From the IMG/VR virus record IMGVR_UViG_3300035204_001280, positions 1-26,818 of that record: a stretch of 26,818 bases of DNA, one strand, 5' to 3'. This DNA comes from a virus. Positions within the stretch are counted from its first letter, which is position 1; every line of letters begins with the position of its first letter. The notes beneath the pieces were generated by a model. It did no database searches, was not told where the DNA came from, and worked only from the letters and a program-made list of their open reading frames with translations. Shown piece after piece: positions 1 to 26,818 of the stretch. The position numbers and the translations under genes are program-made.

Positions 1-35
1 CCAGCTCCACCGCCTGAAAAGCTAAATGGTGACAT
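1..35 (-). CDS. Start of a leftward gene cut by the window edge
   Basis: An ATG at 35-33 opens a frame reading MSPFSFSGGGAG before running off the left edge. It lies 2 nt after the stop of the 107-residue gene, so it is probably the next gene of the tail operon. The Gly/Ser-rich start fits a tail-fibre or virion protein, but 11 codons cannot prove a function. It might be the 5' part of the gene that enters at the right edge (see findings). Confidence 0.5.
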   Translation of the reverse strand, partial: MSPFSFSGGGA

Positions 36-37
36 GC

Positions 38-361
38 TTAGTCCCTGGTCCCGATCTGGATACTGAAGTTAGTGCTCGCGGTGCCGCTTGCTACCCAGAT
101 AGAGTGTTCGCCCTGAGCCTTGGCGATATCGTGATAATAAAGGCTATTGGCCGGAATGGTCATATAGTGCTCAGTGCTGATCACGGTCGCATCCGTCCCG
201 CCCTGTGTGATCACCTTGCCGGCGTTGGTCTCGAAAATGATCTGCACCTGGGTAGCAGCAGCAGGGATCATCACCTCCTGCATGGTGTCTGGGGTCGCGC
301 TCAACGCTGCCCGATGGGTATGGGGAAAACTATTCGTAGATGAAAGGTCAATAGCGGCCAT
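38..361 (-). CDS. Small virion-associated protein, unknown function
   Basis: The 107-residue protein has no signal peptide or membrane segment. It is rich in Thr, Ala and Ile with alternating hydrophobic residues (AATQVQIIFETNAG, HYMTIPANSLYYH), which suggests an all-beta fold such as a small fibre or decoration protein. It follows the 546-residue tail protein with a 9-nt gap and precedes another gene by 2 nt, so it belongs to the tail operon. AGGAT upstream of the ATG is a plausible ribosome site. I do not recognise the family; the virion role is inferred from position and composition. Confidence 0.6.
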   Translation of the reverse strand: MAAIDLSSTNSFPHTHRAALSATPDTMQEVMIPAAATQVQIIFETNAGKVITQGGTDATVISTEHYMTIPANSLYYHDIAKAQGEHSIWVASGTASTNFSIQIGTRD

Positions 362-370
362 GGCGTGATC

Positions 371-2011
371 CTATGTGGCGGTTTCTCGGGAGTCTCGGGG
401 CAAATCTTCTAACCAGCTCAGCCTAAAGCCTATCAGATCGGCGTCGGCCCATTCTATAGCCTGCACGATCGCTGCCTGGTCTTCTATGTGTAGATCGGAG
501 TCGGTTAGCCGAATCACGTTCCCAGCTCGGAGCCAGCCCCAATCGATCGGGGCGACGTACTCGACGGAGTAGATCGGGAAGCCGTAGATCCGAGACCAGA
601 AATTCAGGATCTGAAAAGCAGAGGCCGCGCGATAGAGCAGCACCGAAGATTCTTCAAGCTCTCGCACGCCGTAGCGGCTTTTACTGATCCGGGCGTATAC
701 GTTTTCGTCTGTGCCCGGATCGCTCGCGTCCCGCACAGCGTCGAGGATCGAGTACTCTTGGATCGTGCCCGTGGCGATGTTCTTAGAGTGCGAGATCTTA
801 AAGCGCGTAATCGGGTCGCCGTCGAGAAATTCGGTGCTCATACCCGAGGTGCGCTCCCATTGGTCCCGAGCTGCGTCCACCTCTGCCACCGCATCCGACC
901 GGCGCATGTCACGATCCCAGACGATCGGGTAGACGCCAGATCCTGAGATTCCGAGCGAGGCCGGCAAGAACTTTAGAAGATTCGACTTCAACCAGTCCCA
1001 CACCTTTACCGGCTCTTCGATCATGAAGTCTAAGCGGATCTCGTTCAGCGCTGGGATCGCAGCTTCAAGCCGGCCGGAGTCGGTAGGAACCTGGCCGCTA
1101 TACTCCAGCATGTAGCGGAGCACGTCTCCCGCCCCGTGCATGTGCGTCGTGTGCTCTTGGTTCGGGATGCCGCCGCCGGTCTCCCACATGATCACGTAGT
1201 CGTCATCGCCATCTAAGACCATAGAGTGGCCCGAGGTCGGCACGTCGATAAGCGACACGGTGCGCCCGAGGCCGTCCGTCGATGTATAGACGCTGTAAGG
1301 CCCTGCGGAATCGCTCACGCTCGCCTTGTTCGTGATCTTGACCGTTGCCGGTAGGCTGCACTCATGGCCGGCCACAAGGAATTTCCGCGGACTTGACGAT
1401 GTGTCAACGTACAGCGCCGGACTTCCCCAAGTGTCAAAGGTGGTCGTATCCTTGACGCCGGGCTGTCCGAACACCTGCGGATAGGCTCGACCGTAGGCCG
1501 CATCGCCATAGTCTGGCCACGTCGTAACGTTCACGCGCTCTACCATGCGCGGAATCGTGGCTCGGTCGTCGAAGGGATTAGTTCGGAGCGAAAACCGCAA
1601 TTCCTCGAACGCGGAGCCAAACTCGGGATTTCGAATGCGGACATTTCGGAAGATCGGTCGGCGATCTCTGAAGTCCTCGCCCTCGGCGATCTGGCTTAGG
1701 CTTGCGGTCGTGGTCGTGAGGTCGAAGCCCTGAGACACCAGCTCGGCAATATTGGTATTGGGGATGCACGCGATCGAGACTTGCCGGTTGGCCTCCCCAA
1801 TCGTCCAGAGATCGACCGAATCGGTAAAGGTGACCTCGGATAGCCCGCCCTCGAAGTGCAGCGTTCCGAACTTGGCCGACGGCACGTCGATAGCGTCCCG
1901 CGATAACAAGAGCGTCTTTCGCGAGCCTAAATGGATCTCCAAGAGCCACGCGAGGCGACCGCCTAAAAGGGACTCTCGCGAGTGCGTCGGGCTCGGAATG
2001 AAGAAAGCCAC
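371..2011 (-). CDS. Putative tail / baseplate structural protein
   Basis: The 546-residue protein begins with GTG at 2011, preceded by GAGG at good spacing, 2 nt after the stop of the upstream tail gene. No signal peptide, membrane segment or catalytic motif is visible. The N-terminal part (SRESLLGGRLAWLLEIHLGS, about 11-30) leads into a mixed alpha/beta body; the C-terminal part (about 480-540, including WGWLRAGNVIRLTDSDL) resembles the beta-rich ends of tail-tip proteins. It sits two genes after the tape measure, where siphophages keep distal-tail, hub or tip proteins. The tail role rests on position and size, and the exact hub or distal-tail identity is not established. It uses TTA for Leu at 1930-1928. 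Confidence 0.6.
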   Translation of the reverse strand: MAFFIPSPTHSRESLLGGRLAWLLEIHLGSRKTLLLSRDAIDVPSAKFGTLHFEGGLSEVTFTDSVDLWTIGEANRQVSIACIPNTNIAELVSQGFDLTTTTASLSQIAEGEDFRDRRPIFRNVRIRNPEFGSAFEELRFSLRTNPFDDRATIPRMVERVNVTTWPDYGDAAYGRAYPQVFGQPGVKDTTTFDTWGSPALYVDTSSSPRKFLVAGHECSLPATVKITNKASVSDSAGPYSVYTSTDGLGRTVSLIDVPTSGHSMVLDGDDDYVIMWETGGGIPNQEHTTHMHGAGDVLRYMLEYSGQVPTDSGRLEAAIPALNEIRLDFMIEEPVKVWDWLKSNLLKFLPASLGISGSGVYPIVWDRDMRRSDAVAEVDAARDQWERTSGMSTEFLDGDPITRFKISHSKNIATGTIQEYSILDAVRDASDPGTDENVYARISKSRYGVRELEESSVLLYRAASAFQILNFWSRIYGFPIYSVEYVAPIDWGWLRAGNVIRLTDSDLHIEDQAAIVQAIEWADADLIGFRLSWLEDLPRDSRETAT

Positions 2012-2013
2012 GC

Positions 2014-5000
2014 TTAAACCTCTTCGTCAATCCGAACCGCTGAGGCCGTTACCACCTCGTCGGCCCACTCGTCGCCAAGCACGTTTTCGATCCTGAACCG
2101 GTCCGAAACGATCCGCCCATAAAGCATCCGATTAGGGTCAAGGATTAGCTCAGTCGTGGTCGAGCCGGTCGCTTGAGCCATCTTCGGAACGTAGACAACC
2201 GGCGTAACGGGACCGTCAAGCGAGCCAATCAAACCCTCCATGAGAAAGGCCGTATCCGCCGTCGTGGCCGCCGGGTCATACGCCGAAGCGTCCTTGGCCT
2301 TGAGATAGTCCGGCGCTGGGCTCGCCTCTTGCATCTGTGTAAGGTCCACGGAGTCTGCCCATGCAAACTCAACCGAACGCCGAGCACGGCCAAGCCTGGT
2401 AGCCCTACGGGTGCCGCCTCGCTGCGTCTGTAGGTCGGCATTAGTCGAGAGCTGGCGAATGTGGCCGCGGCTGTACTGGCGCCCGAATACGGCGACGTGT
2501 CCGAGGATCAGGCTTCCGATCTCCCAGTAGCCGTCAAAGGTGCCGTTGAGCGTCGAGGATCCCGGCATAGTCGTCGGGATCTTCAGCCGGAACCGCTGAT
2601 ATGTGTTCGTGTTGCTGATATGGACCAGCGCTAAAACGTTCTGCGCCCAGATCTCGCCGTCGCCGCTCGCAGGCATGGACGAAACGTCTCCGTCAAGCCG
2701 GAGGATCGGCCGCTTGCTAAACGCCGAGCCGATCGCGTTTGTAAACACGCCTTCGCTATTCGAGAGGATCGGGAAGGGGTCAGGGTCGGCGCCGCCGGCC
2801 GCAGGATTAAAGACGAAGTGCGACCCTGCAAGACTGTTGTACGTGTGGAAATGCGGGCTAACGTGCGTCGTCTGGGCTGTGTCAGCCGTGACCGTGTTTC
2901 CGTTGCGGACGTAGTGAACTTCGGTCCGTGTGTCGATCTCGACCAGATCTTGCCACGTCCCATTGTGATCGTAGCCCTGCAAGACGCAGTGCCGGAAATT
3001 GATATTTCCGAGGTACAGCCCTAAGACGGCTCCGGGCGTTCTCGCTGCGGCGTTATCGTCCACATCCCAGCGAATCAACAGCTCGGTGTCTGTGGCCGTG
3101 CTTCGCCAAGTCTTGTAGGGGCTTGCGGCGATCTCGTGGTGCACATTCTCGATCCCGTAATCGTAGCGGGTTTGAATTTTCCACAGATCCCCGTGCGCCG
3201 TCGGGCCGTCCTTGGCTGCGATCTTTACGCCGTCGTCGACATACAGCGCATTTCCAGAGAAATACCGCGGCCCGAGGTCGTCCGGCGAAGTGAAGTCGAT
3301 CCAGTCGTTTACCTGCGGCACAGCGCACACCGGGCCGAAATCGTCGTTGTGTGCTCCGGCCTGCACGTAGTACCAGCGCGAAATATTCTGGACCGACCCG
3401 CCGCCCAATGCCAAGTGGCCGAATCGGATCTCGCAATCTCTACCCGTGGCGGCCGCTTGGGATAGCTCAGACGATGCGCTTTCGTACATCTTGACCCAAA
3501 CGCGATCGGTATCGTTCGCCACGTAGTCTTGGGCGAATAGAGCCACCTTGCGATCGTATGTGACCATGCGGAACGCGGCCGGGTAGTCAAGGCCGACGCT
3601 TGCGAGCGTGCCGCTAAAGAGCTGAGACGATCCGTTATTGTCATAGATCGTTACGGTCCCGTCGTCCTTGAACCGGATCGAGAAGATCTCGCCCGCGCCG
3701 GGCCTGCCGACACGGAAGCGAATCGCGATCCCGTTGTTCACGACCGAGCCGCCCTTAGTTGCGTCTAAGGCCCATTCAGCATGGATCCGCATCTTGTGCG
3801 ATGTGGTCGACACGGTGTCGAGAACATTAGTCCGAGCAAGGTTCGAATCGTCGTAATAGCGCTCGCCTGTTGAGCTGGCGCCGTCTCCGGTCGTGATCTC
3901 AAGGTAGGGTTGATCGCTCGTATCGTCGGCCAGAGAGGCCGATTCGGTGCCGCTGTTAGTGAGCGTCCACGCATTCCCTACCGACTCCGGGTGGTTAAAC
4001 GGCGCCCAGTGCTCCCGGTAGTTTGCGCGGCGCTCAAGGCCGATAATCGCAGCATTCGATCCGAGAGTTAGCGTCGAATACCCGCCCATGTGGAGCGCAT
4101 ACGTACCTGTCTCCGTAAGCGGTGCGGCCTGGGAGTCTCCCGGCGTCGCCCCTGGGTCGGTCTCGTCGTAATTGCAGATCAGGACCAGCCGCCCGCGCTG
4201 CCATGTGGCCGCGATGTTTCGGGGGCGATCTCGAATGTGCAGGTTCCCAGAGTCGCCGAGGCCGTAATTAGCGGCCCAAAAACACCCGTCACCGTCTCCG
4301 AAATCGGTATCTGTGGCGCTGTTCCAATTCCCGCCGACCTCTTTCCATGTGTCGCCGCCGTCATAGCTCACGGTGATAGCTGCCGTTTGCCGATGTACAG
4401 CCGGCGCCAGATCGCCGATCCGCACGTAGCAAATGTATAGGTTCCCGCCGGGGTCCTTCGTAAGCGCCAGCTCGGCCCGATCGATAAAGTCGACTGTGCC
4501 CGCGGTGTTACGAGTGCCCGCGCCCTTGGCTCCGGTCACCTCTACGGCCGTTGCGCTGCTGAACTTCTGAAACGCGCTCCCGACCTTGCGGACTTCGACC
4601 GTTTGATCCGATGGGTCGTGAACGTAGGCAAGCACAAATTGACCGGAGCGCGTCGTTAGGTCGAACTGTGTTCCGCTTTGCGTTGCGGTCCCGTCCCAGA
4701 TCTCGATCTTATCGAATGAAGCGCCAAGGGAAGAACTGGCCCACTGGCCCAAGACACCCTTACCCGTGCGGCCGCCTGTGGTTTCGTTCTGAAGGATGGT
4801 CGACACAAGCAAGATCTGACCGTCCTTGTAGGCTGCCCGGAGCCGGCCGGGATTGTTAGCGCCGGTGCCTGCGGCGGTCGTTACCGTGTGGGCTGTCTTG
4901 AGCGCCAACGGCTGGAAAAGATCCCACGTAGCGCCGGCGTCTGTGCTTACAGAAACCCGGATCTGGTAATACTTGTTATCGGTCGTCGAGAACGAAAACA

Positions 5001-5643
5001 CCCAATAGAAGCAAAGGATCCGGCCGTCGGGAAGCTCTAAAAGCGCCGGCCCAGCATTGGGTGCTGTGGACGACCATTTATCAACGCGAGGCCCCGCAAT
5101 CTCGCCGCCCTCGTCTAAGTCGTCATCTTGCGCGATCGTGGCCTCTGTCCATGTGGCCGCCGTCGTGGTCTTGTGCCAGCAAAGAAGATCCCAAGGCTTT
5201 TCGACGCCTGCCGAGCTGGTAGGGTTCAGCCCGGCCGCAATCAATGTGCCGTTATCCGTGGTCAACACGTCGAAATTAGACGCGCGGTTAGTGCCCGCAG
5301 CCGGCGGATTCTTCAGAAGCTCAAGGCCCGTAAACGTCCAAGGCGGCTCCCATCCGCGATGTTTCAGGGTCGCCGTATCGGCGCCGTTGTACCACAAGAA
5401 CGCGCCGCCGTTGTTCTTGGCGTGGCCGCTATACTGGGTCTCAAGCCGGATATCGCCGCTGGCGCCCTGGTCTCCGCTGGTCTGCAAAACCATATCGGAA
5501 TCGACTGTGGGCTTTGGCACACCCGGACGCGGGCCGGACTCCGTGAGCGTCGATAGCGCCGGCTTAAAAGTATCCTTAAAGGTGACCCGCGGATCGGGGA
5601 TCAGTAGGCCGCGAAGCTCGCTCTTAGTGATCTCGTCGCCCAT
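2014..5643 (-). CDS. Large tail protein with Asp-box (BNR/sialidase-like) repeats
   Basis: At 1209 residues this is the largest gene in the window. Two clear Asp-box motifs (SxDxGxTW) are visible, STDAGATW at about 233-240 and SYDGGDTW at about 426-433, with a degenerate copy near 304-310. These are turns of sialidase/BNR-type beta-propellers. Around 560-760 the sequence looks like a laminin-G/concanavalin-like beta sandwich. Asp-boxes are structural rather than catalytic, and I do not see an arginine triad that would prove sialidase activity. Together with its place directly after the tape measure, this suggests a tail-tip or receptor-binding protein that touches surface glycans. The start at 5643 is preceded by GAGGG and lies 3 nt from the tape-measure stop. 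Confidence 0.7.
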   Translation of the reverse strand: MGDEITKSELRGLLIPDPRVTFKDTFKPALSTLTESGPRPGVPKPTVDSDMVLQTSGDQGASGDIRLETQYSGHAKNNGGAFLWYNGADTATLKHRGWEPPWTFTGLELLKNPPAAGTNRASNFDVLTTDNGTLIAAGLNPTSSAGVEKPWDLLCWHKTTTAATWTEATIAQDDDLDEGGEIAGPRVDKWSSTAPNAGPALLELPDGRILCFYWVFSFSTTDNKYYQIRVSVSTDAGATWDLFQPLALKTAHTVTTAAGTGANNPGRLRAAYKDGQILLVSTILQNETTGGRTGKGVLGQWASSSLGASFDKIEIWDGTATQSGTQFDLTTRSGQFVLAYVHDPSDQTVEVRKVGSAFQKFSSATAVEVTGAKGAGTRNTAGTVDFIDRAELALTKDPGGNLYICYVRIGDLAPAVHRQTAAITVSYDGGDTWKEVGGNWNSATDTDFGDGDGCFWAANYGLGDSGNLHIRDRPRNIAATWQRGRLVLICNYDETDPGATPGDSQAAPLTETGTYALHMGGYSTLTLGSNAAIIGLERRANYREHWAPFNHPESVGNAWTLTNSGTESASLADDTSDQPYLEITTGDGASSTGERYYDDSNLARTNVLDTVSTTSHKMRIHAEWALDATKGGSVVNNGIAIRFRVGRPGAGEIFSIRFKDDGTVTIYDNNGSSQLFSGTLASVGLDYPAAFRMVTYDRKVALFAQDYVANDTDRVWVKMYESASSELSQAAATGRDCEIRFGHLALGGGSVQNISRWYYVQAGAHNDDFGPVCAVPQVNDWIDFTSPDDLGPRYFSGNALYVDDGVKIAAKDGPTAHGDLWKIQTRYDYGIENVHHEIAASPYKTWRSTATDTELLIRWDVDDNAAARTPGAVLGLYLGNINFRHCVLQGYDHNGTWQDLVEIDTRTEVHYVRNGNTVTADTAQTTHVSPHFHTYNSLAGSHFVFNPAAGGADPDPFPILSNSEGVFTNAIGSAFSKRPILRLDGDVSSMPASGDGEIWAQNVLALVHISNTNTYQRFRLKIPTTMPGSSTLNGTFDGYWEIGSLILGHVAVFGRQYSRGHIRQLSTNADLQTQRGGTRRATRLGRARRSVEFAWADSVDLTQMQEASPAPDYLKAKDASAYDPAATTADTAFLMEGLIGSLDGPVTPVVYVPKMAQATGSTTTELILDPNRMLYGRIVSDRFRIENVLGDEWADEVVTASAVRIDEEV

Positions 5644-5646
5644 GGT

Positions 5647-7575
5647 CTACCCTCTGTGCCCAGTGTTCCGGCCTCTGTTCAGCTCTTCGGAGATTGGCCC
5701 ACCCATGCGCACATTATCGCGAATGAACCGCGAGAACATGCGGTGTTCATACTGGAAGACCACCGGCCGATCGCGTCCAGATTCGCTCATACCGGCGTTT
5801 GCGCGTTCGATACGGTCTCGGCCCATGATCTCCGCCCCAAGTGGCGTAGAGACGGCCTCGCCGGCCCGCAAGCGAGCATTAAGCTCGCGACGCTCACTCG
5901 GCGGCTTAACGAACCCTGTTCCGGTGTGAAATGACGGCTTTTGGGCTGCGACCATGGCGAGCGAGGCGCCAGACTGCGCGATAACGCTCGCGGCCTTTAT
6001 GGCGTCAACCGGAGGCGGTAGCGTCGCCGCTGTCATGAGACCTTCGGCGGTGCTTAGGCCAATCTCGGCGACCGTGAGACCCTTAGAGATCCTGAACAGG
6101 CTTAGCGCCGCTCCCTTGTTCATGTCGCCGACGTTCTGCGAGAGTGCCTCGAAGAGCTGAGCGGAGCTACCCGCAAGCTCTGCGGACGCCGCGAGCCGGG
6201 CGGCCTTTTCCTCTTGAATGCGCGCAAGCTCTTGATTGTGGTTCTCTTCAGCCCGTGCCCAGGCGGCCTCGTTTTCTTCTTGAAAGCGGCGCATGTTCTC
6301 GGAGCGGAGATCGGCAAGCTCCCGCTCGCGGTTCTTCTCTAGCTCCGCCTGCGCCTCTGCCACCGCGATCTGTACCTTCTGATTCTCTACATGCTCGCCG
6401 GCGATCGTCTTGAGGGCGGTGATCTGGTCTTGATAGACGGCCCGGATCTTCTCCTCACCTTCGAGGCCGGAGATCTGAGCGCTTCGGCGGATCTTCTCCA
6501 GACCCGCCAACGCGGCCGCTTGCGCCTTAATGGCGGCTAAGCGCTCCCGCTCTGCCTGGGCCGCTTCCGCTGCTGCCTTCCCGCGACCACCGCCACCGCC
6601 GCCGCTGTCTTTCTTAGACTCGCGCTCCCGAATGGCGGCGATCTCTAAGATCTGGCCTTTAAGCTTTTCCTCTTCGCCGCGTAGGCGGGTGATCACTGTG
6701 CGCGACTTGTCCCGTCGGGCAATCTGGACATTTAGGGCGGCCGTCGCCTTTTCTACCGCCTCGCGGTGTGCGAGATCTGCGGCGCTGCCCTCTCCGGCGA
6801 GTATGTTTCGATCGGCCTCAACCGCGGCGAGGTGTTCCGTCGCAGCCGCCACGCGCGTCTGGGCCGCTGCCAATAGCTTAGCCGCTTCGAGCTTCGGCTT
6901 TTGAAACTCCGCCGCCGCCCGTTCGCGTGCGTTCAGCTCGACTAATTGCTGTTGATCCGCTTCGCCCTTCGCGACGGCAAGCTCTAAGGCTATGCGCGCC
7001 TTAGTCGTCTCAAGCCTGCCGAACACCTGCGACATGCGCGCGGCCTGGGCTGCGGCTGCCCGCATCCGGTCTTCCGCCTCTTCGAGATCGTCGGAGAACT
7101 TCTTAAAGGCCAACGCTCCGGCGCCTACCGCTACGGCTACCGGGCCGAGAATGCCGATCAGGCTTGGGCCTGTGCGCGCGACGGCCTCTAAGCCTCCCGC
7201 CGCATCCCCGAGGGATTGCGCGGCCTCTGCGGCCTCTGGGGACACGATAGCGAGCGCACCAGCGAGGCCGGACATAATCGAAGAGGTCTCGCCCGCGCTG
7301 CCTTCTACGCTTTCGAGGTTTCCGGCGAGGTCTCGCGCGCTCTTGCCTGTGCCTTTGAATTCCTGGCCGGCCTTTTTGGCCTTAGACCCAAGCTCGGGCA
7401 TCTTGCCGGCGGCGCCCTTGGCGGAGTCTCCGATCTTGTCCAAGCCGCGGCTAAGATCGTTCGCGGCTCCCTGTGTAGCGTCTGCGACGTTCGACAGGTT
7501 CTTGTCTATCTTCTGTAGTTCGCTGTTGAGCTGGCGAGTGTCAGCGGTGAATTTAATTTCTACGTCGCCGGCCAT
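5647..7575 (-). CDS. Tail tape measure protein
   Basis: The 642-residue protein opens with MAGDVEIKFTADTRQLNSEL, a start typical of tape measures (beta strand, then 'tadt..l...l'). A hydrophobic Ala/Gly region at about 105-165 precedes long charged, Ala-rich helices predicted to form coiled coils (about 170-450), interrupted by a Gly-rich hinge (SGGGGGGRG near 325). This is the usual makeup of the ruler that sets tail length and is expelled on DNA entry. Neighbours agree: tail chaperones lie upstream and the large tail-tip gene downstream. It is short for the family; at about 1.5 angstrom per residue it would give a tail near 95 nm. GGAG precedes the ATG. Confidence 0.9.
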   Translation of the reverse strand: MAGDVEIKFTADTRQLNSELQKIDKNLSNVADATQGAANDLSRGLDKIGDSAKGAAGKMPELGSKAKKAGQEFKGTGKSARDLAGNLESVEGSAGETSSIMSGLAGALAIVSPEAAEAAQSLGDAAGGLEAVARTGPSLIGILGPVAVAVGAGALAFKKFSDDLEEAEDRMRAAAAQAARMSQVFGRLETTKARIALELAVAKGEADQQQLVELNARERAAAEFQKPKLEAAKLLAAAQTRVAAATEHLAAVEADRNILAGEGSAADLAHREAVEKATAALNVQIARRDKSRTVITRLRGEEEKLKGQILEIAAIRERESKKDSGGGGGGRGKAAAEAAQAERERLAAIKAQAAALAGLEKIRRSAQISGLEGEEKIRAVYQDQITALKTIAGEHVENQKVQIAVAEAQAELEKNRERELADLRSENMRRFQEENEAAWARAEENHNQELARIQEEKAARLAASAELAGSSAQLFEALSQNVGDMNKGAALSLFRISKGLTVAEIGLSTAEGLMTAATLPPPVDAIKAASVIAQSGASLAMVAAQKPSFHTGTGFVKPPSERRELNARLRAGEAVSTPLGAEIMGRDRIERANAGMSESGRDRPVVFQYEHRMFSRFIRDNVRMGGPISEELNRGRNTGHRG

Positions 7576-7578
7576 GCT

Positions 7579-7785
7579 CTACGCTCCTCGGGTGCCTCTT
7601 GCGGCTGCCCTTGTTCGCATCTTATCGAATCGGGCGCGCTTTGCGGCGCGATACCGCCTCTCACGCTCTTTGGGGTCTTCGTGCTCTATGCGATAGTCCG
7701 CGAATAGACGGACCTGATCAGCCTTCGGCAATGTCGCAAACCAGCCGGGGTACTTCGCCCAATCCCGCTCGATCCGAAGGATCAT
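7579..7785 (-). CDS. Tail assembly chaperone, downstream ORF
   Basis: This 68-residue basic protein begins at an ATG that overlaps the stop of the preceding ORF (ATGA, 7785-7782). It has the short 'W..YPGW...LP..DQVRLFADYR' pattern seen in second ORFs of tail chaperone pairs, followed by a very basic tail. The frame stays open upstream past 7869, so it could also be made as a C-terminal extension of the upstream ORF by a -1 shift at the T-run at 7818-7814; that fusion would be about 196 residues. There is no good Shine-Dalgarno within 5-10 nt of the ATG. Position just before the tape measure supports the role, which is chaperoning the tape measure and tail tube during assembly. Confidence 0.75.
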   Translation of the reverse strand: MILRIERDWAKYPGWFATLPKADQVRLFADYRIEHEDPKERERRYRAAKRARFDKMRTRAAARGTRGA

Positions 7786-8168
7786 CCGGTCAACCGTGCC
7801 GACTCCCCTTCGGAAAAATCCTCGGCTTCGGTTACCTCGGCCTCTGTCGGGATGTGCCCAAAGAGCCATTCGACCAGCTCTCGCCCGGCCGGGTAGACCA
7901 GCGCGGGCGATATGTCCTTTGAGTAGAGCCAGTCGATAACCGCTCCGCCATATGCAACAGGCTCGGCGGCTTCGACTGAATACCTCGGAGGCCCCTTGGG
8001 CTGAACGTCATAGTCCCAGCAAATGCCGACCGCGGCGCCGCACAGTCGCGCCAATTTGGCACGGCTCGCCGTATCGGTCCATTCGGCGCAAAGATCGTTA
8101 ATCGCAGCGAAGGACCGCGGCTTAGCCACCGCCACTTCGCCGAGCTTCCCCAAGTCGATCTTATCCAT
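7782..8168 (-). CDS. Tail assembly chaperone, upstream ORF
   Basis: The 128-residue acidic protein (start MDKIDLGKLGEVAVAKPRSF) sits between tail tube and tape measure, where long-tailed phages encode the first tail assembly chaperone. It contains no membrane segment or catalytic motif. The region around 40-110 is mostly helical and the C-terminus (TEAEVTEAEDFSEGE) is strongly acidic. Its end overlaps the next ORF as ATGA and contains the only good candidate slip site. The call rests mainly on synteny and on the overlapping second ORF; sequence identity with known families is weak by eye. Confidence 0.75.
   Translation of the reverse strand: MDKIDLGKLGEVAVAKPRSFAAINDLCAEWTDTASRAKLARLCGAAVGICWDYDVQPKGPPRYSVEAAEPVAYGGAVIDWLYSKDISPALVYPAGRELVEWLFGHIPTEAEVTEAEDFSEGESARLTG
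7812..7820 (-). promoter_or_regulatory. Candidate -1 frameshift site in the tail chaperone pair
   Basis: On the minus strand the upstream ORF reads GAT TTT TCC. A run of five T lets the Phe tRNA on TTT step back onto TTT and continue TTC CGA AGG in the downstream ORF frame, which is open here. It is not a canonical X-XXY-YYZ heptamer, because the A-site codon TCC cannot re-pair fully with TTC. Programmed frameshifting is well known at this genomic position in other phages; here it is inference. Confidence 0.35.
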
Positions 8169-8174
8169 GCTGGC

Positions 8175-8669
8175 TTATGCCTCGGCCCGCGTCACTGTTC
8201 CGTAGCACTCGCCGGAAACGGTGATCTTGTTTCCGTCCTTGGCCTCGGCGAACTCCCAGACGAGATGACACTTAGTCATAGTGACCGTGTGATCTCCGGC
8301 GTCGCCGTGGTCCGTCCCTTCGGCCGAGAATGCCACATCGATCAGGAACTGTTCGAAGCCGGTTCCGCCGGTGCTTGTCCAGCTCGAAGCGCCGTTGGTC
8401 TGCTCGATCACGTCAATGATCGTAGTATCGGCGGAGTCGATGAAATCGCGCATGTAGACCGAAAACGAGAACGTCGGAACCGGATCGTCTCCCTTACGAA
8501 GGCCGGCAATCACGCCCCTGTCGCGTAGAACGACGCGCTCGGCCTTCTCAGGCGATACGGAAAAGTCGCCCTCTTCATATTCGACGGTATGAGTCAGCGG
8601 CGTTCCAGCGCCATCCGACAGGGTGATCAGGCCATCGCGGGCCACCTTTACAACTGTTGAGCGGGCCAC
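8175..8669 (-). CDS. Major tail tube protein
   Basis: The 164-residue protein is beta-rich (KVARDGLITLSDGAGTPLTH, VPTFSFSVYMRDF, KITVSGECYG) and resembles tail tube proteins that form stacked hexameric rings of the siphophage tail. Its length is normal for the family. It starts with GTG at 8669, adjacent to the TAA of the upstream gene, with GGAGG as ribosome site. It is followed by the chaperone pair and the tape measure, the standard order. No immunoglobulin-like C-terminal extension is visible. Fold-level recognition is by eye; synteny makes the call fairly secure. Confidence 0.8.
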   Translation of the reverse strand: MARSTVVKVARDGLITLSDGAGTPLTHTVEYEEGDFSVSPEKAERVVLRDRGVIAGLRKGDDPVPTFSFSVYMRDFIDSADTTIIDVIEQTNGASSWTSTGGTGFEQFLIDVAFSAEGTDHGDAGDHTVTMTKCHLVWEFAEAKDGNKITVSGECYGTVTRAEA

Positions 8670-9146
8670 TTAGACCTCCAAGGAAATTCGCTTATAGGTT
8701 GAAGATTTGTTTTCGCGAACCCGTTTCGGCGGGCCTTCCGTAGTCAGAGCATCGACGATCGCGGCCTCTAAGTCCGCTTGCATCGCTGGTAGGTTGGATT
8801 CTAACAGGTTTTGCAAGGCCACCTCCCATTCGGGTGTGGCTCCCTTCTTGCGTGCAACATAGGCCGAATATGGCTTGTCCGTGTAATAGCCGCGCGCTTT
8901 ATTCGTGATCACGATCTCGCGGACGCCTTCCGTCGTCTGTTCGGACGCCTTCCAGCCAGCTAACGATCGACCGACGCTCGCAGGGTTCCGGCCTTTGTAC
9001 TTCCAGCCGGTCCACTGGCGCCGGATATCCGTAAGCATTTGCTCGCGATGCTCTCGCATGATCCGGGCCTCGGCGTCCGTAAGGATCCGCTGCAAGGCCG
9101 ACGCATCGAACCCGATCGAGATCTTGACCGACGCGGAATCAGACAC
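8670..9146 (-). CDS. HK97 gp10-like tail/connector protein, copy 2
   Basis: The 158-residue protein carries a middle segment (WKYKGRNPASVGRSLAGWKA, about 47-66) and then YYTDKPYSAYVARKKGATPEW (about 87-107). This is the strand-turn pattern of HK97 gp10-type proteins, in which a 'Y..YV..G' element follows an Arg/Ser helix. Such proteins join head and tail or complete the tail. It overlaps the previous gene, another protein of the same general type, by 8 nt, and abuts the tail tube gene. It is basic near the C-terminus. Which of the two is the tail completion protein cannot be decided from sequence. Confidence 0.6.
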   Translation of the reverse strand: MSDSASVKISIGFDASALQRILTDAEARIMREHREQMLTDIRRQWTGWKYKGRNPASVGRSLAGWKASEQTTEGVREIVITNKARGYYTDKPYSAYVARKKGATPEWEVALQNLLESNLPAMQADLEAAIVDALTTEGPPKRVRENKSSTYKRISLEV

Positions 9147-9621
9147 CGAACAGCCCTCCGAATACCTCGCTCAGCTCTGGGTTTGAGAAGATATCGAGCA
9201 GCGCTCGACGCTCGCCCACGCCTTGAGCCTTACGGCGCTCTATGGCGCGCTCTGTAAGGTCGATCTGATTCCGAACGGCCGTAAGCATCGGATCCTTGAT
9301 CAAGCCGAACGCCTCTGGAACCAGGGTTTCCCATAGGGGCCGCTCGGGGCTTCCACCTCTGTGGTGGACATACTCCGCGTAAAACATCGGGTTTTCAATA
9401 CGGATAGCCATCCGGCCGGGGCTTGGGTCCAGCTCGTATGTCCAACGGTCGCGGCTTGTCCCTGTGTCCACAGGCCACCGGCTCTTTATGTACTCAAGCA
9501 TCCGATCCGCGTATCGGAAGATCTGGCCTTGCTCGTTTGGCGTCAACGCTCGCACGCGCCCATGTCGCCGCTTTACGTAGTCGTCGATCGACTTGAGCCG
9601 CACTACCAGCTCGACAGCCAT
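9139..9621 (-). CDS. HK97 gp10-like tail completion / connector protein, copy 1
   Basis: The 160-residue protein has the family signature WPVDTGTSRDRWTYEL (about 50-65), followed by IENPMFYAEYVHHRGGSPERP (about 76-96). This is the 'VDTG..R.S' plus 'YA.YVE.G' arrangement of HK97 gp10-type proteins, usually found between the head-tail connectors and the tail tube. The length fits. Its ATG overlaps the stop of the tail terminator gene (TAATG at 9621), so the two are translationally coupled. It likely acts at the head-tail interface during maturation. Confidence 0.7.
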   Translation of the reverse strand: MAVELVVRLKSIDDYVKRRHGRVRALTPNEQGQIFRYADRMLEYIKSRWPVDTGTSRDRWTYELDPSPGRMAIRIENPMFYAEYVHHRGGSPERPLWETLVPEAFGLIKDPMLTAVRNQIDLTERAIERRKAQGVGERRALLDIFSNPELSEVFGGLFGV

Positions 9622-10043
9622 TAGGCGATGCTCAGATCAAGATCATACGAGACAACCAGATCGAAGGCCGTAACTAAGAACCCGCCGCCGCCGCCGTAGC
9701 TAAAGGCCGCCGCGCCAAAATCGATCGAAGCGTCCGTGGTTAGCGTTGTCCCGGCGGCCGCGAGATACTTTAGGGCCGACTCGTAGTCCGTTAGCGCCGT
9801 GTCTGGCGCGTCTGCGCCGTCCGCGGGCCTGAGCCTATGCCCAAGCTCGACCGTTAGCGTCAGGTGCATTCTGTGCCGATCTCGGCCGCGTTGTGTCTGG
9901 CTTGCAGTCTTCGGACGAACGGAGAAGGACCGATCGATCTTCGATGCGGGCTCATTACGGACGCCGAGCGGCGAGCGCGCCTCGCTCAGCCCAGCCGCTA
10001 CCAGTCGAGCTGCCACGGCATCGATCGCGCCCTCTGCCGTCAT
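9621..10043 (-). CDS. Tail terminator-like protein
   Basis: The 140-residue protein starts with an ATG overlapping the upstream stop (TAATG at 10043). It has an N-terminal helix (GAIDAVAARLVAAGL), a middle beta region with R.MHLTLTVEL (about 58-68), and a final segment GFLVTAFDLVVSYDLDL (about 120-137), matching the alpha/beta layout of tail terminator proteins (lambda gpU type) that cap the tail tube. The position between a connector gene and gp10-like genes is as expected. A Gly5 stretch near 116-120 is a minor oddity. Assignment is by pattern and synteny. Confidence 0.65.
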   Translation of the reverse strand: MTAEGAIDAVAARLVAAGLSEARSPLGVRNEPASKIDRSFSVRPKTASQTQRGRDRHRMHLTLTVELGHRLRPADGADAPDTALTDYESALKYLAAAGTTLTTDASIDFGAAAFSYGGGGGFLVTAFDLVVSYDLDLSIA

Positions 10044-10777
10044 TAGTAGCGCCTCCGCGGGCCGCTGCTCAGCATGATCACCGGGCTAACCGGCTTGGCG
10101 TCCGCCTCTAAGATATTGTCTTCGCCGAGGTCGATCCGGCTTTGGATCTGGTCGTATGCCTTGTCGGCCTGCATTTCGTAGCGCTCGGCGTGTTCCATGT
10201 ACCGATCGCCAGGGTCTAAGAGCGTCGCATAGTCGCGGAAGATCAGCGCGTAGCAGCGGGCGAACATGTATTCGCGGAGGCTCGACGGCGTGCGGATCTG
10301 CCAGAATGGGACCGAATCGGCATACATGCGCCCGATAAGCTCGGCCCATGCGCTGGTGATGTAGTCTTGAAGGTTGCCCTTAGACGTGGACACGAGAGCC
10401 GCTACGTCCGAATGTCGAGACACTAAGTCAGTCTGGCCTATGGGTGGATACAGGCGGGCGAGGGATAGGACCGCATCGTTATAGACCGTGTAAACCTTTG
10501 ACGCGATCGTGATATCGAATTTGACCAGCCAAGCCCGGCCGAGCGTCTTTCCGTCCGTGTCGGCGGCGGCCACTGAGCCGGTAACGGTCCCGCCCGAGAT
10601 CGTCGCTGCCGTTTCGTCTATGACCTTTGTTCCGTCGGCCTGGTAGAGCGTAAAAGTCGCGGACGTAGGCGAAGCCTCGGATCCGTCCTTCTCAATCGTT
10701 ACGGATACGTCTTGCGCCTTGTTCCGCTCGATCATGCTCGGGCCATCGAAACGCGCAGACCATAGAGTCTCGGACAT
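10043..10777 (-). CDS. Head-tail connector / adaptor protein with N-terminal beta domain
   Basis: The 244-residue protein seems to have two parts. Residues about 15-105 are beta-rich (DVSVTIEKDGSEASPTSATF) like a small Ig-type or BppU-like domain. Residues about 125-225 are helical, with a segment (MFARCYALIFRDYATLLDPG, then Tyr/Glu-rich YMEHAERYEMQADKAY) of the type found in head-tail adaptors that sit below the portal. It lies between capsid-associated genes and the tail terminator. GAGG in a small palindrome (CTTGAGGTCAAG) serves as ribosome site. It has a TTA Leu codon at 10111-10109. Adaptor identity is probable, not certain. Confidence 0.6.
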   Translation of the reverse strand: MSETLWSARFDGPSMIERNKAQDVSVTIEKDGSEASPTSATFTLYQADGTKVIDETAATISGGTVTGSVAAADTDGKTLGRAWLVKFDITIASKVYTVYNDAVLSLARLYPPIGQTDLVSRHSDVAALVSTSKGNLQDYITSAWAELIGRMYADSVPFWQIRTPSSLREYMFARCYALIFRDYATLLDPGDRYMEHAERYEMQADKAYDQIQSRIDLGEDNILEADAKPVSPVIMLSSGPRRRY

Positions 10778-10799
10778 GTGCTTGACCTCAAGCTATAGA

Positions 10800-10823
10800 C
10801 CGGACCCACAACCGCAGGCCCGG
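10800..10823 (-). other. Short RNA stem-loop between head genes
   Basis: On the leftward transcript, CCGGGCC (10823-10817) pairs with GGTCCGG (10806-10800) over 7 bp including one G-U, with a 10-nt loop. It lies in a 55-nt gap after the 121-residue gene and has no U-tract, so it is not a standard terminator. It may slow decay or cause partial termination. Confidence 0.35.
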
Positions 10824-10832
10824 CCCAAGGGT

Positions 10833-11198
10833 TTACGCAATCGCGCCCGTAAGGATCATGAAGAGCGACCAGCCGTCCGCGGCGTCGTCGGCCTTGTCAT
10901 CCTCGGCATACACAATCGCGGTCTCGTTCTGGCTAATGGTGACGAGGGTCGTAGAGCCGTCGGCCTGCCGAACGGTGATATCCTCGGCAGCGTCGGCCTT
11001 GTTCGCGATGTGGAAAAATCCGCCCTTAATGGGCTCTGGAAGATCGACGTTTCGAGCTGAGCCGCCCGGATCGATCGCCTGATACTGGGCGCTCTTGCCC
11101 GTCAAGACGATATCGCCGGTCGCGGTCGTGGCCTCGAAGCCGCCGACCAAGTAGAGCGGGCGCGTAACCTTAAAAGGGTTCTTCCCGGTATATGCCAT
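10833..11198 (-). CDS. Putative head decoration / virion protein
   Basis: The 121-residue protein lacks membrane segments and reads as beta-rich throughout (DIVLTGKSAQYQAIDPGG, GGFFHIANKADAAEDITVRQ, ETAIVYA). The pattern, in which an 'ida..g..rnv.LP' stretch is followed by 'g..f.I.N.adaae.itv', is common in small capsid-associated or fibre proteins of metagenomic phages. It follows the capsid gene group with AAGG as ribosome site. A role as a head-surface or decoration protein is inferred. Confidence 0.5.
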   Translation of the reverse strand: MAYTGKNPFKVTRPLYLVGGFEATTATGDIVLTGKSAQYQAIDPGGSARNVDLPEPIKGGFFHIANKADAAEDITVRQADGSTTLVTISQNETAIVYAEDDKADDAADGWSLFMILTGAIA

Positions 11199-11207
11199 TT
11201 CAACACC

Positions 11208-11372
11208 TTATTTTGTTTTGGGTTCGCGCCGTTTCTTGTCATCTCTGCGATCAGCCCGCACGGCGCATTCGCGGGCCTTTCGCTTAGCGTACTCCGGATC
11301 GCCACCTGAGCGGACCATATTCGACACAAAGCGATCCATTTGCTCTCGCCTGCCTTCGCGCTCGCCGCTCAT
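11208..11372 (-). CDS. 54-residue basic protein, unknown function
   Basis: An ATG at 11372-11370 overlaps the TGA of the preceding gene (ATGA), and the frame stays open to TAA at 11210-11208. The protein (start MSGEREGRREQMDRFVSNMV) is highly charged, about 40% Arg, Lys, Asp and Glu, and largely helical, with a Lys/Arg-rich end. Coupling to both neighbours and the SD for the next gene just after its stop support a real gene. I do not recognise it. It may act in the head with the Lys/Ala-rich proteins next to it. Confidence 0.6.
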   Translation of the reverse strand: MSGEREGRREQMDRFVSNMVRSGGDPEYAKRKARECAVRADRRDDKKRREPKTK

Positions 11373-11650
11373 TTCTTGGCCTTCTTGGCGGGTGCCGCTT
11401 TCTTCTTTGCGGGCGCCTTTTTCTTGGCGGGTGCGGCCTTCTTAGGCGCGGCCTTCTTGGCGGGTGCTCCCATAGCCTTAGCTGCGCCGGCTGCGGCGTT
11501 TGCTGCGGACTTCAAGAGTAGCGCCGACTGGGCTGCCAGCTCTGCCCGTGCCTCGCCTCGGGCCGAAAGCGACTTAGCCGCAATCTGTAGCGCCAGCTCG
11601 CCAAGGGCGCGGGCCTCGCTAATGCCGTCCTTCCAGGCTTTCTTATCCAT
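11369..11650 (-). CDS. Small head-region protein with histone H1-like Lys/Ala/Pro tail
   Basis: The 93-residue protein has an N-terminal helical half (about 1-58, Ala-rich) and a C-terminal tail (about 60-93) made of repeats of PAKKAAPKK, PAKKKAPAKKK and PAKKAKK. This composition is that of linker-histone tails, which bind DNA non-specifically. It overlaps both neighbours by a few bases in the head operon. It could compact or neutralise DNA in the capsid, or help at the packaging stage; this is inference. The repeats are low complexity, so similarity scores to histones would be unreliable. Confidence 0.65.
   Translation of the reverse strand: MDKKAWKDGISEARALGELALQIAAKSLSARGEARAELAAQSALLLKSAANAAAGAAKAMGAPAKKAAPKKAAPAKKKAPAKKKAAPAKKAKK
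11374..11472 (-). repeat. Degenerate Lys-Ala-Pro coding repeat
   Basis: This stretch consists of imperfect copies of a unit close to GCCCGCCAAGAAG (minus strand), encoding the PAKK-type tail of the 93-residue protein. The copies vary in codon choice (AAG/AAA, GCC/GCG/GCA). It is a protein-level repeat rather than a CRISPR or an iteron. Confidence 0.6.
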
Positions 11651-12353
11651 CGGTCACCTCTGAAACCTTGGGCGCGAGTTTCTTACCCTTGCCCGCCTTC
11701 TTTGCCTTCTGCACCCGTGCGCCGCTCAGGCGCTCCCACTCCGAGCGCATGGCGTCGAGCTTGGCGGCGGTTTGCTCTGCCTTCTGTGCCAGGTGAGGAT
11801 TTCGGCCAGCGCGCGATAGCTGGCTCTCGTAGGCGTTCTGAACGCGATTAGACAGCCACCGGTAGACCTCTGGGGCCATCGGCGGGATCATCCCGGTATC
11901 GCGGATGTGCGCCCGAAACTTTCTCAGCTCTTCGGAGGCGTCCTCGGAATTCCAAAGGATTTCGCCGCCTGGAAGGATCGTCGCCTCTTGTCCAAGGTCG
12001 ACATACCAGCGCGCGCCAGTGTCGCACTCGTAGAACCGAACGTAATCCTTGAAGTCGCCTAAGCGCTCGTCTTTTGGATCGATGTAGGTTCCGCCCTTCT
12101 GAATGGCGCCCGCGATAGCTCGCGAGAGGTTCCCGGCTCGGTTCACGCCGTTAACGCCTGGCTTTGCGACGATGCGCCGCAGCGTCGGAAGGAACCCGTA
12201 TCCGTCCACGAATTCCCAGCCCTTCGGGTACACAACGTAAACGTAGCGGGACTGAGGGCGGCGGCCTCTACGGCCGGCAACGGGTAGCCCTTCGCGCGTC
12301 TCTACCGACTGCACATCGCGCTTAGGCTTATTTAGATGGAGTGTTCCACTCAT
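11643..12353 (-). CDS. Head-operon protein, unknown function
   Basis: The 236-residue protein follows the major capsid gene and overlaps the next gene by 8 nt. Residues about 35-130 are mixed alpha/beta with aromatic residues (SRYVYVVYPKGWEFVDGYGF). The C-terminal third is a charged helix (about 165-225) ending in a basic run, VQKAKKAGKGKKLAPK. The translation start has a strong AAGGGGAA-type site (TAGGGGAAATC ATG). I do not recognise the family. Its position between capsid and small basic proteins suggests a minor capsid, head completion or DNA-associated role. Confidence 0.6.
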   Translation of the reverse strand: MSGTLHLNKPKRDVQSVETREGLPVAGRRGRRPQSRYVYVVYPKGWEFVDGYGFLPTLRRIVAKPGVNGVNRAGNLSRAIAGAIQKGGTYIDPKDERLGDFKDYVRFYECDTGARWYVDLGQEATILPGGEILWNSEDASEELRKFRAHIRDTGMIPPMAPEVYRWLSNRVQNAYESQLSRAGRNPHLAQKAEQTAAKLDAMRSEWERLSGARVQKAKKAGKGKKLAPKVSEVTDG

Positions 12354-12371
12354 GATTTCCCCTATTGAAAT

Positions 12372-12410
12372 GGGGCGAACGACGGAAAAGGGAAAACCGC
12401 CGCCCGCCCC
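12372..12410 (-). other. Strong RNA stem-loop just after the major capsid gene
   Basis: On the leftward transcript GGGGCGGGCGGCGG (12410-12397) pairs with CCGUCGUUCGCCCC (12385-12372) along all 14 positions, including three G-U pairs. The loop is UUUUCCCUUUU. On the opposite strand the three wobble positions would be A-C mismatches, so the structure is specific to the leftward mRNA. No U-run follows it. It starts 13 nt after the capsid stop codon. It may act as an mRNA 3'-end stabiliser, a processing site or a partial terminator that keeps capsid expression high. Confidence 0.7.
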
Positions 12411-12422
12411 GTAGATTAGCGA

Positions 12423-13361
12423 TCACACGTCGCTAACGATCTCGACGGCGCGCGCGTCCTCAACCTCGGCCACGGCCGGGAAGATAGTCGCGAGAGCCTT
12501 AGTCAGGCCGTTGTCTGCGTCACGGGCGATCTCGACCAGCAGCGCGCCGGCGTCGACCATGACGTTTGACGCTGGAATGTGGCCCTGCATCGCGGAGACG
12601 GGAGCCATCGTATAGGCGAACGCGCCCTTTCCGAACATCGCCTGCGAGTAATCCGCGCCAGCGTTGATCGTCGGGCAGCTATCAGACTGCCAGAAATCAA
12701 TGTTGTTCCACGTCCCCTGATAGCCAGGACCACGGGCGGCAAGAAGCTCCGCTGAAGCCTGCTGCCAGCTCTGCACGCCGCTCTCGGCCCTAAGCGATGC
12801 CCTAAAGTCGTTCATGCCCTGCGGGTGCAGGACGCAAGCAAGGGGCGCGTCGGCGGAAGCCATCACGCTGTCCGAGTTCAGATCGAACTGGGCATCGTAG
12901 ATAGTGTCCACGTCCAGATCCACACCGGTTGTACCGACGGAGCCCGTTACGCTGTTGAACAGGTTGCAGAGCAGATCGGTCATGGTGAGACCAACGCCAG
13001 CGGCGAGCGTGTCGACCACCTTAGCGAGATCGATCGGGCCACCGGTCACGCCGAACAGATCCGACACCTGATAGGCGCGGACGTAGCGGGCAACCTGAAG
13101 ATCAAACTTCGAGGTAGTGTAAGCGGCGTTATCCGCTGCGGTGCCGTGCGAGGTCTCGGAGCTGGCCGCGTTGAATGCGCCGGGCGCCGCGTCCAGAGTC
13201 ACAGACATAGTGTCCGAACCAAGGGACTCCCAAGGAACCTCGGACATAACCGCGCGAAGGTCGGTCGGATCGTGCAAGGTCTCAAGAATAAGAGACGAAA
13301 GGACGGAAGAGACGCGACCACCGGTCGACGCCAAGCCTGTAAAGGTAACTTCGTTAGCCAT
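12423..13361 (-). CDS. Major capsid protein
   Basis: The 312-residue protein has an HK97-fold-like arrangement: an N-terminal arm (VSSVLSSLILETLHDPTDLR, about 18-37), a region like an E-loop with SVTLDAAPGAF (about 53-63), a peripheral domain, and a late segment with MFGKGAFAYTMAPVSAM (about 241-257) that matches the 'G..AfA...p' strand seen in many phage coat proteins. Length is normal. It follows the scaffold gene, with a spacer that could form a stem-loop, and precedes a strong stem-loop. Its ribosome site is surprisingly weak (AGG, 9 nt from the ATG). It forms the icosahedral shell. Confidence 0.85.
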   Translation of the reverse strand: MANEVTFTGLASTGGRVSSVLSSLILETLHDPTDLRAVMSEVPWESLGSDTMSVTLDAAPGAFNAASSETSHGTAADNAAYTTSKFDLQVARYVRAYQVSDLFGVTGGPIDLAKVVDTLAAGVGLTMTDLLCNLFNSVTGSVGTTGVDLDVDTIYDAQFDLNSDSVMASADAPLACVLHPQGMNDFRASLRAESGVQSWQQASAELLAARGPGYQGTWNNIDFWQSDSCPTINAGADYSQAMFGKGAFAYTMAPVSAMQGHIPASNVMVDAGALLVEIARDADNGLTKALATIFPAVAEVEDARAVEIVSDV

Positions 13362-13393
13362 GATAAAAGCCTATTCGGTTTTGTGGTTTAGGT

Positions 13394-13431
13394 GCCGCGC
13401 TCCCGAATATCGGCCGGAGACGCCGAGCGGC
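13394..13431 (-). other. Putative stem-loop in the scaffold-capsid spacer
   Basis: In the 96-nt non-coding gap before the capsid gene, GCCGCTC (13431-13425, minus strand) can pair with GAGCGCGGC (13402-13394) with a 2-nt bulge. An inner CCGA-TAT-TCGG hairpin is also possible. It may influence translation of the capsid gene, whose Shine-Dalgarno is weak. I see no convincing promoter in this gap. Confidence 0.35.
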
Positions 13432-13457
13432 TTAGGTTTAAGATAAATCGTTTTGCG

Positions 13458-14123
13458 CTACTTGATCAAACCCTCGGCGCGGAGAGTGGCTAAAACGGCG
13501 TCTTTGTGCTCGCCGAGCCGGCCCCGGTTCTTGCCGCGAATAATAGAGATCTCGTCGTTTGAGTATTGCCGGCCGTTGTGCGCTGCTGGCTGCGATGTGC
13601 CCGCGTTCGGGTTCCCGCTCTCCAGCATGGCCCGCACGGCGCTTAGTAGATCCTCGCCACCATTGGGCGCGGCGGTCTCGGGGTCCGGCTTGGCCTCTTG
13701 CTCTGGCTGGCCGGCCTTCAAGCGCTCGAAGTGCACCGCATAGAGCGGATCGGTCGCATTCGCTGAAAGCCAGTCGTTGAAGCTCGGGCGCTCGTCTTGG
13801 GCCATTTCCGCCACGCTGTCGACGTACTCTCGACGGAAAAAGCGACGGACGCTCGGCGCCTTAAAGCCCAGCTCGATCAAGTGCATGTCCTGACCGTGCG
13901 ACGTTTGAAGCTCCCGCAGGCCGGCGTTGGTCTTTTCAAATTGGGCCTTGAGCGATTCGAGCTGAGAGGTAAGCTCGGCGGCTTTTGTCTCGGCTGCCCG
14001 GCGGCGCTCGGCCTCTTCACGGAGACGGAAGCTCGGGACGGACGCGCCTCCCTTGTCCTCTCCGCCCTTGGCGGGCGCGTGTTCTACTCGGACGGTCTGC
14101 ACACCGTTAGTCTCTTCTGCCAT
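13458..14123 (-). CDS. Capsid scaffolding protein
   Basis: The 221-residue acidic, highly charged protein has a helical coiled-coil segment at about 30-75 (EEAERRRAAETKAAELTSQL) followed by variable Pro/Glu-rich sequence and a basic C-terminal end (about 190-221). This composition, with size near 200 and location between portal and coat genes, matches phage scaffolds, whose C-terminal helix binds the coat protein. No protease motif is seen, so the scaffold is probably released whole or cut by a host enzyme. The start has the site AAGGGGAACAC, identical to that of the small terminase gene. Confidence 0.75.
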   Translation of the reverse strand: MAEETNGVQTVRVEHAPAKGGEDKGGASVPSFRLREEAERRRAAETKAAELTSQLESLKAQFEKTNAGLRELQTSHGQDMHLIELGFKAPSVRRFFRREYVDSVAEMAQDERPSFNDWLSANATDPLYAVHFERLKAGQPEQEAKPDPETAAPNGGEDLLSAVRAMLESGNPNAGTSQPAAHNGRQYSNDEISIIRGKNRGRLGEHKDAVLATLRAEGLIK

Positions 14124-14132
14124 GTGTTCCCC

Positions 14133-15572
14133 TTACGAAGCGCTTTCGCTTTGCTCCGGTTGCGTTGAAAGAATTTCGGATAGCCGCTCGATCCTTAACA
14201 GGCGCTCGATCGCCTCTTCGTCGTCTGCGATCTCTGGGTTTAGCTCTCGCAGCGCGTCCACCTTGGAGATTAGCCCCATTTCGAGCTTTGCCTTTATCAG
14301 TTCTGCGCGGCCCTTCAGTTCTTCGGACGACTCGGAGATCCCGCGATACTCGATAGTGTACGCGCCTGGCTCCTCTGGGAGCATCGTCCCGCCGTATTGA
14401 TTCGAGAGCATCGCGGCACGGCTTAGCAGGATCTGATCCGCCATCCTGAACGCGGGTTCTCGGGCCTTCATGCGGCGGCGCATACCAGCGCGCGAGACCA
14501 CGATCGCATAGCCGCTCTGTGCTTGCGTCACTTGGAGATCCGCGGGATTGAGGCCAGCATAGACCGCAAGGCCCGACTCGTAGGTACGGAGAGCCTCTGC
14601 GGCGCTGCGCGGCTCCATGGACGGCGAGAGCGAGCCGATCGACCCGGTGCCGGGGCCTTGGCTTCTAAACTTAATGATCGACTTTCGATCGATCGGTACG
14701 GTGTCCACCTGCACGCCTGCGACCGTGCGAGTAATGCCGGCCTGCGTGTCCACGTCAAGCGCGTAGCGCTGCGGGTGCGCGCAGTTCTGGAAGCCGTCGG
14801 CCCAATGGGACCACAGAGCGGCCAGCCGAAGAGAGCCGCGGGCCAGCTCGATACCTTCGCGGTAGCTCCACAAGGACGATCCGATCGTCGAATGGTAGAG
14901 CACATAAGGAAGGACCGGCTTCCCGTCCCGCATGTACGGATACGCGCCCTCAAGCGCGGCGGCATACTCGGCGGTTGCGTCTCTGCGAGTCCCGTTGTCG
15001 GCCACCTCTTCGATACGGAACACAGGCGAGGCCGGGTCGGTCACGTCCCAGACTTCCCACGTCCAACGGGTCTCGCCGTTCTTGATCCGCGGGCGCAGTT
15101 CTTCGACGCGGGCCGGCTGGTCCGGCATGGTGGCCGATGGCGTGCAGACCACAAGATCCGGCGAGATTGTCCGGTAGGACACCTCCGAGGCGCCTGGCTC
15201 CCAATACGGCCAATCGATCCGAACAAGGCTCTCGTTTATGGCGAGCGTCTGTAGCTCCGTGCGCTGCTGAAGCGGCCACAAGCGCGGCGTGATGATCGAC
15301 GAAAGGTCGGCCTCGGGGTCTTCGGTCGTGACCTTGGGCGCCTCGGCGTATGCGTTGGCGAGCTGCTGCACGATCATCCGAAGCGGGTTCCGGCTCATGT
15401 CCGGGTGAAACTCCAGATCGGCCGCAATCTCCCGCGCGAAGAGCCGCCGCAATTCGTCCCGTAGATCTTCGATGTGGGCGCCCGTGAGCATCCGGTATCG
15501 CAGCGATTGTTCCGCCCACCGTTCGCGGTCCTCGGCGGCCTCGGGCTTGATATGCGACGGCACAGAATACAT
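14133..15572 (-). CDS. Portal protein
   Basis: The 479-residue protein has the size and layout of siphophage portals: a helical N-terminal clip-adjacent region (about 1-70, with RNPLRMIVQQLANAYAEAP), a central wing (about 80-260), a stem/clip region, and a C-terminal helical crown (EELKGRAELIKAKLEMGLIS, about 424-443, and DDEEAIERLLRIERL). Residues about 330-385 include a Gln-rich segment with SGYAIVVSRAGMRRRM, typical of the portal tunnel-loop side. It lies between the large terminase and the scaffold. The portal forms the dodecameric DNA channel and docks the terminase. Confidence 0.85.
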   Translation of the reverse strand: MYSVPSHIKPEAAEDRERWAEQSLRYRMLTGAHIEDLRDELRRLFAREIAADLEFHPDMSRNPLRMIVQQLANAYAEAPKVTTEDPEADLSSIITPRLWPLQQRTELQTLAINESLVRIDWPYWEPGASEVSYRTISPDLVVCTPSATMPDQPARVEELRPRIKNGETRWTWEVWDVTDPASPVFRIEEVADNGTRRDATAEYAAALEGAYPYMRDGKPVLPYVLYHSTIGSSLWSYREGIELARGSLRLAALWSHWADGFQNCAHPQRYALDVDTQAGITRTVAGVQVDTVPIDRKSIIKFRSQGPGTGSIGSLSPSMEPRSAAEALRTYESGLAVYAGLNPADLQVTQAQSGYAIVVSRAGMRRRMKAREPAFRMADQILLSRAAMLSNQYGGTMLPEEPGAYTIEYRGISESSEELKGRAELIKAKLEMGLISKVDALRELNPEIADDEEAIERLLRIERLSEILSTQPEQSESAS

Positions 15573-15575
15573 CGG

Positions 15576-15791
15576 CTATCCCTTGCGGCGAATCCATCCG
15601 CGATCGTACATATCGCGCGGCGTCAAGTGGAGGGCGTCGCCTTCCATGAGCCACACGTTAACACCTGCGGGAATCTTCGGGGTATCGGCGCCCTTGCGGA
15701 CGATCACGATATCGCCGCGCCCATAGACCGGCGCCGCGGCCTTCTTGGCCTTGGGCTTTGCCTTCGTCTTCGTCTTCTTTGCCTCTGCCAT
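15576..15791 (-). CDS. Small protein with Lys-rich N-terminus, unknown
   Basis: The 71-residue protein has a very basic N-terminal arm (KKTKTKAKPKAKKAAA, about 5-20) followed by a compact region with VYGRGDIVIVRKGADTPKIP and a C-terminal 'HLTPRDMYDRGWIRRKG'. It lies between large terminase and portal, with GAGGTGAGAC before its ATG and a 3-nt gap to the portal gene. I do not recognise it. The arm resembles the Lys/Ala tails of two other head-operon proteins, which suggests contact with DNA or nucleic acid during packaging. This is inference. Confidence 0.6.
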   Translation of the reverse strand: MAEAKKTKTKAKPKAKKAAAPVYGRGDIVIVRKGADTPKIPAGVNVWLMEGDALHLTPRDMYDRGWIRRKG

Positions 15792-15807
15792 GTCTCACCT
15801 CCAGACA

Positions 15808-17220
15808 CTACGCGATTAACAGTCGGCCGGACTCGCCGCCGAAACCGGGACTTAAGTATACATCCGCGATGTAGGCTACCCCGTCAAACGGGTGCTTTAG
15901 ATCGTCATTCTGCCCGCGCCAGTGTCGCAGACTGTGGATTAGCTTTGTGCAGGACTCATGCACGCGGAACCGGCCATCGACCGCCGCAGCGTTTAGCAGT
16001 CGAGCGCGAGCCTTGATCGAGCCTCGGCCCTTGTAGGGTACGCGGATCGCGAAGGGCGGTCGCGAGCTGCCAGCCAAGTCCGCGAATGCGCGCTCTAAGG
16101 TCTCGTTAACGGAGAGCCCTAAGCCGAGGCGGCCGGCGCTGTTCGAGTCTCCGCGGGCCTCGTCGATCTGGTGTAGGCCAATACCCCAAGGCCTGAGCAT
16201 GTCTCGGATTGCTATGGCCTCTGCCTTGGGTGTGTTCCGCTCCTCGGAGCAATACTCCGCGAGCACCCACAGCCGCTCACCTGTCCACGCTACGAGGTAG
16301 CACACGGACGCGCCTGGCCTCTCGCCATGGTCCCAGCCAAGCCCGACGGCCTCGACATTCTGCGGCGCCTCGTCGTCGCCGAATATGCAAAGCTCGGAGA
16401 ACCCTGGGATCCACCGGTCAACGCTCACGCCGTCCCACTCGCCTAAGACGCGCTGCCGATACTCCCAAGGCCCGTAGCTATCGATCTGCGCTTGTATGTC
16501 TTCGGGCGTGCGGTGCGGGCAATTCTCAGCCGTGAGCGGAACGCGGTGTATGTCCCAGTCCTCGCGAGCTGTAGCGCCGGTCTCCGGGTTGCCCTCGACG
16601 GTATCGCGCAGCCAATCTACCGGCCGCCCGATCGGCGTGAAACCCATAATCACAGGACCACCGGCCGCGCTTGCGCTGGCCACCGCGACACGGCTTCGGG
16701 CCTCGGAGTAGTGCCCGATCTTCGGCACCTCATCAAAGGCTAGCCAGTCAATCGTTGCACCGCTCAAAGCGATCAAATCCTGCGAGCCACTTTTCCCGAA
16801 GATCAAGCTTCCCGATTTTAGGCGGATCAGCTTTGACCCGCTGAAGGTATACCCGCGGGCGTCGTCGTATTTTTGCCGCGGGTCCAGTATGCCGGGCGGC
16901 TCGATCTCGCGCAGCTTGCGGCTAATGTTGGGCCAGCCGGCCCGAAGGTCCGCGCAGACAATCCAACCGATAGAGCCTGGCGCGGGCGACTCTCTGAACG
17001 GATGAAAGGCGCCAGCTAACCACCACGATTCGGCAGCTAAAAAGCGCGTTTTGCCAATTTGATTGCCCCCGATCAGGATTCGGCGACCGTGCGGCGACAT
17101 GTGTGCTGCGCGTTGAGCTGGGGACATGCCGCCTTGGCCGGGTGCGCCGTTCAAGTACCGGTGCAGGCCGTCCGACTCCATGGCGTCCGCGAAACCAACG
17201 ATCGCGGATATGTCGAGCAT
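15808..17220 (-). CDS. terL: Terminase large subunit
   Basis: The 470-residue protein has an N-terminal ATPase with Walker A GGNQIGKTRF (51-60, Lys57) and Walker B IDWLAFDEV (157-165, with Asp163 and catalytic Glu164), then a coupling-type stretch VIMGFTPIGRP (about 189-199). The C-terminal RNase H-like nuclease half begins at VGLGWDHGER with Asp296; later acidic residues at about 353-356 and Asp445/Asp452 are candidate metal ligands. The enzyme translocates and cuts DNA at the portal. Its ATG overlaps the small subunit stop (TAATG at 17220). It uses TTA Leu codons at 16098-16096, 16122-16120 and 16446-16444. Confidence 0.93.
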   Translation of the reverse strand: MLDISAIVGFADAMESDGLHRYLNGAPGQGGMSPAQRAAHMSPHGRRILIGGNQIGKTRFLAAESWWLAGAFHPFRESPAPGSIGWIVCADLRAGWPNISRKLREIEPPGILDPRQKYDDARGYTFSGSKLIRLKSGSLIFGKSGSQDLIALSGATIDWLAFDEVPKIGHYSEARSRVAVASASAAGGPVIMGFTPIGRPVDWLRDTVEGNPETGATAREDWDIHRVPLTAENCPHRTPEDIQAQIDSYGPWEYRQRVLGEWDGVSVDRWIPGFSELCIFGDDEAPQNVEAVGLGWDHGERPGASVCYLVAWTGERLWVLAEYCSEERNTPKAEAIAIRDMLRPWGIGLHQIDEARGDSNSAGRLGLGLSVNETLERAFADLAGSSRPPFAIRVPYKGRGSIKARARLLNAAAVDGRFRVHESCTKLIHSLRHWRGQNDDLKHPFDGVAYIADVYLSPGFGGESGRLLIA

Positions 17221-17696
17221 TACTTAGCGTTGCTCGCGTTCTTGAGGTTGAGCGCGGCTAAGATCATCTCTTCGGGCAAGCGAGACACGCTATCAATGAT
17301 AACGGCCCGGCCTTCGGGCTTACGCGGGTCTACCACCGTGTCGGGATCGGCCGGTGCATCGGTGGCCGCCGCAAGTGTGATTTGTGCGTCTCTGCGGTAT
17401 CCGTGGCGCCGTTCAAGCATCCACGCGGCGGCCTGCCAAGAGCCATCGATCGCGGCCGATTCGATAATGGCCAGCGCCCGTAAGGCGTTGTCAGCTTCGG
17501 CGAGTTTTACGGCGGCAGAAAAGGCAGAATACTTAGCCTCTGCGTCTGGCTTTCTCGACCGCCTTAGCCATTCGTTGATCGTCTCTGTTCGGACTCCACC
17601 GGCGGATGCCGCGATCTCACGGGTTGCGCCAAGGCGGATCGCCTTACAAATGGCCTCTTGTGTGTCGGGAGTGAGCTTCGAGGGCCTACCGGCCAT
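17220..17696 (-). CDS. terS: Terminase small subunit
   Basis: The 158-residue protein begins MAGRPSKLTPDTQEAICKAI and continues with a helix-turn-helix (about 20-45, with ATREIAASAGGVRTETINEW), the classical start of small terminase subunits that recognise pac or cos DNA. The following helices (about 55-105) form the oligomerisation region, with SWQAAAWMLERRHGYRR. It is directly upstream of, and overlaps, the large subunit gene. The ribosome site AAGGGGAACAC precedes the ATG. The gene lies immediately downstream of a tRNA gene on the same strand. Confidence 0.9.
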   Translation of the reverse strand: MAGRPSKLTPDTQEAICKAIRLGATREIAASAGGVRTETINEWLRRSRKPDAEAKYSAFSAAVKLAEADNALRALAIIESAAIDGSWQAAAWMLERRHGYRRDAQITLAAATDAPADPDTVVDPRKPEGRAVIIDSVSRLPEEMILAALNLKNASNAK

Positions 17697-17715
17697 GTGT
17701 TCCCCTTCGATTATG

Positions 17716-17799
17716 TAGCGCGCCCCGGAGTCGAACCGGGAAGGCCATCCGGCCAGCGGATTTTAAGTCCGATGCGTTTACCATTTTCGCCAGCGCGCC
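17716..17799 (-). tRNA. tRNA-Leu (anticodon UAA)
   Basis: An 84-nt leftward cloverleaf is visible: acceptor GGCGCGC/GCGCGCT (last pair G-T), D-stem GCG/CGC, anticodon stem CGGA/TCCG with loop CTTAAAA (anticodon TAA), a variable arm GGCC-GGAT-GGCC as in class II tRNAs, and T-arm CCCGG-TTCGACT-CCGGG. The long variable arm and anticodon identify leucine. The 27-43 pair is T-C, a mismatch. CCA is not encoded (CAT follows discriminator A), so it would be added by the host enzyme. It reads UUA (and UUG) and lies between the replication and packaging genes. Confidence 0.92.
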
Positions 17800-17819
17800 G
17801 CATATTCGCAAGTCGCGCT

Positions 17820-18395
17820 CTAAACCTTCGGCTTGAGTTTATGCCACGATCCGAGCTTTGGCGCCGCGGCTCTCGCTATCTCCAGCCGTTCGAGCTGCGC
17901 GGGTGTCATGCGCTCCCACTTTGTGAGGTGAGGGCGCTCCGGAGTCGAATGGTAGAGCTGGATTGTGTAAGGATCGGCCTTTAATCGCTCGCAAAAGGGC
18001 TCCCACGCCATCGTAGAGCCGTTTTGGAGTCTATACCCGGCTGCGCAGTCGCAAGCCGCTGTATAGGTGTTTACGCGCGATTCTGAGCCATTGGGGGATC
18101 CGACGTGGTGCGCCACCTCCACCCATCCGGTCTGGTCGCATCGTCGGCACCCTTGCGGTTTGAGCGCTCCAACATCGGGCTTCATGCCTTTAGCTGTGTT
18201 GCGGATATTGGCTATCGTCGGCGTGCGCTGGTGCTCAGCCATCCAGCGTTTAGCCGCATCGAACAGGAGCCGGTCGGGCATGTGTTGTAGGCCGTCCTTC
18301 CAGACCGGGAACACGTCTCCGGCCCAGCTATCGCGCTTGCCATAATTGGCCGCTATCAGGCTTAGTACTTTGCTTATCGTCTGGTCCGCTGCCAT
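17820..18395 (-). CDS. Putative helicase-loader-type replication protein with Cys motif
   Basis: The 191-residue protein begins with a helical N-terminal domain (about 5-70) with a Tyr, a 'W..GL...P..L...A.....' core and PTIANIRNTAKG, the pattern of phage helicase loader/inhibitor proteins. A Cys cluster follows: CRRC (about 83-86) and CDC (about 115-117), possibly a zinc knuckle. It follows the initiator gene, as lambda P follows O, which supports a role bringing the host DnaB helicase to the origin. A P-like identity is inferred. The ribosome site is AAAAGGGGAAACC. Confidence 0.5.
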   Translation of the reverse strand: MAADQTISKVLSLIAANYGKRDSWAGDVFPVWKDGLQHMPDRLLFDAAKRWMAEHQRTPTIANIRNTAKGMKPDVGALKPQGCRRCDQTGWVEVAHHVGSPNGSESRVNTYTAACDCAAGYRLQNGSTMAWEPFCERLKADPYTIQLYHSTPERPHLTKWERMTPAQLERLEIARAAAPKLGSWHKLKPKV

Positions 18396-18406
18396 GGTTT
18401 CCCCTT

Positions 18407-19354
18407 TTAGTGAGCGATTAAGTTTCCGTCGTCGTCAAAATCTTCGTCGCTCGGCCAGTACTCTAACGAAGCGGCCGGCTTGGCGTCTGTGCCTGGCTCC
18501 CACTGGGCCGCGAATTCGACATACGATCGACACTTGCCAGCTCGAAGGAATGTCCCGATCCCGTAGCCGTTCTCGCGTAGGAACCTGGCCCGGTCGTGGT
18601 TCGACTCCCACAGCCAGCGCCAAGCGTGCTCGAAAGCCTCCAAGCCGTGTTCGGCTACGCGACGCCGTAGATCCTCGCGGCGCTTGCCGAGCTTGGCCCG
18701 GCTGCCGTTGGGCGTGTGTTGCAGCCGTAGATCCTCCATGCGGTCCCATAGGCCCGTAAGGTCTACCCTGTCGGCCTTGGGCTTTTTGGGGCGGCCCGCT
18801 TTTCCGGGTATCGGCGCCGGTCGGCAAACCGGGGCGGGCCCACCGTCGGGAGCTTCGGCGACGGAGGGCGCCTCGGCTTCCGATTCTTCCCGTTCACACT
18901 CTAAAGCGTCTGGCTTAGCATCGCTAAGACCGACATTACTTTGTTCTTGTGTAAGTGTGTAGTGTGTAGTGTGTTGTTCCGCGCGCGCGAGTGCAGCGAA
19001 AGTGTCCGGCGACTGTCCGAAAGGTGTCCGAACGGTGTCCGGTTTTGCCCCGTAAGTCCGCGTTATCTCTGTAACTGAATGTCCGTTAGGTGTCCGGCGA
19101 CTGTCCGGCGACTGTCCGACACTAGATTTCCAGTCCTGTTGATAACTCCGGACGCGGGATATCATTTTCTGCGCCTTATGCTTGCTCCAACCGGCCCATT
19201 TGGCGAATTCGCGGACGCTCCAAGCCTCCCCGGTGTCCAAGGCCCGAAACAGCACCATAAACCCGAGCACGTCGGGAGCTGGGTCTTCTCGCGTCCAGCG
19301 CCGCTTAATGGCCTCGTCGATAAGCTCGACCGGGGCCGGGTTCCATTGTTCCAC
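18407..19354 (-). CDS. Replication initiator protein (O-like) with origin inside its gene
   Basis: The 315-residue protein starts with GTG at 19354, with GGAGG upstream. The N-terminus (about 20-75, with SVREFAKWAGWSKHKAQKMI) is a winged helix typical of replication initiators. Residues about 80-118 are encoded by the 11-bp repeat region and contain repeated PD..RTP and GQSPD elements. The C-terminal domain (about 205-295, with AWRWLWESNHDRARFLRENG and YGIGTFLRAGK) matches the C-terminal domain of phage replisome organisers. It should bind its own repeats and recruit a helicase through the next gene's product. A Pro/Ala/Glu-rich linker lies at about 145-200. Confidence 0.75.
   Translation of the reverse strand: MEQWNPAPVELIDEAIKRRWTREDPAPDVLGFMVLFRALDTGEAWSVREFAKWAGWSKHKAQKMISRVRSYQQDWKSSVGQSPDSRRTPNGHSVTEITRTYGAKPDTVRTPFGQSPDTFAALARAEQHTTHYTLTQEQSNVGLSDAKPDALECEREESEAEAPSVAEAPDGGPAPVCRPAPIPGKAGRPKKPKADRVDLTGLWDRMEDLRLQHTPNGSRAKLGKRREDLRRRVAEHGLEAFEHAWRWLWESNHDRARFLRENGYGIGTFLRAGKCRSYVEFAAQWEPGTDAKPAASLEYWPSDEDFDDDGNLIAH
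18954..18974 (+). repeat. AGTGTGT triple tandem repeat, possible unwinding element
   Basis: Three head-to-tail copies of AGTGTGT occupy 18954-18974 inside an AT-richer stretch (about 18941-18980) of the initiator gene, about 30 bp from the nearest iteron. In iteron origins of lambdoid type, a weaker duplex next to the iterons is where melting begins. That role is inferred here. Confidence 0.45.
19003..19123 (+). repeat. Iteron array: two blocks of four 11-bp TGTCCG repeats (probable replication origin)
   Basis: TGTCCG begins at 19003, 19014, 19025, 19036 and again at 19080, 19091, 19102, 19113. All eight start in one 11-bp register (the two blocks are 77 bp, 7 x 11, apart). Three copies are identical as TGTCCGGCGAC (19003, 19091, 19102). 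Because 11 is not a multiple of 3, the repeats pass through all three reading frames of the initiator gene, so selection is more likely on DNA than on protein. By analogy with lambda O and related initiators, this is a likely replication origin bound by the gene's own product. Confidence 0.75.
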
Positions 19355-19400
19355 CTGTGGGCGTCCTCCGTTCTCAGCGTTGCCGCGCTGATATCAACAT

Positions 19401-19964
19401 TTAATCAACCGCCGGCGCATCTTCAACGATACGATAAATTACGATCTCGGTCCGTGGCTTCCCGTCGCGCTCGGCGTAGAATTTCCAACCCTCGCCGCCT
19501 ACCAATTGCGCATCGTCGACGTACACGTTCCCCGCCTTTTCGATGCCGTCGGAGATCGCCTTTTCCAGATTGTCTTTATCTGGCCGACACGGCCGAAGGA
19601 TCAGCCCGTCGGGAGCCTTGCGGCTGAGCTTGAGCCGTTGCGGGCGCTTGAAGATAAATCGCGCCTGTATGAATAGCGGCTCAGCACGGTAGGCCATGGT
19701 CCCGCCGTGCTCGGGCTTCCCAAGGCGCCGGGCGACCCTTGAAACTTTCCACTCGAAATCGAAGGTCTCGCGCGGCGTATATGTGCGGGTCTTCCCGTAC
19801 CGCGTGACCGTGCGCGCGCGCTGTTTCGACTGTGGGCTGCCTGCTACCGTTAGCGTCGTCATGACGGACCACAAGCACCCGGCCCGGTAGATATGCCCTG
19901 TGCTCTGCTCTAAGGCCTCTACGGCCCGCGAGAGCTGGATTAGCCGCGAAAACTCTTCGGTCAT
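19401..19964 (-). CDS. RusA-family Holliday junction resolvase
   Basis: The 187-residue protein contains the RusA signature RPDKDNLEKAISDGIEKAG (127-145) followed by VYVDDAQLV (147-155). The acidic residues Asp129, Asp131, Asp139 and Asp150/Asp151, plus Lys135, match the metal-binding and catalytic set of RusA. It would cut four-way junctions from recombination or replication before packaging. The start is fixed by ATGA overlap with the upstream gene and a GAGGTG site. The RusA core begins at Met35, so there is a 34-residue N-terminal extension compared with the usual family length. Confidence 0.88.
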   Translation of the reverse strand: MTEEFSRLIQLSRAVEALEQSTGHIYRAGCLWSVMTTLTVAGSPQSKQRARTVTRYGKTRTYTPRETFDFEWKVSRVARRLGKPEHGGTMAYRAEPLFIQARFIFKRPQRLKLSRKAPDGLILRPCRPDKDNLEKAISDGIEKAGNVYVDDAQLVGGEGWKFYAERDGKPRTEIVIYRIVEDAPAVD

Positions 19965-20260
19965 TTCATCACCTCAGAATGCGCCCAATCGAGCAAGTCG
20001 GCCCGTTCCGTATCGCTGAGCGGTGCCGGCGTTCCTATGGGCTGCGGCTCGCTCAGCTCTTCGCGGATGGCTTCGAAGTGCTCGATCATAAGGTCCAGCT
20101 CGGCGCCCTCGTTAAACGTCAACAGGTGCTCAGATAGGCCCGTGTCCGTGACCGCCCACAGCTTCCAGACGAAGCCGCAAGCCGTCGCGCACTCAAGCCG
20201 GAGCCGAACGGGCTGCGTTTCGAGCTTCGTTCCCTTTGCGGTCGGGTAGGGATTATCCAT
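19961..20260 (-). CDS. Small protein between regulator and RusA, unknown
   Basis: The 99-residue protein has a beta-type first half (LETQPVRLRLECATACGFVW) and an acidic helical second half (MIEHFEAIREELSEPQ). The start overlaps the end of the regulator gene by 8 nt, and its stop overlaps the RusA start as ATGA, which makes it a firm member of this operon. No known motif is seen. Two Cys (about 24 and 28) are not enough to claim a metal site. It probably serves early or recombination functions, by context only. Confidence 0.6.
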   Translation of the reverse strand: MDNPYPTAKGTKLETQPVRLRLECATACGFVWKLWAVTDTGLSEHLLTFNEGAELDLMIEHFEAIREELSEPQPIGTPAPLSDTERADLLDWAHSEVMK

Positions 20261-20537
20261 CGCGAACCGCCAACGCCGCAGCCAGGCAGCGAGCCGTGCG
20301 GGCCTCAGTTTCCGTCACTCGTAGCGCCCGCAATAGCTGTTCCATCTGGCCCGCATCCGGTAGCCACTGGTCATTCTCCAGCCGTGAGATCGCCGCCTGT
20401 GTGAAGCCCTGAACGTGCGCCAGTGACTCCGATAGGCTGACTTGGTTTAGCCCTGCCCGCTTTCTCAGCTCTCGGCAAAACTCGCCCAACGTCGGCCCGC
20501 CCGTTGTCTCCTCCTCGATTAGTCCCGCGCGCCGCAT
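20253..20537 (-). CDS. XRE-family helix-turn-helix regulator
   Basis: The 94-residue protein has a helix-turn-helix of Cro/C1 type: EFCRELRKRAGLNQVSLSES (about 19-38), followed by AAISRLENDQWLPDAGQMEQ (about 48-67). It contains only the DNA-binding domain and has no peptidase or dimerisation domain like CI. It is the first gene of the leftward operon and faces divergently from the rightward cluster, so it likely binds the 109-bp promoter region between them, as Cro or a small repressor does. GGGAGG lies upstream of the ATG. Whether it controls lysogeny is unknown. Confidence 0.82.
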   Translation of the reverse strand: MRRAGLIEEETTGGPTLGEFCRELRKRAGLNQVSLSESLAHVQGFTQAAISRLENDQWLPDAGQMEQLLRALRVTETEARTARCLAAALAVRDG

Positions 20538-20579
20538 ATGCCCTCCCTGTTTATGCTGTTCTTTTTCGCTACACGGCGA

Positions 20580-20608
20580 GCCTAACGGAAGATTCGGGCT
20601 TGCGTCAA
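20580..20608 (-). promoter_or_regulatory. Leftward promoter candidate
   Basis: On the minus strand TTGACG (20608-20603) is followed after 17 bp by TTAGGC (20585-20580), a good -35 and a weak -10 for a sigma-70-type promoter. It would drive the XRE operon. Its -35 overlaps the -35 of the rightward candidate. Confidence 0.45.
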
Positions 20609-20628
20609 CCTATCCGCGTCCGATATAC
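20600..20628 (+). promoter_or_regulatory. Rightward promoter candidate
   Basis: TTGCGT (20600-20605), a 17-bp spacer and ATATAC (20623-20628) lie 19-47 bp before the first rightward ATG. A short inverted pair, TCCG-ATATAC-CGGA (20619-20632), straddles the -10 and could be an operator half-site pair. No other strong operator repeat is visible between 20538 and 20646. Confidence 0.45.
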
Positions 20629-20646
20629 CGGAAGGACGGAGGCCAC

Positions 20647-21051
20647 ATGTTCAAGCTCTTAGGATCGCTGCTGCGCTCAGAGGCCCGGAAACGGCCGGAA
20701 CCGTCAACGCTGCGCAACGCGCTGCGCGACACAATGGCCCGCGCTTCGTCGTGGGACGGTCGGAGGCTCCGGCGACGGATGCTCGACGACTTCGGCCGGT
20801 TCGGTATGGATGACGCCTACGTGTCGAGTCTTAATCCCATGGGCGGCTATCTCAGAGTGTCGCGAGCTGGGGACGCCCGACAGGCGGTGATCATCCGGTA
20901 TGTAGAGCCCAGAGAGGCCCGCGGCCTTGGCACGGATCCGGGCTGGGTTGCGGTCTGGGACAATTTCGCCGCGGAATGCTGGTCGCTCGACGAGGAGCGC
21001 AGCCCACACGCGATCGCGGATATGGTGGCTGATTTCGTGGGGGCCGTATGA
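20647..21051 (+). CDS. First rightward gene, unknown function
   Basis: The 134-residue protein is the first gene after the divergent promoter, with GGAGG 6 nt before its ATG. It has a basic helical N-terminal third (LLRSEARKRPEPSTLRNAL), a Gly/Arg-rich middle (about 40-90) and a C-terminal helix (SPHAIADMVADFVGAV). No membrane segment or metal site is seen. The stop overlaps the next ATG (ATGA), so the two are coupled. I do not recognise the family; an early host-takeover or replication-support role would be a guess. Confidence 0.65.
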   Translation: MFKLLGSLLRSEARKRPEPSTLRNALRDTMARASSWDGRRLRRRMLDDFGRFGMDDAYVSSLNPMGGYLRVSRAGDARQAVIIRYVEPREARGLGTDPGWVAVWDNFAAECWSLDEERSPHAIADMVADFVGAV

Positions 21052-21176
21052 CGCGGGCGGATATTTTTTGTTACGTTGAATTGCTCGCCGGGCTTGTAGC
21101 CGTGGCGGGCGCATACGTGGCCGGGCGGGAGCTAACGCGCGCCGGGTCTTCGTTTCTACTCTCGATCGTTAGCTAA
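21048..21176 (+). CDS. 42-residue membrane protein
   Basis: The ATG at 21048 overlaps the upstream stop (ATGA). The product has one predicted membrane helix (about 6-26, CYVELLAGLVAVAGAYVAG) and a short Arg-containing tail. The downstream gene's ribosome site begins right after its TAA. Small single-pass proteins in early regions are often anti-restriction, superinfection or host-modulating factors; nothing here shows which. Confidence 0.55.
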   Translation: MTRADIFCYVELLAGLVAVAGAYVAGRELTRAGSSFLLSIVS

Positions 21177-21187
21177 AAGGGGAAGAC

Positions 21188-21949
21188 ATGTCCGAAGAAT
21201 CAACAGCGATCGCCACGACTGAGGCGGCGCCACTGGTCGCGATGGACGCTGGCACATTCGCCGACGCGCTGAGCACATACCGACACATCCAAGCCGAGAT
21301 CGATCGGGCGTTTCCTGACTGCATTATGAACGTGCGCGGGAAGCAATTTCGCAAGAAGAGCTATTGGCGCGCGGTCTCCACGGCTGCAAATCTCAGCGTC
21401 GAGATCATCGACGAACGCGAACACACGGACGATAACGGCGGCCGCCACTGGATAGCCACGGCGCGCGCTACGGCTCCGAACGGTAGGACCGCCACAGGCG
21501 ACGGCGCGTGCTCTGCGTCCGAGAAAAGCGGCTCTATGTGCTCGCTTCACAATATCCGAGCCCATGCGCTTACACGGGCCAAGAACCGGGCGATCTCGGA
21601 TCTTGTCGGATTCGGAGAGGTGTCCGCCGAAGAGCTGAGCCCGGCCGATTGGAGGGCACCAGCGAGGCCCGCAGCGCCAGCGCCGCAGGTGGTAGAGCAT
21701 GGCGGCCCAGCACCGGAGACCCGCAGCCCAGAGGCCGTAGGTTGGAAGCAACGGCGCGATCTCAAGTGCCCGCGGTGCTCCGATAAGCTGTGGGACAATA
21801 TCGCCGAACGGGCAGCCGGAAAGACAAGCAAGCCGCCGCTCGGCTGCAATAATCGCGATTCCTGCGGCTATGCGGTCTGGAGTGTCACGGACGCGATCGA
21901 GCTGGTCGGAAAGATGGACGCCGGCGAAGTCGATTTTGAGGGTTTCTAA
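21188..21949 (+). CDS. Putative single-strand annealing-like protein with C-terminal zinc ribbon
   Basis: The 253-residue protein has a central domain at about 48-150 with strands and a helix in the order GKQFRKKSYWRAV, then RHWIATARATAPNGRTATGDGA, then RAHALTRAKNRAISDLVGFG and EVSAEEL. The layout, with a conserved 'RA..RA' helix after a Gly-rich hairpin, recalls Rad52/Erf-type annealing proteins of phages and archaea. A linker rich in Pro/Ala (about 151-185) leads to Cys194-X2-Cys197 and Cys220-X5-Cys226, a zinc ribbon. With RusA nearby, it may form a recombination system. Function is inferred from pattern only. GGGGAAGAC precedes the ATG. Confidence 0.45.
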   Translation: MSEESTAIATTEAAPLVAMDAGTFADALSTYRHIQAEIDRAFPDCIMNVRGKQFRKKSYWRAVSTAANLSVEIIDEREHTDDNGGRHWIATARATAPNGRTATGDGACSASEKSGSMCSLHNIRAHALTRAKNRAISDLVGFGEVSAEELSPADWRAPARPAAPAPQVVEHGGPAPETRSPEAVGWKQRRDLKCPRCSDKLWDNIAERAAGKTSKPPLGCNNRDSCGYAVWSVTDAIELVGKMDAGEVDFEGF

Positions 21950-22239
21950 TGGGACTCATGACACGGAAGCGGCTTCGACCGGGTGCGCCCGGCCGCAGAG
22001 CTGAGGCGGCTACGCTGGCGCTGTCTTGGATAGTTACCGATCGGCCTGGCGAGTGGATGCACGGGCCGATCATCCAAGAGCTATCGGACATGGGGTATTC
22101 GCGGTCGACGGCCGGAAAGGCTCTCCGCGATCTGAAAGATGCCGGCCTGATAGTGGCCCGCGTTCAGCGAAACCGGGCGCATAGGCTCTATGCCACGCAA
22201 GCCGGGATCGATTGCTACTACGCGACCAGCTCGACTTAG
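21949..22239 (+). CDS. Winged helix-turn-helix protein
   Basis: The 96-residue protein begins by TAATG overlap with the annealing-like gene. Residues about 20-85 form a winged helix: LALSWIVTDRPGEWMHGPII, then SRSTAGKALRDLKDAGLIV (the recognition helix and wing approach) and HRLYATQAGI. It resembles phage replication-associated or regulatory winged helices. The N-terminus is very basic (MGLMTRKRLRPG). It may regulate the early operon or take part in replication. A long hairpin starts directly after its stop codon. Confidence 0.7.
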   Translation: MGLMTRKRLRPGAPGRRAEAATLALSWIVTDRPGEWMHGPIIQELSDMGYSRSTAGKALRDLKDAGLIVARVQRNRAHRLYATQAGIDCYYATSST

Positions 22240-22289
22240 CCGGGGCGGGACGGAGACGGTTTGGGGAGATCGAATCCGTCCCGCCTTGG
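22240..22289 (+). other. Long RNA hairpin after the winged-helix gene
   Basis: GGCGGGACGGA (22244-22254) pairs perfectly with TCCGTCCCGCC (22275-22285), and the stem extends outward by two G-U and two C-G pairs to 22240/22289, giving 15 bp with a 20-nt loop. It begins at the base after the TAG. No U-run follows, so it is not a classical terminator. Possible roles are attenuation, RNase processing or an RNA-binding signal in the rightward mRNA. Confidence 0.65.
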
Positions 22290-22314
22290 GCTTTAGAGCA
22301 CATGAGGTGAGACA

Positions 22315-22464
22315 ATGACCGACGACGAGTACAGAGCCGCGATGATCGACCTGCTCCAGGGTCGCCTGGACGCCGACCGGGCGCGTGCCTTGCAAGAGTA
22401 TGCACGCATGCGACGTGAGCGTGAGGCCCAGGCGCTGAGGGACAAGGCAAGGGGCGAAGAGTGA
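22315..22464 (+). CDS. 49-residue charged helical protein
   Basis: The ATG at 22315 follows GAGGTGAGAC, a good ribosome site. The product (MTDDEYRAAMIDLLQGRLDA, then Arg/Glu-rich) is almost entirely helical and amphipathic, and no known motif is visible. Its stop overlaps the next gene's GTG start (GTGA). It is a plausible early small protein of unknown role. Confidence 0.6.
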   Translation: MTDDEYRAAMIDLLQGRLDADRARALQEYARMRREREAQALRDKARGEE

Positions 22465-22691
22465 AGGTCACACACTGGACGATTGGCAGCCGGAGCCGAT
22501 GGCTACAGACCCGCCGCCGCCTCGAATACTGGACGGGCTGTTCACGCTGGCTACCGCTGAGCATGACCGGCGAGCCCGCCGCGGTGACGTGTAAGCAGTG
22601 CCTGCGCTACCTCGATCGAAGCGGCGCCCAGCCGGTAGGGGAAGACACCGGCGGGCGCCTGACTTCGGCCCGTGCAGACGGCCAAAGCTGA
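22461..22691 (+). CDS. Cys/His mini-protein A, putative zinc-binding
   Basis: This gene starts at GTG 22461, overlapping the previous TGA. The 76-residue product has HWT at 5-7, Cys27 in GCSRWL, and VTCKQCLRYL with Cys44 and Cys47. The same spacing occurs in the 56-residue protein at 23571 (His4, Cys25, Cys43, Cys46), so the two are paralogs. The C-terminal 'VTCxxCLRxL' motif is common in tiny phage proteins thought to bind zinc. A role in DNA binding or protein contact is possible but unproven. Confidence 0.6.
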   Translation: MKVTHWTIGSRSRWLQTRRRLEYWTGCSRWLPLSMTGEPAAVTCKQCLRYLDRSGAQPVGEDTGGRLTSARADGQS

Positions 22692-22719
22692 AAACCAACT
22701 AACCCATGAAGATTTACCC

Positions 22720-22747
22720 TTGACGTTATCCGTAGGGCGGATATTCT
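22720..22747 (+). promoter_or_regulatory. Internal rightward promoter candidate
   Basis: TTGACG (22720-22725), a 16-bp spacer and TATTCT (22742-22747) form a sigma-70-like promoter in the 98-nt gap after mini-protein A. The next gene's ATG is 43 bp downstream with a GGAGG site. This is the best promoter match in the rightward cluster and may boost the small genes after it. The gap also has a small GGGC/GCCC inverted pair downstream of the -10. Confidence 0.6.
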
Positions 22748-22789
22748 ATTGGGGCTGGAGGGCAATCCCGCCCAAGCAACGGAGGCTAA

Positions 22790-22981
22790 ATGCTTTCTAT
22801 TTCTTCTCTGATTTCGGCCGTTGAGAATGCGGCTAACCATTCGGACCTTTGCGACGCCTACATGGCAGCGCGCAAGGTTTGCCGCGACGCCGGCCGCATG
22901 GGCGAGCTGCTCGCCGCTAACGGTTCTGCGGAAGCGCGCTTGGGCGCTACGGAGATCTCCCCGCTTATCCGACTCGGATAG
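22790..22981 (+). CDS. 63-residue protein, unknown function
   Basis: The ATG follows GGAGGCTAA, an excellent ribosome site, and is the first gene after the internal promoter. The product (MLSISSLISAVENAANHSDL) is mainly helical with two Cys (about 21 and 31) and no membrane segment. It is followed by a short gap and the next small gene. No family is recognised. Its position behind a promoter and the strong site suggest high early expression. Confidence 0.6.
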   Translation: MLSISSLISAVENAANHSDLCDAYMAARKVCRDAGRMGELLAANGSAEARLGATEISPLIRLG

Positions 22982-23008
22982 CGGGCCACTCCAAAAAAGG
23001 GAAACAAC

Positions 23009-23215
23009 ATGATCGCCACTATGACGAACAAGACCCGCGCCGCGTCGACAAAGCCAGCCACCCGCAGAGAGCTTATCCGCTATCTCGCGACCGTCGCCCC
23101 TGGTGATGACTTCACCGGCTACACCCTCGCGGAGCTGAGGGATTGGGCCGAGACATACTCAAGCCCGGCCGGTGACGTGGCCTGGGAGACCAAGGGGAGC
23201 CACAATGGACGCTGA
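23009..23215 (+). CDS. 68-residue protein, unknown function
   Basis: The start follows AAAAAAGGGAAACAAC, the ribosome-site type used by many genes here. The product has a basic N-terminus and a helical body (RRELIRYLATVAPGDDFTGY, then TLAELRDWAETY). No known domain is seen. Its end overlaps the start of the next gene by 11 nt in a different frame. It is a small early gene of unknown role. Confidence 0.55.
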   Translation: MIATMTNKTRAASTKPATRRELIRYLATVAPGDDFTGYTLAELRDWAETYSSPAGDVAWETKGSHNGR

Positions 23216-23561
23216 TCGACGAGAAACCCTACAAGAGCTGGCCGAGCGGGCCGCCCGTTGCCCGGAGTGGCGCTACCTACCTGGGATGGCGATCCTTCCG
23301 GTCGAGCATCGCGACGGGTGCGAGCCGGTGCGGATCGTGCATGTCGAGGGCGACGGTATCTGGCTCTTCGACCCTGAGCGGATCCGGGCGCTCGGCGTTC
23401 GCGCGGGACTGGTACGGATTGAGGCGAGCCTTTCGCCTTGCGTGGATCTGAGCGATCCTACGACGTTTGCGGCCGCAGAGTCGCTAATGTGCGTCCGGTC
23501 TGAGACCATCAACGGGATCCGGGCTCTTGTGCAAGAGCTGGAAGACGATCTGCCGTTCTAA
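23205..23561 (+). CDS. 118-residue protein, unknown function
   Basis: The ATG at 23205 is chosen over the in-frame start at 23172 because AAGGGGAGCC lies right in front of it. The product has a helical N-terminus (ETLQELAERAARCPEWRYLP), a beta-rich centre (VEHRDGCEPVRIVHVEGDGI, then WLFDPERIRALG) and an acidic end (ALVQELEDDLPF). No recognisable motif is present. The stop is 9 nt before mini-protein B. The acidic character could fit a DNA mimic or protein inhibitor, but this is speculation. Confidence 0.6.
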   Translation: MDADRRETLQELAERAARCPEWRYLPGMAILPVEHRDGCEPVRIVHVEGDGIWLFDPERIRALGVRAGLVRIEASLSPCVDLSDPTTFAAAESLMCVRSETINGIRALVQELEDDLPF

Positions 23562-23570
23562 GGGGCACCC

Positions 23571-23741
23571 ATGGTCAAGCATTGGACAAGCGGAGCGCAG
23601 CGCGTAAAGCGCGACGGCGGGAAGCTCTTTTGGCGCTCTGCGTGCGGTCGCTGGCTGCGCCTTGGGCGCATGGCCCCACATATCCAGTACGTGGACTGTA
23701 AGCAGTGTGCCGCCTACCTCCAGCGGCTCTTGGAGTCGTAA
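23571..23741 (+). CDS. Cys/His mini-protein B, putative zinc-binding
   Basis: This 56-residue basic protein starts at 23571 after AAGGGGCACCC. It shares with mini-protein A the order His-Trp-Thr, Cys in ACGRWLRL (Cys25), and VDCKQCAAYLQR (Cys43 and Cys46), so a single zinc could be held by His4/Cys25/Cys43/Cys46. It ends in TAATG, joined to the next gene. Length and basic charge fit a nucleic-acid or protein-binding accessory factor. The pair probably arose by duplication within the cluster. Confidence 0.6.
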   Translation: MVKHWTSGAQRVKRDGGKLFWRSACGRWLRLGRMAPHIQYVDCKQCAAYLQRLLES

Positions 23742-23935
23742 TGGGACGGAGGGCGCCTAAAATGCTCGGGCTTTCGTTCGAGCTGGAAGCGAGCGATCAC
23801 GAGTGGCTACACAGAGCAGCCGAGGCCAAAGGCCAAACCGCGGGCCACTATCTCCGGCGATTAATCCACCTCAAGCGGCGCCAGTGTGAGCGCCACGAAT
23901 CCACCGCCGCAAGGCTAAAAAAGGGGAAACCGTGA
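23741..23935 (+). CDS. Ribbon-helix-helix protein
   Basis: The ATG at 23741 overlaps the upstream TAA (TAATG), which favours it over the upstream GTG in the same frame. The 64-residue product has KMLGLSFELEASDHEWLHRA (a strand and first helix, about 7-26) and AKGQTAGHYLRRLIHLKRRQ (second helix), the pattern of Arc/CopG ribbon-helix-helix DNA-binding proteins, with a basic C-terminal tail. It probably regulates transcription of the phage as a dimer. Confidence 0.65.
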   Translation: MGRRAPKMLGLSFELEASDHEWLHRAAEAKGQTAGHYLRRLIHLKRRQCERHESTAARLKKGKP

Positions 23936-24234
23936 GCTATTACCTTGAAGGGAAACCGAACCCATGCGATCACATGTGGCGGCGCCACCTAACGATCACC
24001 GGCGAGTGCATCGGCGGACTACGCGAGGCGTTCTACCAGGCGCGCAGACGGCCACAGATAGAGCCGGAAGCGGTCCACGGTTGCGAGCTGCCGCCCGCCA
24101 TTCAGGCCGAGCGCGACGAGGAGCGCCAGCGCATCCGAGACGAGGCCAACCGTAAGGCCGTCGAGGCCATAGAGCGGAAATTCGGCGCGGGCTCCGTGCG
24201 ACTTATCGTGCGCAAACACGGCGCGTCCGGTTAG
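23932..24234 (+). CDS. Last rightward gene, unknown function
   Basis: The GTG at 23932 overlaps the previous TGA and follows AAAAGGGGAAACC. The 100-residue product has a Cys/His-rich start (PCDHMWRRHLTITGEC, about 11-26) that could bind a metal (CxH..H..C), and a highly charged helical C-terminal half (AERDEERQRIRDEANRKAVE). It is the last gene before the convergent lysis operon. No function is assigned. Confidence 0.6.
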   Translation: MSYYLEGKPNPCDHMWRRHLTITGECIGGLREAFYQARRRPQIEPEAVHGCELPPAIQAERDEERQRIRDEANRKAVEAIERKFGAGSVRLIVRKHGASG

Positions 24235-24293
24235 GCGATATCGTCGGCGATTTTGCCGATAGCTAATCAACTATTGATCAGCGCCTGGGGTGG

Positions 24294-24320
24294 CCCGCTC
24301 TCGTCATGGGGGCGGGTTTT
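24294..24320 (+). terminator. Terminator-like hairpin at the convergent junction
   Basis: CCCGC (24294-24298) pairs with GCGGG (24312-24316) and is followed by TTTT (24317-24320), 60 bp after the last rightward gene. The stem is short, so it is a weak intrinsic terminator. A second stem, TCGGC-GATTTT-GCCGA (24244-24259), lies just upstream. This 85-nt gap between converging units carries no gene. Confidence 0.5.
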
Positions 24321-24589
24321 CACTTACAGGCAACCTCTAAAGCCTGGCACAGCCGAGCGACGTTCTCGGCGGTCCGTTGCGTGTTCTGCTGAATGGCGCC
24401 TATGTCTTGGCCGATCTTCGCATCCATGGCTACGCGCGCAGTCTCTTCGGCCTCGATATCGTCGGACAGCTCGGCCACGTCGTCGGACAGGTAGGCGATT
24501 CGTACCCATGCGCCGCCGGCGCTAAAAATGATTGTACCGGCAAGAGCCAGCACTTTAGGATCAGCCCACGAAATGCCTGAGTTAGCCAT
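24320..24589 (-). CDS. Membrane-anchored coiled-coil protein, lysis region
   Basis: The ATG at 24589 overlaps the upstream stop (TAATG), which fixes the start; longer in-frame readings are less likely. The 89-residue product has one membrane helix (about 12-33, with VLALAGTIIFSAGGAWVRIA) followed by an acidic coiled-coil stretch (DDVAELSDDIEAEETARVAM, continuing to about 85). Such N-anchored coiled coils occur in phage lysis or cell-envelope genes (i-spanin-like or DUF2730-like). It is the last gene of the lysis operon. Function is inferred from topology. Confidence 0.55.
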   Translation of the reverse strand: MANSGISWADPKVLALAGTIIFSAGGAWVRIAYLSDDVAELSDDIEAEETARVAMDAKIGQDIGAIQQNTQRTAENVARLCQALEVACK

Positions 24590-24981
24590 TACTTCTGCCC
24601 TGCGTTGTAGACCGCGGTGACGGTCCCGGTGATTGCTGCTGCTACTATGATCACATCCAAGCGACCCGCCCACCTGTGCGCCGCGGGCTTCTCATACCAT
24701 TTTAAGTCTTGCGCCTCTTCTAACGCGGTCTTGTAGTGATCCCGTTCTTGCTTGAGGATCGTCACATCCAGCGCGTGTAGCTTATCGGCCGTAACCATGG
24801 CGTCTTCGAGCTTTAGATAGTCCGCGAGGTCGGATAGCGGCACGGCCACCGCGGAGCATTTGGCGCCTTGGGAGCCGGCCAAAGCCAGCGGGAGCGCTTC
24901 GCCCTTACGGATCGGTATGTGCCTTGAGCACTCGCCCGCCACCGGTTGAGCGAGCGCAACGCCCAGCAGAAGGCCCCACAT
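24589..24981 (-). CDS. Periplasmic / membrane protein, spanin-like topology
   Basis: The 130-residue product starts by TAATG overlap at 24981. It has a short hydrophobic signal (MWGLLLGVALAQPVAG, about 1-16) and two Cys (18 and about 42), possibly disulphide-bonded in a periplasmic domain. A helical segment follows (ALDVTILKQERDHYKTALEE, about 70-89), then a C-terminal membrane helix (LDVIIVAAAITGTVTAVYNA). A signal plus a C-terminal anchor is the plan of unimolecular spanins. However, Cys18 is preceded by AGE, not a canonical lipobox, so lipidation is doubtful. Confidence 0.5.
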   Translation of the reverse strand: MWGLLLGVALAQPVAGECSRHIPIRKGEALPLALAGSQGAKCSAVAVPLSDLADYLKLEDAMVTADKLHALDVTILKQERDHYKTALEEAQDLKWYEKPAAHRWAGRLDVIIVAAAITGTVTAVYNAGQK

Positions 24982-25235
24982 TAGCGCCGCCGCCGGTTCG
25001 CCCTATCGGCGAGATCACCGGCCGGATCGTCGCCCCTTAGATCGGCCTCTATTTCGGCCTGCACGGTTTCCGATGCTGCCTTAATGGCCTTGGCCGCCTT
25101 ATCGGCCATGTCGCGATCTACGGGCGGCACAGAGGGCGCCGCGGGCCGCTTGGAGCTGGTCACCTTGAACCACGCCCACATAATCGACGCGAGGCCCGCA
25201 ACGGCCAAAGCTAAGGCGGCCTGAAAATCGCTCAC
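24981..25235 (-). CDS. Small single-pass membrane protein of the lysis operon
   Basis: The 84-residue protein has an N-terminal membrane helix (about 4-24, ALALAVAGLASIMWAWFKV) followed by a charged helical tail (DKAAKAIKAASETVQAEIEA) and an Arg-rich end. It overlaps the holin candidate upstream and the periplasmic protein downstream. The single helix with a long charged tail suits a holin, antiholin or inner-membrane spanin. I cannot separate these roles by sequence. Confidence 0.5.
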   Translation of the reverse strand: MSDFQAALALAVAGLASIMWAWFKVTSSKRPAAPSVPPVDRDMADKAAKAIKAASETVQAEIEADLRGDDPAGDLADRANRRRR

Positions 25236-25429
25236 TTGCGCAGAGCGGCGATCGCCTTCTCAGCGCTATCGCCTGCGATGTATGCCAAGCCAATGTAGGC
25301 CCACGTCTGAGCGTCGATCATGTCGATAGCGAGCAGCCCAGTCGCGACGCAAAACACGGCGAGGCGCCGATAACTGATCCGGTGCTGGCTCGAAAAAAGG
25401 GCGCTAATGGCGTTCTTAATGGTCTGCAT
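25232..25429 (-). CDS. Holin candidate
   Basis: The 65-residue protein has a basic N-terminus (KNAISALFSSQHRISYRRLA) and two hydrophobic segments, AVFCVATGLLAIDMI (about 24-38) and WAYIGLAYIAGDSA (about 43-56), joined by a short Asp-containing turn. Size, two-helix topology and position just after the endolysin are typical of holins, which form pores in the inner membrane to release lysozyme. It starts with GAGG upstream and overlaps its downstream neighbour by 4 nt. Confidence 0.65.
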   Translation of the reverse strand: MQTIKNAISALFSSQHRISYRRLAVFCVATGLLAIDMIDAQTWAYIGLAYIAGDSAEKAIAALRK

Positions 25430-25544
25430 AACTAAGGACCTCGGCTATTAGGACGGCGCACACGACGGCGCCTATCGCGGATGCGATAACGATTGTCGCT
25501 ATTCTACGACGAATCGCCGGTTTCGATAAGAGCTTGCAGCGCAA
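25416..25544 (-). CDS. Possible TTG-start 42-residue membrane protein
   Basis: A frame from TTG (25544-25542) to TAA (25418-25416) spans the otherwise unexplained gap between endolysin and holin. GGAGG sits 9 nt before the TTG. The predicted product has a basic N-terminus (KPAIRRR) and one strong membrane helix (ATIVIASAIGAVVCAVLIA). It overlaps the endolysin end by 41 nt and the holin start by 14 nt. It might be an antiholin or pinholin. There is no ATG, so it is only a candidate. Confidence 0.4.
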   Translation of the reverse strand: MRCKLLSKPAIRRRIATIVIASAIGAVVCAVLIAEVLSYADH

Positions 25545-25929
25545 CGCGGAAATCCTCCGGCTCGAACCCTGGGCAAGCCGTGGCCTTCGTTTCCTTGTGC
25601 CCGATAACGGCGGATACGCTCAGATCGAATTGACGGCACAGATCGCGGACCAGTGACACGCCCGCGGCCCACTGTACATCGGGAACCGGCTTCCCGTCTT
25701 CGAAGCTGCCGATAAAGCAAACGCCGATCGTCCCTTCGTTATGCCGGCTTGCGTGCGCTCCCATAAGGTCTAAGCGGCGCCCAAGGCGTACCCTGCCGTC
25801 GGCCTCGACTATGAAATGATAGCCGCAGCCCTGAAAGCCTCTCGCCCAATGCACCCGTTCGATATCCTCATACGTCCAATCGTCCGGGCCTGCCGTGTGA
25901 TGGACTATGATCCCGTTAATGCGGCGCAT
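25504..25929 (-). CDS. Endolysin, N-acetylmuramoyl-L-alanine amidase
   Basis: The 141-residue enzyme is of the Amidase_2 / T7 lysozyme type. Numbered from the ATG at 25929, the zinc ligands would be His10 (IIVHHTAGP), His111 (VIGHKETKA) and Cys119 (TACPGF). Tyr37 (GYHFIVE) is in the catalytic position, and Thr replaces the T7 Lys128. It cuts the bond between MurNAc and L-Ala in peptidoglycan. The ATG is preferred over the GTG at 25935 because GGAG lies 6 nt before it. There is no signal peptide, so release depends on a holin. Confidence 0.9.
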   Translation of the reverse strand: MRRINGIIVHHTAGPDDWTYEDIERVHWARGFQGCGYHFIVEADGRVRLGRRLDLMGAHASRHNEGTIGVCFIGSFEDGKPVPDVQWAAGVSLVRDLCRQFDLSVSAVIGHKETKATACPGFEPEDFRVALQALIETGDSS

Positions 25930-25931
25930 TC

Positions 25932-26120
25932 TCACTCCGAAACGTTATCCGCGAGCCACGAGACGAACATGGCCGCCTCTACAGAACTGCCCTTGATGGT
26001 CTCCCACTGGTCGGCCTCGACCGTCGCGGTCATGACCACCTGTGAGAAGTCGCCCAGTTCGCTGGACACCTCTTCGATGTGTCCCTGTGTCTGGTTCCGG
26101 TCGTCGTCTGTCAATGCCAT
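25932..26120 (-). CDS. 62-residue protein before the endolysin, unknown
   Basis: The small acidic protein (MALTDDDRNQTQGHIEEVSS) has no membrane segment and no known motif. GGAGGACAGT precedes its ATG, so translation should be strong, and it ends 2 nt before the endolysin ATG. It might be a chaperone-like or virion-associated protein of the tail-fibre group. No function is assigned. Confidence 0.55.
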   Translation of the reverse strand: MALTDDDRNQTQGHIEEVSSELGDFSQVVMTATVEADQWETIKGSSVEAAMFVSWLADNVSE

Positions 26121-26129
26121 ACTGTCCTC

Positions 26130-26818
26130 CTATGGCCCGCTGAGGCCGGTCTTACCGCTCGGATTGTTACCACCGTCGAGGAGCCGGATATCATAGTAGG
26201 CGTCAAATTCCATTGTGATATCGCCGCCGCCCGATGATCCCCTGCCCACTGCGACGAAAAAATACAATTTCGAGGTTCTCGTGCGTCCCCACCTTTGCGA
26301 GGCGGAGATATTCCCGACAGTGTACTTGTCGCCGTTGTCATAGCGCGGGATCCAGACCAGGTAGTAAGACCTCGGGCTTTCGGCTACGTCGAGGCTGCCG
26401 GACCCAAGTTGCTCGGCCTTCGTTATGTATGTGATCCACTCCAAGCGATTACAGCACTTGTGATCCGCTGTCACGTCCGAAGCTGTGATCGAGTCGAGGT
26501 TCGTCCCCACCTTATCGATCACACCGTATGTGCCCGCGTTAGACACATTCCTGATCAACGTGCGCCGGGTCTTATTGAGCGAAGTGGTCCATTCAAGGCC
26601 GCATCCCAGGATATCGAGAGGTCGAGCACTAGCGCCAGCCGTGGCGGGCAAGTTCTCTGGGTCGGTTGTGATACCCAGGATGCAGTAGGACCTGGAGCCC
26701 TGCGGCGGCTTGTTGCCCCCGCCTGACTGCACCGGGCTGCTGTTGTCCTGCCATCCAGTCGATGGCCAATGCAGGTAGGCGCGCAGCGAAACCGCCTTAT
26801 CAGAGAAGTCAAAATCGG
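26130..26818 (-). CDS. Tail/virion structural protein, 5' end outside the window
   Basis: The frame is open from the right edge (DFDFSDKAVSLRAYLHWPST) through to 26130, so the true start lies beyond 26818; the GTG at 26732 is an internal codon. The visible 229 residues are beta-rich, with Gly/Ser/Pro stretches (SPVQSGGGNKPPQGS) and a Ser/Gly-rich end (GGGDITMEFDAYYDIRLLDG, then NPSGKTGLSGP). This fits a tail fibre, appendage or minor virion protein, placed before the lysis genes as in many siphophages. It may be the same gene as the fragment at 1-35. Confidence 0.65.
   Translation of the reverse strand, partial: DFDFSDKAVSLRAYLHWPSTGWQDNSSPVQSGGGNKPPQGSRSYCILGITTDPENLPATAGASARPLDILGCGLEWTTSLNKTRRTLIRNVSNAGTYGVIDKVGTNLDSITASDVTADHKCCNRLEWITYITKAEQLGSGSLDVAESPRSYYLVWIPRYDNGDKYTVGNISASQRWGRTRTSKLYFFVAVGRGSSGGGDITMEFDAYYDIRLLDGGNNPSGKTGLSGP

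Follow-up and report, generated by a model that had tools for sequence, protein, structure and literature searches.

An in-register array of 11-bp iterons inside a putative replication initiator gene of an uncultured phage

Introduction

Why would a phage gene carry, inside its coding sequence, eight copies of one hexamer spaced by multiples of 11 bp? The gene is an open reading frame (ORF) in an IMG/VR record of 26,818 bp (GC content about 0.61), which was analysed as a whole and is called the window below. A first-pass annotation of this DNA had read the hexamers as iterons bound by a replication initiator. Here, we ask whether chance or coding can explain the array, which protein might read it, and whether similar arrays lie in the initiator genes of other phages.

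Results

Geometry of the array

The repeats form two blocks within an ORF on the minus strand, as follows.

18407..19354, minus strand: putative replication initiator, 315 aa, GTG start; initiator role suggested by context
19003..19046, plus strand: iteron block A, four 11-bp units, core TGTCCG
19047..19079, no strand: inter-block spacer, 33 bp without a core (44 bp from core to core)
19080..19123, plus strand: iteron block B, four 11-bp units, core TGTCCG, in the same 11-bp register as block A

On the plus strand, the TGTCCG cores start at 19003, 19014, 19025 and 19036 in block A and at 19080, 19091, 19102 and 19113 in block B, which confirms the earlier description of eight copies at exact 11-bp steps in two blocks of four. 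The steps are 11, 11, 11, 44, 11, 11 and 11 bp, and the block starts lie 77 bp apart. The register that the blocks had been said to share across these 77 bp holds, and corresponds to 44 bp (4 x 11) from the last core of one block to the first core of the other. We defined the class of arrays considered here by three or more direct repeats spaced 11 bp apart whose core does not vary, and in the window the core is TGTCCG in 8/8 units. Blocks in one 11-bp register, a second trait of the class, are likewise present through the 44-bp step. The core is non-palindromic, and the repeats are direct, without a dyad. No additional in-register copy was found at one mismatch; a lone near-copy (19055) does not fall in this register.

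Chance, coding and slippage

On the coding strand of the ORF the core reads CGGACA and starts at nt 237, 248, 259, 270, 314, 325, 336 and 347. The eight copies fall in frames 2, 1, 0, 2, 1, 0, 2 and 1, and hence in all three frames of the 315-aa ORF; the peptides across them are VGQ, PDS, RTP, NGH, PDT, RTP, FGQ and PDT. As a null model, the ORF was recoded synonymously with its amino acids kept. Among 20,000 such recodings TGTCCG reached at most 6 copies, with at most 5 in register, and 0/20,000 attained the observed array. When all hexamers were counted in 2,000 recodings, the in-register maximum was 6. Across the whole record and periods of 7-19 bp, no period other than 11 gave more than three in-register copies of any hexamer, compared with eight at period 11, and no other hexamer came close. 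The use of three frames and the recoding result bear out the earlier proposal that the repeat, which crosses all frames, is under selection as DNA.

Such repeats could arise in a gene, with no function for the DNA itself, through slippage with tandem duplication or through repetition of the protein sequence in a linker of low complexity. In keeping with this history, one 11-mer (TGTCCGGCGAC) makes up three of the units, and the linker peptide (GQSPDSRRTPNGH) is repetitive-looking. However, an 11-bp period is out of frame, and phase is kept over the 44 bp between blocks. Plain slippage also fails on the units themselves, because the hexamer is fixed while the 5-bp spacers vary (GCGAC, AAAGG, AACGG, GTTTT, TTAGG, ACACT). 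The recodings contradict this history as well, and the geometry recurs in other phages with other cores, so that spacing is conserved where sequence has changed. We therefore consider an array devoid of DNA function hardly credible.

An AT-rich stretch adjoins the array

18915..18979, no strand: AT-rich stretch, candidate DNA unwinding element, directly 3' of the array in the gene direction

The GC content is 0.40 for this stretch, as for its 60 nt at 18920-18979, against about 0.61 for the record, and only 0.07% of the record's 60-nt windows are equally AT-rich. The window thus has the AT-rich stretch adjoining the array that was a third trait of the class. An AT-rich dip is also found 3' of the arrays in two groups of initiator genes described below (GWIKLHRK and GF-ALxREA). 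Within the stretch, TGTGTAG occurs in 3.7 copies at 18948-18974, which may act in unwinding or as a further binding site.

The ORF and its neighbours

19139..19222, minus strand: predicted HTH, residues about 45-72 (WSVREFAKWAGWSKHKAQKMISRVRSYQ), candidate iteron reader (secondary structure, low-confidence model)
19401..19964, minus strand: RusA-like Holliday junction resolvase, upstream gene (PF05866, E = 1.7e-15; phrog_140, E = 5e-23)
17820..18395, minus strand: downstream gene encoding 191 aa, possibly a helicase loader on a non-significant match (phrog_2289 helicase loader, E = 0.085)

Within the ORF the array covers nt 237-352 and separates the sequence for the N-terminal HTH from that for the C-terminal part. 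It therefore lies inside the gene just after an N-terminal DNA-binding domain, as in other members of the class, the domain here being the predicted HTH. The 315-aa protein matched phrog_664, a DNA binding protein family, at a marginal E = 0.003. Nothing in Pfam was significant, and initiator N-terminal-domain profiles gave E = 3.5 or worse; no N-terminal match to the SPP1 gp38, Phage_rep_org_N or DnaD-like initiator family was found for this protein. Alignment to an initiator profile with hhalign was weak (probability 0.3%), yet it fell at the HTH. The single-sequence fold was poor (mean pLDDT 44), and PDB sequence searches gave no usable match. For the product of the downstream gene, a fold and a PDB sequence search were likewise uninformative.

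No homologue of the 315-aa protein was detected in phages, plasmids, viral contigs or 299 sampled genomes, tblastn included. Searches for relatives of the phage through its portal returned none that was close, and those through its terminase returned one (L530), which is too short to span the initiator region. The terminase genes, too, lie downstream of the ORF. The ORF is thus a sequence orphan, and we infer its identity as an initiator from context. Elsewhere in the window, a 253-aa ORF (21188-21949, plus strand) has a C-terminal zinc-ribbon-like part and a marginal match to phrog_22961, a family of unknown function (E = 0.002).

Arrays at the same place in initiator genes

Many viral contigs contain TGTCCG repeated at 11-bp steps. 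Raw pattern counts were dropped as evidence of enrichment, since control patterns match often too; the analysis relied instead on where arrays lie within initiators and on protein-first surveys. At 49 of the 119 loci with three TGTCCG copies, the array lay 250-450 nt (median 355 nt) into an ORF with a match to an initiator N-terminal-domain profile, and the orientation of iterons relative to the gene in the window is also seen in 34 of these 49. For the control of TGTCCG at 12-bp steps, 10 of 114 were at the initiator position among the matches listed. A scrambled hexamer at 11-bp steps gave 54 loci, 11 of them inside initiators, which we attribute to the fact that iteron cores vary. The matched families carry the PHROG names DnaD-like helicase loader, replication initiation O-like and replisome organizer. 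Several four-copy loci outside the N-terminal profiles likewise encode PHROG replication initiation proteins (L544, L551, L563, L564 and L584). TGTCCG arrays with 11-bp steps were also observed at L030, L063 and probably L545, L557 and L560, where the neighbouring ORF is small (about 159 aa, MKKEIRIRIDNELHDKLQEYYNN...) and ribbon-helix-helix-like; these ORFs lack an initiator-profile match and possibly belong to another replication or partition system.

The protein-first survey collected initiators by their N-terminal domain only and was blind to repeats. Significant 11-bp periodicity was found in 62/76 members of the GWIKLHRK group (start median 329 nt) and in 49/73 of the GF-ALxREA group (start median 353 nt), with a 22-bp harmonic in both, and other periods were rarer. 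Because 11 is not a multiple of 3, this periodicity cannot come from codons. It was weak in a third group, A4, drawn from bacterial genomes (5/71 significant), in which the best period was often 10; by eye, we ascribe the latter to AGAAG-type purine repeats. Epsilon15 (L290 nt 1833-1873), Carin1 (L296 nt 1844-1864) and the A4 group have inverted TGTCCGC...GCGGACA pairs and no simple direct array.

Spacing is kept over longer distances as well. The 44-bp inter-block step of the window is common to phage L, SE1Spa, ENT47670, HK629, HK022 and the contig loci L013, L047 and L564. Gaps of at least 40 bp between copies are exact multiples of 11 in 22 of 51 cases at the TGTCCG loci and in 47 of 72 cases in the survey, counts that partly reflect shared ancestry, so that binomial p-values for them are not independent tests. 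These gaps agree with the in-phase placement suggested in the first-pass annotation. Among the initiators found by protein in viral contigs (L297-L456), an extra core recurs at a distance of 66 bp (6 x 11) from the array proper, with 42 exact gaps, and could possibly be a conserved further contact or a trace of shared ancestry.

The position of the arrays bears on whether the iterons are instead operator sites, at which the ORF protein or another phage regulator would repress the operon with no origin involved. An HTH protein whose gene contains direct repeats could regulate itself, and the best annotation available for the orphan is that of a DNA binding protein. The sites, however, are about 240-350 nt inside the gene, away from the promoter, and the same arrays occupy the same place in replication initiator families, beside an AT-rich stretch. 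Moreover, the in-gene repeats of SPP1 are a demonstrated origin (PMC6316719). A solely regulatory array is therefore improbable, and autoregulation may occur alongside origin function.

Core and recognition helix change together in relatives

The commonest units in the GWIKLHRK group are ACAAnTGAACA, ACAAnCGGACA and ACAAnTGACCA. The varying bases follow residues of the recognition helix: C at unit position 8 accompanies Arg/Lys at helix position 14 in 7/9 cases, compared with 0/45 otherwise (Fisher p = 2e-7), and G at unit position 7 accompanies Thr/Ser at helix position 12 in 10/13, compared with 4/41 (Fisher p = 9e-6), with p-values that ignore relatedness. In a tree built without the helix columns, there are several switches of helix and core traits, and most sister pairs with different helices also show the expected difference in base. 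Over L297-L456, the core varies along with helix residues 12, 14 and 15, which suggests a simple readable protein-DNA code.

A natural domain swap provides a second comparison. The genes for phage L gp18 (L619 nt 101-1000) and HK022 O (L620 nt 101-1000) share 92% DNA identity in the second half of the gene (nt 490-900). Their recognition helices differ (PDNKVKSLLRSF in phage L gp18, KPDRVQYLLRKF in HK022 O), as do their cores (TGTCCA in phage L and [GT]T[AC]CCA in HK022), while the spacing is 11, 11, 44, 11, 11 in both. This retention of spacing under different core words supports the earlier reading of the repeats as initiator-binding iterons. Judged from sequence comparison, the initiator probably reads its own gene, with core and recognition helix changing together in one group. 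The helix code of the GWIKLHRK group was also applied to the window and did not fit: Lys12, Gln14 and Lys15 call for GAACA or TAACA, and the actual core is GGACA.

The array could also be bound by some other protein of the phage or its host, for instance an initiator encoded at another locus, in which case the ORF would not be the initiator. The ORF is without significant homology to known initiators, and the record may be a fragment. Nevertheless, a predicted HTH stands at the expected place before the array, RusA is a neighbour, and the window ORFs that were scanned include no better initiator candidate. In relatives, moreover, the arrays track the recognition helix of the initiator's own protein. 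We regard a foreign reader as slightly less probable even than an operator.

Discussion

A probable origin inside the putative initiator gene

Five observations are established: the geometry of the array, the constraint on it beyond coding, its AT-rich neighbour, its recurrence in initiator genes, and the covariation of core and helix in relatives. We conclude that the array is very probably the initiator-binding part of a replication origin that lies within the initiator gene, with an AT-rich half adjoining. The orphan ORF would be the initiator and its HTH would bind the sites, followed by assembly on a single face of the DNA, melting and helicase loading.

In the mechanism that we propose, the array lies where the initiator gene encodes the linker, and an N-terminal winged-helix/HTH domain would bind direct TGTCCG (CGGACA) iterons with one protomer per 11 bp. 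One-turn spacing and the 44-bp block step (4 x 11) would set eight protomers on one DNA face. The resulting filament or wrap could strain the AT-rich DNA at 18915-18979, and the C-terminal part, together with the product of the downstream gene, may recruit the replicative helicase. Several results count against this model, namely the orphan status of the protein, its marginal family matches, its poor fold, the misfit to the helix code, the non-significant loader match and the case of 80alpha ORF20, discussed below.

The family-wide patterns, 11-bp arrays and core-helix covariation, are the most interesting result. It is likely that winged-helix (DnaD-like/O-like) phage initiators as a rule have origins made of one-turn (11-bp) direct repeats in the DNA that encodes their linker, with further blocks in the same register, that the joint change of core and recognition helix constitutes a readable code linking each initiator to its own gene, and that the window is an eight-site example from a lineage without known relatives. 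For an uncultured phage in which hardly any replication genes can be annotated, the analysis narrows the likely replication origin to about 200 bp. An in-phase 11-bp array within a gene can flag an initiator even when the protein is unrecognisable. Fixed helical spacing combined with a changing core and matching helix changes yields concrete predictions of which residue reads which base, and the comparison explains how phages swap origin specificity while keeping the other half of the initiator.

Comparison with known systems

The first-pass annotation referred to lambda-type initiators, a term that is inexact here. Like the window, lambda has iterons and an AT-rich region in the middle of its initiator gene (O, ori-lambda), but its iterons are four 19-bp imperfect inverted repeats (PMC7466680), whereas those of the window are short direct repeats. 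A lambda-type unit was rejected for the window on unit length (11 versus 19 bp) and on the absent dyad.

In Staphylococcus phage 80alpha, ORF20 and ORF21 drive autonomous replication, and the origin is apparently inside ORF20 (PMC5499656). We found no 11-bp array in 80alpha ORF20. An 11-bp array is thus not required in every such initiator, because ORF20 lacks one despite an embedded origin with experimental support.

In Bacillus phage SPP1, the initiator gp38 binds the direct repeats of oriL, which lies within its own gene (38) and has an AT-rich unwinding element beside them (PMC6316719). In our analysis the strongest period in gene 38 was 11 bp, at nt 359. Unlike the window, SPP1 has a GACA-type core in one block and a biochemically proven origin; its initiator has no detectable homology to the 315-aa protein.

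The viral contig L564 (IMG/VR 3300009168_000891) resembles the window in having CGGACA on the coding strand in a 3 + 44 + 4 arrangement within one 11-bp register. Its protein is a PHROG replication initiation protein (E = 1.4e-24). It differs in having seven copies, and the two proteins are not detectably related over their length. HK022 gene O has 11-bp units and the 44-bp step (11, 11, 44, 11, 11) in common with the window and differs in core and recognition helix.

The design already has a published example in Salmonella phage L. Its initiator gene 18 contains six 11-bp repeats (TGTCCAACGGA) that were published as the likely origin (PMC8022706), and its record (MW013503) places a rep_origin at 31650-31726. 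We computed a repeat spacing of 11, 11, 44, 11, 11 for phage L and found the same in SE1Spa, HK629 and Cronobacter ENT47670. As in the window, the repeats are direct, have the core TGTCC[A/G], lie within the initiator gene, 3' of the part for the N-terminal domain, form two blocks in one register with a 44-bp step, and are followed directly 3' by an AT-rich stretch. Like that of the window, the origin of phage L is predicted. It differs from the window in copy number (3 + 3 rather than 4 + 4), in its TGTCCA core (TGTCCG in the window) and in iterons oriented oppositely relative to the gene, and the two proteins are without detectable homology. The two-block in-register array had been put forward as an unrecognised design, a claim that the published phage L gene 18 overturns. 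The window is a clear further example of a known design, notable for its eight sites, their orientation relative to the gene and the unrelated protein that the gene encodes.
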